NCBI RefSeq assembly: GCF_001421535.1
Contig: NZ_LMKN01000008.1
Span: 473,952-537,951, forward strand
Direction of reading: 5' to 3'
Length of the DNA stretch: 64,000 nt
From: Sphingomonas sp. Leaf20
GTDB taxonomy: Bacteria; Pseudomonadota; Alphaproteobacteria; Sphingomonadales; Sphingomonadaceae
The stretch's first letter is position 1. Each line of letters starts with the position of its first letter. Positions 1 through 64,000 of this stretch are shown here, piece by piece. The translations under genes and the position numbers were made by a program. The notes beneath the pieces are model-generated. The model searched no databases and was not told the DNA's origin. It worked only from the letters and a program-made list of their open reading frames with translations.

Positions 1-29
1 GGGGAGAGGGAGAAGACAAGGATTTCCTT

Positions 30-1013
30 ATGAAGATCGGACTGATCGGCCTCGGCCGGATGGGCGGCAACATCGCGCGCCGGTTGATGAAGAACGGCCA
101 TGAGGTCGTCGCGTTCGATCGCGATGCGGAGGCGGTGAAGAAGCTCGCGGCGGACGGTGCGATCGGCGCGGACTCGCTCGACGACATGCGCGGCAAGCTC
201 GACACGCCGGCGATCTGGTGGGTGATGGTACCCGCGGGCGAGCCGACCGAGCAAACCGTCCAGGCGATCGCCGAGAAGGCCGCCGAGGGCGACATCATCA
301 TCGACGGCGGCAACAGCTTCTACAAGGACGACGTCCGCCGCGCGAAGGAACTCGCCGAAAAGGGCATCCGCTATGTCGACGTCGGCACGTCGGGCGGTGT
401 CTGGGGTCTCGACCGCGGCTATTGCATGATGATCGGCGGCGAAAAGGCCACGGTCGACTATCTCGACCCGATCTTCGACACGCTGGCGCCGGGCATGGGC
501 GAGATCGTCCGCACGCCGGGCCGCATCGAGGGGCAGGCCGATCCACGCGCGGAAAAGGGCTATATCCACGCCGGCCCTCCGGGTGCCGGGCACTTCGTCA
601 AGATGGTGCATAACGGCATCGAATACGGCCTGATGCAGGCCTATGCCGAGGGCTTCGACATCCTCAAGGGCAAGTCGGGCGAGCATGTCGCGGAGGACCA
701 GCGGTTCGACATCAACCTGACCGATGTCGCCGAAGTGTGGCGTCGCGGCAGCGTGATCTCGTCGTGGCTGCTCGACCTGTCGGCGATCGCGCTGGCCAAG
801 GACGGCACGCTCGAAGGGTTCAGCGGCAGCGTCGCGGATTCGGGCGAGGGCCAGTGGACGATCGACGCGGCGATGGAAGAGAAGGTGCCCGCCAACGTGC
901 TGAGCGCCGCGCTCTACGCACGCTATCGCAGCCGGGTCGACCACACGTTCGGCGACAAGCTGTTGTCGGCGATGCGCTTCGGCTTTGGCGGGCATGTCGA
1001 GATGCCCCAGTGA
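30..1013 (+). CDS. gnd: 6-phosphogluconate dehydrogenase, decarboxylating (short form)
   Basis: Oxidative decarboxylation of 6-phosphogluconate to ribulose 5-phosphate in the cytosolic pentose phosphate pathway. The 327-aa length matches the short (YqeC/GntZ-like) class rather than the ~470-aa class. Seen: N-terminal Rossmann motif GLIGLGRMG at residues 4-12, GTSGG at 119-123, and KMVHN at 191-195 with the catalytic Lys and substrate-binding His-Asn. The second beta strand ends in FDRD, which in this class suggests NAD preference (inference). AAGGA at 18-22 lies 7 bases before the ATG. First gene of a packed operon; its stop overlaps the next gene's GTG start. Confidence 0.95.
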
Positions 1014-1831
1014 ACGGGCAAGTGAGCATCAAGCTGCTCGTCTCCGATGTCGATGGCACGCTTGTCGACAAGGACAAGAAGGTCGCACCCGCGACCGTCG
1101 ATGCGGTCAAGCGGCTGAAGGCGGCGGGCCTCGGCTTCACGATCATCAGCGCGCGGCCGCGCTCGGGAATGATGCCGATCGCCGAGCTGCTCGGCATCGA
1201 CGAGCCGATGGGCGCGTTCAACGGCGGGATCGTCTTCAAGCGCGACGGCACGGTGATCGAGCATCACATGGTCGACATCGACGTCGTGCGCGGCGCGATG
1301 GAGATCATCGGTGACGCGCCGGTCGATACCTGGATCTTCGCCGACGACATCTGGTATGCCAGCACCGATCAGGGCAGCCATGTGGACAGCGAGCGCAAGG
1401 CCTCGGCGCAGGATCCGGTGATCGTCGCCGACTTCACCGACCTGCTCGCCAGGGCGGACAAGGTGACGTTCGTCAGCGACGACGAGGAGCTGCTGCGCGA
1501 CCTGCACGCCAGGGTCGCGGCCAAGTTCGAGGCGCAGGCGACGATCGTCCAGAGCCAGACCTATTATCTCGACATCACGCCCGTCGCGGGCAACAAGGGC
1601 AGCGGGATCGAGGAACTCGCGGACGCGTTCGGCATCAGCCTGACGCAGACCGCGGCGATCGGCGACCAGGCGAACGACATCGCGATGCTCAAGCGGGCCA
1701 GGCTGGCGATCGCGATGGGCAATGCGCCGCAGTCCGTCCGCGACGTCGCGCACGAAATCACCACCGCGAACGATGCCGACGGTGTCGCGCATGCGATCGA
1801 CACGTTTATCCTGACTGGAGTTTCCGCATGA
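1010..1831 (+). CDS. HAD-IIB (Cof-like) sugar-phosphate phosphatase
   Basis: Haloacid dehalogenase-type hydrolase of 273 aa in the Cof/YbiV group, which usually removes phosphate from sugar phosphates. Motif I is SDVDGT with D13 and D15; motif IV is GDQAND at residues 218-223, the usual Mg-binding aspartates. I chose GTG 1010 because it overlaps the gnd stop as GTGA; GTG 1022 is a close alternative. Its place between gnd and a phosphomannomutase suggests a sugar-phosphate substrate, perhaps a pentose phosphate intermediate, but specificity cannot be read from the sequence. Confidence 0.85.
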
Positions 1832-2571
1832 AAGAGTTGGTTGCCTTTGACCTCGATGGCACGCTGGCCGAAAGCAAGCAGCCCTTGCAGGAGCCGATGG
1901 GCGAGGCGCTGGCGAACCTGCTCGAGGTCGCGCATGTCGCGGTGATCTCGGGCGGCGACTGGCCGCAGTTCGAAAAGCAGGTCGCGAGCCGGCTGCCCGA
2001 GCGCGCCGATCGCACCAAGCTGTGGCTGATGCCGACGACCGGCACCAAGCTGTACCGGTTCGACGACGCCTGGCGTGCGGTGTATGCCGAGCTGTTCGAG
2101 GAAGACGAGAAGCAGAAGATCCTCAAGGCGTTCGACGAGTCGCTCGAGGCGACCGGGTTCGTGCCCGAGCAGACCTGGGGCGAGCGGATCGAGGATCGCG
2201 GCAGCCAGATCACCTTCTCCGCGCTCGGCCAGGAAGCGCCGATCGACGCCAAGCACAGCTGGGATCCCGACTTCGCCAAGCGCAAGGTGATCCAGGCCGA
2301 TCTGCGCCAGCGTCTGCCGGGTCTGTCGATCAACATGGGCGGCGCGACCTCGATCGACATCACGCGCGAGGGTGTCGACAAGGCGTATGGCCTCAAGAAG
2401 CTCAACGAGGCGAGCGGCATCGCGCTCGACAAGATGATGTTCATCGGCGACGCGATCTTCCCGGGCGGTAACGACTATCCGGCCGAGCAGCTCGGGCTCG
2501 ACGTCGTGAAGGTCAAGAATGTCGATGGCACGCTGGCGGCGATCGCCGGGATCGTCGCATGCCTGAAGTGA
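1828..2571 (+). CDS. HAD-type phosphomannomutase (eukaryotic-like PMM family)
   Basis: 247 aa, the usual size of HAD-fold phosphomannomutase (PF03332), which interconverts mannose 6-phosphate and mannose 1-phosphate for GDP-mannose synthesis. Seen: FDLDGT near residue 10 with both catalytic aspartates, ISGGDW near 37, a substrate-binding stretch MGGATSIDITREG near 172, and GDAIFPGGNDYP near 213. This family is commoner in eukaryotes than the alpha-D-phosphohexomutase ManB/AlgC. ATG overlaps the previous stop (ATGA), so the two HAD genes are probably translationally coupled. Confidence 0.85.
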   Translation: MKELVAFDLDGTLAESKQPLQEPMGEALANLLEVAHVAVISGGDWPQFEKQVASRLPERADRTKLWLMPTTGTKLYRFDDAWRAVYAELFEEDEKQKILKAFDESLEATGFVPEQTWGERIEDRGSQITFSALGQEAPIDAKHSWDPDFAKRKVIQADLRQRLPGLSINMGGATSIDITREGVDKAYGLKKLNEASGIALDKMMFIGDAIFPGGNDYPAEQLGLDVVKVKNVDGTLAAIAGIVACLK

Positions 2572-2575
2572 CGGC

Positions 2576-3031
2576 ATGAGCGTCGCGTTTCGCCGCGAAA
2601 GCGACGAGGAACATCTCGAACCGAAGTTCGAACAGCCGATCGCGCCGGGACCCAATCTGGTCACGGCGCGCGGCCTTGCGCTGATCGGCGAGCAGGTGGT
2701 CGCGATCGAGGCGGCCGTCGCGGCCGAGACCGACGAGGAAGCACGCAAGGTGCTGTTGCGTGACCTGCGCTACTGGCATACGCGCCAGACCACCGCCGAG
2801 CTCGCGCCCGAACCAGAAGAGGGTGAGGTCGGGATCGGGTCGCGTGTCCGGATCCGGATGAACGGGGCCGAGCGGGTGATCGCGATCGTCGGCGGTGACG
2901 AGGCGGAGCCGGGGGAAGACCGGCTGGCGTTTTCGGCCCCGCTCGCGCGCGCACTGATGGGCGCTGCGGTGGGCGAGACGGTCGCGTTTGCCGGCAAGGC
3001 GGATGCGATCGACATTCTGGAGATCGTGTAA
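2576..3031 (+). CDS. GreA/GreB-family transcription elongation factor-like protein
   Basis: 151 aa. The C-terminal half (about residues 85-150) matches the FKBP-like GreA/GreB C-terminal domain: IGSRVRIRMNGAE, a LAFSAPLARALMG stretch, VGETVAF and IDILEI. The N-terminal part (30-80) is helical and could form the antiparallel coiled coil inserted in the RNA polymerase secondary channel. The acidic tip motif of true GreA (D-x-SENAEY) is absent; the tip region reads ETDEEARK. It may therefore be a Gre-like factor with altered or no cleavage-stimulating activity. It lies 4 bases after the phosphomannomutase gene. Confidence 0.75.
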   Translation: MSVAFRRESDEEHLEPKFEQPIAPGPNLVTARGLALIGEQVVAIEAAVAAETDEEARKVLLRDLRYWHTRQTTAELAPEPEEGEVGIGSRVRIRMNGAERVIAIVGGDEAEPGEDRLAFSAPLARALMGAAVGETVAFAGKADAIDILEIV

Positions 3032-3213
3032 TGGCTGAGGCGAAATTCGAACGGCATCGCCAGCCCTGGACTCAGGACGAGATCCAGAAGCTGCATACGT
3101 TCGCCAAGAAGGGCATGGCGCTGAAGGCGATCGCCAAGGCGCTGACGCGGAGCGAGGAATCGGTGAAGACGCGCGCGAAGGAAGATTCGCTGAATATTGC
3201 GAAGCTGCGGTAA
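3031..3213 (+). CDS. Small SANT/Myb-like helix-turn-helix protein
   Basis: 60 aa, basic, beginning at an ATG that shares one base with the previous stop (TAATG). The sequence WTQDEIQKLHTFAKKG followed by KAIAKALTRSEESVKTRAK has the spacing of a three-helix SANT/Myb-like or GcrA-like DNA-binding domain, covering nearly the whole protein. No other domain is present. Probably a small DNA-binding protein cotranscribed with the Gre-like factor. Function unknown; the fold call is by eye. Confidence 0.7.
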   Translation: MAEAKFERHRQPWTQDEIQKLHTFAKKGMALKAIAKALTRSEESVKTRAKEDSLNIAKLR

Positions 3214-3219
3214 TCACTC

Positions 3220-3300
3220 GTCATCCTGGACTTGATCCAGGATCCAGAGCCGCCAGTGTCGCCGCTTATGGCTCTGGATCCTGACTTTCGTCAGGATGAC
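3220..3300. repeat. Compound palindromic intergenic repeat (copy 1)
   Basis: The outer arms GTCATCCTG (3220-3228) and CAGGATGAC (3292-3300) are exact inverted repeats. Inside, GGATCCAGAGCC (3240-3251) pairs with GGCTCTGGATCC (3270-3281), and the right end forms the small hairpin ATCCTGA-N6-TCAGGAT. Simple 26-bp versions occur at 6767, 13720 and 20055, and a second compound copy at 38897. It begins 7 bases after a stop codon, so it may act as a terminator or mRNA-stabilising hairpin. Confidence 0.85.
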
Positions 3301-3316
3301 GGAAGATTGACCAAAT

Positions 3317-3425
3317 GCACCACCCCGGCGGAGGCCGGGGTCCAATTGGGGAGGTGGGGGTGATGGCGCGCAGCGTGCCTCATTGCCGTCCCCCAATTGG
3401 CCCCCGGCCGTCGCCGGGGTGGTGC
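3317..3425. repeat. Inverted-repeat element, 109 bp
   Basis: GCACCACCCCGGCG (3317-3330) is an exact inverted repeat of CGCCGGGGTGGTGC (3412-3425). Nested within, CCAATTGGGG (3342-3351) pairs with CCCCAATTGG (3391-3400). No reading frame with coding character covers it. It looks like a miniature palindromic intergenic element, unrelated in sequence to the GTCATCCTGA family. Confidence 0.75.
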
Positions 3426-3481
3426 TTTTATCGAGAGCAGGTGGCGCCTATAGGGCTGCTTTCGCGTGCGCTACACCAACC

Positions 3482-3538
3482 CTGTTCTCCCGCGAAGGCA
3501 GGAGCCCAGCCTGGGTCCCCGCCTTCGCGGTAGAACAG
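3482..3538. repeat. Inverted-repeat element upstream of the flavoprotein gene
   Basis: CTGTTCTCCCGCGAAGGC (3482-3499) matches the inverse of GCCTTCGCGGTAGAACAG (3521-3538) at 17 of 18 positions, with a 21-base centre containing CCCAG/CTGGG. With 3220-3300 and 3317-3425 it fills the 367-base gene-free stretch 3214-3580. I see no gene in that gap. The element ends 42 bases before the chosen start of the next gene, so it may lie in that gene's leader or promoter. Confidence 0.7.
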
Positions 3539-3580
3539 TCTTGATTGGCGGCCGCCGACCTAGGCCGCGTGGAGCGATAC

Positions 3581-4753
3581 TTGTCCGACTACGACGCAAT
3601 CATCCTCGGGGCGGGCGCCGCCGGCCTCATGTGCGCTGCCGTCGCCGGACAGCGCGGCCGGAAGATCCTGCTCGTCGATCATGCCGAGCAGGCGGGGAAG
3701 AAGATCCTGATCTCGGGCGGCGGGCGGTGCAATTTCACCAACATGCACACCGCCGCCGACCGCTATATCTCCGCCAATCCGCATTTCGCCAAGTCCGCGC
3801 TTGGCCGCTACACCGCGCAGGATTTCCTCGCGCTCGTCGAGAGCTACGGGATCGCGTGGCACGAAAAGACGCTGGGGCAGCTGTTCTGCGACGGCTCGGC
3901 GAAACAGATCGTCGAGATGCTGCTCGACGAATGCGACAAGGGGCGTGTCGACCTGTCACTCGGGCGCGCGGTCACCGCGGTCGAGCATGGCGATGGCGGC
4001 TACCGCGTGGCGATCGACGGCCGCGCGGTCACCGCGCCCGCGCTGGTGATCGCGACCGGCGGACCGTCGATCCCGAAAATGGGTGCGACCGGCTTTGCCT
4101 ATGATCTCGCGCGGCAATTCGGGTTGAAGGTGGTCGAGCCGCGGCCCGCGCTTGTCCCGCTGACGCTCGGCGGCGACGAGATCCTGTTCCGCGAATTGTC
4201 GGGCGTCGCCGCCGACGTCGTCGCCACGGCCGGCAAGACCGCGTTTCGCGAGGCCGCGCTGTTCACCCACCGCGGGCTGTCGGGCCCGGCGATCCTGCAG
4301 GCGTCGTCCTATTGGCGGCACGGCCAACCCGTGGGCATCGATTTCGTCCCCGACCGCGACGCCGGCTGGCTCCCCGCGGCCAAGCGCACCACGCCGCGCG
4401 CGACGCTGCGCAAACTGCTCGGGGGGACGCTGCCCGACCGGCTCGCGGAGACGCTGAGCGAGCGGCTGGGGATGACGGGGGAGATCTCGACGCTCACCGA
4501 CCGCAAGCTCCAGGACGTCGAGCGCGCGCTAAGTCATTGGCAATTCACGCCAAATGGCAGCGAGGGCTATGCCAAGGCGGAGGTGACGGCGGGGGGAATC
4601 AGCACTGCTGAGCTTTCTTCGCAAACAATGGAAGCCAAACGCGTAAAAAACCTGTATGCGGTCGGCGAAGCGGTCGATGTCACAGGGTGGCTCGGCGGCT
4701 ACAACTTCCAATGGGCATGGGCGAGCGGGTGGGCCGCGGGCCAAGTCCTGTAG
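3581..4753 (+). CDS. HI0933/BaiN-family NAD(P)/FAD-dependent oxidoreductase
   Basis: Flavoprotein of 390 aa. Seen: N-terminal FAD-binding GAGAAG at residues 10-15, the family motif GKKILISGGGRCNFTN, an ATGGPSIPKMGATG stretch, HRGLSGPA, and a C-terminal ending LYAVGEAVDVTGWLGGYNFQWAWASGWAAG typical of the family. The physiological substrate of most bacterial members is unknown. I chose TTG 3581 because GGAG (3570-3573) sits 7 bases upstream and the protein then starts directly with SDYDAIILGAG. TTG 3545 and GTG 3569 are in-frame alternatives. Apparently monocistronic. Confidence 0.85.
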   Translation: MSDYDAIILGAGAAGLMCAAVAGQRGRKILLVDHAEQAGKKILISGGGRCNFTNMHTAADRYISANPHFAKSALGRYTAQDFLALVESYGIAWHEKTLGQLFCDGSAKQIVEMLLDECDKGRVDLSLGRAVTAVEHGDGGYRVAIDGRAVTAPALVIATGGPSIPKMGATGFAYDLARQFGLKVVEPRPALVPLTLGGDEILFRELSGVAADVVATAGKTAFREAALFTHRGLSGPAILQASSYWRHGQPVGIDFVPDRDAGWLPAAKRTTPRATLRKLLGGTLPDRLAETLSERLGMTGEISTLTDRKLQDVERALSHWQFTPNGSEGYAKAEVTAGGISTAELSSQTMEAKRVKNLYAVGEAVDVTGWLGGYNFQWAWASGWAAGQVL

Positions 4754-4810
4754 GGACCACCACGCCAGTGCTTTGCCGTAGCGTCAAGCCGGCCACCAAT
4801 TAGGACGTAC

Positions 4811-6574
4811 ATGCCTTTTTCAAATATTCCGTCGCTTCTTTCCGAAGCGCTCGCCGCGCGTGGCTATACCGCGCTCACCCCCGTCCAGGCGCATGTGATC
4901 GAGGAGAACGCGGTCGGTCGCGACCTGATCGTGTCCGCGCAGACCGGGTCGGGCAAGACCGTCGCGTTCGGTCTGGCGATGGCCGGCGAGCTGCTGGGTG
5001 AAGCGGGTGAGGACGGCGTCCAGCGCCTGCCCGCGCCGCACAAGCCGCTCGTCCTGTGCATCGCACCGACGCGCGAGCTCGCGCTTCAGGTCAGCCGCGA
5101 GCTGATGTGGCTCTATGCCAAGGCGGGTGCGCGCATCTCGACCTGCGTCGGCGGGATGGACGCGTCGAAGGAGCGTCGCAGCCTCGCACACGGTGCGCAT
5201 ATCGTCGTCGGGACGCCTGGCCGTCTGCGCGATCATCTCGAGCGCGGCGCACTCGACCTCTCGGCCCTGAAGGTCGCAGTGCTCGACGAGGCCGACGAGA
5301 TGCTCGACATGGGCTTCCGCGAGGATCTCGAGCAGATCCTCGACGCGTCGCCCGAGCAGCGCCGGACTTTGCTGTTCTCGGCAACGATGCCGCGGCCGAT
5401 CGTTGCGCTCGCCAAGCGCTACCAGCGCGACGCGGTGCGGATCTCGACCGTCGGTGAGGATCGCGGTCATGGCGACATCTCGTACCAGGCCGTCACGGTC
5501 TCGCCGTCCGAGATCGAGCATGCGGTGATCAATCTTCTGCGTTTCCACGAGGCAGAGACGGCGATGCTGTTCTGCGCGACTCGAGATAACGTCCGCCATC
5601 TGCATGCCAGCCTCGTCGAGCGTGGCTTTGCCGCGGTCGCGCTGTCGGGCGAGCATTCGCAGAACGAGCGTAACGCCGCGCTTCAGGCACTGCGCGATCG
5701 CCGTGCGCGTGTCTGCGTCGCGACCGACGTTGCTGCACGCGGGATCGATCTGCCGACGCTGAGCCTCGTCGTGCACGTCGAGCTGCCACGCGATGCCGAG
5801 ACGCTCCAGCATCGCTCGGGTCGTACCGGTCGTGCGGGCAAGAAGGGCACCGCCGTCCTGATCGTGCCGTTCCCGCGCCGCCGTCGCGTCGACATGATGC
5901 TCCGCGGTGCCAAGATCAACGCGGAGTGGGTCAACGCCCCGACCGCCGAGGACATCCGCAAGAACGATCACGAGCGGCTGATCGGCATGCTGTTGCAGCC
6001 CGTCGAGGTCGAGGACGAGGATCGCGCGCTCGCCGTCCGCCTGATGGCCGAGAAGACCCCCGAGGATATCGCTGCGGCGCTGGTGCACATGCACCGCGCG
6101 ACGATGCCGCAGGCCGAGGACCTGATCGACCAGAGCAAGCAGTCGGTCAGCGACGATCGGTCGCAGGGTCCGCGCGCGGGCTTCGAGGACACCGTCTGGT
6201 TCCGCATGGACATCGGTCGTCGCCAGAACGCCGATCCGCGCTGGATCCTGCCGCTGATCTGCCGTCGCGGGCACATCACCAAGTCCGAGATCGGTGCGAT
6301 CCGCATCGGCCCGAACGAGACTGCGTTCGAGATTCCGCGCGCCGTCGCGTCGCGCTTCTCGGCGGCGATCCAGCGTACCGCGCAAGCGGGCGAAGAGGAG
6401 AGCGGCGTCGCGATCGAGGCGATGCAGGGCGCGCCCGAGAGCGGTGCGCGGCATGATGGCGGTGGGCGCAGCAATGCGAGCGGTCCGCGCTCGACGCTGC
6501 ATCGTTCGGCCCCGCGGGGCGGTCCCGCACCGGCGCGCAAGGCGCCGTATCGCGGGAATCGCGAGCGCAGCTGA
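4811..6574 (+). CDS. DEAD-box RNA helicase with DbpA-like RNA-binding domain
   Basis: ATP-dependent RNA helicase of 587 aa, probably acting in ribosome assembly, RNA decay or cold adaptation, like CsdA/DeaD. Motifs: AQTGSGKT (43-50), PTRELA (86-91), TPGR (135-138), DEAD (159-162), SAT (190-192), HRSGRTGR (334-341). Residues about 462-517 (WFRMDIGRRQNADPRW through FEIPRAVASRF) resemble the DbpA RNA-binding domain. The tail is low-complexity, rich in Gly, Arg and Pro, as in many RNA chaperone helicases. Followed by a large inverted repeat. Exact orthology to deaD is not certain. Confidence 0.92.
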   Translation: MPFSNIPSLLSEALAARGYTALTPVQAHVIEENAVGRDLIVSAQTGSGKTVAFGLAMAGELLGEAGEDGVQRLPAPHKPLVLCIAPTRELALQVSRELMWLYAKAGARISTCVGGMDASKERRSLAHGAHIVVGTPGRLRDHLERGALDLSALKVAVLDEADEMLDMGFREDLEQILDASPEQRRTLLFSATMPRPIVALAKRYQRDAVRISTVGEDRGHGDISYQAVTVSPSEIEHAVINLLRFHEAETAMLFCATRDNVRHLHASLVERGFAAVALSGEHSQNERNAALQALRDRRARVCVATDVAARGIDLPTLSLVVHVELPRDAETLQHRSGRTGRAGKKGTAVLIVPFPRRRRVDMMLRGAKINAEWVNAPTAEDIRKNDHERLIGMLLQPVEVEDEDRALAVRLMAEKTPEDIAAALVHMHRATMPQAEDLIDQSKQSVSDDRSQGPRAGFEDTVWFRMDIGRRQNADPRWILPLICRRGHITKSEIGAIRIGPNETAFEIPRAVASRFSAAIQRTAQAGEEESGVAIEAMQGAPESGARHDGGGRSNASGPRSTLHRSAPRGGPAPARKAPYRGNRERS

Positions 6575-6583
6575 GGTGTTGCG

Positions 6584-6707
6584 ATCCTCCCCCGCAAGGG
6601 GGAGGTGTCGCCGAAGGTGACGGAGGGGGCGGACCCGCAACGGCGGTTTGCCTTTACCGCCCCCTCCGTCAGGCTGCGCCTGCCACCTCCCCCTGGCGGG
6701 GGAGGAT
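6584..6707. repeat. Large imperfect inverted repeat downstream of the helicase gene
   Basis: A 124-bp near-symmetric element. The ends ATCCTCCCCCGC and GCGGGGGAGGAT are inverted, and ACGGAGGGGGCGG (6620-6632) mirrors CCGCCCCCTCCGT (6657-6669). The arms also contain GGGGGAGGTGTCG against GCCACCTCCCCC. The whole could fold as one long GC-rich hairpin starting 10 bases after the helicase stop codon. Intergenic elements like this are common in sphingomonad genomes (recalled knowledge, not checked). Confidence 0.75.
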
Positions 6708-6766
6708 CGAGGGGTATCGGCTTTGCGGATTGCGCACGGTGCGCTGGTGCCGCCCCCCCTACCTCC

Positions 6767-6792
6767 GTCATCCTGACTTTCGTCAGGATGAC
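6767..6792. repeat. Palindromic repeat GTCATCCTGA-N6-TCAGGATGAC (copy 2)
   Basis: Exact 10-bp inverted arms around a 6-base centre (CTTTCG). Same family as 3220, 13720, 20055 and 38897. It ends about 20 bases before the start of the YaiI-family gene, so here it lies upstream of a gene as well as downstream of the helicase. Confidence 0.85.
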
Positions 6793-6811
6793 GAGGGGGG
6801 TAGGGCGTGAC

Positions 6812-7285
6812 ATGACCATGACCGACACGCCATCCTCGCTCCGCATCCTCGTCGACGCCGACGCGTGTCCCGTCAAGGACGAGATCTACAAGGTCGCGTG
6901 GCGCCACGAAGTCCCCGTGACGATCGTCGCGAACAGCCATTTCCGCATCCCCGTCCACCCGCTGATCAGCCGCGTCGTCGTCAGCGACGGGTTTGACGCC
7001 GCCGATGACTGGATCGCCGAACAGGCCGATGCGAAGACGGTGGTCGTCACCGCGGACATCCTGCTCGCCGACCGCTGCGTGAAGGCGGGCGCGACCGTGC
7101 TCGCCAATACCGGCAAGCCGTTTACGACGAGTTCGATCGGCGGCGCGATCGCGACGCGTGCGATCATGGCCGATCTGCGCGCGGGCGGCGATGTGATCGG
7201 CGGGCCCGCACCTTTCTCAAAGACCGACCGGTCGAGTTTTCTCTCGGCACTCGATACAGCACTGGTGAAACTCAAAAGAGTATAA
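6812..7285 (+). CDS. YaiI/YqxD family protein (DUF188)
   Basis: 157 aa; DUF188 family, related to PIN/NYN-type nucleases and of unknown function. Conserved stretches seen: ILVDADACPVKDEIYKVA near the N-terminus, GFDAADDWIAEQ, VVTADILLADRCVKAGA, and FSKTDRSSFLSALD near the C-terminus. The aspartates of VDADAC and TADILLADR are plausible metal ligands. Start ATG 6812 is preceded by AGGG at 6802; ATG 6818 is also in frame. The reading frame extends further upstream through the repeat, but that part has no conserved character and was excluded. Confidence 0.9.
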   Translation: MTMTDTPSSLRILVDADACPVKDEIYKVAWRHEVPVTIVANSHFRIPVHPLISRVVVSDGFDAADDWIAEQADAKTVVVTADILLADRCVKAGATVLANTGKPFTTSSIGGAIATRAIMADLRAGGDVIGGPAPFSKTDRSSFLSALDTALVKLKRV

Positions 7286-7334
7286 CCGACGCGGATCACT
7301 CGACTTTGCCGGTTGCACCGGGCAAGCAGGGATT

Positions 7335-10586
<3,252 letters not shown>

Positions 10587-10686
10587 GCGGTGGCGGCGCG
10601 GGGTTCGCCACGAAACCACTTTACCGGTTGCCATCCCGCCCCCCCGGTCGCCATAGGCGGGCGCCATCCGGTCCCTGGAGAGTTTC

Positions 10687-11985
10687 ATGTCAACCGCAGC
10701 CGCCGGCCCCGCCCTGGGGCTCGACTTCGGCACGACCAACAGCGTCGTGGCTTTGGGCACACCCGGTGGCTTACCCGAGCTGGTGACGTTTGCCGCACCT
10801 GCCGAGACCAGCCCGGTGTTCCGGTCCGCGTTGTGCTTCTGGCAGGACGACAGCGGCAAGGGGCTCGCGTCGGATGCGGGGCCGTGGGCGATCGCGGAGT
10901 ATATGGAATATCCGCTCGACAGCCGGTTCATCCAGTCGTTCAAGTCGGTCGCGGCGATGAAGACGTTCGAACAGGCCTCGGTCTTCGACAAGCGCTATCG
11001 CTTCGAGGAGATGGGCAAGCTGTTCCTCGACAAGCTCATCGCGCATGCGGGCGGCAGGCTCGACACGCGGCCGCACCGGATCGTCGTCGGGCGTCCGGTC
11101 GAATATGCCGGCGCCAGGCCCGACGAGGCGCTCGCGCGGACGCGCTACGACGCGATGTTCAAGGGCTTCGGCGCGGAGATCCATTATGTCTATGAACCGC
11201 TTGGTGCGGCGTACAGCTATGCGACGCGGCTGACCGAGCCTGCAACGATCCTGGTCGCCGATTTTGGCGGGGGCACGAGCGACTTCTCGGTCGTGCGTGT
11301 CGCCGAACCGGGGGCGGCGCGGCGTTGCACGCCGCTCGGCCATGCGGGCATCGGGATTGCGGGCGACCGGTTCGACTACCGCATCCTCGACCGGCTGGTG
11401 CTGCCGATGCTGGGCAAGGGCGGCGCGTACAAGTCGTTCGGCAAGGAGCTCGAGATCCCGCGCGCCTATTTCGCGGATTTCGCGGACTGGTCCAGGCTCG
11501 CGCTGATGCGCAACCGGAAGACGATGACCGAGCTCGAGCGGTTGCAGAAGACCGCGGTCGATCCCGATGCGATCGGCCGGATGATCGCGGTGATCGAGAA
11601 CGAGCTCGGTTATCCGCTCTACGATGCGGTCGGATCGCTCAAGCGTGCGTTGTCGACGGGTGAGGACGCGCACTTCCATTTTGCAGGCGCCGGGCTCGAG
11701 ATCGAGGCGGACGTGACGCGCGACCAGTTCGAGGGCTGGATCGCGGACGACATCGCGCGGATCGAGACGACCGTCGACCGCGCGCTGGCGGTGGCGAACG
11801 TTGAGAGCGCCGAGATCGACCGCGTGTTCCTGACCGGCGGATCGTCGCTGATCCCGCGCGTGCGGCGAATCTTTACCGAGCGGTTCGGCGACGCGGCGAT
11901 CATGAGCGGCGGCGAGCTGACGTCGATCGCGCACGGGCTCGCGCTGATCGGCGAGCAGGACGATATCGCGGCGTGGTCGGCATGA
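10687..11985 (+). CDS. Hsp70-family (YegD-like) protein
   Basis: 432 aa with the actin/Hsp70 ATPase fold: phosphate-1 loop GLDFGTTNSVVAL at about 13-25, phosphate-2 VADFGGGTSDFSVV near 194, and adenosine motif VFLTGGSSLIPRV near 382. The length corresponds to the nucleotide-binding part; the C-terminal substrate-binding domain of DnaK is missing, as in YegD. Probably an ATPase with a specialised chaperone or regulatory role. GGAG ends 6 bases before the ATG. The stop overlaps the next gene's ATG (ATGA). Confidence 0.88.
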   Translation: MSTAAAGPALGLDFGTTNSVVALGTPGGLPELVTFAAPAETSPVFRSALCFWQDDSGKGLASDAGPWAIAEYMEYPLDSRFIQSFKSVAAMKTFEQASVFDKRYRFEEMGKLFLDKLIAHAGGRLDTRPHRIVVGRPVEYAGARPDEALARTRYDAMFKGFGAEIHYVYEPLGAAYSYATRLTEPATILVADFGGGTSDFSVVRVAEPGAARRCTPLGHAGIGIAGDRFDYRILDRLVLPMLGKGGAYKSFGKELEIPRAYFADFADWSRLALMRNRKTMTELERLQKTAVDPDAIGRMIAVIENELGYPLYDAVGSLKRALSTGEDAHFHFAGAGLEIEADVTRDQFEGWIADDIARIETTVDRALAVANVESAEIDRVFLTGGSSLIPRVRRIFTERFGDAAIMSGGELTSIAHGLALIGEQDDIAAWSA

Positions 11986-12644
11986 TCCCGCGAATCTGCC
12001 TCGACACCGCGCAGGTGCCCGGCGGCGGCGAGCTGCGGCTGTTCCAGCGCGGTGCCGAATTCTCGATCATGCTCGGCGCGAATGAGCTGATGAACAGCCG
12101 GCTGAGCGGGTCGGAGGAGGCGCTTGCCGAGCAGGCATGCGATCGTATCGGCGCGCGGCCGGGTGTGCGGATGCTGATCGGCGGGCTGGGCATGGGGTTC
12201 ACGCTGCGTGCAGCACTCGCGCGGCTGCCGGGCGATGCGGAGGTCGCGGTTGCAGAGATCGTGCCCGCGGTGATCGCATGGGCGCGCGGGCCGATGGCGA
12301 CGCTGCACGGCGGCAGCCTGAGCGACCCACGCACGCGCATCGTCGAGGGCGATGTCGCCGAGGCGATCGCCGAGGGCGGGTGGGACGCGATCCTGCTCGA
12401 TGTCGACAACGGGCCCGACGGCCTGTCGCGGCCGGGTAACGACCGGCTCTACGGCGCGGCGGGGCTGGCGCGCGCGCGCGCGGCGTTGCGGCCCGGCGGG
12501 GTGCTGGCGGTATGGTCGGCCGCGCCGAGCAAGGCGTTCGCGAGACGGCTCGACGAGGCTGGCTTTACGGTCGACGAAGTCGTCGCACGCGCGACGCGCA
12601 AGGGCGGCGCACGGCATGTAATCTGGTTCGCCACCAATTCATGA
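11982..12644 (+). CDS. Spermidine synthase-like methyltransferase-fold protein
   Basis: 220 aa. The SAM-binding-fold signature is visible: MLIGGLGMGFTLRAAL (glycine loop), VAEIVPAVIAWARG (acidic end of beta-2), RIVEGDVAEAI, and ILLDVDNGPDG (post-II acidic motif). This resembles the spermidine synthase-like proteins that lack a clear aminopropyl-transfer pocket, so the chemistry cannot be assigned. Overlaps both neighbours by the ATGA arrangement, implying translational coupling with the Hsp70-like and AbrB-like genes. Confidence 0.8.
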   Translation: MIPRICLDTAQVPGGGELRLFQRGAEFSIMLGANELMNSRLSGSEEALAEQACDRIGARPGVRMLIGGLGMGFTLRAALARLPGDAEVAVAEIVPAVIAWARGPMATLHGGSLSDPRTRIVEGDVAEAIAEGGWDAILLDVDNGPDGLSRPGNDRLYGAAGLARARAALRPGGVLAVWSAAPSKAFARRLDEAGFTVDEVVARATRKGGARHVIWFATNS

Positions 12645-13696
12645 TCTGGCGCTGGCTTCTGCTGATCGCGCTCTCGGCGCTCGTGGCGGGGGCGCTGGAA
12701 CTGATCGGACTGCCCGCGGGGCTGTTGCTCGGACCGATGATTGCGGCGGTCGCGCTCGCGGTGCGCGGCTGGTCGCTGGGCGTGCCGGTGCTGGCCTTCC
12801 GGAGCGCGCAGGCGGCGGTCGGCACGCTGATCGCGGGGTCGATCACCACCGGGATCGTCGCGACCGTCGCGGATCACTGGCCGGTGTTCCTTGCGGTCAA
12901 TGTCGCGACGCTCGCGGCGAGCAGCGTGCTCGGCTATCTGCTCAGCCGCTGGCAGGTGCTGCCGGGGACGGTCGCGGTGTGGGGATCGACGCCGGGGGCG
13001 GCGAGCGCGATGGTGCTGATGGCGCAGGCGTACGGCGCCGACTCACGGCTGGTCGCAGTGATGACCTATACGCGCGTCGTGTGCGTCGCGGTCGTCGCCT
13101 CCGTGCTGGCCGCGGTAATGGTCGGCGGCGGCAGCGGGCATCACCCTGCCGCGACCTGGTTCGCCAGCGTCGATCCGGTCGCGGTGCTGCGGACGGTGGC
13201 GATCGCGGGGGTGGGCGCGGCGGTCGGCGTCTTGCTGCGGTTGCCGGCAGGCGCGCTGCTCGGATCGCTCGTGCTGGCGGGGGTGCTCAACGTCACCGGG
13301 ATCGCGCAGCCGGTGCTGCCGCAATGGTTGCTCGCGATCAGCTATGCGGTGGTCGGGTGGAAGATCGGGCTGTCGTTCACGCGCGATACGCTCCGCGTGG
13401 CGGGCAAAGCGATGCCGCGGATCCTGCTGTCGGTCGGACTGCTGATCGTGTTCTGCGGTGGCATCGCGGCGGCGCTGACGCGCTGGGCGGGGATCGACCC
13501 GGTCACCGCCTATCTCGCCTCGAGCCCGGGCGGGATGGACTCGGTCGCGATCATCGCCGCGTCGAGCCCGGTCGACGTGCCGTTCGTGATGGCGTTGCAG
13601 GTGATGCGGTTTCTCGGCGTGTTGCTGATCGGGCCACCACTCGCGCGGTTCGTCGCCACGCGGCAGGGCGGGGTGCCGCCGGTCATTCCGACCTGA
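12641..13696 (+). CDS. AbrB-family integral membrane protein
   Basis: 351 aa, about ten hydrophobic segments, strongly rich in Ala, Gly, Leu and Val. It matches the AbrB duplicated membrane domain family (often annotated as ammonia monooxygenase regulator): two repeats of the pattern GLPAGLLLGPMIAAVAL (about 20-36) and PAGALLGSLVLAGVLN in the second half, and a SSPGGMDSVAIIAAS stretch near 289. The role is unknown; transport or regulation at the inner membrane are both possible. Start ATG overlaps the previous stop. Converges on dctD with a palindromic repeat between them. Confidence 0.8.
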   Translation: MIWRWLLLIALSALVAGALELIGLPAGLLLGPMIAAVALAVRGWSLGVPVLAFRSAQAAVGTLIAGSITTGIVATVADHWPVFLAVNVATLAASSVLGYLLSRWQVLPGTVAVWGSTPGAASAMVLMAQAYGADSRLVAVMTYTRVVCVAVVASVLAAVMVGGGSGHHPAATWFASVDPVAVLRTVAIAGVGAAVGVLLRLPAGALLGSLVLAGVLNVTGIAQPVLPQWLLAISYAVVGWKIGLSFTRDTLRVAGKAMPRILLSVGLLIVFCGGIAAALTRWAGIDPVTAYLASSPGGMDSVAIIAASSPVDVPFVMALQVMRFLGVLLIGPPLARFVATRQGGVPPVIPT

Positions 13697-13719
13697 CCCC
13701 GTACCTCCCCATCATCGCC

Positions 13720-13745
13720 GTCATCCTGACTGTCGTCAGGATGAC
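13720..13745. repeat. Palindromic repeat (copy 3) between convergent genes
   Basis: GTCATCCTGA-N6-TCAGGATGAC with centre CTGTCG, lying in the 51-base gap between the AbrB-family gene and dctD, whose 3' ends face each other. Here it could serve as a bidirectional terminator. One centre base differs from copy 2. Confidence 0.85.
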
Positions 13746-13747
13746 GG

Positions 13748-15088
13748 TCACCCCTTGGTCGGGCGATAGGCCTCGACGTCGATCTCGTGGCGCTTGAGCT
13801 TGTCGTAGAAGGTCTTGCGCGGGATGCCGAGCGCGGCGAGCGCGGATCGTACGTCGCCGCTGACCTGTCGCAGCGTCGTGCGGATCGTCGCTTCCTCGAA
13901 CTTGTCGACGCGCGCCGGCAACGGCATGTCGGCATGCTCGGCATCCGGTTCGTCGGCCTCGACGCGTAACACCAGGCGCTTGGCCAGATTGTCGAGTTCG
14001 CGGACGTTGCCCGGCCAGTCATGCTGCCCGAGATAGGCAAGCGTCGCGGTGTCGATCGTCGGTACCTCGCGGCCGAACCGCTCCGCCGCCTGGTGGAGGA
14101 GGTGCCCGAACAGCAACGGCACGTCGTCACGGCGTTCGCGCAGCGGCGGGATCCGCAATCGCACGGCATCGAGCCGGAACAGAAGGTCGGCCCGGAACCG
14201 CCCGGCCTCGACCGCGTGATCGAGCCCGGGCTTCGACGCCGCGATCACGCGAAGGTCGAGCGCGCGTGCCAGGTCGCCGCCGATCGGCATCACCTCGCGT
14301 TCCTCGAGCACGCGCAGCAACCGCGCCTGGACGGTCGACGACACGCTCTCGATCTCGTCGAGAAACAGCGTGCCGCGGTTCGACGCCTCGATCCGGCCGG
14401 TGCGCGGCAGCCGCGAATCGCCGTCATGGCCGAACAGCTCGATCTCGGCGACGACGTCGGGCAACGCCGCGCAGTTGAGCGCCACGAACGGGCGCGAACG
14501 GCGGTTGCTCCAGCGGTGCAGCAGGACCGCGACCAGTTCCTTGCCGGTCCCGGTCTCGCCCTCGATCAGCACGTCGATATTGGCCTGCGCGATCTGGCGC
14601 ATCGTGTCGCGCAGGCGGATCATGACCGGGGTCTCGCCGATCAGCGGCTCGGCACCGATCGTCTCCTCGGCGGCGGCGCGCAGGCGGCGATTGTCGAGGA
14701 CCAGCCGGCGCATGTCGAGCGCCCGGCGTGCGCCCGCGATCAGGTGATCGGTCGCGAACGGCTTCGGGATGAAGTCGAACGCGCCATTCTTGAGCGCGGC
14801 GACCGCCATCGCGACGTCGCCGTGGCCGGTCATCAGCAGGACGGGGATCTCGTGGTCGATCGCGGCGATCCGGCGGAACAGCTCGAGCCCGTCCATCTTG
14901 GGCATGCGGATGTCCGAGACGACCGCACCGTCGAACCCGGCATCGACCCGCGCGAGCGCCGCGACCGGATCGCGTTCGGCGATGACCGAGATGCCGGCGA
15001 GCTCGAACGATTGCTCAAGCGCACCGCGCAGCACGTCGTCGTCGTCGACCAGGAGGATCGATTGTTCCGTTCGCGCAGGGTCGCTCAT
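13748..15088 (-). CDS. dctD: C4-dicarboxylate two-component response regulator DctD-like (no GAFTGA loop)
   Basis: 446 aa NtrC-type regulator: receiver domain (1-125, acceptor D59 in VVSDIRMPKMDG), AAA+ central domain (about 145-380; Walker A GETGTGKE 177-184, Walker B GTLFLDE 239-245, arginine-finger region FRADLLFRLDAVRLRIPPLRER), and a C-terminal Fis-type helix-turn-helix (about 400-440). The usual GAFTGA sigma-54 contact loop should follow ELFGH (217-221), but the sequence reads HDGDSRLPRTGRIE: the motif is absent. Paired with dctB by an ATGA overlap and divergent from dctA, which is its likely target. Confidence 0.88.
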   Translation of the reverse strand: MSDPARTEQSILLVDDDDVLRGALEQSFELAGISVIAERDPVAALARVDAGFDGAVVSDIRMPKMDGLELFRRIAAIDHEIPVLLMTGHGDVAMAVAALKNGAFDFIPKPFATDHLIAGARRALDMRRLVLDNRRLRAAAEETIGAEPLIGETPVMIRLRDTMRQIAQANIDVLIEGETGTGKELVAVLLHRWSNRRSRPFVALNCAALPDVVAEIELFGHDGDSRLPRTGRIEASNRGTLFLDEIESVSSTVQARLLRVLEEREVMPIGGDLARALDLRVIAASKPGLDHAVEAGRFRADLLFRLDAVRLRIPPLRERRDDVPLLFGHLLHQAAERFGREVPTIDTATLAYLGQHDWPGNVRELDNLAKRLVLRVEADEPDAEHADMPLPARVDKFEEATIRTTLRQVSGDVRSALAALGIPRKTFYDKLKRHEIDVEAYRPTKG

Positions 15089-16869
15089 GCCTTCACCAGG
15101 ATCATGCGGAAGATGGCACCTTGGGATGAGGGAACGAGGTCGAGCGTGCCGCCGAACTCGGTCATGATGTCGCGCGCGATCCCGAGGCCCAGGCCGAGCC
15201 CGTCCTTCTTGCTGGTCGCGAACGGCGTGAAGAGGTGGTCGGCGATGTCGGCGGCAATCCCCGGGCCGCTGTCGGCGACGGTCAGCACGACGTCGCGACC
15301 GCGTCGCCCGATCGTCACGTCGACGCGGGCATCGCGCCGCTCCGAGACCGCGTCGAGCGCGTTCTGGAGCAGGTTGACGAGCACCTGTTCGAGACGCACG
15401 CGCCCGGCGATCACCGTCAGCCGCGCCTCGGGCCCGTCTGGCAGCGCGAGCGTGACGCCTTTCGCGCGGTAGCGGTCGCCGATCAACAGCCGGACGCCGT
15501 CGATGACCGCGTCGAGTGCAACCGGGCCGATCGATCCCGCCCCTCGCCGGGCATAGCGCCGGAGCCCCGCGGTGATCGCGCCGATCCGGCTGGTCAGGTC
15601 GACGATCGACTGGAGATTGGTCGCCGCGCGTGCCGGTTCGCCGCGCTCGAGGAACGCGGCGGCATTGTCGGCGAACGTCCGGATCGCGGCGACCGGCTGG
15701 TTGATCTCGTGCGCGACGCTGGCGGTGATCGTGCCGATCGACCCCACGCGGTTCGCGTGCGCCAGCTCCTCGCGTGCCTGGCGGAAGCGCTGGTCGGACG
15801 CCTCGCGCTGCTCGACCTCGACCTGCAATCGTTCGGCGGTCGCGCGCAACTCGGCGGTACGGCGTGCGACCTCCGCCTCGAGCTCCGCGCGCGCGCCGGC
15901 GTTGCGCTTACGTCGCGCATAGACCCACCACGCCGCCGCCATCGTCGCGATCGTCGCCAATCCGGCCAGCGCGGTCGCCCAGCGCGTCCGCGTCGCAGCG
16001 ACGCGAAGCGCCACGTCGAGCGGCTCCATGTGCACCAGCCGCCAGCCCGCGATCGGCACGGGCAGCGACACCGTCACTGCCGGCGTGCCATCGGGAAGCC
16101 GGGACCGCTCGCCGGCGATCGTCAACGGGGCGGGGACGAGCCGTATCGAGCCGAACTGACGCGTACGCGCGAGCAGCGCGCGGCGGCGCGGCGATAGCGG
16201 GCGGGTGGTATGGAATTGCAGTCTGGGATCGCTGGAGATCAGGATCACGCCGTCGGGATCGACGACGAAGGTCGCCATGTGCGACCGGATCCAGGCGCGG
16301 GCGATCTTGTCGAACTCGACCTTCACCACGACCACGCCGAGCGGCTTGCCGCCGCGGTCGATCCGCCGCGAGAGATAGAGTCCGGACCGCCCGCTGACGC
16401 TGCCAAGCGCGAAGAATTCGGTCGCGCCCGACGCCATCGCCTCGGTGAAATATTCGCGGAAGCGATAATTGTGACCGAGGAAGCTGTCGCGGCGCGCGGC
16501 GTTCGACGCGGCGATCGTCATCCCCTGGCTGTCCAGCGCGTAGATCACCGGTGCGCCCGTCCGTTCGGCGAGCAGGGCGAGCTTCTGGTTCAACGCCGCA
16601 TCCACGCGCCCCGATTCGAGTGCGGCCCGGACGTCGGGATATTCGCCGAGCATGATCGGCAGCAATCGATACGTCTGGAGCTCCGCCTCGAGCAGCTGGA
16701 GGTTGGTCCGGGTCTGCTGCGTGGCGGCCATCTGGACCGTCGCCGCGGCATCCGCGACCGCGCGGCGGCCATAGATCGACGCCGTGCCCGCGACCATCAC
16801 GCCAAGCAGAACGAAGGCGAGAAGGACGGTCATTGCCGCGCTGAAAAGAGCCGATCGCGTCCACGTCAT
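15085..16869 (-). CDS. dctB: C4-dicarboxylate sensor histidine kinase DctB-like
   Basis: 594 aa membrane kinase: membrane helix at about 10-30, periplasmic double-Cache-like sensing domain (about 35-285, including [14 protein letters not shown] and [16 protein letters not shown]), second helix near 300-320, coiled coil, HisKA with H387 in [19 protein letters not shown], and HATPase with DSGPGIA and [11 protein letters not shown]. This architecture and the dctA neighbour fit a C4-dicarboxylate sensor. I chose ATG 16869; a 32-residue upstream extension crosses the shared regulatory region and looks non-coding. Confidence 0.88.
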
Positions 16870-16871
16870 TT

Positions 16872-16932
16872 TGTGCGGATTATCACACACATCGGGTGCG
16901 CGCCATCCGCATAATGGTGCAAAATCCGCACA
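16872..16932. promoter_or_regulatory. Symmetric repeats between dctB and dctA: candidate regulator sites
   Basis: TGTGCGGATT (16872-16881) and AATCCGCACA (16923-16932) are perfect inverted repeats, and a third copy of the core, ATCCGCA, sits at 16905-16911, 19 bases from the one at 16924. This is the kind of repeated site expected for DctD upstream of dctA. No good sigma-54 promoter follows: GG-N10-GC occurs at 16916-16929 but lacks the rest of the consensus. On the minus strand GATAAT (16879-16884) lies just before dctB, allowing a nearly leaderless dctB transcript. Confidence 0.5.
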
Positions 16933-17072
16933 TTGGAAATGCCGGTATGGCAAAAAATGGCGCAAAACCGCGGGTTTATCAGGTGCTGGTCGTGCGGTTG
17001 AAGTGTCAGGTCCGGCACGGCATTACGTCCGTCAGATACCGCCAGCACAAGCTGGTGCGACTTCAGGAGGCG

Positions 17073-18422
17073 ATGTTGACGATTCCATCCCAGGCATATG
17101 CGGTCGCGGAAACGCCCCGCCGGAAACGCTGGACGGGCCAGCTTTATATCCAGGTGCTGATCGCGATCGTGCTGGGCGCGGCGCTCGGCCATTTCTATCC
17201 GACCTATGGCGCGGCGCTGAAGCCGCTGGGCGATGCCTTCATCAAGCTGGTGAAGATGATCATCGCCCCGGTGATCTTCCTCACGCTCGTCACCGGGATC
17301 GCCGGGATGAAGGAACTGGGCTCGGTCGGCCGGGTCGCGGGCAAGGCGTTCGCCTATTTCCTGTTCTTCTCGACGCTCGCGCTGATCGTCGGCCTGATCG
17401 TCGCCAACGTCGTCCAGCCGGGCGCGGGGATGAACATCGACGCCGCCTCGCTCGATACCAAGGGCATCGCCGACTATACGGTCAAGGCGCATGAGACGAC
17501 GATCACCGGGTTCCTGATGAGCATCATCCCGGACACGATGGTCAGCGCGTTCACCGACGGCAACATCCTGCAGATCCTGCTGATCGCGATCCTGTTCGGC
17601 ATCTCGCTGAGCTTGGTCGGCGAGCCTGCCAAGCCCGTGCTCAACTTCCTCGAGCGTCTCAGCCTGATCGTCTTCAAGCTGGTCGGCATCCTGATGCGCG
17701 CAGCCCCGCTCGGTGCGTTCGGCGCGATCGCGTTCACGATCGGCAAATACGGGATCGGCAGCCTCGCCAATCTCGGCGCGCTGGTCGCGACCTTCTATCT
17801 GACCGCGGCGCTGTTCGTGGTTGTCATCCTCGGCACCGTCGCACGCCTGACGGGCTTCTCGATCTTCAAGCTGATCAAGTATCTGAAGGCCGAACTGCTG
17901 CTGGTGCTCGGCACGTCGTCGTCGGAAGCCGCGCTGCCGAACCTGATCCAGAAGATGGAGGCTGCGGGCTGCGAGAAGTCGGTCGTCGGGCTGGTCGTGC
18001 CGACCGGCTATTCGTTCAACCTCGACGGTACCAACATCTACATGACGCTGGCGGCGTTGTTCATCGCGCAGGCGACGAACACTGACCTGACGCTGGGGCA
18101 GGAGCTGCTGCTGCTCGTCGTCGCGATGATCTCGTCCAAGGGGGCCGCCGGCGTCACCGGCGCGGGCTTCATCACGCTGGCGGCCACACTGTCGATCGTC
18201 CCGACCGTGCCGATCGCGGGCATGGCGCTGATCCTCGGCGTCGACCGCTTCATGAGCGAGTGCCGGAGTCTCACCAACTTCATCGGCAATGCGGTCGCGA
18301 CGATCGTCGTCGCGCGCTGGGAAGGCGCGCTCGACCGCGACAAGCTCGATGCGGCGCTCTCGGGCAAGTTGCCCGAACTCGCACCGGCGCCGGTCGCCAC
18401 CGCCGCGGTTCCTGCCGCTTGA
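17073..18422 (+). CDS. dctA: C4-dicarboxylate:cation symporter DctA
   Basis: 449 aa DAACS-family inner-membrane carrier for succinate, fumarate and malate. Seen: eight hydrophobic segments and the family signatures [16 protein letters not shown] near 60, the serine-rich [10 protein letters not shown] re-entrant loop near 275, and [13 protein letters not shown] near 310, part of the substrate and cation site. AGGAGG (17065-17070) is only 2 bases from ATG 17073 but 5 from TTG 17076, so translation may begin one codon later. Divergent from dctBD. Confidence 0.95.
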
Positions 18423-18429
18423 TCCCGAC

Positions 18430-18451
18430 GGGGCCGGCACGCGCCGGCCCC
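18430..18451 (+). terminator. GC hairpin between dctA and the porin gene
   Basis: GGGGCCGGC (18430-18438) pairs perfectly with GCCGGCCCC (18443-18451) around a 4-base loop, 8 bases after the dctA stop. There is no U-tract, so it may attenuate or protect the mRNA between dctA and the porin rather than terminate fully. Confidence 0.45.
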
Positions 18452-18474
18452 GCGACCAGTACCGGACAGCTTAT

Positions 18475-20028
18475 ATGACCTCGATGATGATGCGCCGCGT
18501 GCGCCACGCGGCGGGCTTTGCCGTCGCGACCCTCCCCGCGATGGCGCTGGCCCAGGCCGCGCCGCAGCAGGCCGCTCCCCAGACCGCGTCGCCCAAGGCG
18601 CGCGAACGGCTCGGCCCCGTGTCCAAGGATGCCGCCAGCACCAGCGCGGCGTCGCCGATTTCCGAAAGCTATCCCAATGCCGCGGTCGGCGACGGCGTCA
18701 CCGCGGGCGGCTACAACCAGTCGCGCTGGGCGGAGGACTGGTCGAAGCTGCGCGATCCGGCCAAGCGCAAGGACATCATCGACCAGCTCAAATTCATCTC
18801 GATCGCGGGCGACGGCGACGTGTACCTGACGCTGTCGGGCGAGGCGCGGTTGCGCGTCAACCACACCACCAACCCCAATCTCCGCGACAGCGAAGCGCAG
18901 CGTCAGGACATTCTCCGTCTGTTCGGCGGCGCGGACCTGCACGTCGGCGAGCATCTGCGCTTCTATGGCGAACTCGCGCACGGCACGCTCGAGGGCGAGA
19001 ATCTCGGCAACGTGCTGCCGAACCTGCGCAACAAGCTCGCGGTGCAGCAGGCGTTCGTCGACCTGACCGGGACGGTCGCGGATGTCGATGTCGGCGTCCG
19101 CTATGGTCGGCAGACCTTTGCCGACGGCCCGAACCTGCTGGTCGTGCCGCGCGACAACAACACGTTGTATTTCGGGTTCAACGGTTTCCGCGGCTGGGCG
19201 CGGGCCAAGAACGTGCGCGCCGACGTGTTCGACTTCAAGCCGACCGCGTACGGCACGCAGGGTACGCGCGACGACGATGCGGAAAGCGCCCGGCGTTTCT
19301 CGGGCATCTCGACCGGCATCGTCCTGCCCGACACGCTGTTCGGTGGTTCGAAGCTCTATCTCGACCCGTTTCTCTGGCGGCTGCGCAATCGCAACGCGGT
19401 CTGGGGGACCGACAATGCGCGCGAAGTCCGAAATTTCTACGGGCTGCATTTCTGGGGCGATGCGGGACCGGTCAATCTCGACTGGACGGTCAATTACCAG
19501 GGCGGCAGCTATGACAACCGCTCGATCGAGGCATGGCTGATCCTGCTCGCGCAGACCTACAAGCTGGGCAAGGGCCGCAACGCGCCGCGCATCGGCTTCC
19601 ACGCGGACTATGCGAGCGGCGGCGGCGCCTATGGCAACGGCACGCTGCGCACCGCGCTCGCGCCGTTCGGCAACAACATCTATTACAGCTATCAGCTGTT
19701 CGCGACGCCGACCAACCTGATCGCGGTTGCGCCGAACGTCAGCTTCAGCGTGTTCGACAAGCTGCGGCTGACGGCCGAATATCAGCTGTCGTGGCGCGAT
19801 ACGCAGAGCGATGCGGTCTACCGCGCCAACGGCACGGCGTTTGCGGGCACGCAGAATGTCTCGGGCAGCAAGATCGCCGACACGATCCGGTTCCAGGCGG
19901 TCTATCCGATCACCTCGCGCCTGTCGTTCACCGGGCGCTACGAGCATCTGATCGCGGGGCCTGCGCTGACCCGTGCGAACTACAAGAACTCGGACTTCCT
20001 CGCGGGCTGGCTCAGCTACCGCTTCTGA
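18475..20028 (+). CDS. Alginate-export-family outer-membrane beta-barrel porin
   Basis: 517 aa with a signal peptide (MMMRRVRHAAGFAVATLPAM, cleavage likely after ALA near 25), a Gln/Pro/Ala-rich linker, and a long beta-strand-rich barrel ending in aromatic YRF, the usual outer-membrane assembly signal. It resembles the AlgE/alginate_exp porin family. Starting 52 bases after dctA, it probably supplies the outer-membrane route for C4-dicarboxylates or related anions (inference). ATG 18475, 18484 and 18487 are possible starts; I kept the longest. Confidence 0.8.
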   Translation: MTSMMMRRVRHAAGFAVATLPAMALAQAAPQQAAPQTASPKARERLGPVSKDAASTSAASPISESYPNAAVGDGVTAGGYNQSRWAEDWSKLRDPAKRKDIIDQLKFISIAGDGDVYLTLSGEARLRVNHTTNPNLRDSEAQRQDILRLFGGADLHVGEHLRFYGELAHGTLEGENLGNVLPNLRNKLAVQQAFVDLTGTVADVDVGVRYGRQTFADGPNLLVVPRDNNTLYFGFNGFRGWARAKNVRADVFDFKPTAYGTQGTRDDDAESARRFSGISTGIVLPDTLFGGSKLYLDPFLWRLRNRNAVWGTDNAREVRNFYGLHFWGDAGPVNLDWTVNYQGGSYDNRSIEAWLILLAQTYKLGKGRNAPRIGFHADYASGGGAYGNGTLRTALAPFGNNIYYSYQLFATPTNLIAVAPNVSFSVFDKLRLTAEYQLSWRDTQSDAVYRANGTAFAGTQNVSGSKIADTIRFQAVYPITSRLSFTGRYEHLIAGPALTRANYKNSDFLAGWLSYRF

Positions 20029-20054
20029 TCGGGCGTGGCTGCCCGCCCCAATCC

Positions 20055-20080
20055 GTCATCCTGACGACACTCAGGATGAC
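20055..20080. repeat. Palindromic repeat (copy 4) after the porin gene
   Basis: GTCATCCTGA-N6-TCAGGATGAC with centre CGACAC, 26 bases after the porin stop. Likely the 3' hairpin of the dctA-porin transcript. Confidence 0.8.
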
Positions 20081-20214
20081 GGCCGGGGCGGGCAGGCGCG
20101 ATACCGCCTGAATTAACCTGCGACATACCGCCGACACTTCGTACGATTTCGACCATACCGGTCCTTCAATTCGGTCGATCTTTGTGGCACATGGTCTCCA
20201 GCACAAGGAGTCAC

Positions 20215-21429
20215 ATGGTCATGGATCTCAGCTTCACGCCCGAGGAAGAATCGTTCCGCGACGAGGTTCGCGCCTTCTTCCGCGACAAACTTCCCGCCCG
20301 ACTGTCGACGCTCGTCCGCGAAGGCAAGCGGCTGCGCAAGGCGGACATGGAGGAATGGCACGCGATCCTGAACGAACGCGGCTGGCTTGCGAACCACTGG
20401 CCCGAAAAATGGGGCGGTCCGGGCTGGAGCGTGATCCAGCGGTTTATCTTCGACAACGAATCCGCGCTCGCGCACGCGCCCCGCGTCGTGCCGTTCGGCG
20501 TCAACATGCTCGGTCCGGTCCTGATCAAATACGGCTCCGAGGAGCAGAAGCAGACGTGGCTGCCGCGCATCCTCGACGGGTCCGACTGGTGGTGCCAGGG
20601 CTATTCGGAGCCGGGGGCGGGGTCCGATCTCGCGGGCCTCAAGACCACCGCAGTTCGCCAGACGCGGGAGGGTGGCGACGTCTATGTCGTCAACGGGCAG
20701 AAGACGTGGACGACACTCGGCCAGCATGCCGACATGATCTTCTGCCTCGTGCGCACCGATCCCGCCGCGAAGAAGCAGGAGGGCATCAGCTTCCTGCTGA
20801 TCGACATGAAGTCGCCCGGCATCGAGGTTCGCCCGATCACGCTGATCGACGGCGAGCAGGAAGTGAACGAGGTGTTCTTCACCGATGTCGAGGTGCCCGT
20901 CGCCAACCTCGTCGGCGAAGAGAACCAGGGCTGGACCTACGCCAAGTATCTGCTGACCTATGAGCGCACCAACATCGCCGGCGTCGGCTTCTCGATCGCG
21001 TCGTTCGAGCGGTTGAAGGAGGTGGCGCAGTCGCAACGGAAGAACGGGCGTGCGCTTGCCGACGACCCGCTGTTCGCGGCGCGCATGGCCAGGGTCGAGA
21101 TCGACCTCGCCAACATGCAGACGACGAACCTGCGCGTGCTGGCGGCGGTTGCGGGTGGCGGCGCGCCCGGCGCGGAGAGCTCGATGCTCAAGATCAAGGG
21201 CACCGAGATCCGGCAGGAGATCACCGCGCTGACCCGGCGTGCCTATGGGTCCTATGCCGCGCCCTACATACCCGAGGCGCTGGAGGCCGGCTGGAACGGC
21301 GAGGATGTCGGCCCGGAGGACGCGGCGATGGCGGCGCCGAGCTATTTCAACAATCGCAAGCTGTCGATCTTCGGCGGATCGAACGAGATCCAGAAGAACA
21401 TCATCTCCAAAGCCATATTGGGTCTCTGA
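20215..21429 (+). CDS. Acyl-CoA dehydrogenase (first of a pair)
   Basis: 404 aa FAD enzyme introducing an alpha-beta double bond in acyl-CoA. Typical stretches: MDLSFTPEEESFRDEVRAF at the N-terminus, CQGYSEPGAGSDLAGLKT near 125 (flavin-binding middle domain), VVNGQKTWTT near 157, and C-terminal IFGGSNEIQKNII. AAGGAG (20205-20210) lies 4 bases before ATG 20215 and 10 before ATG 20221. Its partner starts 4 bases after its stop; adjacent non-identical subunits of this type often form heteromeric dehydrogenases for branched, steroid or xenobiotic acyl-CoAs. Substrate unknown. Confidence 0.92.
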   Translation: MVMDLSFTPEEESFRDEVRAFFRDKLPARLSTLVREGKRLRKADMEEWHAILNERGWLANHWPEKWGGPGWSVIQRFIFDNESALAHAPRVVPFGVNMLGPVLIKYGSEEQKQTWLPRILDGSDWWCQGYSEPGAGSDLAGLKTTAVRQTREGGDVYVVNGQKTWTTLGQHADMIFCLVRTDPAAKKQEGISFLLIDMKSPGIEVRPITLIDGEQEVNEVFFTDVEVPVANLVGEENQGWTYAKYLLTYERTNIAGVGFSIASFERLKEVAQSQRKNGRALADDPLFAARMARVEIDLANMQTTNLRVLAAVAGGGAPGAESSMLKIKGTEIRQEITALTRRAYGSYAAPYIPEALEAGWNGEDVGPEDAAMAAPSYFNNRKLSIFGGSNEIQKNIISKAILGL

Positions 21430-21433
21430 GCAC

Positions 21434-22525
21434 ATGAACTTCGAACATAGCGATGACCGCCGGATGCTGGCCGACACGCTCGTCCGGGCGTTGCGCGACG
21501 GCTATCCCATCGAGACGCGCAACGCGGGTGCCTATGGCGAGGCGGGGTATGACCCGGCGGTCTGGGCGCAACTGAACGAACTCGGGATCGTGTCGGCGCT
21601 GTTCGACGAGGCCGCGGGCGGCTTCGGCGGCAGCGGATTCGACATCATGGTGGTGTTCGAGGCGCTTGGCCGCGCGCTTGTGGTCGAGCCGTTTCTCGGC
21701 GCGCTGATGGCAGGCCGGGCGCTCGCCGCGGGCGGCGGGCACGACGCCGCGCTGGCGGGCATCGTATCGGGCGAAACGATCGCGGCGTTCGCGCATGAAG
21801 ACGGCGCAACCCCGGTCACCGCGACGCCAAATGGCGATGGCTGGACGCTGAGCGGATCGAAGGCGGTCGTGCAGCAGGCGGGCGCGGCGTCGCTCCTCGT
21901 CGTCACGGTCGAGCAGGACGGGGATCCGCTGGTGCTGCTGATCGATGCGAAGTCGCCCGGCGTTTCGGTGCGCAGCTACAACACCGTCGAAGGCGGCGCG
22001 GCGGGCGACGTCTCGTTCGACGGCGTGACGGTCGCAGGTGATGCGCGGATCGGCAGCGAGGGGCAGGGCCAGGCGGTCGTCGACGCCGCGGTCGGCGCCG
22101 GGTTGCTCGCGCTATCGGCCGAGGCGGTCGGGGCGATGGACTTCGTCAAGGAGGCGACGCTCGGCTATCTGCGCGACCGCAAGCAGTTCGGCGTGCCGAT
22201 CGGCAAGTTCCAGGCGCTCCAGCACCGCATGGCAACGGTGCTGCTCGAGATCGAGCAGGCGCAGTCCGCGGTGATCAACGCGGCGACCGCGTTCGACGGC
22301 GACGACGTCACGGCGCGCAACCGCGCACTGGCCGCGGGGAAATACACGATCGGCCGGACCGGCGCGCTGGTAGCCGAGGAATCGATCCAGCTGCACGGCG
22401 GGATCGGCATGACGTGGGAATATGCGGTGTCGCACTATGCCAAGCGGCTCGTGATGATCGACCACCAACTCGGCGACGAGGACCATCATCTGCAACGCTA
22501 TATCGAGCTCGCAAAGGCCGCCTGA
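21434..22525 (+). CDS. Acyl-CoA dehydrogenase (second of a pair)
   Basis: 363 aa, shorter and more divergent than its upstream partner. Recognisable: MNFEHSDDRRMLADTLVRAL, a compact middle domain with DGWTLSGSKAVVQQAGAAS, and the C-terminal helical domain with DRKQFGVPIGKFQALQHRMA near 250 and SIQLHGGIGMTWEYAVSHYAKR near 320. Probably cotranscribed with the first gene and possibly its subunit partner. A hairpin with a short T-run follows. Confidence 0.9.
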   Translation: MNFEHSDDRRMLADTLVRALRDGYPIETRNAGAYGEAGYDPAVWAQLNELGIVSALFDEAAGGFGGSGFDIMVVFEALGRALVVEPFLGALMAGRALAAGGGHDAALAGIVSGETIAAFAHEDGATPVTATPNGDGWTLSGSKAVVQQAGAASLLVVTVEQDGDPLVLLIDAKSPGVSVRSYNTVEGGAAGDVSFDGVTVAGDARIGSEGQGQAVVDAAVGAGLLALSAEAVGAMDFVKEATLGYLRDRKQFGVPIGKFQALQHRMATVLLEIEQAQSAVINAATAFDGDDVTARNRALAAGKYTIGRTGALVAEESIQLHGGIGMTWEYAVSHYAKRLVMIDHQLGDEDHHLQRYIELAKAA

Positions 22526-22572
22526 GACGGCTCTGGGGAGACGCGTTGCCCGTCTCGCCGCAGGTACGATCG

Positions 22573-22604
22573 AAAGGCTCCGCCCCCTCCGGGACGGGGC
22601 TTTT
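22573..22604 (+). terminator. Probable terminator after the acyl-CoA dehydrogenase pair
   Basis: GCCCC (22582-22586) pairs with GGGGC (22596-22600), directly followed by TTTT; upstream AAAG (22573-22576) can extend the stem against CTTT. It lies between convergent genes. Confidence 0.45.
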
Positions 22605-22635
22605 CGACGGCCCGCCGGTCCAGCTGTCGCCGCGG

Positions 22636-22950
22636 TTATCCGCGCTTTGCGATGATGGGGCGCAGGCGGACTCCCAGACAGATCACGGTCGGCCAGAACA
22701 TCGTGTTGGCAATGTCGAGCAGCGTATCGTCCCAGCGCCACGAACCATAGTTCAAGCGGTCCATGATCTCGTTGAACGCCTCGCCGGCGGCGACGACGGT
22801 CAAGGGAATGAACGTCCCGAACGAGCGCCGCGTGATCAGCCGCGCGATCATCAGCAACGCCATGCCGGCATGGATATGAAGGATCGTGTCGGGGAGGCCG
22901 GTGCCGTCGCCGATCCAGTCGATCCACTGATGGTAGATTTTCGGTATCAC
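22636..22950 (-). CDS. Small hypothetical membrane protein
   Basis: 104 aa. An N-terminal amphipathic part (MIPKIYHQWIDWIGDGTG), then hydrophobic segments around 23-40, 45-58 and 82-95, separated by EAFNEIMDRLNYGSWRWDDTLLD. The pattern recalls small VanZ/DUF2238-like membrane proteins, where an acidic E-x-x-x-E-x-x-D stretch precedes a W-x-x-D motif, but I cannot name the family with confidence. Same strand as the desaturase gene, whose stop lies 76 bases upstream of this start; possibly cotranscribed. Confidence 0.6.
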   Translation of the reverse strand: MIPKIYHQWIDWIGDGTGLPDTILHIHAGMALLMIARLITRRSFGTFIPLTVVAAGEAFNEIMDRLNYGSWRWDDTLLDIANTMFWPTVICLGVRLRPIIAKRG

Positions 22951-23026
22951 AGATGCACTCCGGCGCGGACCGAAAAGGGTCCGCGCGGGGCTTAGCGTGC
23001 TACGGCGTCAAGCGATACCGGGGCGA

Positions 23027-24151
23027 TCACGCCCGCACGGCATTCCGGCACGCCTTGACGAGATTGACGACCAGCCCCGACAGCGTCGAATAATTCGCGC
23101 GGTGATAGGACGAACCGTCGCCGAGCTCTCCCGTCAGCCGCCGATGCGCCTCGGGCAGCGCATGATAGGGCAGCCCGGGGAGCAGGTGGTGCAGTGCGTG
23201 ATAGCGCAGCCCGACCGGTGCCCACACTTCGGCCAGAAGGCCGGGCGGCGGGACGTTGACGCTGTCGAGATACTGGTCGGTGATGCTCATCGCATCGCCC
23301 TCATTCTCCCAAAGATGCGCGACGAGCGTGCGGACCTGGTTGAGCACGGCGATCGCCGAGACGATGATCAGGAACGTCGCGGACGCCGCAAGCGGGAACA
23401 CGCCCGTCGCGGTCAGCACGACGAACGATATCGCCCAGATGCTCGCGGCGGTCTCCCAGATACGCCAGCTCCGCAGCGCCTTGCCCTCGGGCGACTTGCG
23501 GCGGAACTGGGGGTTGATCGCCAGCGCCGAATAGCGCGTCACGACGATCTCGCGCAGCTTGGGCGACAGCAGCGACAGCGGGGCGAGCACGCCGTAGCGC
23601 AGGATCAGCCCGATCGGGAGCAGCGCCGACACCAGGACGAACAGCCCGAGCGTCACCACCGGCCCGCGGGCGAGCGGCATGTATTCGGGATCGCGGTTGG
23701 TCCCGTAGCGCGTCTTGGCATGATGGAGCGTGTGAACGCCCTCGTACATCAGCGACGGCATCATGACGGGCACGCCGAACAGGATGTTCCACCCGGCGGT
23801 AAAGCCCGGCACCGCATTGGGCTTCATGTGCGACAGCTCGTGGATGAAGCTGAGCGCGCGGTACAGCGCGAGCACCGCGACGACTCCGCCGAGCAGCTTC
23901 GCCCAGAGCGGCGTCGCGACGATCGCCACCGCGAGCCCCGCATAGCCGATCCCGGCCGACGCGATCAGGTCGGTCCAGTACACGACCGGACGTGCGGCAT
24001 GGAGATCGCGCGTCAGCGTCGCCGCCGCCTTGATCATGGCCCCGTCTTCCTGCCCCAGCTGCGCGGCCTTCGGGCGCGCAACGGCCGCAGCCGCGCGTGC
24101 CAGCGGCTCGGCAAGAGGATCAGCGTTGATGAATGCGGTTGCCATGATCAT
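23027..24151 (-). CDS. Membrane fatty acid desaturase family protein
   Basis: 374 aa di-iron membrane enzyme. The three histidine clusters are HELSH near residue 104, HTLHH near 141, and YHALHHLLPGLPYHALPEAHRR near 315, in the order and spacing of the FA_desaturase family. About four to six membrane segments. It may introduce double bonds into acyl chains or hydroxylate/desaturate carotenoids or sphingolipids. Starts ATG 24151 or 24145. The 268-base stretch to leuC holds divergent promoters; I see no gene or strong structure in it. Confidence 0.85.
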   Translation of the reverse strand: MIMATAFINADPLAEPLARAAAAVARPKAAQLGQEDGAMIKAAATLTRDLHAARPVVYWTDLIASAGIGYAGLAVAIVATPLWAKLLGGVVAVLALYRALSFIHELSHMKPNAVPGFTAGWNILFGVPVMMPSLMYEGVHTLHHAKTRYGTNRDPEYMPLARGPVVTLGLFVLVSALLPIGLILRYGVLAPLSLLSPKLREIVVTRYSALAINPQFRRKSPEGKALRSWRIWETAASIWAISFVVLTATGVFPLAASATFLIIVSAIAVLNQVRTLVAHLWENEGDAMSITDQYLDSVNVPPPGLLAEVWAPVGLRYHALHHLLPGLPYHALPEAHRRLTGELGDGSSYHRANYSTLSGLVVNLVKACRNAVRA

Positions 24152-24419
24152 ACCATCTGGGGGTGACGTATCGTCGTCGATACAGAAGAATTCAGGCTGA
24201 AAAATGGTGATCGCGCCGGGGGAATCAACCAGCCGGGCGATGGCGTGGCGGTTGGGGCGGCCGACAGGGGTGGCACCGTCGTGGCTTTCGCCTCGGCAAG
24301 TCCCGTCGACATCATGCAGTGGAGGTCGTCACCGTTCAAGAAGCACGACCGGTCCAATTGACGCATGAAAATTGCCGCAAGCGTTTGCTCGGCAGCTATT
24401 ATCGGTTAACGGAGGCGTC

Positions 24420-25859
24420 ATGGCTTCCCGTCCGCAAACATTGTACGAAAAAATCTGGGCATCGCATGTCGTCGAGCGTCGCGACGACGGTACGTGCCTG
24501 ATCTATATAGACCGTCATCTCGTCCATGAGGTGACCAGTCCGCAGGCGTTCGAAGGGCTGCGCGTCGCCGGCCGACGCGTGCGGCGGCCCGACCTGACGC
24601 TCGCGGTGCCCGATCACAATTTGCCGACGACGGCGCGGGTCGATGCCGCGGGGGTGCCGCTGCCGATCGCCGACCCCGAAAGCGCGCAGCAGCTCGATGC
24701 GCTGCGTCGGAACACGACCGAGTTCGGCATCGACTATATCGACGCGACCGCGGCGGAGCAGGGGATCGTCCATGTCGTCGGCCCCGAGCTCGGTTTTACG
24801 CTGCCTGGCTCGACGCTGGTGTGCGGCGACAGCCATACGTCGGCACATGGTGCGCTCGGCGCGCTGGCGTTCGGGATCGGGACGAGCGAGGTCGAGCATG
24901 TCCTCGCCACACAGACGCTGTTGCTGAGCCAGTCCAAGACGATGGAGGTCCGCGTCGACGGCGTGCTCGGGTTCGGCGTCAGCCCCAAGGACGTGATCCT
25001 CGCGATCGTCGGCCGGCTGGGTGCGGCGGGCGGGACCGGGCATGTCCTCGAATATACCGGCGACGTGATCCGCGCGATGTCGATCGAGGGGCGCCTGACG
25101 GTCGCGAACATGTCGATCGAGGCGGGCGCGCGTGCTGGCCTCGTCGCGCCCGACGAGACGACGTTTGCCTATATCAAGGGGCGGCCGATGGCGCCGTCGG
25201 GTGAGGCGTGGGAGCGCGCGCTGGCCTGGTGGCGTACGCTGCCGAGCGATCCGTCCGCACGCTACGACGCCTCGGTCATCTTGCAGGCGAGCGACATCGC
25301 GCCCGGGCTGACCTGGGGGACGAGCCCCGAGGACGTCGTGCCGATCACCGGCCATGTCCCCGATCCGATGAGCTTCGCCGACCCGTCGAAGCAGGCGGCG
25401 GCGCGCAAGTCGCTCGAATATATGGGACTGACGCCGGGGACGGCGATGCAGAACGTCAGCATCCAGCACGTCTTCATCGGCAGCTGCACGAACAGCCGGA
25501 TCGAGGATCTGCGCGCGGCAGCGACGATCGCCAATGGCCGCCACGTCGCCGACGGGGTGCGCGCGCTGGTCGTGCCCGGGTCGGGGCTGGTCAAGCGGCA
25601 GGCCGAGGCCGAGGGGCTCGACCGGATCTTCACCAGCGCCGGGTTCGAATGGCGCGAACCGGGCTGTTCGATGTGCCTCGCGATGAACCCCGACAAGGTG
25701 CCGCCGGGCGAGCGCTGCGCATCGACGAGCAACCGAAATTTCGTCGGGCGGCAGGGGCCGGGTGCGCGAACGCATCTGCTGTCGCCCGCAATGGCCGCCG
25801 CGGCAGCGGTGACGGGCCATCTGAGCGACGTGCGTGATCTGATGAGGGGCGAAGTATGA
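24420..25859 (+). CDS. leuC: 3-isopropylmalate dehydratase large subunit
   Basis: 479 aa aconitase-family enzyme of leucine synthesis, isomerising 2- to 3-isopropylmalate with LeuD. Seen: [12 protein letters not shown] at the N-terminus, [43 protein letters not shown] (first [4Fe-4S] Cys) and [11 protein letters not shown] (remaining two Cys). GGAGG ends 4 bases before ATG 24420. The stop overlaps the start of a 54-aa gene. Confidence 0.97.
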
Positions 25860-26020
25860 AGCGTGTGATGATCCTGCTGATGGCAGGCGCGGTGGTGAGC
25901 GGCGTCGCGGCGTACATGGCCGCGGCGCGGACCGTCCCCGGCACGCTCGGACGCGAAACCGCGCGCATTGCGGCCGGCCCGGAGGCCAGCGGCGGACGAA
26001 CGGCGGCCAGCGCGCGATGA
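25856..26020 (+). CDS. 54-aa membrane or exported micro-protein between leuC and leuD
   Basis: ATG 25856 overlaps the leuC stop as ATGA, and the TGA at 26018-26020 overlaps the leuD ATG at 26017 the same way, so this frame exactly bridges the two subunit genes. The product starts [20 protein letters not shown], a hydrophobic helix or signal peptide, then a short Arg/Ala/Gly-rich tail ending SAR. No family recognised. The double overlap strongly suggests it is translated, whether for its product or only to couple leuC and leuD translation. Confidence 0.75.
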
Positions 26021-26646
26021 GGCCGGTCACGACGGTATCGGGGCGGGCCTATCCCTGGGGGGCGAAGAACGTCGATACCGACGTCATCATCCCCGCGCAC
26101 TGGCTCAAGACGATCACGCGCACGGGGCTTGGGCGCGGCGCGTTCGAGACGATCCGCGCGCAGCCGGGCAACCTGTTCGACGATCCCGAATTCGCCGGCT
26201 CGCCGATCCTGATCGCCGGGGACAATTTCGGCTGCGGATCGAGTCGCGAGCATGCCGCCTGGGCGCTCGCCGACATGGGCATCACCGCGGTGATCGCGCC
26301 CAGTTTCTCGGACATCTTCTCGGGCAACGCGTTCAAGAACGGCATCGTCGCGGTCGTCCTGCCGCAGGCGGCGGTCGACCGGCTGGTCGAGGTCGCAAAG
26401 ACCGATCCGGTGACGATCGACCTCGAATCGATGACCGTGACCACCCCGTTCCAGGACCGTTTCACCTTCGAACTCGATCCCTTTCGCCGCCAGTGCCTGA
26501 TCGAGGGGCTGGACGAAGTCGGTCTGACACTGGCAAGGGATACCGCGATTTCTAAATTCGAGGAGGCGGTGGTCGAACACCGCCCCTGGCTGGAGAGGAA
26601 AAGCGGATATGCGGGCATTGCTGTCGACGGCGCCGGGCGGACCTGA
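26017..26646 (+). CDS. leuD: 3-isopropylmalate dehydratase small subunit
   Basis: 209 aa swivel domain partner of LeuC. Conserved: [24 protein letters not shown] near the N-terminus, [21 protein letters not shown] near 67, and [14 protein letters not shown] near 98. Slightly longer than the classic ~200 aa. The 3' end overlaps the next gene by 38 bases in another frame. Confidence 0.96.
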
Positions 26647-27610
26647 AACTCTGACATTGTCCGAACTACCCGATCCGGTCGCCGGTCGGGGACAGGTCGT
26701 GATCGCGGTCAAGGCGTGCGCGATCAACTTTCCCGACGTCCTGATCATCGAGGACAAATATCAGTTCAAGCCCGAACGCCCGTTCGCGCCGGGTGGCGAG
26801 ATCGCCGGCGTCATCGATGCGGTGGGTGAGGGCGTCGAGGACTGGCAGGTCGGTGATCGCGTGATCGCGATGCTCGGCCATGGCGGCCTGTGCGAAAAGG
26901 TCATCGCCGACCCGGCCAAGCTGTACCGCCTGCCCGAAGGCCGCAGCTTTGCCGAGGGGGCGTCGCTGATCCTGACCTATGGCACGACGATCCACGCGCT
27001 GCTCGACCGCGGGCATATCGCAGCGGGGCAGACGCTGCTCGTGCTGGGCGCGGCCGGCGGCGTCGGGCTGGCGGCGATCGAACTTGGCAAGGCGTTCGGT
27101 GCGCGCGTCGTCGCGGCCGTCTCGTCGGATGAAAAAGCCGCCGCAGCGCGGGACGCGGGCGCGGACGAGACGCTGGTCTATGCACGCGCGCCGTTCGACA
27201 AGGACCAGTCCAAGGCGCTCGCCGAACAGTTCAAGGCGGCGGTCGGCAAGGGTGGCGCGGATGTCATCTATGATCCCGTCGGCGGCGATTATGCCGAGCC
27301 GGCGTTGCGCTCGATCGCCTGGGAGGGGCGGTATCTGGTAGTGGGCTTCCCCGCGGGCATCCCGCGCCTGCCGCTCAACCTGACGCTGCTCAAGAGCTGT
27401 GATGTGTGCGGCGTGTTCTGGGGCGCGTTCGCGGCGCGCGATCCAAAGGCGAACCAGGCGCATATCGAAACGCTGTTCGCGTTGTGGAAGGATGGGAAGA
27501 TCGCGCCGCGCGTGACCGAGGTCTTTGCGTTCGAGGAGGGCGGCAAGGCGATCGCCAAGATGGCGGCGCGTAACGCGATCGGAAAACTGGTCGTCGAGGT
27601 CGGCAGGTAG
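26609..27610 (+). CDS. NADPH:quinone oxidoreductase family protein (zinc-free MDR)
   Basis: 333 aa medium-chain dehydrogenase/reductase lacking zinc ligands. Seen: [31 protein letters not shown] (catalytic-domain signature), [30 protein letters not shown] (NADPH Rossmann motif near 147), and [17 protein letters not shown]. Probably reduces quinones or enals using NADPH. ATG 26609 lies within leuD, with AGAGGA about 9 bases upstream; the 38-base overlap suggests cotranscription with the leu genes, though a role in leucine synthesis is not implied. Confidence 0.9.
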
Positions 27611-27636
27611 AACGATCCGGCCAGGCCGGTGTCGGA

Positions 27637-27849
27637 TCACACCAGACTGATGACCAGCAGTGCGATCAGCAGCCAGAGCACGCTCGACAGCACGACGCCG
27701 TAAAACATGCCCTGCATCGCATGCGGACCACGCCGGCTTTTCGAGGTCGGAGCGGATGGGCTGAGGCTGGCCGACACGGACCGATGGCCCGACGCGTGCA
27801 AAATATGAGATCCTGCCATCATGCTCTCCATGTCCGTGTGCTGTGTCAC
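27637..27849 (-). CDS. Small hypothetical protein with C-terminal membrane helix
   Basis: 70 aa: a Ser/His-rich N-terminal part, then MFYGVVLSSVLWLLIALLVISLV as a C-terminal hydrophobic helix, resembling a tail-anchored membrane protein. ATG 27831 (MESMMAGSH) is an alternative start. The gene ends 27 bases from the stop of the convergent oxidoreductase gene. No family recognised; the coding call rests on the clean terminal helix. Confidence 0.5.
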   Translation of the reverse strand: MTQHTDMESMMAGSHILHASGHRSVSASLSPSAPTSKSRRGPHAMQGMFYGVVLSSVLWLLIALLVISLV

Positions 27850-27969
27850 GTGACCGTCTCATAATATGGTTAATCGACCGGGTTTGTTCCAGCCGGGAAC
27901 CAATTTATTGCGTTCACCTTGGGTGCTACCTATCTCAAGCGCCGAGACGCCGCAGGGGAAACAACCGCC

Positions 27970-28293
27970 ATGACGAGCTTTGACGATCGCGAACGGTCTT
28001 TCGAGGCAAAGTTCGCGCGTGACGAGGAAATGGCTTTCCGGATCACCGCGCGCAGGAATCGCCTTCTTGGTCAGTGGGCTGCGGCCGAGATGCGTTTGAC
28101 CCGCGAGGAAGCGGACGCCTATGCGACCGCGCTCGTCCATGCCGACCTGGAGGGCGGCGGCGATGACGACGTCGTCCGCAAACTGGTTGGAGATATGACC
28201 GCGGCGGGGCTCGATCACGACGAAGCGACGGTGCGCCGTGCGCTGGCGCAGCAGATGATCGAGGCGCGCCGTCAACTTATGGAGGCTCAGTAG
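27970..28293 (+). CDS. DUF1476 protein (ATP synthase inhibitor subunit zeta family)
   Basis: 107 aa, soluble and helical. It matches the alphaproteobacterial zeta subunit that inhibits F1-ATPase in Paracoccus: N-terminal FDDRERSFEAKFARDEEMAFRITARRNRLLG, then EADAYATALVHADLE and DDDVVRKLVGDM. The N-terminal ~20 residues are the inhibitory segment in Paracoccus; related alphaproteobacterial proteins vary in inhibitory strength. First gene of a run with bolA and a glutaredoxin. Confidence 0.92.
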   Translation: MTSFDDRERSFEAKFARDEEMAFRITARRNRLLGQWAAAEMRLTREEADAYATALVHADLEGGGDDDVVRKLVGDMTAAGLDHDEATVRRALAQQMIEARRQLMEAQ

Positions 28294-28297
28294 CCCG

Positions 28298-28528
28298 ATG
28301 CCGATGACTGCCGATGATATCAGCACGATGATCCGTATAGCGATCCCCGACGCGCAGGTCGAGATTACCGATCTGGCGGGCGACGGCGATCACTACGCCG
28401 CGAAGGTGACCAGCAGCAGCTTTGCCGGGCTAAGCCGGGTGAAGCAGCACAAGAGCGTTTACGATGCACTGGGCGGCCATATGGGCGGCACGCTGCATGC
28501 GCTCCAACTTACGACCGTGATTGCATAA
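28298..28528 (+). CDS. BolA/IbaG-family protein
   Basis: 76 aa BolA-fold protein; conserved pieces are GDGDHYAAKVTSSSFAGLSRVKQHKSVYDAL and LHALQLTT near the C-terminus. BolA-like proteins bind monothiol glutaredoxins through a shared [2Fe-2S] cluster, and the next gene encodes exactly such a glutaredoxin. ATG 28304 is an alternative start; GGAGG at 28280 is somewhat distant from either. Confidence 0.92.
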   Translation: MPMTADDISTMIRIAIPDAQVEITDLAGDGDHYAAKVTSSSFAGLSRVKQHKSVYDALGGHMGGTLHALQLTTVIA

Positions 28529-28538
28529 GGACGACGAC

Positions 28539-28865
28539 ATGACCGACGATACGAACGCCCGCATCGACGCGCTGGTTAAGGCCAATCCCGTGGTGCTGTT
28601 CATGAAGGGCAGCCCCCTGTTCCCGCAATGCGGCTTTTCGAGCCGCGCGATCGCGATTCTCAACCATCTCGAGGTCGAGTTCGAGACGGTCGACGTGTTG
28701 CAGGACCAGGGAATCCGTCAGGGCATCAAGGCCTATTCGGACTGGCCGACGATTCCGCAGCTATATGTCGACGGCGAGTTTCTCGGCGGCTCCGACATCA
28801 TGATGGAAATGTACGAGAGCGGCGAGCTGAAGCAGCTGTTCGAGGCGCAGAAGACGGCCAGCTGA
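28539..28865 (+). CDS. grxD: Monothiol glutaredoxin (Grx4/GrxD type)
   Basis: 108 aa with active-site CGFS (C31-S34) in FMKGSPLFPQCGFSSRA, WPTIPQLYVDGEFLGGSDIMMEMYESGEL for glutathione binding, and the usual length. It carries or transfers [2Fe-2S] clusters and partners with BolA-like proteins. AAGG sits 8 bases before ATG 28539. A strong hairpin follows the gene. Confidence 0.95.
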   Translation: MTDDTNARIDALVKANPVVLFMKGSPLFPQCGFSSRAIAILNHLEVEFETVDVLQDQGIRQGIKAYSDWPTIPQLYVDGEFLGGSDIMMEMYESGELKQLFEAQKTAS

Positions 28866-28884
28866 TTTCAGCGGATACCGGGTG

Positions 28885-28927
28885 AGGGTGGACGGTCGCG
28901 AGACTGGAATAGCGGGCCGTCCACCCT
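28885..28927 (+). terminator. Hairpin after the glutaredoxin gene
   Basis: AGGGTGGACGG (28885-28895) is perfectly complementary to CCGTCCACCCT (28917-28927), an 11-bp stem with a 21-base loop, 19 bases after the stop. No U-tract follows. The rest of the 259-base gap to the next gene shows nothing I can assign. Confidence 0.5.
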
Positions 28928-29124
28928 GCAAAGCGCTGAACGCTCGGTAACATCACTATCCTAGCACGCGCCGTGCCAATCCTGACCGATGACCGATTTC
29001 CGCGCGTCACGATGGTTAACCGGCCGATCGATACCCGGCCTCCTGTAAAGCTTTCCGACACAGGCCCGCGCGCCGCCGCACGGCCCCTCTTGCCTTGACA
29101 GCGCCGAGCCGCCATTTCCTGGCA

Positions 29125-29982
29125 ATGGCTGAGCATCCGACCGGCATCCCGATCCAGCTCGAGCCGCTTGTCACGCGCGTGCTCGCGCCGAACGCGTCGC
29201 CCTATACCTTTACCGGCACACAGACCCACATCGTCGGTACGGCCGACGTTGCGGTGATCGACCCCGGCCCCGATGACTCCGCGCATCTCGACGCGCTCGA
29301 GCGCGTGATCGCCGGGCGCCGGGTCACCGCGATCGTTGTCACGCATCATCACCGCGACCACAGTCCTGCGACGCGGCCGCTTCAGGCCGCGACCGGCGCG
29401 CCGATCGTGGGCGCCGCGCCGTTCGGCCCGGACAAGGCCGGTGGCGAGGCTGCGTTCGATCCGCTGTATCGCCCCGATCGCGTCCTGGCGACGGGCGACC
29501 GGGTGAGCGGTGAGGGCTGGACGCTCGAGGCGCTCGCGACGCCGGGTCATACGTCCAACCATCTCGCCTTCGCGCTGCTCGAAACGGGGGCGTTGTTCTC
29601 GGGCGATCACGTCATGGGCTGGTCGACGACGGTCGTCGTTCCGCCCGATGGCGACATGACCGCCTATATGCGAAGCCTCGAACTGCTGATGCAGCGCGGC
29701 GACAGGGTGTATTATCCTGGGCATGGCGAGGTGATCGAGCGGCCGCAGCGGCTGGTCCGCGGGATGCTCGGGCACCGCAAGCAGCGCGAGGGGCAGATCC
29801 TGCGACTGCTGCGCGAGCGCGGCCGGACGGTCGGCGAGCTCGTCACGCAGATGTATGTCGGGCTGGATCCGAAACTGGTACCGGGGGCCAAGGGTTCGGT
29901 GCTCGCGCACCTGTATGACCTGCGTGGCCGCATGATGGTCGACGAGACGAGGGAGGGCGGCGCATGGCGGATCGCGGAGTGA
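29125..29982 (+). CDS. MBL-fold metallo-hydrolase (LACTB2-like)
   Basis: 285 aa metallo-beta-lactamase-fold hydrolase: THHHRDHSPA near 72-81 (metal-binding HxHxDH-type motif), TPGHTSNHLAF, FSGDHVMGWSTTVV with the bridging Asp, and YYPGHGEVIERP. A C-terminal winged-helix-like domain (about 220-285, REGQILRLLRERGRTVGELV) matches LACTB2/CPSF-like hydrolases, which act on RNA or thioesters. ATG 29125 is chosen; TTG 29095 would add ten poorly conserved residues. Overlaps the next gene by 19 bases. Confidence 0.87.
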   Translation: MAEHPTGIPIQLEPLVTRVLAPNASPYTFTGTQTHIVGTADVAVIDPGPDDSAHLDALERVIAGRRVTAIVVTHHHRDHSPATRPLQAATGAPIVGAAPFGPDKAGGEAAFDPLYRPDRVLATGDRVSGEGWTLEALATPGHTSNHLAFALLETGALFSGDHVMGWSTTVVVPPDGDMTAYMRSLELLMQRGDRVYYPGHGEVIERPQRLVRGMLGHRKQREGQILRLLRERGRTVGELVTQMYVGLDPKLVPGAKGSVLAHLYDLRGRMMVDETREGGAWRIAE

Positions 29983-30707
29983 ACGAGCCAGCCGGCGTGG
30001 CGCCGGTCCGGCAGCGTGGGGGCATAGGTGCGTTCCTCGCGAAGGCGGCAGGCGTCCTCGTCCTGCTTGCCCTCGCGGCGTTGATCGCGCTCTGGGGCGT
30101 GCAGCGTTATGTCGAGAGTCGGCTCACGCCGGATCCGACGACGATCGCGAGCGCAAGCCTCGAAGGGCTGCGCGAACAGAACAGGCTGTCGACCTTTGCC
30201 GCGCGGTTCGTCGCGGTCGTCACCTCGCGCCAATCGCAGCTTGGCTTCTCGACCGAGAAGACGCTGATCATGCCCGGCATGGTGCGGTACGATGTCGATC
30301 TCGCCAAACTGACGCAGCGTGACGTCACGTGGAACGCCGAGACGCGGACACTGGGCGTGCGGCTTCCCGCGGTCGAGATCGACGGGCCCCAGGTCGATCT
30401 GAACGCGCTGCGCGAATATAGCTCGGGCGGGTTGCTCGCGACGCTCACCGATGCGGAGAAGCGGCTCGATACCGCCAACCGTCGTGCGGGGCAGGTCGAA
30501 CTGATGCGCCAGGCGCGCGAGCCGGCGATGATCCGCCTCGCCCGCGACGCGACGCGGCGTGCGGTCGAGCGCAGCTTCGCGATGCCGCTGCGCGCGGCGG
30601 GCGTCGACGCGACCGTCACGGTGCGCTTTGCCGACGAACCCGTCGCGAATTCCGAACGATGGGATGCGTCGCGTTCGCTGCAGGACGTGCTAGGGAACCG
30701 CAACTAA
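29964..30707 (+). CDS. DUF4230 membrane-anchored protein
   Basis: 247 aa: a short cytoplasmic N-terminus, one membrane helix (about 24-46, FLAKAAGVLVLLALAALIALWGV), then a periplasmic domain with LSTFAARFVAVVTSRQSQLGFSTEKTLIMPGMVRYDVDLAKL, which fits DUF4230. The C-terminal third is helical and Arg-rich. Function unknown. It sits between the MBL hydrolase and nadA, and nadA starts 15 bases after its stop. Confidence 0.78.
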   Translation: MADRGVNEPAGVAPVRQRGGIGAFLAKAAGVLVLLALAALIALWGVQRYVESRLTPDPTTIASASLEGLREQNRLSTFAARFVAVVTSRQSQLGFSTEKTLIMPGMVRYDVDLAKLTQRDVTWNAETRTLGVRLPAVEIDGPQVDLNALREYSSGGLLATLTDAEKRLDTANRRAGQVELMRQAREPAMIRLARDATRRAVERSFAMPLRAAGVDATVTVRFADEPVANSERWDASRSLQDVLGNRN

Positions 30708-30721
30708 ACCGGGATACGACC

Positions 30722-31720
30722 ATGGAACTTCAGCAAAACCTTGCGGGCATCGACATTCGGGCCGAGATCGAACGCCTCCGCAAGGAGAAGAACGCGATCA
30801 TCCTCGCGCATTATTACCAGAAGCCCGAATTGCAGGACATCGCCGATTTCGTCGGCGACAGCCTCGACCTGTCGCGCAAGGCGGCGGCGACCGACGCGGA
30901 CGTGATCGCGTTCTGCGGCGTGCGCTTCATGGCCGAGACCGCCAAGATCCTGTCCCCCGACAAGACCGTGGTGCTGCCCGACATGGATGCGGGGTGCAGC
31001 CTCGAGGACAGTTGCCCGCCCGAGCAGTTCGCCGCGTTCCGCGCCAAGCACCCCGATCACATCGCGCTGACGTACATCAACTGTTCCACCGAGGTGAAGG
31101 CGCTGTCCGACATCATCGTGACGTCGTCGTCGGCGGAGACGATCCTCGCGCAGTTGCCCAAGGACCAGAAGATCATTTTTGGTCCCGATCGCAATCTCGG
31201 CGGGTATCTGGTGCGCAAGACCGGGCGCGAGATGCTGCTGTGGCCGGGCGTGTGCATCGTCCACGAGGCGTTCAGCGAGACCGAACTGCTCAAGCTCAAG
31301 GCCGCCAATCCCGGCGCACCGATCGTCGCGCATCCCGAATGCCCGCCGATCATCCTCGACCACGCCGATTATGTCGGCTCGACGCGCGGTATTCTCGATT
31401 ATGCGATCGCGATGCCCGGCGACACGCTGATCGTCGCGACCGAGCCGCACATCATCCACCAGATGGAGAAGGCGCTGCCGAACAAGCGCTTCATCGGGGC
31501 GCCGGGTGCGGACGGCAACTGCAACTGCAACATCTGCCCGTACATGGCGCTCAACACGATGGAAAAGCTGTACGTCGCGCTGCGCGACCTGTCGCCGCGG
31601 ATCGAGATCGAGCAAAGCCTCAGGCTGCGTGCGAAGACGAGTCTCGATGCGATGCTGGCGATGGCGTCCAACACCGTCGGCAAGGGCGATCTCGGCCCTG
31701 CGACGGTGACGGGCGACTGA
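30722..31720 (+). CDS. nadA: Quinolinate synthase
   Basis: 332 aa [4Fe-4S] enzyme condensing iminoaspartate and dihydroxyacetone phosphate into quinolinate for NAD synthesis. Seen: IILAHYYQKPELQDIADFVGDS near 26-47, CGVRFMAETAKIL, DMDAGCSLEDSCP with C92, INCSTEVKA, and NCNCNICPYMALNTM near the C-terminus; three conserved Cys bind the cluster. No aspartate oxidase (nadB) is in the window; nadC follows nearby. The stop directly abuts the stop of a 51-aa minus-strand gene. Confidence 0.97.
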   Translation: MELQQNLAGIDIRAEIERLRKEKNAIILAHYYQKPELQDIADFVGDSLDLSRKAAATDADVIAFCGVRFMAETAKILSPDKTVVLPDMDAGCSLEDSCPPEQFAAFRAKHPDHIALTYINCSTEVKALSDIIVTSSSAETILAQLPKDQKIIFGPDRNLGGYLVRKTGREMLLWPGVCIVHEAFSETELLKLKAANPGAPIVAHPECPPIILDHADYVGSTRGILDYAIAMPGDTLIVATEPHIIHQMEKALPNKRFIGAPGADGNCNCNICPYMALNTMEKLYVALRDLSPRIEIEQSLRLRAKTSLDAMLAMASNTVGKGDLGPATVTGD

Positions 31721-31876
31721 TCAGGCCTGCTGCGGATCGTCGGCCTGCGTGATGCCGGCGATCGCCTCATCGATATGGATCGCGGCGAGCGGCAGGCCGA
31801 TCGCGTCGGCGAGCGCCAGCGCTTCGGTGAGCAGGGAGACGAGTCGCGCGGTTTGGGTAAGCGTATCCGACGGCAT
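31721..31876 (-). CDS. 51-aa hypothetical protein abutting nadA
   Basis: A complete minus-strand frame whose stop lies directly next to the nadA stop. The product MPSDTLTQTARLVSLLTEAL then ALADAIGLPLAAIHIDEAIAG is an even amphipathic helical protein of normal composition. GGAA sits about 6 bases before the ATG. I do not recognise a named family. Clean codon use and a plausible ribosome-binding site support it; the short length limits confidence. Confidence 0.55.
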   Translation of the reverse strand: MPSDTLTQTARLVSLLTEALALADAIGLPLAAIHIDEAIAGITQADDPQQA

Positions 31877-32019
31877 TGCGGTTCCTGATGTTCAGCGTCG
31901 ATTCCGCCCGGCGCCGGGATCATGATATGCCCTATTTATTGTACGATTAATACCGTCCCTTCCGGTGACCGCGCGGTGCGGCAAACGCGGGATCGGCACG
32001 GTGAAACCAGGATCAGATC

Positions 32020-32862
32020 ATGACCGAATTGTCGGGCTTCGACATCGCCACCTTCGTGGCGGCAACGCTGGCAGAAGATCTCGGCACCGTCGGCGACATC
32101 ACGTCGGCGGCGGTGATCCCCGAGCAGGCGCGGTTCGCGGGGGTGATGGACAGCCGCGACGCGATCGTCGTCGCGGGGCTCGACCTCGCCGACGCGTTCT
32201 TCCGTGCGCTCGACCGCGACGTGCGGATCACGCATCTGGTCGAGGACGGGCAGGCGGTTCCGGCGGGAACGCAGCTCATGCGGCTCGAGGGAAGCGCGCG
32301 CGCGATGCTCACCGCGGAGCGCTCGGCGCTGAACACCGTGCAGCATCTTTCCGGGATCGCGACGATGACGCGCGCCTATGTCGAGGCGATGCACGGAACC
32401 GGCGCGATCCTGCTCGACACCCGCAAGACGATTCCCGGGCTGCGCGTGCTCGAAAAATACGCGACGCGGATGGGCGGCGCGAAGAACCACCGCATGGGTC
32501 TGTGGGACGCGGCGATGATCAAGGACAACCATGTCGCGGTCGCCGGCGATGTCGGCGAAGCGGTCCGCCGCGCCAGGGCGGCGGGGATCGCGCAGATCAT
32601 CGTCGAGGTCGACCGGGTCGACCAGATCGAGCCTGCGCTGTCCGCCGGTGCGACGCATCTCCTGCTCGACAACATGCCGCCGGCAATCCTGCGCGGTGCG
32701 GTGGCGCTCGTCGACGGGCGCGTGCCGACCGAGGCATCGGGGGGCGTATCGCTGGAGACGATCCGCGCGATCGCGGAGACGGGGGTCACCTATGTCTCGG
32801 TCGGGCGGCTCACCCAGTCCGCGCCGGCGGCCGATATCGGCCTCGATTTCGCCCCGCTCTGA
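32020..32862 (+). CDS. nadC: Nicotinate-nucleotide diphosphorylase (carboxylating)
   Basis: 280 aa quinolinate phosphoribosyltransferase, the step after NadA. Conserved: LAEDLGTVGDITSAAVIP near 14-31, ERSALNTVQHLSGIATMT, LDTRKTIPGLRVLEKYA, GGAKNHRMGLWDAAMIKDNH and a C-terminal GVTYVSVGRLTQSAPAADIGLDF. Its ATG begins 300 bases after the nadA stop, with the small minus-strand gene between, so it has its own promoter. Confidence 0.96.
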   Translation: MTELSGFDIATFVAATLAEDLGTVGDITSAAVIPEQARFAGVMDSRDAIVVAGLDLADAFFRALDRDVRITHLVEDGQAVPAGTQLMRLEGSARAMLTAERSALNTVQHLSGIATMTRAYVEAMHGTGAILLDTRKTIPGLRVLEKYATRMGGAKNHRMGLWDAAMIKDNHVAVAGDVGEAVRRARAAGIAQIIVEVDRVDQIEPALSAGATHLLLDNMPPAILRGAVALVDGRVPTEASGGVSLETIRAIAETGVTYVSVGRLTQSAPAADIGLDFAPL

Positions 32863-32952
32863 TCCCCGGCGCCCGGACCCGCTTTGACGTTTGCGTATCG
32901 TGCCGCAGCGAGTAGCGTGCGGCCGAAGTTTTGACGAACCGATAGGGTGAAG

Positions 32953-33384
32953 ATGCGTCCGAAATCCGTGGTCCTGGCCGAACGGCTCTATCTGGCGTCG
33001 ATCGCGATCCTCGTCCTCATCAGCGTGCTGACCTGGGACGCGGCGGTTGCGCAGGGCGGCGTGATCCTCGCCGGCGGCGTGACCGCGTTCGGGATCGGAC
33101 TGTCGTTGCTGCTGCTGATCCTGACGACGCGCAAGGCCAGCCGCATCGCGCTCTGGCTGCTGATCGCACTGACCGCGCTCGGCGCGCTCGGGGTGGCGGT
33201 GCAGGTCAGCAACGGGATCCTCGCGACGGGCCTCAATGGCGTGCTGACGATCGTCCAGCTCGTCCTCACGCTCATCCCCATCGTATTGCTGTTCCGCCCG
33301 CGCGCACGCGCCTGGTTCGCGGACATGGCGTACCGCGACGACGACTATGAGGGCGATGTCGATGATGCGGAGCGCGAGGCATGA
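32953..33384 (+). CDS. Hypothetical four-helix membrane protein
   Basis: 143 aa with hydrophobic segments at about 13-29, 36-56, 66-82 and 93-112, then a cytoplasmic-looking tail with acidic residues (YRDDDYEGDVDDAEREA). AGGG lies about 5 bases before ATG 32953. No named family. The stop overlaps the start of the RNase T2 gene by 4 bases, so the two are probably cotranslated. Confidence 0.75.
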   Translation: MRPKSVVLAERLYLASIAILVLISVLTWDAAVAQGGVILAGGVTAFGIGLSLLLLILTTRKASRIALWLLIALTALGALGVAVQVSNGILATGLNGVLTIVQLVLTLIPIVLLFRPRARAWFADMAYRDDDYEGDVDDAEREA

Positions 33385-34109
33385 TCCGCGCCTCGAACAC
33401 GATGCTGCGCGCGGCGCTGGCGCTTGCGACGGGATTGCCCGGTGTCGCGGTCGGACAGGCCTATAGCTGTTCGGTCCCCGGCGGGATCGAGCGGGTCCGT
33501 CCCGATCTTCCGTCCGAGCGCGAACCGGCGCGCGTCATGCCCGTGGCGAGCTACACGCTCGCGATTACCTGGGCGCCGCAATATTGCCGCGACAATGGCG
33601 ATCGTCCGGGGTCGGCATTCCAGTGCGGCGCGGGCAACCGGTTCGGCTTCACGCTTCACGGCCTGTGGCCGGACGGCGCGGGCAGGACCTGGCCGCAATA
33701 TTGCGCCGCGACGGCGATCGTGCCGCAGGCCGTCATCAAGCGGCAACTCTGTTCGACGCCCTCCGCGCAGCTGATCCAGCACGAATGGGCCAAGCACGGG
33801 ACGTGCATGCCGGGATACCAACCGGCGCGCTATTTTCGCCAGTCGAGCAGTCTCTACGCTCGCCTGCGCTATCCCGACATGGACGCGCTGTCGCGCACGC
33901 CGATGACCGCGGGACGACTGGCGAGCGCGATGGCCAGCGCCAATCCCGGTCTCGAGGCAAGCATGATACGCGTCACGGCCACCCGGCAGGGGTGGCTCGA
34001 CGAGCTCTGGATCTGCCTCGACACGCGGTTCCGCTATCGTCGCTGCCCGGCGCATGCGGGCGGTGTGACGAGCGGCACCGCGATCAAGATCTGGCGCGGC
34101 GGCCGCTGA
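33381..34109 (+). CDS. Periplasmic ribonuclease T2 family protein
   Basis: 242 aa. An N-terminal signal peptide (MLRAALALATGLPGVAVG, cleavage near 26) precedes the RNase T2 fold with CAS I FTLHGLWP (catalytic H93) and CAS II HEWAKHGTC (H134, E135, K138, H139). Several Cys can form the family disulfides. Likely an RNA-scavenging endonuclease in the periplasm, like E. coli RNase I. The start overlaps the upstream membrane-protein stop. Confidence 0.92.
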   Translation: MIRASNTMLRAALALATGLPGVAVGQAYSCSVPGGIERVRPDLPSEREPARVMPVASYTLAITWAPQYCRDNGDRPGSAFQCGAGNRFGFTLHGLWPDGAGRTWPQYCAATAIVPQAVIKRQLCSTPSAQLIQHEWAKHGTCMPGYQPARYFRQSSSLYARLRYPDMDALSRTPMTAGRLASAMASANPGLEASMIRVTATRQGWLDELWICLDTRFRYRRCPAHAGGVTSGTAIKIWRGGR

Positions 34110-34126
34110 CCCGGCGCGGGCCGGGT

Positions 34127-34552
34127 TCAGCCCGACAGCGTGACGGTCGACGGATGATGCTTGTCGAGATGCCGCTTGATGATCTTCAGATTGCGCGTGT
34201 TCGAGCGAAAATACAGGTCGGCAGCGTCGCCGACGAACGGGATGAACCCCAATACGGCGTCGAAGCCGACATTGCCCATCATCCGCGCGATCTGGAATTT
34301 CGAGAGGCCAAGGTTGCGCGCCTCCCAGACGAGCCAGCTGCCCATCGCGGCGGCGATCAGGTCGCCGACCACCGGGATCAGCCCGACGATAAAATCGAGC
34401 CCGACGGGACGGTTGAGCCCCGGCAGGATGAACGCGCGTTCGAGGATGCGCTCGAGCGCCTCGACACGCTGTCGGACAGCCGCCGGATCGCGGCCCAGCG
34501 GAAGCGTAGCGGCAAGCTGCGCGGGATCGAAACGGGACGCTGTGTTGGTCAT
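34127..34552 (-). CDS. DUF4112 family protein
   Basis: 141 aa; the diagnostic region is DFIVGLIPVVGDLIAAAMGSWLVWEARNLGLSKFQIARMMGNV, then DAVLGFIPFVGDAADLYFRSNTRN, with two matching (G)-IP-VGD elements. Possibly membrane-associated. Function unknown. It lies 5 bases before the solute-binding protein stop on the same strand. Confidence 0.85.
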   Translation of the reverse strand: MTNTASRFDPAQLAATLPLGRDPAAVRQRVEALERILERAFILPGLNRPVGLDFIVGLIPVVGDLIAAAMGSWLVWEARNLGLSKFQIARMMGNVGFDAVLGFIPFVGDAADLYFRSNTRNLKIIKRHLDKHHPSTVTLSG

Positions 34553-34557
34553 ATGTA

Positions 34558-36009
34558 TCAGTTGGTGTCGGTACGCAGCCGGTTCAACGGGTGCCAGGCG
34601 CGACTATTCGCCTGCCACTGCGCGAGCCGCGCCGCGACCAGCGACCAGCGGAGTGGCCGCGCGAGCGGGATGAACGGGACATCCTCGTTGACCGCCGCAT
34701 CCGCCTCCGCGATCCGCTGGCTGCGCGTCGCGAGCGTCGGTGCCTGACGCGCCGCCTCGACCGCCGCGCTTGCCGCCTCGCCGCAGGGCGCGCACGCGGT
34801 CGCGAGGTACCAGCGTGCGCTGTCATACGGCGCCACCGCGTCGACGAGCTTGAGATCGGCGGCGGCGTCCATCGGCACGCGCTCCGGCGTGATGCCGATC
34901 GCGTAGAGCGCCGCGCCGATGTGCGCATAGAGCAAGGTCGCGCCAGGACCCGCGGGGAGCGCGATACGCAGGCGGATCGGTGCGCCGCCGTTCTCGCTCG
35001 CCCAGGCGGCGACGCGCTGACGTGCGCCGACGCGGCGCTCGTCCTGCGTCAGCAGCGTCCAGGCGGGGACCTGCGGCAGCCCCGCCGAATCGAGCGGATC
35101 GGGGAGGATGCGATCCGCTGGCTCCCAGTTCGGCGCGATCGCGGATGTCAGCGCGACGCGATCGATCGCCTGTGCCAGCGCGGACCGGCTGGCAGGCGTC
35201 GCGAGGAAGCCGCTGCGGGATATGATCGCGAGTCCGAACAGGCCCACCGCGGGATCGACGCGGATCGAAGCCGGCGCGATGTCCGTCGTCGCGAGCAGTG
35301 GCCAGTCGGCAAAGCTGCCGCCGCTCACCATGTCCGAGTCGCGCGCGGCAAAGCGCGCGATCGCCCGCGCCGCGCGCTCACCGATCAGCCGGACGTCGCG
35401 CTCGGGTTCCTCTTCCCGCTGGTCCTCCGGATCGGCGCGATTGGGGTCATAGGCGGGGCGCAGCAACGGTGCGGTGCCGAACGCGGCGACGCGGAACGGT
35501 CCACTGCCGCCGCTCGGACGCACGCGCAACAGCGCGAGTTCTGGTTGCGCGAACAGCTTCAGCAGGTCGGGGCGCGGCCGGTTGAGCCTGACCTCGATGA
35601 CCTGCGGCGTCATCACGACGATCTCGTCCACCGCGGTCAGGAAGGGGGCGAGCGGGTTGCGCGACCCGCGCGCCATCTGGCGGTCGAGCAGCCCGACGAC
35701 CTGGTTCGCGGTCACCGGCGTGCCGTCGCCCCACTGGCCTTCGCGCAGACGGAAGATGTAGCTCATGCCGCCGTCGATCACGATCCAGCGCTCGGCAAGA
35801 CCGGGCTCGATCTGACCCGCGGCGTCGAACCGGACGAGTCCCTGCGCGGTCGCGTCGATCAGCAGCCGGTCGGGCGTACCAAGCGGCGTGCGGCTGGCGT
35901 CTGCCACGCGCGGCGGTTCGCCGATCGCGCTGACGACCACGGTGCCGATGTCGAGCCGGCGATTGCACGCCGCCGGCGCGAGCAGGACGAGCGCGGCCAG
36001 CGCGGACAT
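34558..36009 (-). CDS. ABC transporter solute-binding lipoprotein (SBP family 5, peptide/nickel type)
   Basis: 483 aa. Signal sequence MSALAALVLLAPAAC with lipobox LAPAAC and lipidated C15; then the family-5 pattern, including ATAQGLVRFDAAGQIEPGLAERWIV and YIFRLREGQWGDGTPVTANQVVGLLDRQM near 70-110. No permease or ATPase gene is adjacent. The ATG lies 2 bases after the encoded CCA of tRNA-Leu, leaving no room for a ribosome-binding site except inside the tRNA; a leaderless mRNA after tRNA 3' processing is possible. The frame continues upstream through the tRNA, which I excluded. Confidence 0.75.
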   Translation of the reverse strand: MSALAALVLLAPAACNRRLDIGTVVVSAIGEPPRVADASRTPLGTPDRLLIDATAQGLVRFDAAGQIEPGLAERWIVIDGGMSYIFRLREGQWGDGTPVTANQVVGLLDRQMARGSRNPLAPFLTAVDEIVVMTPQVIEVRLNRPRPDLLKLFAQPELALLRVRPSGGSGPFRVAAFGTAPLLRPAYDPNRADPEDQREEEPERDVRLIGERAARAIARFAARDSDMVSGGSFADWPLLATTDIAPASIRVDPAVGLFGLAIISRSGFLATPASRSALAQAIDRVALTSAIAPNWEPADRILPDPLDSAGLPQVPAWTLLTQDERRVGARQRVAAWASENGGAPIRLRIALPAGPGATLLYAHIGAALYAIGITPERVPMDAAADLKLVDAVAPYDSARWYLATACAPCGEAASAAVEAARQAPTLATRSQRIAEADAAVNEDVPFIPLARPLRWSLVAARLAQWQANSRAWHPLNRLRTDTN

Positions 36010-36011
36010 GG

Positions 36012-36095
36012 TGGTGCGGACGGCGGGACTCGAACCCGCACTCCAGGGGAGGGAGATTTTAAGTCTCCTGCGTCTACCGGTTTCGCCACGTCCGC
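36012..36095 (-). tRNA. tRNA-Leu (anticodon TAA)
   Basis: 84 nt including encoded CCA. The acceptor stem GCGGACG (at 36095-36089) pairs with CGTCCGC. Anticodon stem GGAGA/TCTCC carries loop CTTAAAA (anticodon TAA), a class II variable arm CTCC-CCT-GGAG, and T arm GCGGG-TTCGAGT-CCCGC. The CCA end is 2 bases from the start codon of the next gene. Confidence 0.97.
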
Positions 36096-36193
36096 ACACA
36101 AATATCAGAAAGACGAGGCGGCGCGCAGGGTCAACCCATGGCGAACGCGAATTCGCGCCGCGTCGTCCGGCGAATCGCCCTGCGGTCCCGATA

Positions 36194-36475
36194 TCAGTCG
36201 ACGTTGAGCCGCGAGCGCATTTCCTTGCCGGGCTTGAAATAGGGGACGCGCTTGGCGCCGACCTCGACGACTTCGCCGGTCCGGGGGTTGCGCCCCGTCC
36301 TCGCATCGCGTGCGCGCGTCGAAAATGCGCCAAAGCCGCGGAGCTCGACTCGGCCATCGGCAGCGAGTCGCTTTGAAATCTCGTCGAAAAAGCACGAAAC
36401 GATCAGTTCGACTTCGCGTGCTTCGAGGTCCGGATGTGCATCCGTCAGTTTCTGGACCAGTTCGGATCGTATCAT
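36194..36475 (-). CDS. ihfB: Integration host factor subunit beta
   Basis: 93 aa HU/IHF-family DNA-bending protein: [20 protein letters not shown], then [27 protein letters not shown] with the conserved beta arm, and [17 protein letters not shown]. Order and strand downstream of rpsA match the usual rpsA-ihfB arrangement. A terminator between them suggests ihfB can also be expressed separately. GTATC ATG start; the upstream in-frame extension has no conserved character. Confidence 0.95.
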
Positions 36476-36555
36476 TGTCGAGAGCCCCCGCCCATAAAAT
36501 GCAAAAAACTGATCTAGGTCAGTAAAAGGGGCGATAGCACCAATTGGTCTGGTGT

Positions 36556-36602
36556 CAAAAAGCAAAAGGGACCGAAATGCATCAACGCATCCCGGTCCCC
36601 TT
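36556..36602 (-). terminator. Intrinsic terminator after rpsA
   Basis: On the minus strand GGGACCG pairs with CGGTCCC (plus-strand 36568-36574 and 36593-36599); an inner ATGC/GCAT extends the structure, and the stem is followed by TTTTGCTTTTT. It begins 5 bases after the rpsA stop. Confidence 0.78.
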
Positions 36603-36607
36603 CTGCC

Positions 36608-38326
36608 TTACTTCTTTTCGGCTTCCGTGCGGGCCTTGAGAGCCTCGCCCAGGATGTTGCCGAGCGTCGCGCCCGAGTCCGACGACCCGTACTGCGCCAC
36701 AGCCTGCTTCTCTTCCGAGATCTGCATCGCCTTGATCGAGAAGGTCGGCTTCTTCGAACGATCGAAGCCCGTCACCATCGCGTCGAACTTCTGGCCGACC
36801 TGGAAACGCTCCGGACGCTGCTCGTCGCGATCGCGACCCAGATCCGTGCGCTTGATGAAGCCGGTCGCGCCATCGTCGCCCTGCTGAACTTCGAGGCCCG
36901 CGTCGCGGACTTCGAGAACGGTGACCGTGACGATCGCGTTCTTGTTAAGCTTGTCGCCTGCTGCTGCGATGCCGCCGGCCGAAGGCCCGCCGCGCTCGAG
37001 CTGCTTCATGCCGAGCGAGATACGCTCCTTCTCGGCGTCGATGTCGAGCACGACGGCCTCGACGGTCTCACCCTTGCGATGCAGGTTGAGCGCGTCCTCG
37101 CCCGAAACGCCCCAGGCGATGTCGGACATGTGGACCATGCCGTCGACGTCGTTGTCGAGGCCGATGAACAGACCGAATTCGGTCGCGTTCTTGACTTCGC
37201 CTTCAACGGTCGAACCGATCGGATGCGCGGCAGCGAACGCCTCCCAAGGATTGGCCTGAGCCTGCTTGAGGCCGAGCGAGATGCGACGCTTCTCGGAGTC
37301 GACTTCGAGGACCATGACGTCGATTTCCTGCGAGGTCGACACGATCTTGCCCGGATGGACGTTCTTCTTGGTCCAGGACATTTCCGACACGTGGACCAGG
37401 CCTTCGATGCCCGCTTCCAGCTCGACGAACGCACCATATTCGGTGATGTTCGTGACGCGGCCGGTGAGCTTTGCGCCGACCGGATACTTGACCATCGCGC
37501 CATCCCAGGGATCGCTCTCCAGCTGCTTCATGCCGAGGCTGATGCGCTGGGTGTCCTTGTTGATGCGGATGATCTGCACCTTGACGGTGTCGCCGATGTT
37601 CAGAACTTCGCTCGGGTGACCGACGCGCTTGTAGCTGAGATCGGTGACGTGCAGCAGGCCATCGATGCCGCCGAGATCAACGAACGCACCGTAATCGGTG
37701 ATGTTCTTGACGACGCCGTCGATGATCTGGCCCTCGGCGAGGCTCAGGATCAGGCCCGAACGCTGCTCTGCGCGCGTCTCTTCGAGAACGGCGCGACGCG
37801 ACACGACGATGTTGCCGCGCTTGCGGTCCATCTTCAGGATCTGGAACGGCTGGGGGATGTCCATCAGCGGGGTGACGTCGCGCACGGGGCGGATATCAAC
37901 CTGCGAGCCCGGCAGGAACGCCACGGCGCCGTTCAGGTCGACGGTGAAGCCACCCTTCACGCGGCCGAAGATCACGCCCTCGACGCGGGTCGTCTTCGAG
38001 AATTCGGTTTCCAGCTTGTCCCATGCGGCTTCGCGGCGGGCGCGATCGCGGCTGAGCATCGCTTCGCCGTGGACGTTCTCGACGCGGTCGACATAGACTT
38101 CGACTTCGTCGCCGACCTTGAGGTCAGCCTTCTGGCCCGGCGCTGCGAATTCGCGAAGCGGCACGCGGCCTTCCGACTTCAGACCGACGTCGATGACGGC
38201 CATGTCGTTCTCGATGCCGGTCACGGTGCCATGCACCACGCGGCCCTCGAAGCTGTCGGCGTCGCCGAGCGTTTCGTTCAGCATCGCCGCGAAATCGTCG
38301 CGGGTCGGCATTACCTGGGTTGCCAT
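36608..38326 (-). CDS. rpsA: 30S ribosomal protein S1
   Basis: 572 aa with six S1 RNA-binding repeats, e.g. GRVVHGTVTGIENDMAVIDVG, GVVKNITDYGAFVDLGGIDGLLHVTDLSY and GRVTNITEYGAFVELEAGIEGLVHVSEMSW. It brings mRNA to the small ribosomal subunit. ATG 38326 is chosen (MATQVMPTRDDF); ATG 38308 is possible. The leader 38327-38621 contains a GC hairpin (38544-38573) and no gene; S1 genes often self-regulate through their leaders (known for E. coli). Confidence 0.97.
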   Translation of the reverse strand: MATQVMPTRDDFAAMLNETLGDADSFEGRVVHGTVTGIENDMAVIDVGLKSEGRVPLREFAAPGQKADLKVGDEVEVYVDRVENVHGEAMLSRDRARREAAWDKLETEFSKTTRVEGVIFGRVKGGFTVDLNGAVAFLPGSQVDIRPVRDVTPLMDIPQPFQILKMDRKRGNIVVSRRAVLEETRAEQRSGLILSLAEGQIIDGVVKNITDYGAFVDLGGIDGLLHVTDLSYKRVGHPSEVLNIGDTVKVQIIRINKDTQRISLGMKQLESDPWDGAMVKYPVGAKLTGRVTNITEYGAFVELEAGIEGLVHVSEMSWTKKNVHPGKIVSTSQEIDVMVLEVDSEKRRISLGLKQAQANPWEAFAAAHPIGSTVEGEVKNATEFGLFIGLDNDVDGMVHMSDIAWGVSGEDALNLHRKGETVEAVVLDIDAEKERISLGMKQLERGGPSAGGIAAAGDKLNKNAIVTVTVLEVRDAGLEVQQGDDGATGFIKRTDLGRDRDEQRPERFQVGQKFDAMVTGFDRSKKPTFSIKAMQISEEKQAVAQYGSSDSGATLGNILGEALKARTEAEKK

Positions 38327-38543
38327 AGAATTCAGTAATCCTAGTCTGTTTCCGGCCAAGCGGTTGGGTCCGCTGGTCTTGGCCTTCGTTGCCGCGACGA
38401 CCGAACGTCGGCGCGGCATCCGGACGGCACGAGGTGCGGAGGACGTAGACGCTGCATGCGAAAACGGCGCGTGAGACTCAGAGGTCTCCGCGCCTTCCTC
38501 CACGAGCATCGCTCGCCGGACGCATTGCAGTAGCGCAAACCGC

Positions 38544-38573
38544 GCTCCGGGGCAAGTTCGCTGCCCCGGGAGC
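38544..38573. other. GC-rich hairpin in the rpsA-SemiSWEET intergenic region
   Basis: GCTCCGGGGCA (38544-38554) and TGCCCCGGGAGC (38562-38573) form a near-perfect stem with one extra G and a 7-base loop. It sits in the 295-base gene-free interval between divergent rpsA and the SemiSWEET gene. It may be part of the rpsA leader, or a terminator of transcription arriving from cmk. Confidence 0.4.
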
Positions 38574-38621
38574 AAGTCGCCGGGCGCTGCGTTGGGGGCT
38601 GCTCACAACAGGAGCGAAGAT

Positions 38622-38879
38622 TTGAGCGAACGCGGCATTCTCGTGCTGGGCTGGATCGCCACGGCGACGGCGATCGTGATGTATCTGTCGTATATCGACC
38701 AGATCATGCTGAACCTCGCCGGGCAGAAGGGATCGGTGGTCCAGCCGTTCGCGACCATGGTCAATTGCGGGCTCTGGGTGGCGTATGGCGTGCTGAAGCC
38801 GAAGCGCGACTGGCCGATCGCGGTGGCGAACTTCCCGGGCGTGGTGCTGGGCGCGATCACGCTCGCGACGGCGCTGTAG
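38622..38879 (+). CDS. SemiSWEET (MtN3/saliva) family transporter
   Basis: 85 aa with three hydrophobic helices (about 5-24, 36-58, 65-85), the size of a bacterial SemiSWEET protomer, which dimerises to form a sugar pore. QKGSVVQPFATMVNCGLWVAYGVLKPKRDWPIAVANFPGV carries the family's Gln-Pro region and the conserved Asn and Trp/Tyr positions. AGGAG (38610-38614) is 7 bases before TTG 38622, which I prefer over the upstream TTG 38592. It is on the opposite strand between cmk and rpsA. Confidence 0.85.
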   Translation: MSERGILVLGWIATATAIVMYLSYIDQIMLNLAGQKGSVVQPFATMVNCGLWVAYGVLKPKRDWPIAVANFPGVVLGAITLATAL

Positions 38880-38896
38880 GCGCGCTGGCTTCCCCC

Positions 38897-38976
38897 GTCA
38901 TCCTGACGAAAGTCAGGACCCAGAGCCGCATAGCTCGCCCTTCGTTACCCTGGATCCTGACTTTCGTCAGGATGAC
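38897..38976. repeat. Compound palindromic repeat (copy 5)
   Basis: GTCATCCTGA begins the element and TCAGGATGAC ends it (38967-38976), with inner CCAGAGCC and GGATCC sequences as in copy 1. It lies between the convergent SemiSWEET and cmk genes. Confidence 0.85.
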
Positions 38977-39002
38977 GGAAGGGGGGCGGGAAGCGGAAGG
39001 GC

Positions 39003-39638
39003 CTAAACCGCCGCCTTCCTCGCCCGCTGCGCCTCGACCAGCGCAACCGCGCGCTGCACCGAGGCCTCGATCGACAGGAAGCTCGTATCGAGCAACGCGG
39101 CGTCGTCCGCCATGACCAGCGGCGCGGTCGAGCGGCCGCTGTCGCGCGCATCCCTGGCCCGGATGTCCGCCAGCACGCGATCCTTGCTCGCGGTCCCGCC
39201 ACGCGCCTGCAGCTCGGCATGCCGCCGCTGCGCGCGGATGTTGGGGGTCGCCTTCACGAACAGCTTGGCGTCCGCATCGGGCGCGATCACCGTGCCGATG
39301 TCACGCCCGTCGAGGATCGCGCCCCCCTCCTGTGCCGCGAACCGCTTCTGTCGCTGCATCAGCGCCGCGCGGACCAGCGGATGCGCCGACACGATCGAGG
39401 CCAGCGCGCCGATATCGTCGTCGCGCAGCGCCGGATCGCTCATCATCGCATCGTCGAAATCGCATGCGGCGACCGCGTCCGCCTCGGTCTCCGGATCGAG
39501 CCCCATCCGCGCCACGTTCAACGCGACCGCGCGGTACAGCAGCCCGGTGTCGAGATAGGGAAGTTTGTAATGCCTGGCCAATGCGCGCGCGATCGTGCCC
39601 TTGCCCGATGCCGCCGGGCCGTCGACTGCGATGATCAT
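39003..39638 (-). CDS. cmk: Cytidylate kinase
   Basis: 211 aa P-loop kinase phosphorylating CMP and dCMP. Seen: IIAVDGPAASGKGTIARALA (P-loop near 8-15), YLDTGLLYRAVAL (CMP-binding), and LDGRDIGTVIAPDADAKLFVKA. aroA lies directly upstream (stop to start overlap within 2 bases), and rpsA lies downstream on the same strand beyond the SemiSWEET gene. The aroA-cmk-rpsA-ihfB order is a well-known bacterial grouping. Confidence 0.96.
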   Translation of the reverse strand: MIIAVDGPAASGKGTIARALARHYKLPYLDTGLLYRAVALNVARMGLDPETEADAVAACDFDDAMMSDPALRDDDIGALASIVSAHPLVRAALMQRQKRFAAQEGGAILDGRDIGTVIAPDADAKLFVKATPNIRAQRRHAELQARGGTASKDRVLADIRARDARDSGRSTAPLVMADDAALLDTSFLSIEASVQRAVALVEAQRARKAAV

Positions 39639-39639
39639 C

Positions 39640-40974
39640 TTAATTCCCCTGGCCGGTAAGCGCGTCGAGCGACCGGAAGAACACGGGATAGCTCGTCGCC
39701 ACCGGCGATACATCGTCGATCGTGACGGGCTCGCAGGCGCCAAGTCCAGCCACCACCATGCTCATTGCGATGCGGTGATCGAGTTTCGAGGCCACCCGAG
39801 CGCCACCGCGAATCGCCGCGCCGCCGGATCCGGTGATCGCCATCCCGTCCTCATATTCCTCGCACACCACGCCGCACGCCTCGAGCGCGATCCGCATCGT
39901 CGTGATCCGGTCCGATTCCTTCACGCGCAATTCGTGCGCGCCGCGCGCGACCGTCGTGCCGGTCGCAAACGCCGCGGCGACGAACAGCACCGGATATTCG
40001 TCGATCATACTCGGCGCCAGATCGGCGGGCACCTCGATCGCGGTCAGGGGTGCGTGGCGTACGCGCAGGTCGGCGACGGGCTCGCCGCCGACGGTCCGCG
40101 GGTCGAGTTCGGTGATGTCGGCGCCCATCATGCGCAACGCGGTGACGATGCCGATCCGCGTCGGGTTCAGCCCGACATTGCGCACAACGATATCCGACCC
40201 CGGCACGATCGACGCCGCGACCAGCCAGAACGCCGAGGACGACGGATCGCCCGGCACGACGATATCCTGCGGGGTCAGCTCCGCTTCCCCGGTGATCGAG
40301 ATCACGCGGCCCGCCTCGGTCTCCTCGACGGTCAGCTTAGCGCCGAACCCGGTCAGCATCCGCTCGCTGTGATCGCGCGTCGCGACCGGCTCGATGACCG
40401 TGGTGATGCCGGGCGTGTTGAGCCCCGCCAGCAGGATCGCCGACTTCACCTGTGCCGACGCGACCGGCAGCGTGTAGCTGATCGGCACCGCGGGGCAGAT
40501 CCCGCGCACCATCAGCGGCAGCGTGCCGCCGGGCGACGCGGTGATGTCCGCGCCCATCTGCGACAGCGGCTCGATCACGCGGCCCATCGGCCGTCCCGAC
40601 AGCGAGGCGTCGCCGGTAAAGGTGCAGGTGATCGGATGGCTCGACACCAGCCCCATCAGCAACCGCGTCGAGGTGCCCGAATTCCCCATCTCGAGCGCGG
40701 TCTCGGGCTGGAGCAGTCCGCCGACGCCGACGCCGTCGACGACCCAGATGCCGTCGTCCTGCCGCGCGATCGTCGCGCCCATCGCGCGCATCGCCGCCGC
40801 GGTGGCGAGCACGTCCTCCCCCTCGAGCAGCCCGGTGATCCGGCTGGTGCCGACCGCGAGGCTCGCGAACATCAGCGCGCGGTGGCTGATCGACTTGTCG
40901 CCGGGAACCGCGATCGAACCGGTCAGCGGACCGCGCGCGACCACGTCGAGAGGCTGGGGGAGGGGGTGTGTCAT
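39640..40974 (-). CDS. aroA: 3-phosphoshikimate 1-carboxyvinyltransferase (EPSP synthase)
   Basis: 444 aa shikimate-pathway enzyme. Conserved: LTGSIAVPGDKSISHRALMFASLA near 20-40, MGNSGTSTRLLMGL near 95, DASLSGRPMGRVIEPL, VKSAILLAGL, GDPSSSAFWLVAA, ADLAPSMIDEYPVLFVAA and RVKESDRI. The PGDKS-S-R phosphate site and the class-typical GNSGT loop are intact. Start ATG 40974 (MTHPLPQ); the longer upstream frame is not conserved. Confidence 0.96.
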   Translation of the reverse strand: MTHPLPQPLDVVARGPLTGSIAVPGDKSISHRALMFASLAVGTSRITGLLEGEDVLATAAAMRAMGATIARQDDGIWVVDGVGVGGLLQPETALEMGNSGTSTRLLMGLVSSHPITCTFTGDASLSGRPMGRVIEPLSQMGADITASPGGTLPLMVRGICPAVPISYTLPVASAQVKSAILLAGLNTPGITTVIEPVATRDHSERMLTGFGAKLTVEETEAGRVISITGEAELTPQDIVVPGDPSSSAFWLVAASIVPGSDIVVRNVGLNPTRIGIVTALRMMGADITELDPRTVGGEPVADLRVRHAPLTAIEVPADLAPSMIDEYPVLFVAAAFATGTTVARGAHELRVKESDRITTMRIALEACGVVCEEYEDGMAITGSGGAAIRGGARVASKLDHRIAMSMVVAGLGACEPVTIDDVSPVATSYPVFFRSLDALTGQGN

Positions 40975-41072
40975 CGGGCCGGGCTTTTGACAGTGGCCTT
41001 GCGCTATGGCAAGGCGCGCCCACTTTGCGGGGGCATCCCCCACAATCTATCCATTCGAAAGGTTCTATCGGC

Positions 41073-41399
41073 ATGATCAAGCCGGAATGGGGCACGAAGC
41101 GTTCGTGCCCGAAATGCGCGACGCGTTTCTACGACCTCGAAAAAGCCGACCCCGTGACCTGCATCGAATGCGGCTATGCGTGGGAGCCCGAGCCCATCCT
41201 GAAGTCGAAGCAGCCGCTGCCGTTCGAGGTCGCCAAGCCCGACACCAAGAAGCCCGACGCGGATCTCGAGGGTGACGAGGAAGAGGATATCGCCTCGATC
41301 ACCGGCGAGGACGAGGAGCCGTCCGCGGACGACGAAGTCGATCTGGGCGGCGACGACGACCTCGGCGTCGAGACGCCGCAGGACGAGCACGAGCGCTAA
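41073..41399 (+). CDS. TIGR02300 family protein (FYDLN acid)
   Basis: 108 aa. N-terminal part (MIKPEWGTKRSCPKCATRFYDLEK, then VTCIECGYAWEPEP) has two CxxC pairs forming a zinc ribbon and the FYDL motif naming the family; the C-terminal half is strongly acidic (Asp/Glu-rich). The family is widespread in alphaproteobacteria, function unknown. Directly upstream of tRNA-Ala. Confidence 0.9.
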   Translation: MIKPEWGTKRSCPKCATRFYDLEKADPVTCIECGYAWEPEPILKSKQPLPFEVAKPDTKKPDADLEGDEEEDIASITGEDEEPSADDEVDLGGDDDLGVETPQDEHER

Positions 41400-41481
41400 T
41401 CGAAAGAAATTTGGCGAGCGGTGTTTACGCCGCTTGCCAACCCGGGCGGGTCCGGTTAGTGACCCGCCTCCCAACGGGAAT

Positions 41482-41557
41482 GGGGCCGTAGCTCAGCTGG
41501 GAGAGCGTTCGCATGGCATGCGAAAGGTCAGGGGTTCGATCCCCCTCGGCTCCACCA
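41482..41557 (+). tRNA. tRNA-Ala (anticodon GGC)
   Basis: 76 nt with encoded CCA. Acceptor stem GGGGCCG/CGGCTCC, anticodon stem TTCGC/GCGAA with loop ATGGCAT (anticodon GGC), and T arm GGGGG-TTCGATC-CCCC. All cloverleaf parts are present. Confidence 0.97.
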
Positions 41558-41607
41558 TTTCCGCCGGACCGCGATGTGGCCTCTGGGTATCCCCGCTACC
41601 TTCACGC

Positions 41608-42912
41608 TCAATAGGTCGCCTGAAAGCTTTCGGTCGCGACGCTGAGATCGTGCGTCAGCAGGTGGACCGATTCCAGATTCCTGCGAATTTGCATCGCCGT
41701 GGTGTTGAACCGCCGGTTGCGACTGGCGAGCTGTTCGACGCCCTCGGTCATCGCACGCGCGGTGAGGGCGGTTTCGTCGATCGCCGCGCTGATCGCCAGG
41801 ATCCGATCATGTTGATCGCGGGCGGTGTCGGTGACGACGACCGCACGCTGCTGGATATCGGCAATGTCGCGCGCGATCGCCCGATTCGCCGCGACCACGT
41901 CGCCCGTGGCCGCCTGCATCGCTGCGATCTGCGGTCCGATCCGGGCCACTGCCGCAGACGTCTGCGTCGCGAGCGCCTTCACCTCGGTCGCGACGACGGC
42001 GAACCCGCGTCCCGCCTCGCCGCTGCGCGCGGCCTCGATCGCGGCATTGAGCGCGAGCAGCCCGGTCTGTTTCGCGATGCCTCTGATGACGTCGAGGATG
42101 GAGCCGATCGACGCGGCATGGTCCGACAGGCCCTGCGTCAGATGGACGGTTTCATCCGCATGCGCCATCGCACCGCTCGCCGCCGTGCTGGTATGATGGA
42201 TCTGGTCGACGACGGTATCGATCATCCCCGCCATGAGCGCGGAGGTATGCGCCGCATCCTGCATCGCCGCGGTCGACTGTTGCGCCGCGATCACGACCTC
42301 GCCCAGGTCGCGGACGATGAGTTCGAGTTCGGACTCGCCCGCCCGGCCCATCGCCTGACCCTCGGCCGCCGCCGCGTCGGTCTGTGCGACGACGGTGGCG
42401 ATCGTCTGGCGGAACCGGTCGGCTTGCGCGGTCTGCGCCGCGACGGCGTCTGCGAGCCGCCGCTCGACGCTGATGTCGCGGTAGGTGATGACCGCCCGGC
42501 CATCGTAGAGCGGCGTGAAGGCGATCTGCAGGATCATGCCGTCGTCGAAATGGTGATCGACCCCGTAGGTCGACTCGCTGGACCACCAGAGCCGATGATT
42601 CTCGATGACCGCCGCGGTTCGTGCGGCGGGCCATCCGACCGCTTCGCCGACGATCCCGAGATAGGTGGAAAGGTCCATGCCCGGGCGGACGCGGTCGCAC
42701 GCGATGCGAAACAGCGCGGCGACGCGGGGATTGATCGCCGCAATGCGCTCGTCGCGATCGAAGATGACGATGCCGTCGGTCATTGCCGCCAGCGCGATCC
42801 CGAGCAGCGCCTGGGCGTCGTCCGACCGATCCGCTTCCTCGCCACGAAGCGTCTGGAGGGTATGGGAGAGAACGGACGCCGACTGGATCTGCATCCACCC
42901 GAGATCGCCCAA
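41608..42912 (-). CDS. Soluble PAS/methyl-accepting chemotaxis-type protein
   Basis: 434 aa without membrane helices. A PAS domain (about 35-155, [23 protein letters not shown] and [37 protein letters not shown]) is followed by a chemoreceptor signalling helix region (about 190-430) with the hairpin-tip stretch [38 protein letters not shown]. No chemotaxis or flagellar genes are in the window, so it is an orphan cytoplasmic receptor of unknown input. ATG 42894 (MQIQ) is an alternative start. Confidence 0.85.
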
Positions 42913-42977
42913 AATGGTTGTAACTCTGTTACTTAACCAGAATTAATGCCGAATTTTGCGCGTGCGTTTGCGCCCGT

Positions 42978-43676
42978 TCAGCGCCGTGCCGGGTCGATCC
43001 GCCGCGCCGTCAGGATGCGGATCGGCGCGGCGATCATCTGCCCCTTCATCGCGCCTTCGCCAGCGGTGGGCGAGGTCGGCGCGGCGAGGATGCGACGGAC
43101 GATGTCCATCCCCTCGACGACATGGCCGAACGCGGCATAGCCGCTATTGTCGCCGGGCTGATCGGGGTGCGCGTCGAGGAACGGGACGGCGCCGACGGTG
43201 ATGAAGAAATCCGCACGGCCGGTACCCGGCGCCAGACGCGCGAGCGAGATCGTCGCGTCGGTGTGAAGGATGCCGGTCTTGCTGGTCGGCTCATGCGCGA
43301 TCGGCGGAAACGCGCGTGCACCGTCCCCCTTGATCCCGCCTTGAATAAGCCCGGTGTCGGGTCCGAGGTTCATCGCCCGGTAGAAGGTCGTGTTGTCGAG
43401 CCGCTTCGCGTCGACATAGCGCAGGAAGTTGGCGGTGGTGATCGGGGCACGCTGTTTCTCGAGCTCGAGCACGAGCGCGCCCTCGCTCGTCTGGAGGCGT
43501 ACCGTCACGGTCGCCGGCCTGGGGGCGGCGGGATCGGCCGGAGCTGATGGGGGGGCGGATAGGGGGGCGGAAGGGCCCGCGATCGGGGGCGGGGCGACGG
43601 GCGGCGGCGGTGCCGTCTGTGCGTGCAGTGGCGTGATGACGGCCAGTACCGTCAGAAATCCGTATCCAAGCCGCAT
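42978..43676 (-). CDS. Exported peptidyl-prolyl cis-trans isomerase, cyclophilin type
   Basis: 232 aa. Signal peptide MRLGYGFLTVLAVITPLHA, a Pro/Ala-rich linker (about 20-55), then a cyclophilin fold: VTVRLQTSEGALVLELEKQRAPITTANFLRYVDAKRLDNTTFYRA, GLIQGG, TGRADFFITVG, and GYAAFGHVVEGMDIVRRI. The catalytic Arg position is present (FYRA); other active-site residues differ from E. coli PpiA. Probably periplasmic. Start ATG 43676 is where the signal peptide begins. Confidence 0.85.
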   Translation of the reverse strand: MRLGYGFLTVLAVITPLHAQTAPPPPVAPPPIAGPSAPLSAPPSAPADPAAPRPATVTVRLQTSEGALVLELEKQRAPITTANFLRYVDAKRLDNTTFYRAMNLGPDTGLIQGGIKGDGARAFPPIAHEPTSKTGILHTDATISLARLAPGTGRADFFITVGAVPFLDAHPDQPGDNSGYAAFGHVVEGMDIVRRILAAPTSPTAGEGAMKGQMIAAPIRILTARRIDPARR

Positions 43677-43772
43677 CGACGACCTCCCGAAATGTGTCCC
43701 ATTCGCGGACAGCGCGAAATGGGACGGTTTTGCCGCTGGTCCAAAAAGTAAACGCCGCGTTAACGCTCTATC

Positions 43773-43937
43773 ATGACCAGACGCCTTGTCCTTACCAACG
43801 AAGCCGCGCGCCATCCCTTTCGTCGCACCCTGCCGCCGCCGGTCGTACCGGTCGCGAAGAACGACGATCAGGACATCAAGCTGTTCGCGCTGAGCTTCGT
43901 CGCGTTCTTCACCTGTTTCTACAGCTTCATTTTCTGA
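43773..43937 (+). CDS. 54-aa protein with C-terminal membrane helix
   Basis: A complete frame from ATG 43773 to TGA 43937. Product: basic N-terminus MTRRLVLTNEAARHPFRRTL, a PPPVVPVAKNDD linker, and a hydrophobic C-terminus FALSFVAFFTCFYSFIF, a tail-anchor-like helix. It overlaps the 3' end of the convergent transporter gene by 11 bases. No family recognised; its clear topology makes it more likely real than chance. Confidence 0.6.
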   Translation: MTRRLVLTNEAARHPFRRTLPPPVVPVAKNDDQDIKLFALSFVAFFTCFYSFIF

Positions 43938-45258
43938 TCGACGGAAGACAGCCGTCGGTCGGCTCGTCGCAGGCGCGGTGGAGTTTCTGCGCGATCCAGG
44001 CGGACACGAGGCACATCGCCGCGACGAGGAACAGCATGTCCTCGGGCGTCACGCCCATCATGGTGATGCCGATCACCGCGATCGAGCCGATCGTCATCGC
44101 GCCCGAATTGACGACGTTGTTCGCCGCCACCGTGCGCGCGGTCTGATCCTTTTCCACCGTGGTCGTGAGGAACGCGTAGAGCGGCACCACGAACATGCCG
44201 CCGGTGATCGCGATCATCATCAGCGAGCCGAGCACGGGCCAGGCGGCGGGCTGTGCGAGGAACTCGGTCCAGTCGTAATAATGGCCGGGGGCGGCAGGGT
44301 GCCAGGTCCGGACGAGGATCGAGAACAGGACGACGAAGCCCCCCATCGCGATCACCGAGGCGGGCGAGAACTTCGCCGAGATGCGCCCCTTCAGCATCGT
44401 GTTGATCACCACCGAGCCGATCGCGACCCCGACCGAAAACACCGCGATCACGAAGCTGGCGACGCGCTCGTCCGCGGTCAGGACGTTCTTCACCAGCGGC
44501 GGGAACACCACGATCAGCACCGCACCGATCGTCCAGAAAAAGCTGATCGCGCAGATCGCGAGGAACAGCCGCGGGATGTGCATCGTCGCGCTGATCAATC
44601 GCCACGACGCGGTGAAGGGATTGTAGTTGAGGACGAGCGGCGGGCCCTCGCGCGGTGCCGGCGGAACCTCGCGCCCCGCGAACCAGCCGATCACCGCGAT
44701 CGCGAGCACCGCGATTGCCGCCCGCTCGATATGTTCGGTCATGAATCCGGCGGTGATCGTCCCCATCAGGATCGCCAGATAGGTGCCCGCCTCGACCAGC
44801 CCGGTACCGCCGAGCACGTCGCACGGCGGCAGATGCTGCGGCAGGATCGCGTATTTGATCGGCCCGAAGAACGTCGAATGGACGCCGAGGCACAGCACCG
44901 CGCCCAGCATCAGCCCGAGCCCGATCGTCGAATGCCCGCTGCGCGCGACCAGCAGGCCGGTCGCGCCAAGCGCCATGATACCGATCTCCGCGCTCTTCAC
45001 GAGTCGGATGATCCGCGCCTTGTCGTGGCTGTCCGCCAGCTGCCCCGCGAGTGCGGACAACAGGAAAAAGGGAAGGATCGCAATCCCGGTCGCCAGCGCG
45101 TTGAAATTCGCCTCCATCCGCGGATCGTTGAAGATCGCGTAGGTCGCGAACAACACCATCGACGTCTTGAAGAGATTATCGTTGAAGGCGCCCAGGAACT
45201 GAGTCGTGAACAGGGGCAGGAAGCGTCGTTGCTTCAGCAACCCGAGTGCGTTGCGCAT
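43927..45258 (-). CDS. MFS transporter, LplT-like (lysophospholipid transporter group)
   Basis: 443 aa, twelve predicted hydrophobic segments. The N-terminus RRFLPLFTTQFLGAFNDNLFKTSMVLFATYAI is the typical start of LplT/MFS transporters linked to lysophospholipid acyl recycling; SALAGQLADSHDKARIIRLVKSAEIG and STFFGPIKYAILPQHLPP are further conserved blocks. Partner acyltransferase (aas) is not in the window. Substrate assignment is by family resemblance only. Confidence 0.82.
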   Translation of the reverse strand: MRNALGLLKQRRFLPLFTTQFLGAFNDNLFKTSMVLFATYAIFNDPRMEANFNALATGIAILPFFLLSALAGQLADSHDKARIIRLVKSAEIGIMALGATGLLVARSGHSTIGLGLMLGAVLCLGVHSTFFGPIKYAILPQHLPPCDVLGGTGLVEAGTYLAILMGTITAGFMTEHIERAAIAVLAIAVIGWFAGREVPPAPREGPPLVLNYNPFTASWRLISATMHIPRLFLAICAISFFWTIGAVLIVVFPPLVKNVLTADERVASFVIAVFSVGVAIGSVVINTMLKGRISAKFSPASVIAMGGFVVLFSILVRTWHPAAPGHYYDWTEFLAQPAAWPVLGSLMMIAITGGMFVVPLYAFLTTTVEKDQTARTVAANNVVNSGAMTIGSIAVIGITMMGVTPEDMLFLVAAMCLVSAWIAQKLHRACDEPTDGCLPSIRK

Positions 45259-45565
45259 GCGAAGAATAGTCCTGATCGTGGCAACAAAAGGTAAGCGGCC
45301 TTAGCCTAGCGGGTCCGGCACGCCAATGGCTTAGGGCGGATCGGTTCTCGCACGCGCCGGGCGTTGAAGGCGGTGGCGCGCTGGACGGGTGGTCGTCCCG
45401 GCTCGCCGTCACCCCCATGAGCCACCGAACGGTACCGACAACAGGGGGGCAGCCGCGGTTCCACGGGCGCCGGCATGCCCCGGTTTGCCCTTCCGGAGAC
45501 CGGTACGCGTGCCCGATCCGCAAAACCCGGTTTCGCCGACGGCATCTCGGGAGTAGGAGTGACAC
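45259..45565. other. Gene-free interval between the transporter and pgsA
   Basis: 307 bases separate the divergent transporter and pgsA genes. I see no convincing coding frame. GC-rich and able to form several short hairpins; the only clear functional site is the pgsA ribosome-binding site AGGAG (45555-45559), 6 bases before GTG 45566. Presumably it holds both promoters, but I cannot point to a reliable -35/-10 pair. Confidence 0.6.
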
Positions 45566-46117
45566 GTGCTGAGCCTTCCCAATCTCCTGACGCTGTCGCG
45601 CATCGTCGCGGTACCCCTCCTTGTCGGCTTCCTGTGGTGGCCCGGCTGGGCGGCAGGCTATGCGATTGCATTCGCGCTGTATTGCCTGATGGGAATCACC
45701 GATTATTTCGACGGGTATCTTGCGCGGTCGAACGGCGCGGTGTCGAAGCTCGGCATCTTCCTCGACCCCATCGCTGACAAGATCATGGTCGCGGCGGTCA
45801 TCCTGATCCTCGTCGGCACGCGCGACATCGCCGGGATCCACGTCATCGCCGCGCTCGTGATCTTGTTGCGCGAAATCGCCGTGTCGGGTCTGCGGGAGTT
45901 TCTCGCGCAGCTCCAGGTGTCGGTGCCCGTGTCGCGCCTCGCCAAGTGGAAGACGACGTTCCAGCTGGTGTCGCTCGGCGGGTTGATCCTGGCCGGTGCG
46001 CTACCGGATCTTGGCTGGGTGCAGGTGGTGGGCCTCGCGGCGCTCTGGGCGGCGGCGGTCATGACGGTGGTGACGGGCTGGGATTACCTGCGCGTCGGCC
46101 TGAAGCATATGGATTGA
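45566..46117 (+). CDS. pgsA: CDP-alcohol phosphatidyltransferase, likely phosphatidylglycerophosphate synthase
   Basis: 183 aa integral membrane enzyme making phosphatidylglycerol phosphate from CDP-diacylglycerol and glycerol 3-phosphate. The CDP-alcohol motif (D-G-x2-A-R-x8-G-x3-D-x3-D) is intact in FDGYLARSNGAVSKLGIFLDPIADK. N-terminus LSLPNLLTLSRIVAVPLL is typical of PgsA. GTG start with AGGAG 6 bases upstream. The moaD gene starts 5 bases after its stop. Confidence 0.92.
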   Translation: MLSLPNLLTLSRIVAVPLLVGFLWWPGWAAGYAIAFALYCLMGITDYFDGYLARSNGAVSKLGIFLDPIADKIMVAAVILILVGTRDIAGIHVIAALVILLREIAVSGLREFLAQLQVSVPVSRLAKWKTTFQLVSLGGLILAGALPDLGWVQVVGLAALWAAAVMTVVTGWDYLRVGLKHMD

Positions 46118-46121
46118 TGTC

Positions 46122-46379
46122 ATGACGATCACGCTGTTGTATTTCGCGTGGGTGCGCGAGCGGATCGGGGCGGGCGAGGAAACCGTCACCCCGCCGCACG
46201 ACGTAACGACGATCGCCGATCTGGTGGACTGGCTGGCCACGTCGAGCGCGGGGCATGCCGCGGCATTTGCCGATCGCGGGCGGCTGCGCGCGGCGATCGA
46301 CCAGGACTTCGTGCCGCTCGACACGCCGATCGGGCAGGCCCGCGAGATCGCGCTGTTCCCGCCGGTGACGGGCGGATGA
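46122..46379 (+). CDS. moaD: Molybdopterin synthase sulfur carrier subunit
   Basis: 85 aa ubiquitin-fold protein ending VTGG; the C-terminal Gly-Gly carries the thiocarboxylate used by MoaE. LLYFAWVRERIGAGEE and LFPPVTGG are typical. The stop overlaps the moaE start as ATGA. Confidence 0.93.
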   Translation: MTITLLYFAWVRERIGAGEETVTPPHDVTTIADLVDWLATSSAGHAAAFADRGRLRAAIDQDFVPLDTPIGQAREIALFPPVTGG

Positions 46380-46813
46380 TCCGCGTCGTCGTACAGAAGT
46401 CGCCGATCGACATCATGGCGGAGATGGTACGGGTCGAGGGCGAGGCAGGCGCCGTCGCCACGTTCACGGGCCTCGTGCGCGCCGATGACGGCGTCGAGAC
46501 GCTAGAGCTCGAACATTATCCGGGTGCGACCGAAGGCGCGTTGACGAAGGTCGCCGAGGGCGCATGCATACGCTGGGGGTTGAGCGCGGCGACGATCGTT
46601 CACCGAGTCGGGCCGATGCATCCGGGCGAACGCATCGTGTTCGTCGCGGCCGCCTCTGCGCACCGCGGCGCATCGCTCGAGGCGTGCGCCTATCTGATCG
46701 ATCGGCTCAAGACCGATGCACCGTTCTGGAAACGGGAAACCCGCGGCGCCGAGGCCAGCTGGGTAGAAGCGCGCGACGCCGACGAGGCCGCCGCCGCGCG
46801 CTGGGAGCGTTAG
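46376..46813 (+). CDS. moaE: Molybdopterin synthase catalytic subunit
   Basis: 145 aa. Seen: GAVATFTGLVRADDGVETLELEHYPGATE, RWGLSAATIVHRVGPMHPGERIVFVAAASAHRGASLEACAYLIDRLKTDAPFWKRET, with the conserved His-Arg and Lys-x-x-x-x-x-x-K/W positions of the active site. Converts precursor Z to molybdopterin with MoaD. Its stop overlaps that of the convergent fasciclin gene by 4 bases. Confidence 0.94.
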   Translation: MIRVVVQKSPIDIMAEMVRVEGEAGAVATFTGLVRADDGVETLELEHYPGATEGALTKVAEGACIRWGLSAATIVHRVGPMHPGERIVFVAAASAHRGASLEACAYLIDRLKTDAPFWKRETRGAEASWVEARDADEAAAARWER

Positions 46814-47526
46814 CCGATCTTCGGCACGCTCATGCCGTTCGTCAGGTGGACGACGCCATTGGTCGCCTTGACGTCGGCCTGATCGACATAGGCCTTGCTG
46901 CCTGCGGTATCGGTCAGTTCGATGTTGCCGTTCGCCCCGAGCGACGCGGTCAGCGGCTGGCCTGCAAGCGTGGTCAATACGGCCTTGCCACCGCCCGCCG
47001 TGATCTTCTGCTTGAGCTGATCCGAGGTGACCGCGCCCGACACGACGTGATACTTCAGGATCGTCGCCAGCGTCGGCTTGGCCTCGGGCTTCATCAGCGT
47101 ATCGAGCGCGCCGGCGGGAAGACGCGTGAACGCCTCGTCACTGGGCGCGAACACGGTGAACGGACCCGGGCCCGACAGCGTCGTCGTCAAATCCGCCGCG
47201 GTCACCAGCTTGGTCAGCGTCGCGCGGTTCGGCAGCGTCGGCAGTGCAGCGGCGATCGTCGACGTCGGTGCGGCCTGCGCGGGGGCTGCCGCGCCAGCGG
47301 GGGCAGCAGCGGCAGGCGCGGCGGGCGTCGCACCGGTCTGTGCGGTGGGATCCATCTGTGCAGACTGGCCGGCCTGTGGTGCCTGCGTCGTCGTGGCCGC
47401 CGCGTTAGGGGCGCTCTGCGTCGGTGCGGCGGGCGCCATTGGCGTCCGGCCTGGTGCCGTCTGGGCAACGGCCGGGGCCGCTGCGATCAATGCGGTGGCA
47501 ATCATCAGGTTGGTCTTGGTGATCAT
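46810..47526 (-). CDS. Exported fasciclin-domain protein (soluble)
   Basis: 238 aa. Signal peptide MITKTNLMIATALIAAAPAVA, a low-complexity Ala/Pro/Gln/Thr region (about 22-95), then one fasciclin (FAS1) domain: LTKLVTAADLTTTLSGPGPFTVFAPSDEAFTRLPAGALDTLMKPE, KYHVVSGAVTS, and ADVKATNGVVHLTNGMSVP. FAS1 domains act in adhesion or surface assembly. AGGAG 6 bases upstream. Paralog of the next gene on the same strand. Confidence 0.9.
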   Translation of the reverse strand: MITKTNLMIATALIAAAPAVAQTAPGRTPMAPAAPTQSAPNAAATTTQAPQAGQSAQMDPTAQTGATPAAPAAAAPAGAAAPAQAAPTSTIAAALPTLPNRATLTKLVTAADLTTTLSGPGPFTVFAPSDEAFTRLPAGALDTLMKPEAKPTLATILKYHVVSGAVTSDQLKQKITAGGGKAVLTTLAGQPLTASLGANGNIELTDTAGSKAYVDQADVKATNGVVHLTNGMSVPKIG

Positions 47527-47671
47527 GGGTTTCTCCTGGTTGGACACGATCTGGAAACATTGTTGCAATGCAAGATAGGCAACGCGGCGACCGTTTGCGA
47601 AGTTCCCGGGCGGGGAAAGGGGCCAGCCGATCCGTCTTCACGACGAACCGACAGGTTTTATCCTCTTGTTA

Positions 47672-48325
47672 TCACGACAATCTTGGGACGATGACGCCAT
47701 TGACGACGTGAACCATCCCGTTCGACTGTCGAACATCCGCGGTCTCGATGTAACTCTTGTTACCATTCACGTCGGTCAACGCGATGATGTCGCCGACCAG
47801 CGTCACGGTGATCGGATCGCCCTCGACCGTCGGCAGCGTCGCCGTGCCGTTACCCGCCGCCACGCGCGCCTTCAGATCGGCGGCGGTGATGTCCCCCGCA
47901 ACGACGTGATAGGTCAGCACCTTCGCGAGCGACGCCTTGTTCTCGGGCTTGAGCAGCGTGTCGACCATGCCCGGTGCGAGCCGGCCGAACGCGGCGTTGC
48001 TGGGCGCGAACACGGTGAAGGGGCCCGTACCCGACAGCGTCGCAGTCAGGTCGGCGGCCTTGATCGCGGTGACCAGCGTCGAGAGATTGGGGGCAGCGGA
48101 GGCATTATCGACGATCGTCCGCGTCGCGATCATCGGCACGCCGCCGACGGTCGGATTGGCAACCGCGATCGGACCATTGGGCGTGGACAAGGCGGGGTTG
48201 GCGGGCGGCGGAGCGGTCGGCGTGCCGAGATCGTTGTTGCCGCTGCTGCAGGCGGCCAGCGCCAGCGCGGCGAGGGTGGTGGTGCCCAGACCGATATACA
48301 GCGGGCGCAGGTTCGACTTCGACAT
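47672..48325 (-). CDS. Fasciclin-domain lipoprotein
   Basis: 217 aa. Lipoprotein signal MSKSNLRPLYIGLGTTTLAALALAAC with lipobox LAAC (C26), a short Pro-rich linker, then a FAS1 domain closely matching that of the downstream protein: LSGTGPFTVFAPSNAAFGRLAPGMVDTLLKPENKASLAKVLTYHVVAGDIT and NGMVHVVNGVIVP. AGGAG sits 6 bases upstream. The pair looks like a tandem duplication with different anchoring. Confidence 0.9.
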   Translation of the reverse strand: MSKSNLRPLYIGLGTTTLAALALAACSSGNNDLGTPTAPPPANPALSTPNGPIAVANPTVGGVPMIATRTIVDNASAAPNLSTLVTAIKAADLTATLSGTGPFTVFAPSNAAFGRLAPGMVDTLLKPENKASLAKVLTYHVVAGDITAADLKARVAAGNGTATLPTVEGDPITVTLVGDIIALTDVNGNKSYIETADVRQSNGMVHVVNGVIVPRLS

Positions 48326-48425
48326 GTCTTCTCCTAGGGAACGGGCGCAGTCGCAGGGAAATACGGCTGAACCCGGTGTTTGTTGCAGGGATGTCACGAT
48401 CACCGCGTGACGGCTGGCTGCATCG

Positions 48426-49343
48426 TCAGCGCGCGTCGGCGAGCGCCTGGGCGAGCAGATGAAAATCCTTTTCGCGTGGCGACGCCTTGCGCCAGACCAA
48501 CGCGATCCGACGAAAGGCGTTGTCCGCATCGAGCGGCAGCGCGGTGATCCCGGTATTTTCGAGGATCCCCGCATTCAGCGCCATTTCGGGCAGCATCGTG
48601 ATGCCGAGGCCATTGTCGACCATCTGCACGATCGTGTGCAGCGACGTGCCCATCATCGTCGCCTCTGCCCGGATCTCGGGACGGTTGCACGCGGCGAGCG
48701 CATGATCCTTGAGGCAATGCCCGTCCTCGAGCAGCAACAGCCGCGTCTCGTCGATCGCCGAGGCCGGGATCGCGGAGGCGGGGATCGACGTCCGGTCCGC
48801 GGGCACGTCGTCGGTCGGGAAGGCGACGAACAGCCTGTCGTCGAACAGCGTCTCGAACGCGACCTCGCCGCAGGCATAGGGCAGGGCGAGCAGGACACAG
48901 TCCGTCCGGCCGTTGTGCAGCCCCTCGCACGCCGCACCGCTGGGTTCCTCGCGCAGGAACAGCTTGAGGTCGGGATAGTCGCGGCGCAGCCTGGGGAGGA
49001 TACGCGGCAGCATGAAGGGGGCGATCGTCGGGATCACGCTCATGCGCATGTCGCCGGACAGCGGCCGGCCGGCGGCGCGCGCGATGTCGCCGAGTTCCTC
49101 GGCCTCGCGCAGCACGCGCCGTGCCTTGTCGGAGATCCGATCGCCGAGCGGGGTGAAGCGGACGACGCGCCGCGTCCGCTCGACGAGCACGACGCCGATC
49201 AGCGTCTCGAGCTCGCGAAGACCCGCCGACAGCGTCGACTGGGTGACGAAGCAGGCTTCGGCCGCACGACCGAAATGACCATGATCCTTCAGGGCAACGA
49301 GATATTGGAGTTGCTTGAGCGTGGGGAGATAGGTTGCAGCCAT
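48426..49343 (-). CDS. oxyR: Hydrogen peroxide-inducible genes activator OxyR
   Basis: 305 aa LysR-type regulator. N-terminal winged helix-turn-helix: PTLKQLQYLVALKDHGHFGRAAEACFVTQSTLSAGLRELE. Redox cysteines C210 and C219, nine residues apart in LLLLEDGHCLKDHALAAC, match E. coli C199/C208, which form a disulfide on peroxide exposure. A short duplicated IPASAIPASA precedes them. No catalase or peroxidase gene is adjacent; it lies divergent from nothing nearby and follows the fasciclin genes. Confidence 0.93.
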   Translation of the reverse strand: MAATYLPTLKQLQYLVALKDHGHFGRAAEACFVTQSTLSAGLRELETLIGVVLVERTRRVVRFTPLGDRISDKARRVLREAEELGDIARAAGRPLSGDMRMSVIPTIAPFMLPRILPRLRRDYPDLKLFLREEPSGAACEGLHNGRTDCVLLALPYACGEVAFETLFDDRLFVAFPTDDVPADRTSIPASAIPASAIDETRLLLLEDGHCLKDHALAACNRPEIRAEATMMGTSLHTIVQMVDNGLGITMLPEMALNAGILENTGITALPLDADNAFRRIALVWRKASPREKDFHLLAQALADAR

Positions 49344-49414
49344 TGATCGCCCATATCGATCGCCGCCCCCCTATTGTCCATGCCGCGTCGATGACCGGCG
49401 CGCGGGTTTTGCGG

Positions 49415-50182
49415 TCACACGGTCATTGCGCGGTACAGGCCGAACACGCTCGTCAGCGTCAGGATCGCGCCGACCATCGTCATCAGTACCTTCGCCGGAA
49501 CGCGCTTGGCGAGGATCGCACCGAAGGGCGCGGCGAGCATCCCGCCGATCAGCAGCCCGACCGTGGCCTGGGTAAATGCGCCCCAGCCGAGCTGCGTGAT
49601 GAAGGTCGCGGAGATTGTCGTCGTCAGGAAGAACTCGGCGGTGTTGACGGTGCCGATCGTGGTGCGCGGTGCGGCACCCTGGACGAGCAGGTTCGACGTC
49701 ACCACCGGCCCCCAGCCGCCGCCCCCGGCGGCATCGAGGAATCCGCCGACCAGCCCGAGCGGCTCGACGATCTTCGGGGTCTTGCGCGCTGGCGGATGCC
49801 GAAGCCCGCGCCAGAGTAGATACAGCCCGATCCCGGTAAGATAGGCGAGGATGAACGGCTTGGTCGTGCTCGCATCGACGTTCGACAGGACGTACGCGCC
49901 CAGCACGCCGCCGATGACGCCGGGTATCATGAGGCGAAAGAACAACCGCCAATCGACATTGCGATGGAGCGCATGGCTGATCCCCGAGACCGCTGTGGTA
50001 AAGGTCTCGACGGTGTGGACGCCGGCCGAGGCCGCGGCAGGGGAGACGCCGATCCAGAGCAGCAACGTATTCGAGATCACGCCAAACGCCATGCCGAGCG
50101 CGCCGTCGACGACCTGTGCCGCGAAGCCGACGAGGATGAACGGCCAGATATAGGGAAGATGGGAACTGATCAGATCGATCAA
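49415..50182 (-). CDS. TauE/SafE (TSUP) family sulfite/anion exporter
   Basis: 255 aa with about eight hydrophobic segments. Conserved: ILVGFAAQVVDGALGMAFGVISNTLLLWIGVSPAAASAGVHTVETFTT at the N-terminus and the second-half repeat LGLVGGFLDAAGGGGWGPVVTSNLLVQG. Start TTG 50182 is preferred because AAGGA lies 6 bases upstream and the protein then begins directly in front of the first helix. Nearby cysE may indicate a sulfur-metabolism context, but substrate is not certain. Confidence 0.85.
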   Translation of the reverse strand: MIDLISSHLPYIWPFILVGFAAQVVDGALGMAFGVISNTLLLWIGVSPAAASAGVHTVETFTTAVSGISHALHRNVDWRLFFRLMIPGVIGGVLGAYVLSNVDASTTKPFILAYLTGIGLYLLWRGLRHPPARKTPKIVEPLGLVGGFLDAAGGGGWGPVVTSNLLVQGAAPRTTIGTVNTAEFFLTTTISATFITQLGWGAFTQATVGLLIGGMLAAPFGAILAKRVPAKVLMTMVGAILTLTSVFGLYRAMTV

Positions 50183-50439
50183 GACAGGTCCTTCAAGTGC
50201 CTTCGGCGAGGAAACGGCAGCGCGTGAAACGCGACGGAAACAGCGCGTTGAACGCGACGGCAAGTGCGACAACGACGCTCGCCGCCAAATCGATGCACGC
50301 GTGGAGCGCGGCGATCATGGGGCGGGCGTTGCGGGTCACGATGGCGAGCCCGGCGCGCGACCGGACCCATGCGAGATGCGGCCGGCTGGAAATCGGCCGG
50401 ACGAGCTCCTAAATGAACGAACCGCTAAGGGGAATGCGC

Positions 50440-51186
50440 ATGTTGAGCCGGCTTGCCGCCTATCTTGATTCGATCCGGGCGCGTGACCCTGCACCGCATT
50501 CGCGCGCGGAGATCATGCTGTACCCCGGCGTCTGGGCGCTCGGGCTGCACCGGGTCGCGCATCGGTTGTACAAGTCCGACGCGTTTTTCCTCGCGCGGTG
50601 CGTCAATCATTTTGCGCGGTTCATGACCGCGATCGACATTCACCCCGGCGCGACGATCGGTCGCAACTTCTTCATCGACCACGGCTTCGTCGTGATCGGC
50701 GAAACGTCGCTGATCGGCGACGACGTGACGATCTATCAGTGCGTGACGCTCGGCGGGACCAGCCCCGACAACGGGGTTGCCGGAAAGCGGCACCCGACGA
50801 TTTCGGACGGCGCGATCATCGGTTCGGGCGCGCAGGTGCTCGGCCCGATCACGCTCGGCCGCCGCTCGCGCGTGGGTGCCAACGCAGTCGTCACGCGCGA
50901 CGTCCCCGAGGGGACGACCGTCGTCGGTATCCCCGCGCGCGCCACCACGGTCGAGGGCGGCGCCGCGCCCGAAGCGCCGCGCTTCGTGCCCTATGGTACG
51001 CCGTGCAGCGAAGGCTTCGACCCGGCGACGCAGAAGATGGAGATCATGCGCTGCGAGCTCGAGACGATGCGAAAACGTCTCGATTCGTTGCTCGCGGAGC
51101 AGGACGTGCTCGGTGCGCGCGGCCCCGGGCAGGCGGACGCGGTCGATGCTCTCGATATCCGACAGGACCTGCGCGACCGCGCTTGA
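50440..51186 (+). CDS. cysE: Serine O-acetyltransferase (EpsC-like)
   Basis: 248 aa hexapeptide-repeat acyltransferase making O-acetylserine for cysteine. Seen: DIHPGATIGRNFFIDHG with the catalytic Asp and His, then left-handed helix repeats including VIGETSLIGDDVTIYQCVTLGG and GKRHPTISDGAIIGSGAQVLGPITLG. AAGGGGA ends 6 bases before ATG 50440; ATG 50413 and 50434 are in frame. The 257-base gap upstream, divergent from the TSUP gene, shows no gene I can support. The C-terminal tail is longer than usual. Confidence 0.9.
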   Translation: MLSRLAAYLDSIRARDPAPHSRAEIMLYPGVWALGLHRVAHRLYKSDAFFLARCVNHFARFMTAIDIHPGATIGRNFFIDHGFVVIGETSLIGDDVTIYQCVTLGGTSPDNGVAGKRHPTISDGAIIGSGAQVLGPITLGRRSRVGANAVVTRDVPEGTTVVGIPARATTVEGGAAPEAPRFVPYGTPCSEGFDPATQKMEIMRCELETMRKRLDSLLAEQDVLGARGPGQADAVDALDIRQDLRDRA

Positions 51187-51530
51187 TGAGCAACGTCACC
51201 CCTTTTCCGACGCGTGCGACCGCGCCGAGCCAGATCGGATTCGACCGGGTCGAGCTGTCACGGATACTCGACCTGTACGGCCGCATGGTCGCCGCCGGAC
51301 ATTGGCGCGATTACGCGATCGATCTCGGCAAGGACGCCGCGGTCTTCGCATGTTTCCGTCGTGCGGCCGAGCGGCCCGAGTTCCGGATCGAGAAACGTCC
51401 CGCGCTGCGCAGCCGGCAGGGGATGTGGGCGCTTGTCGGGGAGGGCGGGGCGGTGATCAAGCGCGGTCACGAGCTCGGACCCGTACTGGCTCCGGTCGAA
51501 CGCCGGCTGATGAAGCTCGTTCAGGACTAG
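51186..51530 (+). CDS. DUF2794 family protein
   Basis: 114 aa; VELSRILDLYGRMVAAGHWRDYAIDLGKDAAVFACFRRAAERPEFRIEKRP and QGMWALVGEGGAVIKRGHEL match the alphaproteobacterial DUF2794 family. Function unknown. Its ATG shares a base with the cysE stop (TGATG), so it is cotranscribed with cysE. A strong hairpin follows. Confidence 0.9.
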   Translation: MSNVTPFPTRATAPSQIGFDRVELSRILDLYGRMVAAGHWRDYAIDLGKDAAVFACFRRAAERPEFRIEKRPALRSRQGMWALVGEGGAVIKRGHELGPVLAPVERRLMKLVQD

Positions 51531-51568
51531 TCCTGCAAGGATCACGTGTGGGCCGATCGCGCGCGCCG

Positions 51569-51603
51569 GCCATCATCCCGACACCGGTGGTCGGGATGAT
51601 GGC
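51569..51603. terminator. Hairpin between convergent DUF2794 and SDR genes
   Basis: GCCATCATCCCGAC (51569-51582) pairs perfectly with GTCGGGATGATGGC (51590-51603), a 14-bp stem with a 7-base loop. No U-tract. Probably a bidirectional terminator. Confidence 0.5.
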
Positions 51604-51624
51604 GTCGCGCGCGTGCCTGCGTGA

Positions 51625-52539
51625 TCAGCGCCCCTGAAGTTTCGCCAGGATGCTCATCGACTGGTCCGCACCCGATTGCGGGACGAGTTCGGCGTCGCGG
51701 TCGATGATCTCGGCCCAGTGCGCCGCGACACCCTCCACCGACAGGTCGTCACCCGTGAGCAGCTTGCCCTGAGTCAGCGTGACATAGGCTGCCTGAAACA
51801 CGCCGGCGCCGGCGCCGACGATCATGTTGGTGGGTGCGTCCTCCGAGACCAGGTACACCGCGGCAGGCGCGACCTTGTCGGGGGAGAAGGCCTTGAACGC
51901 CTCTTCGGGAAAAATGTCCTGCGTCATCCGCGTACCCGCGGTCGGCGCGATCGTGTTCACCTTGATGTTGTTTTTCGCGCCCTCGATCGCGAGCGTCTTG
52001 GTCAACCCGGCAAGCCCGAGCTTGGCCGCGCCGTAATTCGCCTGACCGAAATTGCCGTAGAGACCGGTCGACGACGCGGTCATCAGGATGCGGCCGTAAT
52101 TCTGCGCACGCATCGTGTCCCACACCGCCTTGGTGGCGTTGGCGGACCCGTTGAGGTGGACGTCGACGACGAACTTGAAGTCGGCCGGCTCCATCTTCGC
52201 GAAGCTCTTGTCGCGCAGCACGCCGGCATTGTTGATGAGGATATGGACGCCGCCCCAGGTTTCGGTGGCGCGCGCGACCATCGCGACCATCTGGTCATAA
52301 TCGGTGACGCTGCCGCCATCGGCGATCGCCTCACCACCCGCCGCGCGGATTTCCTCGACGACCTGCAAGGCTGCGTCGGACTGACCCGTGCCGTCGCGCG
52401 CGCCGCCGAGATCGTTGACGACGACCTTCGCGCCCCGCCGGGCGAGTTCGCGGGCATATTCGCGGCCGAGGCCACCACCGGCGCCGGTGACGATCGCGAC
52501 GCGGCCTTCAAAGCTGATCGATCCGAAGCTGTCGGACAT
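51625..52539 (-). CDS. Short-chain dehydrogenase/reductase (3-hydroxyacyl-CoA dehydrogenase-like)
   Basis: 304 aa classical SDR with extended C-terminus. Seen: VAIVTGAGGGLGREYARELARRGAKVVVNDLGG (nucleotide-binding TGxxxGxG), HILINNAGV (NNAG), catalytic Ser with YGNFGQANYGAAKLG (YxxxK). The GGARDGTGQSDAALQVVEEIRAAGGEAIADG insert resembles the dehydrogenase domain of peroxisomal multifunctional enzyme 2, suggesting (3R)-hydroxyacyl-CoA oxidation. A stable hairpin covers its ribosome-binding region. Confidence 0.9.
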   Translation of the reverse strand: MSDSFGSISFEGRVAIVTGAGGGLGREYARELARRGAKVVVNDLGGARDGTGQSDAALQVVEEIRAAGGEAIADGGSVTDYDQMVAMVARATETWGGVHILINNAGVLRDKSFAKMEPADFKFVVDVHLNGSANATKAVWDTMRAQNYGRILMTASSTGLYGNFGQANYGAAKLGLAGLTKTLAIEGAKNNIKVNTIAPTAGTRMTQDIFPEEAFKAFSPDKVAPAAVYLVSEDAPTNMIVGAGAGVFQAAYVTLTQGKLLTGDDLSVEGVAAHWAEIIDRDAELVPQSGADQSMSILAKLQGR

Positions 52540-52541
52540 GG

Positions 52542-52577
52542 AAAAGGCGCTCCTCTCTTATCGTTGGAGCGCCTTTC
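52542..52577 (-). terminator. Hairpin overlapping the SDR ribosome-binding site; candidate terminator
   Basis: AAAGGCGCTCC (52543-52553) pairs perfectly with GGAGCGCCTTT (52566-52576) around a 12-base loop. On the minus strand it resembles an intrinsic terminator (GC stem, then TTTT) for the upstream Pro/Ala-rich gene, yet its 3' arm contains GGAG, the SDR ribosome-binding site 10-13 bases before the ATG at 52539. Confidence 0.55.
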
Positions 52578-52641
52578 CTAGAACGTAAGGCGGACGGCGC
52601 AAGCGGTGGGATGTTCCACCGCCTGGCCGTCCTGTCAGGGC

Positions 52642-52998
52642 TTACTTGCCGCCGCGGTTCTTGCAGCCGTCCTTCACCGTGCGCGAGCACGTCGGATATT
52701 CCGCGGGCGCCGGGGTCGGCGGCGTCACCGTGGGCTGGCCGAACACGATGTTCGCGCCACCGGGGGCTGCCATCGGTGCAGCGGGTGCTGGCGGTGCCAT
52801 CGGTGCGGCAGGTGCTGCGGGATCTGCTGCCATGGCGGGGTCTGCCGGTGCTGCGGGATCAGCCGGCGGCGGCGGTGCCATGGGCTCGGCCGGTGCGGTC
52901 TGCGCGGCGGGGTCAGCCGGTGGCATCGTCTGCGGCGCGGTCTGCGCGATCACGGGCGTTGCGAGCAGCGCTGCTGCGGCGAGTAGGATGGACTTCAT
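52642..52998 (-). CDS. Small exported Pro/Ala-rich protein
   Basis: 118 aa. Signal peptide MKSILLAAAALLATPVIA, then about 70 residues of repeated PAAPADPA-like low complexity, and a conserved-looking C-terminus AEYPTCSRTVKDGCKNRGGK with two Cys. AGGAGA lies 6 bases before the ATG. Function unknown; sphingomonads have several such small secreted proteins. The complementary strand also shows long open frames due to the skewed composition, which I rejected. Confidence 0.75.
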   Translation of the reverse strand: MKSILLAAAALLATPVIAQTAPQTMPPADPAAQTAPAEPMAPPPPADPAAPADPAMAADPAAPAAPMAPPAPAAPMAAPGGANIVFGQPTVTPPTPAPAEYPTCSRTVKDGCKNRGGK

Positions 52999-53153
52999 GC
53001 GAATCTCCTAAATTCTTGGAGCGCAAATCTGTTAGCGCGACGGGTGAACGCACTAACTCCCGGTTGGGTCCTTCGTTTCGCATCCGATTCCAACCGGACC
53101 ATCCTGCCGATGCACTATAGGCACGCCGGGCGACTGTTTGCGCGACGCGCGAA

Positions 53154-53846
53154 TTACCCGCCAGTATCGAGCGAATAGCCAGCGGATCGTACGGTGCGGA
53201 TGATATCCGGCCGCTCGCCGGTGTTGATCGCCTTGCGCAGTCGCCGGATATGCACGTCGACGGTGCGCGATTCGATGTCCGAATCATGCCCCCACACGGC
53301 GTCGAGCAGCCGTTCGCGCGAGAACACCCAGCCGGGATGCTCGAGGAAATGCTTGAGCAGCCGGAATTCGGTCGGCCCGAGCGACACGACCTCCCCCGAC
53401 CGGCGAACCTTGTGACCCACCGTATCCATCTCGATATCGGCATAGGTCAGCGCTTCGCCGGCGAGCGCGGGCCGGACGCGCCGCAGCACCGCGCCGACAC
53501 GTGCGACGAGTTCGCGCGGCGAAAACGGCTTGGTGACGTAATCGTCGGCACCCGTCTCGAGCCCGCGGACACGGTCCTCCTCCTCGCCGCGCGCGGTCAG
53601 CATGATGATCGGCACGTTCTGCGTCTCGGGCGCGCGGCGCAGGCGGCGGCACACCTCGATCCCCGACAACCCCTCGACCATCCAGTCGAGCAGGACGATG
53701 TCGGGCACCTTCTCGCGCGCGAGCAGCAGCGCCTCTTCGCCATCGGGGGTATGCGCGATCTCGAAATCCTCGCGCTTAAAATGCCAGACGAGCAGCTCGG
53801 CAAGCGCGGCATCGTCCTCGACCAGCAGCATCCGTGCTCGGGTCAT
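53154..53846 (-). CDS. phoB: Phosphate regulon response regulator
   Basis: 230 aa OmpR-family regulator: receiver domain (acceptor D54 in IVLLDWMVEG, TARG and KPF signatures) and winged helix domain SLGPTEFRLLKHFLEHPGWVFSRERLLDAVWGHDSDIESRTVDVHIRRLRKAI. PhoB activates genes at Pho boxes under phosphate limitation. Its ATG overlaps the phoU stop by 4 bases; last gene of the leftward Pho cluster. Confidence 0.95.
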   Translation of the reverse strand: MTRARMLLVEDDAALAELLVWHFKREDFEIAHTPDGEEALLLAREKVPDIVLLDWMVEGLSGIEVCRRLRRAPETQNVPIIMLTARGEEEDRVRGLETGADDYVTKPFSPRELVARVGAVLRRVRPALAGEALTYADIEMDTVGHKVRRSGEVVSLGPTEFRLLKHFLEHPGWVFSRERLLDAVWGHDSDIESRTVDVHIRRLRKAINTGERPDIIRTVRSAGYSLDTGG

Positions 53847-54535
53847 GACTCCAACTCCTGCATGCCGCCACGATCCCGGTCGGCCATCTGGGTGCCGGTC
53901 GCGGCGAAATAGACCATCTCGGCGACGTTGGTCGCGTGGTCGCCGATCCGTTCGAGATTCTTCGCGACGAACAGGAGGTGCGCGACCTGGCTGATCGTCT
54001 TGGGATTTTCGACCATGTAGGTCACCAGCGTGCGAAAGATGCTGTCGTAGAAATCGTCGAGCGCGGCGTCGCTCTCGACGACGTGCATCGCCGCCTCGAA
54101 ATCGCGCGCGGCAAACGCGTCGAGCACCTCGTGGACCATCTCGCTCGCCATCCGGCCCATCGCGGGCAGGATCGAGATCGGCTCGATCCGGTGCTCGCTC
54201 TCGATCATCGGCACGCGCTTGGCGATGTTCTTGGCGTAATCGCCGATCCGCTCGACGACGCCCGCGATCTTCAGCGCGGCGACGACCTCGCGCAGGTCGA
54301 TCGCCATCGGTGCGCGCAGTGCGATGATCTGCACCGCCAGCCGCTCGACCTCCGCCTCGATCGCGTCGATCTGCTTGTCCGCCGCGCGGACCTCGCGTGC
54401 GAGCGCGATGTCGTTGCGCTGGAGCGCCTTCATCGCGTTGGCGATCGCGTCCTCGGCGAGGCCGCCCATCTGCGAGATGAGGCCCCGGAGGCGGCCGATC
54501 TCGTCGTCGAAGACCTTTACGGTATGCGTGTTCAT
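53843..54535 (-). CDS. phoU: Phosphate signalling complex protein PhoU
   Basis: 230 aa all-helical protein, two PhoU repeats, e.g. NVFD-type N-terminus FDDEIGRLRGLISQMGGLAEDAIANAMKALQRNDI and the second repeat KNLERIGDHATNVAEMVYF with metal-binding acidic residues. It links PstSCAB activity to PhoR, holding PhoR in phosphatase mode when phosphate is abundant. Start ATG 54535 lies 14 bases after the pstB stop. Confidence 0.95.
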   Translation of the reverse strand: MNTHTVKVFDDEIGRLRGLISQMGGLAEDAIANAMKALQRNDIALAREVRAADKQIDAIEAEVERLAVQIIALRAPMAIDLREVVAALKIAGVVERIGDYAKNIAKRVPMIESEHRIEPISILPAMGRMASEMVHEVLDAFAARDFEAAMHVVESDAALDDFYDSIFRTLVTYMVENPKTISQVAHLLFVAKNLERIGDHATNVAEMVYFAATGTQMADRDRGGMQELES

Positions 54536-54549
54536 CGGTCCCGTCCCCA

Positions 54550-55311
54550 TCAGCCGTAGCGGCCGGTGATGTAATCTTTCGTGCGTTCCTCGCGCGGGTT
54601 GGTGAAGATGGCGGAGGTGTCGCCATATTCGACCAAAGTGCCGAGGTGGAAGAAGGCGGTGCGCTGGCTGACGCGCGCCGCCTGCTGCATGTTGTGCGTG
54701 ACGATCACGATCGCATAGCGGCCGCGCAGCTCGTGGATCAGCTCCTCGATCTTGGCGGTCGCGATCGGGTCGAGCGCGCTGCACGGCTCGTCCATCAGGA
54801 TCACCTCGGGATCGACCGCGATCGCACGCGCGATGCACAGCCGCTGCTGCTGCCCACCCGACAGCGCGGTGCCGCTGTCGGTCAGGCGATCCTTGACCTC
54901 GTCCCACAGACCCGCACGCCGCAGCGACTTCTCGACGATCTGGTCGAGGTCGCTCTTGGGGCCCGCCAGCCCGTGGATGCGCGGGCCATAGGCGACGTTC
55001 TCGTAGATCGACTTGGGGAAGGGGTTCGGCTTCTGGAACACCATGCCGACGCGCGCGCGCAGCTGGACGACGTCCATGTCGGCGGCATAGATATCGTGCC
55101 CGTCGAGCTCGATCTTTCCTTCGACCCGCGCGCTCGCGACGGTGTCGTTCATGCGGTTGAGCGTCCGCAGGAAGGTCGACTTGCCACAGCCCGACGGGCC
55201 GATGAACGCGGTGACATTGTCCATGTCGACGTCGATCGACACGTTGTCGATCGCGCGCTTCTGGCCGTAATAGACGCTGACGTCGCGCGCGGTCATTTTA
55301 TGGTTGGTCAT
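54550..55311 (-). CDS. pstB: Phosphate ABC transporter ATP-binding protein
   Basis: 253 aa ABC ATPase: Walker [10 protein letters not shown] (about 38-46), Q-loop [19 protein letters not shown] typical of PstB, signature LSGGQQQRL, and Walker [18 protein letters not shown] 55311 shares a base with the pstA stop (TAATG); ATG 55296 is possible. Confidence 0.97.
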
Positions 55312-56621
55312 TACCAGCGGGTCTCGAACTTGTTGCGGAGGTAGATCGCGACGCCGTTCATCGCGAGCAGGAAGACGAGCAGGACGATGATCGCGGCCGA
55401 CGTCTTCTCGACGAAACCGCGGCTGACCTGGTCGGACCACAGGAAGATCTGCACGGGGAGCACGGTCGCAGGGTCGCGCAGCCCCGATGGCGGTGCGGCG
55501 ATGAACGCGCGCATGCCGATCATCAGCAGCGGGGCGGTCTCACCCAGCGCACGCGCCATGCCGATGATCGTGCCGGTCAGGATGCCGGGCAGCGCGAGCG
55601 GCAGGACGTGGTGGAAGACGACCTGGACCGGCGACGCGCCGATGCCGAGGGCTGCATCGCGGATCGACGGCGGCACCGCCTTGATCGCGTTGCGCCCGGC
55701 GATCACGATCACCGGCATCGTCATCAGCGCGAGCGTCAGCCCGCCGACGATCGGCGCCGAGCGCGGCATCCCGAACGTACCGAGGAACACCGCAAGCCCG
55801 AGCAGCCCGAAGATGATCGAGGGTACCGCGGCGAGGTTGTTGATCGACACCTCGATCAGGTCGGTCCAGCGGTTCTTCGGCGCATATTCCTCGAGATACA
55901 GCGCGGAAAGCACGCCGATCGGGAAGGCGAGCAGCAGCGTGACGATCATCGTCAGCAGCGATCCCTTGAACGCGCCCCAGATGCCGACGCGCGTCGCATC
56001 GGTCGAATCGGCGGTGGTCAGGAACGTCATGCTCAGCCCGCGCGTCAGCACGCCGCGCGCCTTGAGCCGGGCGACGACCGCCTCCGCCTCGGGCGGACCG
56101 TCGCCCTTGGCGGCCATGTCGATCGGGCTCGCGACCGGCACGTCGATCACCGTCTTGCGCGACAGCAGGCCTGGATCCGCCTTCAGCGCATCGCGCACCG
56201 TGACCCACGCGCCGTCGGACAACAGGCCTTCGCCATCCTTGCCGAACGCGTCCGTCGCCGCGCTGTCGACCGCGCCCTCGAGCCCGGCACCGGCCAGCGC
56301 CAGATCGGCACCACGCGTTTGCAATCGCGCAGGATCGATCGGCAGCGCGACCGCGGTGAAGTCGATCGGCAACGCGACCCGCGTCTCGACGAACCCGCTC
56401 GCGCCCTGCCACAGCATCGACGCCAGCAGGAAGGCGAGGAACCCTGCGGACAGCCAGACCGCGGCGAGCCCGGCGAGCCGGAACCGGCGCTCGGCTGCAT
56501 AACGCCGGCGGATGCGCGTCTGCATCGCCTTCGTCGTCCAGTCGGTCGGCACGCGCGCCGTGGCGGGCTTCGCCGAGGCCGTAGCGTCTGGCGTGCCGAT
56601 GAAGGGGGTGACGCTATTCAT
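55311..56621 (-). CDS. pstA: Phosphate ABC transporter permease PstA
   Basis: 436 aa. Long N-terminal extension with one membrane helix and a periplasmic part (about 40-210) resembling DUF3333, then six membrane segments with the permease loop [44 protein letters not shown] (EAA motif). Overlaps pstC by 8 bases. Confidence 0.95.
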
Positions 56622-57990
56622 AGGCTTCGCGGTACCGTTTCACGACCGTCAGCGCGACGATGTTGAGGAGCAGAGTGACGACGAACAGCGTCAGCCCCAG
56701 CGCAAAGGCGGCAAGCGTCTTCGCGCTGTCGAATTCGGCCTCGCCGGTGAGCAGGTCGACGATCTGCTTGGTGACGGTCGTCGTGCTGGCGAACGGGTTG
56801 AGCGTCAGCGTCGCGACGCCGCTCGCGGCCATCACGACGATCATCGTCTCGCCGATCGCGCGGCTGACCGCGAGGAGGACGCCGCCGACGACGCCGGGCA
56901 GCGCGGCGGGGAGCAGCACGCGGCGGATCGTCTCGGACGAGGTCGCGCCCATCGCCAGGCTGCCGTCGCGCATCGACGAGGGGACCGCGGCGATCGAATC
57001 GTCCGCCATCGACGAGACGAACGGGATGATCATGATCCCCATCACGAGTCCGGCGGCCAGCGCGCTCTCCGACGAGGCCCAGCTGATCCCGATCCACACC
57101 GCGAAATCGCGCACCGCCGGCGCCACCGTCAGCGCGGCGAAATAACCATAGACGACGGTCGGCACGCCCGCGAGCACCTCGAGGATCGGCTTCATCCACT
57201 TGCGCGTGGTCGGGGCGGCATATTGCGTGAGGTAGATCGCGCTCATCAGCCCGAACGGGATCGCGACGATCATCGCGATTACCGCGCCGATGAAGAACGT
57301 CCCCCAGAACAGCGGCACTGCGCCGAGCGACGCGCCCGGATCGCGCGCATCGACGACCTGCGGGCTCCAGTGCGTGCCGAACAGGAAGTCGGTGATCGGC
57401 ACGATCGAGAAGAAGCGCGCGGATTCGTACAGCAGCGAGGCGACGATGCCGACCGTGGTCAGGATCGCGATCAGCGACGCACCGAGCAGCAGGATCATGA
57501 CGATCCGCTCGACCCGCGTCCGCGCGCCGAACCCCGGCCGCACGCGCAGGAACGCGAAGGTCCCGCCGGCAAAGGCGAGTAGCAGCGCGAGCGCGGTCGC
57601 GATCCAGTCGAACCGCGACTGCGCGGCCGCATAGACCGGCGACAGCACGCGGGCGAGCTCGTGGAACGCGCCGAAGCTGCGTCCTTCGGCGAGGCTGCGC
57701 GCCTCCGACAGGATCGACGCACGGTCGAAGCCCGGTGGCGGCAGCTGCACCGCGGCGGGGCTGGCAAGCACGGTGTCGGTGACCAGCGCGGGCGCGACGA
57801 GCGACCAGGCGACGAGGAAGACGAGCGGCGGGATCGCGGTCCACAGCGCGACATACCAGCCATGATGCGAGGGCAGCGAGCTGAACCGCGCCGTGCTGCC
57901 GACACGGAACCGCGCCGCGCGCATGCGGGCGCTCAGCCACGCGATCAGCCCGAGCCCGAGCACGAGGAACAGCAATGCGATCGGCGACAT
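56614..57990 (-). CDS. pstC: Phosphate ABC transporter permease PstC
   Basis: 458 aa, longer than the ~320 aa E. coli form because of an N-terminal extension with extra membrane segments. The permease core carries the EAA-type loop AMGATSSETIRRVLLPAALPGVVGGVLLAVSRAIGETMIVVMAA. A hairpin spans the pstS-pstC gap just before its ATG; GGAAGG lies about 10 bases upstream. Confidence 0.95.
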   Translation of the reverse strand: MSPIALLFLVLGLGLIAWLSARMRAARFRVGSTARFSSLPSHHGWYVALWTAIPPLVFLVAWSLVAPALVTDTVLASPAAVQLPPPGFDRASILSEARSLAEGRSFGAFHELARVLSPVYAAAQSRFDWIATALALLLAFAGGTFAFLRVRPGFGARTRVERIVMILLLGASLIAILTTVGIVASLLYESARFFSIVPITDFLFGTHWSPQVVDARDPGASLGAVPLFWGTFFIGAVIAMIVAIPFGLMSAIYLTQYAAPTTRKWMKPILEVLAGVPTVVYGYFAALTVAPAVRDFAVWIGISWASSESALAAGLVMGIMIIPFVSSMADDSIAAVPSSMRDGSLAMGATSSETIRRVLLPAALPGVVGGVLLAVSRAIGETMIVVMAASGVATLTLNPFASTTTVTKQIVDLLTGEAEFDSAKTLAAFALGLTLFVVTLLLNIVALTVVKRYREAYE

Positions 57991-58105
57991 CAGGCGTGGC
58001 CTTCCATTGCTGCCACCTGGGCAGGCGCCACGCGAATGCCGATCCGTACCATTCCGGCCTTCGCCGAAATAATGCCGTCTCTGAGTGAAGGCAAAAGCGG
58101 GGGCA
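57991..58105 (-). promoter_or_regulatory. pstS-pstC spacer with hairpin over the pstC ribosome-binding region
   Basis: 115 bases, the longest spacer in the Pho cluster. GCGTGGC (57994-58000) pairs with GCCACGC (58027-58033), with inner CTGCC (58010-58014) against GGCAG (58020-58024). The structure ends 4 bases before the pstC start codon and encloses its GGAAGG. It may protect the pstS 3' end or slow pstC translation. Confidence 0.45.
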
Positions 58106-59173
58106 TCACGACAGCACCGCCGGATCGAGGATCGTCTCGTTGGCGATGATCGCCGCGGATCGTGCCTGGATTTCGGGCGGGGCGGCGATCAGGCCGCGCC
58201 TGACCAGCGGCCCGGTCGCACTCCAGTTCGCGGCGTAGAGTTTCAGCAATGTCCGCAGTCCCGGAATAGCACTCAGATGCGCCTTCTTCACATAGATGTA
58301 GAGCGGGCGCGATCCGGGGTAGCGATTGTCCGCGATCGTCGCATAGGTCGGCGCGACGCCGGATATCGCGACGCCGTTCACGTCGTTCTTGTTCTCCTCC
58401 AGATAGCTGTAGCCGAACACCCCGATCGCGTTGGGGTTGGACTGGAGTTTCTGGACGATGAGATTGTCGTTCTCGCCGGCGTCGACATACATCCCGTCCT
58501 CGCGGACGCGCGTGCACAGCGCCTTGTGTGCGTCGGGATCGGACTTGGCGAGCGGCTTGGCGGTCGGATCACTCGCCTCGCACCCCTTGGTCAGGATCAG
58601 TTCGGCGAGCGCATCGCGCGTGCCGCTCGTCGCGGGCGGGCCATAGACCTGGATCGGGATCGCGGGCAGCGCTGGGTTCACGTCGCGCCAGACGCGCGCG
58701 GTATTGGGCGCGCCGCCCGGACGCGCGGCGAGCGCCTTGTACAGGTCGGTCGGCGTCAGCTGCATCTTGGGGCCGTTCTTCGCCTCGGCAAAGGCGATGC
58801 CGTCGATCCCGACCTGGATCTCGAGGATCTGGCCCGCGCCGTTGGCCGCGCAGGATTTATACTCGCTCGCCTTCATCCGGCGCGACGCATCCTCGATATC
58901 GGGATGTCCCGCGCCAATGCCCGCACAGAACAGCTTCATGCCGGCGCCGGTGCCGGTCGACTCGATGACCGGCGCCTTGGCGTCGGGATCGTTCGCGACC
59001 AGCTGCTCGGCGATCATCGTCGTGAACGGATAGACCGTCGACGATCCCACCGCGGTGATCTGATCGCGCGACCCCGCGCCGCCGCCATTGGCCTGATCGA
59101 CGCACCCGGCCGAGAGCACGGCGATCGCCAGCCCTGAAATCATCCCGATACGCTGCACGTCGATCCCCGTCAT
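58106..59173 (-). CDS. pstS: Phosphate-binding lipoprotein PstS
   Basis: 355 aa. Signal sequence with lipobox LSAGC (C24), then the PstS fold: ITAVGSSTVYPFTTMIAEQL (phosphate-binding TVYP/S region), ESTGTGAGMKLFCAGIGAGHPDIEDASRRMK, and YGPPATSGTRDALAEL. Captures phosphate in the periplasm for PstCAB. Unusually it shares the operon with phoR upstream. ATG 59143 would give a shorter signal. Confidence 0.94.
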   Translation of the reverse strand: MTGIDVQRIGMISGLAIAVLSAGCVDQANGGGAGSRDQITAVGSSTVYPFTTMIAEQLVANDPDAKAPVIESTGTGAGMKLFCAGIGAGHPDIEDASRRMKASEYKSCAANGAGQILEIQVGIDGIAFAEAKNGPKMQLTPTDLYKALAARPGGAPNTARVWRDVNPALPAIPIQVYGPPATSGTRDALAELILTKGCEASDPTAKPLAKSDPDAHKALCTRVREDGMYVDAGENDNLIVQKLQSNPNAIGVFGYSYLEENKNDVNGVAISGVAPTYATIADNRYPGSRPLYIYVKKAHLSAIPGLRTLLKLYAANWSATGPLVRRGLIAAPPEIQARSAAIIANETILDPAVLS

Positions 59174-59219
59174 GGCCGCGTCCTAGCGTGGCTTGAGCGG
59201 ATCCTGTGTGACAGTTGCG

Positions 59220-60467
59220 TTACCGTTTGATGACACGCGTCGAATTGCCGGCCGCATCGCTCGCCCCGCTGCGCCCCGGCGGCAGCGTCACCGAGACGGT
59301 CGTGCCGACGCCGACCTGGCTGCTGATGTCCAGACGACCGCGGTGGCGCTCGACGATGTGCTTGACGATCGCGAGGCCAAGCCCCGTCCCGCCGACCGAT
59401 CGGCTCCGCCCCGCATCGGCGCGGTAGAACCGCTCGGTCAGCCGCGGGATATGCATCGCGGCGATCCCGTCGCCCTCGTCGCGCACCGACAGGCGCACCA
59501 TTCCGCTGTCGTCGCGGGTCAGCGTGATCGCGATCGGCGTCCCGGCGCGGCCATATTTCATCGCGTTCCCGACCAAATTGTGCAGCATCTGCGACAGCTG
59601 CACACGGTCGCCCGAGACCGTATCGACGTCGGGGGCGATCGTCGCGACCAGGTCGCGTCCGCGATTGCTCGCGCCGTCGGCAAGCTCCGAGCGGACGTCC
59701 TCGACGAGGCGGGCAAGGTCGATCGGCGTGTCGGGAACGCGATATTTCTCCGCTTCGATCCGGCTGAGCGAGATCAGGTCCTCGATCAGCCGCAGCATCC
59801 GCTTCGCCTCGTCGTCCATGACCTTCAGGAAGCGGGCGCGGATCGCCGGATCCTCGCCAGCCTCGTCGCTGAGCGTTTCAATGAAGCCGAGGATCGAGGC
59901 GAGCGGCGTGCGCAGTTCGTGGCTCGCGTTCGCGACGAAGTCGACGCGCATCCGCTCGGCGGCATGATGGCCGGTCTGGTCGATCAGATGGACGATGCGC
60001 TGACCGTCCGACACTTCACCGACGCGCATCTCCCAGTGCTGGTCACGCGTGCCGAGCCCGACCAGTGCGATCGGCGGCGTCTCGCGCAGGACGGATCCGG
60101 ACGACAATGCCTCCGCCGCGGCGGGGTGGCGGATCGCGACGCGCGCATCCTCGCCGACGATATGGTCGCCGAGCAGCGCGCGGGCGGCGCTGTTCGCGAG
60201 CCCCACCCGCCCTTCGCGGACGAGCAGCACAGGGCCGACGATCGCGTCCAGAGTCTCGTCGAGGATCGCCGTGCCGGGGGGCGGTGCCTCCTCGGTGGCG
60301 GCCGGCGATTCGTCGCCGGTCCCGGCCGCGACCAACGCCGCCGCGACGCCGCCGACCAGCGCGACGAGCGTTTCCTGGACGGACTGGCCGATCGCGAAGA
60401 CGGCGCCCGCCGCACCCGCCGCCACGATGATCGCCCAAAAGGTGCGCAGGCCAAATCCGGTCAACAT
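59220..60467 (-). CDS. phoR: Phosphate regulon sensor histidine kinase
   Basis: 415 aa. Two N-terminal hydrophobic segments (about 5-45), a PAS-like domain (about 70-165), HisKA with H183 in DFVANASHELRTPLASILGFIETL, and HATPase with NLVGNAMKYG, RDEGDGIA, and GGTGLGLAIVKHIVERH. Senses phosphate status through PstSCAB-PhoU and phosphorylates PhoB. First gene of the cluster; divergent from the HPr-rel-A genes across 131 bases. I see no complete Pho box there. Confidence 0.94.
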   Translation of the reverse strand: MLTGFGLRTFWAIIVAAGAAGAVFAIGQSVQETLVALVGGVAAALVAAGTGDESPAATEEAPPPGTAILDETLDAIVGPVLLVREGRVGLANSAARALLGDHIVGEDARVAIRHPAAAEALSSGSVLRETPPIALVGLGTRDQHWEMRVGEVSDGQRIVHLIDQTGHHAAERMRVDFVANASHELRTPLASILGFIETLSDEAGEDPAIRARFLKVMDDEAKRMLRLIEDLISLSRIEAEKYRVPDTPIDLARLVEDVRSELADGASNRGRDLVATIAPDVDTVSGDRVQLSQMLHNLVGNAMKYGRAGTPIAITLTRDDSGMVRLSVRDEGDGIAAMHIPRLTERFYRADAGRSRSVGGTGLGLAIVKHIVERHRGRLDISSQVGVGTTVSVTLPPGRSGASDAAGNSTRVIKR

Positions 60468-60598
60468 GCGCGCCTGTCTACCGCATCGGCGGCACGGCGC
60501 CAGCCCGTCCCGCAACGGCACGGCGCGGCCGACGCGACGGGGCCGTTGCTTGCCTCGTCTTCAGCTTTGTGAAAGGGCTTTGGTGTAGCGGAGACCCG

Positions 60599-61018
60599 AT
60601 GAGCGACGATACGCGCCCCGATGACGACCAGCCGATCGGCACCGACCCGGTGGCGAGCCGGCGTCGCGTCCTCGCGCTCGGCGCGGTTGGTGCGGCGGCG
60701 GTCGTTTCGATCCGTCCCGCGCTCGCGCAGACCGCGGGATCGGTGCTGAACTGCGACATCCCGGTACCCGACCCGGGCCGCGCGGGCAGCTTCATCGATG
60801 CGCAGGGCAAGGTGGTGCCATCGGGTACCAAGGGCGCATTCCCCGGTGCGACGCGGCCGTTCAAGGGCGAGGAGGTCAAGCGCACGCTGGCGACCGGCGC
60901 GCAGCTGCCCGGAACCGACGCCGAACGCAGCCGCGCCTATGTGAACTATATCCGCCGGTTGCAGCGTGGCCAGGGCGGCTTCACCTGCTTTGCCTCGTTG
61001 CAGATGCCGCGCGGCTGA
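60599..61018 (+). CDS. Small Tat-type exported protein of the HPr-rel-A cluster
   Basis: 139 aa. N-terminal acidic leader, then SRRRVLALGAVGAAAVVSIRPALAQ, a twin-arginine-type signal with a likely cleavage after ALA (residue 43). The mature ~95 residues include conserved-looking NCDIPVPDPGRAGSFIDAQGK and a C-terminal GGFTCFASLQMPRG; Cys at 52 and 130. GGAG lies 5 bases before ATG 60599. No family recognised. As the first gene of a cluster with a PqqD-like protein, a kinase and a nucleotidyltransferase, it is a candidate modification substrate (inference). Confidence 0.8.
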   Translation: MSDDTRPDDDQPIGTDPVASRRRVLALGAVGAAAVVSIRPALAQTAGSVLNCDIPVPDPGRAGSFIDAQGKVVPSGTKGAFPGATRPFKGEEVKRTLATGAQLPGTDAERSRAYVNYIRRLQRGQGGFTCFASLQMPRG

Positions 61019-61022
61019 CGCC

Positions 61023-61307
61023 GTGGACGATGCCGCGCCGGTGACGTTTCGCGCGGATCCGGCGGATGCGCGGCGGGCCGCGCCGCTCGATGCGTTCACC
61101 GCGGTCTATCATCGCCGGTCGGGCATCACGCACCTGCTCACCGAACCCGCGCCGCAGATCCTGGCGATCCTGAGCGAGCACAGCCTGTCGCTCGACGCGC
61201 TGCTCGCGCGTCTTTCGCAGGATTATGATCTTGCCGACCCGACGCGCGACGCGCTCGCGGCGCGGCTCGACGAGCTCGTCGTGGCAGGGCTGGTGACGGC
61301 GTCGTGA
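61023..61307 (+). CDS. PqqD-family protein of the HPr-rel-A system
   Basis: 94 aa. It resembles PqqD-like peptide-binding (RiPP recognition element) proteins: AVYHRRSGITHLLTEPAPQILAILSEHSLSLDALLARLSQDYD, then a helical C-terminus, the pattern of the HPr-rel-A system PqqD family (NCBIfam name, recalled). GTG 61023 follows the previous stop by 4 bases; the stop overlaps the next gene's GTG (GTGA). In other systems such proteins deliver a leader peptide to a modifying enzyme. Confidence 0.8.
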   Translation: MDDAAPVTFRADPADARRAAPLDAFTAVYHRRSGITHLLTEPAPQILAILSEHSLSLDALLARLSQDYDLADPTRDALAARLDELVVAGLVTAS

Positions 61308-62164
61308 GACACGCGGTATCGCTGCGGATCGGGCCGATCGGCTTTCGGATCGGGTCGGACTGGCGCGCGCCGATCGACCAGCTTCGCAGCCTCTATCGTG
61401 ACTATCCGCAACCGCACGACGGGGTCGCGGACTATACCGTGCGGCTGTTCGCGCGGCGACCCTGGCGGCGGTGGATTCGCCCCTCGGTGGAGATCGGGGG
61501 CGACTATATGCTGCCTGAGGCCGCGCCGCTGCCGTTGCGGCAGGGCCTGCTCGCGGCCGAGATGGCGATGAACCTTCAGATGGCGCTGGGCGCGCGGCGG
61601 TATCTGCTGCTCCACGCGTCGGCGGTGGAGCGTGACGGGCGCGCGGTGCTCATGACGGGCATCTCGGGCGCGGGCAAGTCGACGCTGGCGACATTGCTCG
61701 CGGCGCGGGGGTGGCGGTTCATGGGCGACGAGTTCGCATTGCTCGACCCCGAGACCGGGCTGGTCCACGCGTTCCCGCGTCTGATCAGCCTCAAGAACGA
61801 GGCGATCGCAGCGGCCCAGGCTGCGTGGCCGAACGCGCGGATGGGGCCATTGCTGGCGTCGACGCCGAAGGGCGACATCCGTCACATGGTTCCCGACGCG
61901 CGCGCGATCGCGGCGATGGACGTGCCGGCGACGCCGGCGCTGTTGCTGTTCCCGCGCTACGGGTTCGCGGCGGCGGTGCGCGCCGTTCCGCCCGCCGAGG
62001 CGTTCGTGCGGATGACGCAGGCCTCGACCAACTATGTCGCGCTCGGCGAGCCCGGGTTCGCAGCGCTGACGGGGCTCATCGCCCGCATCCCGTCGATCGC
62101 GATCGACTATCCCGACGGTGACAGCGCGGTCGCGCAGGTCGAGGCGTTGTGCGCGCCGCGATGA
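61304..62164 (+). CDS. HprK-related kinase A
   Basis: 286 aa. P-loop GISGAGKST at 119-127 preceded by LLLHASAVERDGRAVLMT, and GDEFALLDPETG near 141-152, matching the HPr kinase/phosphorylase catalytic fold in the HprK-related kinase A family. The HPr-binding N-terminal domain of true HprK is replaced by a different ~100-residue region with several aromatic and basic residues. No ptsH homolog is in the window, so its phospho-acceptor is unknown. GTG start overlaps the previous stop; the stop overlaps the next start. Confidence 0.85.
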   Translation: MRHAVSLRIGPIGFRIGSDWRAPIDQLRSLYRDYPQPHDGVADYTVRLFARRPWRRWIRPSVEIGGDYMLPEAAPLPLRQGLLAAEMAMNLQMALGARRYLLLHASAVERDGRAVLMTGISGAGKSTLATLLAARGWRFMGDEFALLDPETGLVHAFPRLISLKNEAIAAAQAAWPNARMGPLLASTPKGDIRHMVPDARAIAAMDVPATPALLLFPRYGFAAAVRAVPPAEAFVRMTQASTNYVALGEPGFAALTGLIARIPSIAIDYPDGDSAVAQVEALCAPR

Positions 62165-63174
62165 CTGACCCCGTCACCCGAACCCCGGCGAGCGCGCGGT
62201 TTCTCGCGCAGGCACTGGCCGAACCGTCGATCGTGACGCGTCTCGATCCGGCGGGCTGGAGCGCGGTGCTGACGATGGCGCGGGCGGAGCAGTTGATCGG
62301 AACGCTCGCGATGCGGCTCGACGGCTTGCCGATGCCGGGGGCGGTCGCCGCTATCCTCGCCGACGCGCGCGCCGCCGCGGAGCAGGGCCGGCGTGCCGCG
62401 CTGTGGGAAGCGGAGATGGCGCGGCGGGCGCTCGCGCCGCTTGGCTGTCCGGTGGTGGTGCTGAAGGGGACCGCGTTTGTCGCCGCGGGGCTGATGGCGG
62501 GGCAGGGGCGGTCGATCGGCGATCTCGACATCCTCGTCCCGCGCGATGCGCTCGATGCGGCCGAGACGGCGCTGCTGGCGGCGGGCTGGGAATGGGTGAA
62601 GCCCGATCCGTACGACGACGCCTATTACCGGCGCTGGATGCATGAATTGCCGCCGCTCATCCACCGCGAGCGCGACCGGATGATCGACGTCCACCACAGC
62701 ATCCTGCCGCTTACCGCGCGCATCACGCCCGACCCGGTGGCGCTGATCGCGGACAGCGTGCCGCTCGGCAACGGGCTGTCCGTCCTGTCGCCGAACGGGA
62801 TGATCGTCCATGCCGCCGCGCATCTGTTCGCCGATGGCGATCTCGCCGGCGGCCTGCGCAACCTGTGGGACGTCCGCTGCCTGATCGAGGAATTCGGCAC
62901 GCAGGGTCTCGCGGACGACGCGGATCGCCACGGTTTGCGGATCGAGGTCGAGCGCGCGGTGCGTCTCGTCGAATGCCTGTTCGGAGAGCGCCCAGCGACC
63001 GGGATCGACCGGCTGTTCGTCCGCCGGATGACCGCGCGCGATGGCTGGGGGCGACCGACCCGGCCGGTCACGCGGCTCGCGTTCTACATCCGGTCGCACT
63101 GGCTGCGCATGCCGCCGGCGATGCTCGCGCGGCATCTATGGGCGAAATGGCGCAAGGCCCGCGCGCGCGTCTAG
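62161..63174 (+). CDS. Nucleotidyltransferase (NTP_transf_5-like) of the HPr-rel-A cluster
   Basis: 337 aa. The polymerase-beta-like motif is seen in CPVVVLKGTAFVAAGLMAGQGRSIGDLDILVPRDAL, with metal-binding D121 and D123, then helical regions with WMHELPPLIHRERDRMIDVHHSILPLTA. Members of this family often accompany cell-surface or peptide-modification clusters, but their donor and acceptor are unknown. Overlaps both neighbours; its 3' end overlaps the convergent VanZ-like gene by 4 bases. Confidence 0.82.
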   Translation: MTDPVTRTPASARFLAQALAEPSIVTRLDPAGWSAVLTMARAEQLIGTLAMRLDGLPMPGAVAAILADARAAAEQGRRAALWEAEMARRALAPLGCPVVVLKGTAFVAAGLMAGQGRSIGDLDILVPRDALDAAETALLAAGWEWVKPDPYDDAYYRRWMHELPPLIHRERDRMIDVHHSILPLTARITPDPVALIADSVPLGNGLSVLSPNGMIVHAAAHLFADGDLAGGLRNLWDVRCLIEEFGTQGLADDADRHGLRIEVERAVRLVECLFGERPATGIDRLFVRRMTARDGWGRPTRPVTRLAFYIRSHWLRMPPAMLARHLWAKWRKARARV

Positions 63175-63551
63175 TGCAGCGTGCGTATCCGCGGTGGGCG
63201 GCTCTGTCGGACCAGCGCGATGATCGCGACGACCAGCGCGATCGCGATCGTGTCGGCGATCCAGTCGCCAATGTCGCAATCGCGGTGCAGCGACGGAATG
63301 GACTGCAGCACCTCGACCATCGCGCCCAGAAACGACAGGCGTTCGAGCACCTTCCATCCGCGTGCGGCGGGATAGGCGAACGACGCGAGCGCCGCGAGCG
63401 TGGCGAAGGCGAGCATGTGCTGGAACTTGTCGCCGAACCGGTCGATCGGCAAATGCGGCGGCTTGGGCAACAGCGCCATGGTCATCGCGACGACGATCGC
63501 GACGACGAGCGCGATCTTGAAAAATCCGGTCAGGTCGCGGTCGCGCCTCAT
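63171..63551 (-). CDS. VanZ-like family membrane protein
   Basis: 126 aa with four hydrophobic segments (about 10-26, 48-62, 72-88, 100-118). DRFGDKFQHMLAFATLAALASFA and GAMVEVLQSIPSLHRDCDIGDWIADTIAIAL contain the VanZ-like D-K-x-x-H and E-x-x-Q/D-x-x-D patterns. Function unknown. Overlaps the downstream HAD gene start region by 4 bases. Confidence 0.82.
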   Translation of the reverse strand: MRRDRDLTGFFKIALVVAIVVAMTMALLPKPPHLPIDRFGDKFQHMLAFATLAALASFAYPAARGWKVLERLSFLGAMVEVLQSIPSLHRDCDIGDWIADTIAIALVVAIIALVRQSRPPRIRTLH

Positions 63552-64000
63552 CGCGACAGGCCTTCGAGCGTGGGGATCAGCGCGTCGAACGCGTCGATCA
63601 CCGCATCCGCGCCAAGCTCGTCGACCGGCTGCATCAGGAACCCGAAGCTGCAGGCGATCGCCGGAAGCCCCGCCGACTGCGCCGCCTGGATGTCGAAGAT
63701 CGAATCGCCGACGAACGCCGCCCGGTCGCCCCGGGCCTGTTGCGCACAGAGCCGGACCATCTCGTGGATGGGCATCGGCGAGGGTTTGGACTGCGTCAGC
63801 GTATCGCCCCCGAGGACACAGGCGAACCGATCGGTCAGGTCGAGCTGGTCGAGGACGATGCGCGCGAACCGCTCGATCTTGTTGGTGACGATCCCGAGCG
63901 TGACCCCGCGCGCCGCGAGCGCGTCGAGTGCATCGATCACGCCGGGATAGGGCCTCGTCAGCACGCAGATATTGGCTTCGTAATGCGCGAGCAGCGCGGC
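63548..64000 (-). CDS. HAD-family hydrolase, phosphoglycolate phosphatase-like (C-terminal part)
   Basis: The frame runs off the right edge of the window; 150 residues of the C-terminal portion are present. Seen: GVTLGIVTNKIERFARIVL (motif II), KPSPMPIHEMVRLC (motif III Lys), and AFVGDSIFDIQAAQSAGLPAIACSFGF (motif IV). These match Gph-type phosphatases that remove phosphoglycolate from DNA repair or oxygenase side reactions. The N-terminal motif I lies outside the window. Confidence 0.85.
   Translation of the reverse strand, partial: AALLAHYEANICVLTRPYPGVIDALDALAARGVTLGIVTNKIERFARIVLDQLDLTDRFACVLGGDTLTQSKPSPMPIHEMVRLCAQQARGDRAAFVGDSIFDIQAAQSAGLPAIACSFGFLMQPVDELGADAVIDAFDALIPTLEGLSR

Follow-up and report, generated by a model that had tools for sequence, protein, structure and literature searches.

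A small protein with a predicted Tat signal as candidate substrate of an HPr-rel-A-type gene cluster in Sphingomonas

In the window analysed here, a 64,000-nucleotide stretch of the Sphingomonas sp. Leaf20 genome, four genes lying head to tail encode a small protein (hereafter S), a PqqD-like protein, an HprK-related kinase and a nucleotidyltransferase, and the reading that we somewhat favour is that they form a RiPP-like modification pathway, in which the last three would phospho-tag S at Ser133 before its predicted export by the Tat system. What is observed is the cluster itself and the families of its enzymes, the joint occurrence of S and the kinase across genomes, the preserved tail and cysteines of S, the catalytic-type residues kept in kinase and transferase and, in the order to which the host belongs, the position of S next to phoR; that the kinase has a PEPCK/HprK fold comes from a predicted structure. 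In the pathway as proposed, binding of S would fall to the PqqD-like protein, which would read its Tat signal peptide. Ser133, within a C-terminal [ST]CxxS tail, is the predicted target of the kinase, and onto the resulting phosphate the PF14907 protein would put a nucleotide or a sugar. Tat would export S once modified, and the exported product would serve phosphate sensing or a function at the cell surface.

The cluster (60599-63174, forward strand) is organized as the preliminary description had it, its genes being joined in the list of open reading frames by one 4-base gap and two overlaps. Namely, the gene for S (60599..61018; 139 aa) is followed, after the 4-base gap, by that of the 94-aa PqqD-like (RRE-type) protein (61023..61307), which matches TIGR04353 (PqqD_rel_X) with 63.2 bits at a cut-off of 35 and overlaps at GTGA with the gene for HprK-related kinase A (61304..62164; TIGR04352, HprK_rel_A, 242.2 bits, cut-off 200). 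The latter overlaps in turn, at ATGA, with the nucleotidyltransferase gene (62161..63174; PF14907, NTP_transf_5, 162.2 bits, gathering score 31.2). Both NCBIfam models thus score over their curated cut-offs side by side, confirming the HPr-rel-A type, and the PF14907 score agrees with the earlier call of a polymerase-beta-fold nucleotidyltransferase. The Pfam PqqD model (PF05402) gives the PqqD-like protein 15.0 bits, under its gathering cut-off of 23.4, and S has no family match in Pfam or NCBIfam at E <= 0.1. The names of the HPr-rel-A models that we saw (TIGR04352, TIGR04353) state no substrate, and S lies outside every NCBIfam family.

In the kinase, H104 (61613-61615), the P-loop lysine K125 (61676-61678) and D142-E143 (61727-61732), all encoded on the forward strand, are invariant in 145/145 alignment rows, as are K102-G103, D121, D123 and D176 of the nucleotidyltransferase (within 62161..63174, forward strand) in 135/135, where these counts leave out rows L159, L166, L179 and L180 and rows at or below 200 bits (40 for PqqD). 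The lasso-peptide kinases, as described in PMC9266682, carry a His-Lys-Asp-Asp motif, to which H104, K125 and D142 come close, but the fourth residue here is Glu143. The structure model of the kinase resembles the PEPCK/HprK fold, and with its P-loop this likens the protein to HprK/P, from which it differs in its weak match to Hpr_kinase_C (PF07475; 21.4 bits, under the cut-off of 33.3). Compared by sequence with solved structures, the kinase finds P-loop proteins only, with HprK/P at E 0.006, and the nucleotidyltransferase finds no relative at E <= 1.

The argument that S belongs with these enzymes comes in the first place from its distribution. In a draw of 246 genomes of the order, S was found in 107 of the 107 that carry the kinase, on a different fetched locus from the kinase in 11 of them, and a convincing S match in none of the 139 that lack it; a broader S profile matches 105/246 genomes, every one kinase-bearing. 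Consequently, the kinase and its two partners likely tag S. The same picture emerges from 80 named Sphingomonas-group loci, all of which have the PqqD-like protein, the kinase and the transferase (80/80), and 79 of which have S, the 80th genome having it elsewhere. S is, therefore, far from being absent from most clusters, an outcome that the preliminary description had set against its proposal. One genome, G194, was the sole one to give a match to the first S profile (A1) with no kinase match over or near the cut-off, and was rejected: its match (E 7e-4) spans 38 positions of a frame 1126 aa long, and it vanishes with the broader profile.

Could such a distribution arise without any functional tie, if the genes merely traveled together by vertical descent inside one order? 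Some genera of the draw do carry the cluster throughout while others lack it, as this would have it. However, S is retained in all kinase genomes of the draw, including those where the two are unlinked (nine g5 genomes and G053), and also in AOB5; what is more, an identical tail type is found in clusters outside the order, and the tail is preserved while the middle of S diverges. Being poorly compatible with these data, simple co-inheritance is hardly credible.

Turning to S itself, a twin-arginine n-region, a hydrophobic core and an AxA site can be read by eye in its predicted signal sequence, SRRRVLALGAVGAAAVVSIRPALAQ, which no NCBIfam model flagged; a rule-based scan finds the arginine pair and hydrophobic core in 111/111 S proteins. 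This predicted signal, which could double as the leader, runs from R21-R23 to A43/Q44 (60659..60730, forward strand) and has conserved columns. Alignments add an invariant early cysteine, C52 (60752..60754, forward strand), at predicted mature position 9, the first cysteine falling 29-33 residues past the arginine pair in 109/111 proteins, and the C-terminal motif T129-C130-F-A-S133 (60983..60997, forward strand), where S133 is the proposed phospho-acceptor. The two motifs quoted in the preliminary description fare differently with distance: among the 120 closest homologues GGFTCFASLQ is nearly invariant and NCDIPVPDP mostly conserved, but over 20 divergent members the invariant residues shrink to C52 in the NCDIPVPDP stretch and C130 and S133 in the tail. 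Conservation nevertheless extends beyond the signal peptide, to which it might have been limited, since the early cysteine and the [ST]CxxS tail are both kept; this and the co-occurrence support S as the candidate substrate, a role in which its modification would be the predicted step.

Across families, the constant elements of S are thus the signal, the early cysteine and the [ST]-C-x-x-S tail, around a hypervariable middle. The tail is present in 90/90 profile-found S reading frames of the order; position 129 is a threonine in 58 of 111 proteins and a serine in the other 53. A Tat-like signal together with a C-terminal [ST]CxxS occurs in 111/111 S proteins vs 5 of 4723 other reading frames of 80-330 aa, a background that takes in rejected candidates; of the S loci, 20 had been chosen by the motif, and the 90 profile-found frames were chosen without it. 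Dropped as false motif matches were the second frames of L064 and L165, as well as L134, L144, L161 and L168 7732-7989, the true S of L168 (G006) being identified by eye. The combination of tail and signal in S is beyond chance. A T or S about 15-16 residues past the arginine pair is also kept in the signal core, an observation made without a background from other Tat signals, and tandem and orphan copies of S occur. Judged from its sequences, S evolves in a manner that resembles a RiPP precursor, with signal, C52, C130 and S133 constant, the middle hypervariable, and tandem or orphan copies. The structure model of S is weak (pLDDT 63), and its comparison with the PDB found no known fold matching it, the best match having E 1.3.

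The fixed spacing of Cys130 and Ser133 would also suit a thioether ring, made by phosphorylating the serine, eliminating the phosphate and adding the cysteine to the resulting dehydroalanine. Class III/IV lanthipeptide enzymes work through just such kinase-dependent activation of serine. That said, Pfam and NCBIfam scans show no lyase or cyclase family in the four genes, and a second invariant cysteine, C52, allows a plain disulfide. The close relatives, as described in PMC8498205, PMC9266682 and PMC13381572, retain the phosphate, and we consider a thioether highly improbable.

Clusters from outside the order bear on which residue would be modified. Reading through 40 fetched clusters, we counted 26 (L246 among them) in which a Tat-like protein encoded upstream carries the [ST]CxxS tail and 9 in which the upstream Tat-like protein lacks it; 4 have no candidate partner, and a contig end truncates the remaining 1. 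For ten of the tail-bearing partners found outside the order NCBIfam has no matching family, and for the 20 S proteins of set A6 neither NCBIfam nor Pfam has one. Since 9 of 40 clusters have a tail-less partner, Ser133 can be no universal acceptor, and the trio may modify S elsewhere: at the T/S of position 129, at a serine in the variable middle, or at sites that depend on the clade. Position 129 is indeed always T or S, and the linear polyphosphorylated peptides (LPP) of Bacillota are phosphorylated near the core N-terminus rather than the C-terminus, according to PMC13381572. On the other hand, a serine stands three past the cysteine in every profile-found S of the order, where position 129 is mixed. 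In the same paper, the LPP kinase, LppK, phosphorylates one serine and accepts neither S3T nor S3Y, which favours the invariant Ser133 over the mixed T/S at 129, and paeninodin-type kinases act on a C-terminal serine (PMC8498205, PMC9266682). A different site is, in our estimate, unlikely.

The surroundings of the cluster point to phosphate. Divergent to S lies a gene for a PhoR-like sensor histidine kinase (59220..60521, reverse strand; phoR_proteo 294.8 bits, under the cut-off of 334.2), a neighbour conserved in the order, followed by a PstS-like phosphate-binding protein (58106..59173, reverse strand; PF12849; TIGR02136 145.9 bits, under the cut-off of 206.6) and the phosphate permease PstC (56614..57990, reverse strand; TIGR02138 269.8 bits, cut-off 196.45). 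On the other side, Pfam and NCBIfam scans identify a phosphoglycolate-phosphatase-like HAD phosphatase (63548..64000, reverse strand), cut by the window end, which is a common neighbour of the enzyme trio (81/109 kinase loci); a vanZ-like gene also flanks the four-gene cluster. Of 103 testable genomes, 93 have S and phoR in divergent orientation (89 under a strict rule, plus 4 whose stop-to-stop frames overlap). Wherever S is separated from the kinase, in 11 genomes (the nine g5 genomes and G053 of the draw, and AOB5), it remains beside phoR. This constancy, despite the departure of the enzymes, suggests that S is linked to phosphate sensing in the order, and it may act in connection with PhoR. 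In a PHO-box search of 106 regions upstream of S, the best site agreed at 8/10 positions in 31 regions (mononucleotide shuffles give an expectation of 17.8) and at 9/10 in 4 (expectation 1.5).

One could take this arrangement further and claim that S is a periplasmic partner of PhoR/Pst and not a substrate at all, the trio acting on some other peptide and the genes sharing only a phosphate-regulon neighbourhood. While the divergent pairing with phoR, retained by every S apart from the kinase, speaks for it, S was not convincingly found in any of the 139 kinase-less genomes of the order; moreover, in the 26 outside clusters that pair a tail-bearing Tat-like protein with the enzymes, a divergent phoR-like gene was not found beside them. 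This explanation we regard as rather unlikely.

The pathway that we favour, with S as substrate, has one of its closest counterparts in LPP, which use an RRE, an HprK-like kinase and an NTP transferase (PMC13381572, as for all LPP features here). Both have a discrete RRE, an HprK-like kinase and an uncharacterised NTP transferase (LppN of LPP seemed inactive in a heterologous host), both do without a cyclase, and LPP precursors likewise have a constant N-terminus and a variable remainder and often lie near polysaccharide loci. LPP differ in having a SipW-like leader peptidase and an MsbA-like transporter, neither of which is among the genes scanned in 56614-64000, and a leader with YxxP, in whose place S has a predicted Tat signal; this signal does not contain the [YW]xxP known from the leaders of lasso peptides and LPP, as residues 1-44 of S include neither Y nor W. 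S is, in addition, a 139-aa precursor with two family-invariant cysteines, and its host belongs to the Pseudomonadota rather than the Bacillota. In paeninodin-type lasso peptides, HprK-like kinases phosphorylate the C-terminal serine of the precursor, and in pseudomycoidin PsmN is required for a hexose on that phosphate (PMC8498205, PMC9266682). The likeness thus comprises a PqqD-like B1, an HprK-like kinase and a nucleotidyltransferase tied to hexose on phosphate; the differences are the B2 peptidase and asparagine-synthase-like cyclase, not among the genes scanned in 56614-64000, the substrate, here a predicted exported protein, and the kinase's last Asp, here Glu. The host genome also has a lasso-like cluster of its own, with PqqD, B2, cyclase-like, HprK-like and PF14907 genes. 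In the open-access literature searched we found no paper on HPr-rel-A or an HprK-related kinase, none combining PqqD, HprK and a nucleotidyltransferase, and none linking a Tat signal with an HPr kinase and RiPP or an RRE with a twin-arginine precursor.

More tentatively, and with slightly less than even confidence, we propose that HPr-rel-A is a pre-export tagging system of Pseudomonadota whose RiPP leader is a Tat signal, wired to PhoR in sphingomonads and to XrtA/PEP-CTERM exopolysaccharide loci elsewhere. Here, the RRE would capture the Tat precursor, and kinase and PF14907 transferase would together build a phospho-sugar or phospho-nucleotide on the serine of the C-terminal CxxS. Export would follow once the protein, with its cysteines, is folded and tagged, and the XrtA/PEP-CTERM link would apply in some other Pseudomonadota.

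If the pathway is as we propose, the named but unexplained HPr-rel-A system gains a testable substrate, and S, with its one constant near-terminal serine, reduces the substrate question to a single mass-spectrometry experiment. RRE-guided phospho-modification would then reach beyond short secreted peptides to whole proteins with predicted Tat export and, in one bacterial order, the phospho-modification of such proteins would be tied to phosphate sensing.

The four genes at 60599-63174 on the forward strand, within the last 3.5 kb of the window, are joined by one 4-base gap and two 4-base overlaps, which bears out the tight linkage noted in the preliminary description. Gene 1 encodes the small protein S (139 aa, matching no Pfam or NCBIfam family), followed by a PqqD-like protein (gene 2, TIGR04353), an HprK-related kinase A (gene 3, TIGR04352) and a nucleotidyltransferase (gene 4, PF14907; hereafter the transferase). 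Genes for a PhoR-like kinase, a PstS-like protein and PstC lie divergent to S, and a VanZ-like gene (a weak match, below cut-off) and a HAD gene lie downstream of the transferase on the reverse strand. The window's kinase shares 97-99% identity with each of its twelve nearest matches, and those of them named by taxon are from Sphingomonas, which makes this the likely genus of the host.

It had been proposed that S is a candidate substrate of its neighbors and that its co-occurrence with the PqqD-like and kinase genes should be checked across genomes. In our draw of 246 Sphingomonadales genomes, the kinase model reached its cut-off in 105 and fell just under it in two (G093, 197.7 bits; G006, 187.8 bits); 106 kinase regions were fetched, the window being the 107th. 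S is present in all 107 kinase genomes, having been located by profile in 86 loci, by the paired requirement of a Tat-like signal and a C-terminal CxxS in 20, and by eye in one. With iterated profiles, 106 of 120 stretches (119 loci and the window, including some fetched for S alone) gave the transferase and 108 gave the PqqD-like protein. Moreover, a broad S profile built from 20 S sequences matches 105 of the 246 genomes, every one a kinase genome, and none of the other 139; the S proteins that it missed, in G006 and G036, were identified by reading. Since this profile was built with S from many of the matched families, its matches there are not an independent discovery of S; for S without kinase it is a fair test. 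In 11 of the 107 genomes, S and kinase lie on different fetched loci, namely in nine of genus g5 (linked in others of that genus), in G053, where S is found together with a PqqD gene, and in G045, whose contigs are broken. Among the best 80 of 585 confirmed loci in named genomes, whose titles place almost all of them in the Sphingomonas group, the set of kinase, PqqD-like protein and transferase is complete in all 80, S is present in 79 (78 with its C-terminal motif; one S has a masked stretch), and phoR lies close by on the opposite strand in 70; in the 80th, Sphingomonas sp. AOB5, S lies on a separate contig.

Read from its sequence, S comprises SRRRVLALGAVGAAAVVSIRPALAQ, an AxA site and some 96 residues of predicted mature protein, and we read it as a predicted Tat substrate. 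Of 2663 candidates, 2442 are homologues at E <= 0.001. In the best 120, the C-terminus YIRRLQRG..GFTCFASLQMPR is near-invariant, as is most of the signal core, while across 20 divergent S proteins only R22, L25, G28, C52, C130 and S133 are invariant. S133 is the Ser of a C-terminal [ST]CxxS motif, hereafter the tail, which stands within the last 75 residues in 90 of 90 profile-found S ORFs, without being demanded by the profile. In 111 S proteins, the tail Cys is preceded by T in 58 and by S in 53, Gly stands at Cys -3 in 105, and the first Cys follows RR by 29-33 residues in 109. The middle region ranges from short stretches to long ones rich in Asp, Ser or Gly/Asn, the long Asp-rich ones occurring in some families of the order (L107, L127, L160, L165, L168 and others). 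All 111 S proteins satisfy both the Tat-like and the tail rule; among the 4723 further ORFs of 80-330 aa in the same loci, only 5 do. Distribution and anatomy support the substrate hypothesis for S. Two tandem S genes occur in four loci (L066, L125, L136, L162), and eight genomes of genus g45 carry an additional copy elsewhere; the three fully read (L345, L346, L348) have the same ends as other S. The extra S genes of g45 in L341, L344 and L345 adjoin a sigma-70-like gene with DUF6596, with a YCII gene also nearby in L341.

In wider draws, and counting order members, the kinase reached the cut-off in 8 of 289 class-draw and 51 of 299 phylum-draw genomes. We fetched 40 of the 49 non-order kinase genomes (6/6 from the class draw, 34/43 from the phylum draw). 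In 26 of these clusters, a same-strand upstream ORF carries both an RR signal and a tail (e.g. SCWSSL, TCWSSF, SCWTSF), mostly a few residues from the C-terminus, the distance reaching some 30 residues in L243-L245. In nine (L220, L222, L228, L233, L234, L236, L237, L240 and L242, the last with a short ORF), the upstream ORF has the RR signal and no tail, which argues that the leader rather than the tail is the constant part. These nine ORFs represent a second kind of Tat-like partner, and some of them show GYWK/GFFKNH-like stretches. No upstream partner was found in four clusters (L229, L230, L238, L250), the first three of which also gave no PqqD-like match; one further cluster (L241) is cut by a contig end. 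In L250 (genome G649), the sole PqqD-like gene found is on the strand opposite the kinase. Non-order clusters can adjoin XrtA/PEP-CTERM glycosyltransferase or amidotransferase genes: an amidotransferase gene in L221 (TIGR03108) and, of the Asn-synthase type, in L225 and L235, and a glycosyltransferase gene (TIGR03088) in L249. In six clusters chosen for a large ORF 3' of the kinase (L224, L248, L249, L252, L254, L255), that ORF is in every case a TPR protein with Sulfotransfer_3, which suggests an additional modification there.

Kinase residues H104, P-loop K125, D142 and E143 do not vary in 145 aligned sequences, nor do transferase residues K102, G103, D121, D123 and D176 in 135. The PqqD-like protein shows little conservation. 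The kinase structure model (pLDDT 87) has a PEPCK/HprK fold. Lasso-peptide kinases, according to a review, share a His-Lys-Asp-Asp motif whose importance was shown by mutation (PMC9266682); it ends in Asp, whereas the window's family has Glu there. Elsewhere in the host genome lies a lasso-like cluster (L180, G000:C1:508000-520000) with PqqD, B2, cyclase-like, HprK-like and PF14907 genes. Its B2 and PqqD score over cut-off, its cyclase-like protein reaches 219 bits against a cut-off of 525, its HprK-like kinase, under cut-offs, is 46% identical to the window's over 69 residues, and its PF14907 protein is 28% identical to the window's transferase over 152.

The enzyme types of PqqD-like protein, kinase and transferase likewise occur together in phosphorylated lasso peptides and in the linear polyphosphorylated peptides (LPP) of Bacillota. 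According to published accounts, the lasso kinase targets a C-terminal Ser, and the nucleotidyltransferase PsmN is required for a hexose on the lasso-peptide phosphate (PMC8498205, PMC9266682); the LPP kinase LppK adds phosphates to one Ser, Thr or Tyr substitutes failing, and the LPP transferase showed no apparent activity in the host used for testing (PMC13381572). By analogy, S would be the precursor, its Tat signal the leader and Ser133 the probable phospho-acceptor, and the Tat route may be used because modification, perhaps with folding, comes before export. In this sense, the cluster is a candidate form of RRE/HprK/NTase phospho-modification.

Finally, of the 103 genomes of the order in which the arrangement was testable, 93 have S and phoR in divergent orientation, 89 under a strict rule and four with overlapping frames; phoR is non-adjacent in ten (L068, L072, L081, L117, L118, L123, L135, L136, L138, L151), and four more genomes have less than 700 bases of contig upstream. 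A PHO-box scan of 106 regions upstream of S gave an ambiguous excess, with a best site agreeing at 8 of 10 positions in 31 regions (17.8 expected from mononucleotide shuffles) and at 9 of 10 in four (1.5 expected). In the 40 non-order clusters, no divergent phoR was found, as the only phoR-like matches, three histidine kinases at 40-105 bits (L247, L250, L251), are all on the kinase strand. Within the order, S adjoins phoR even where it stands apart from the kinase, in 11 of 11 such genomes (nine of g5, G053, and AOB5, whose phoR is 61% identical to that of the window). Because S is kept beside phoR in this way, it is plausible that in this order it acts in phosphate sensing or its regulation.
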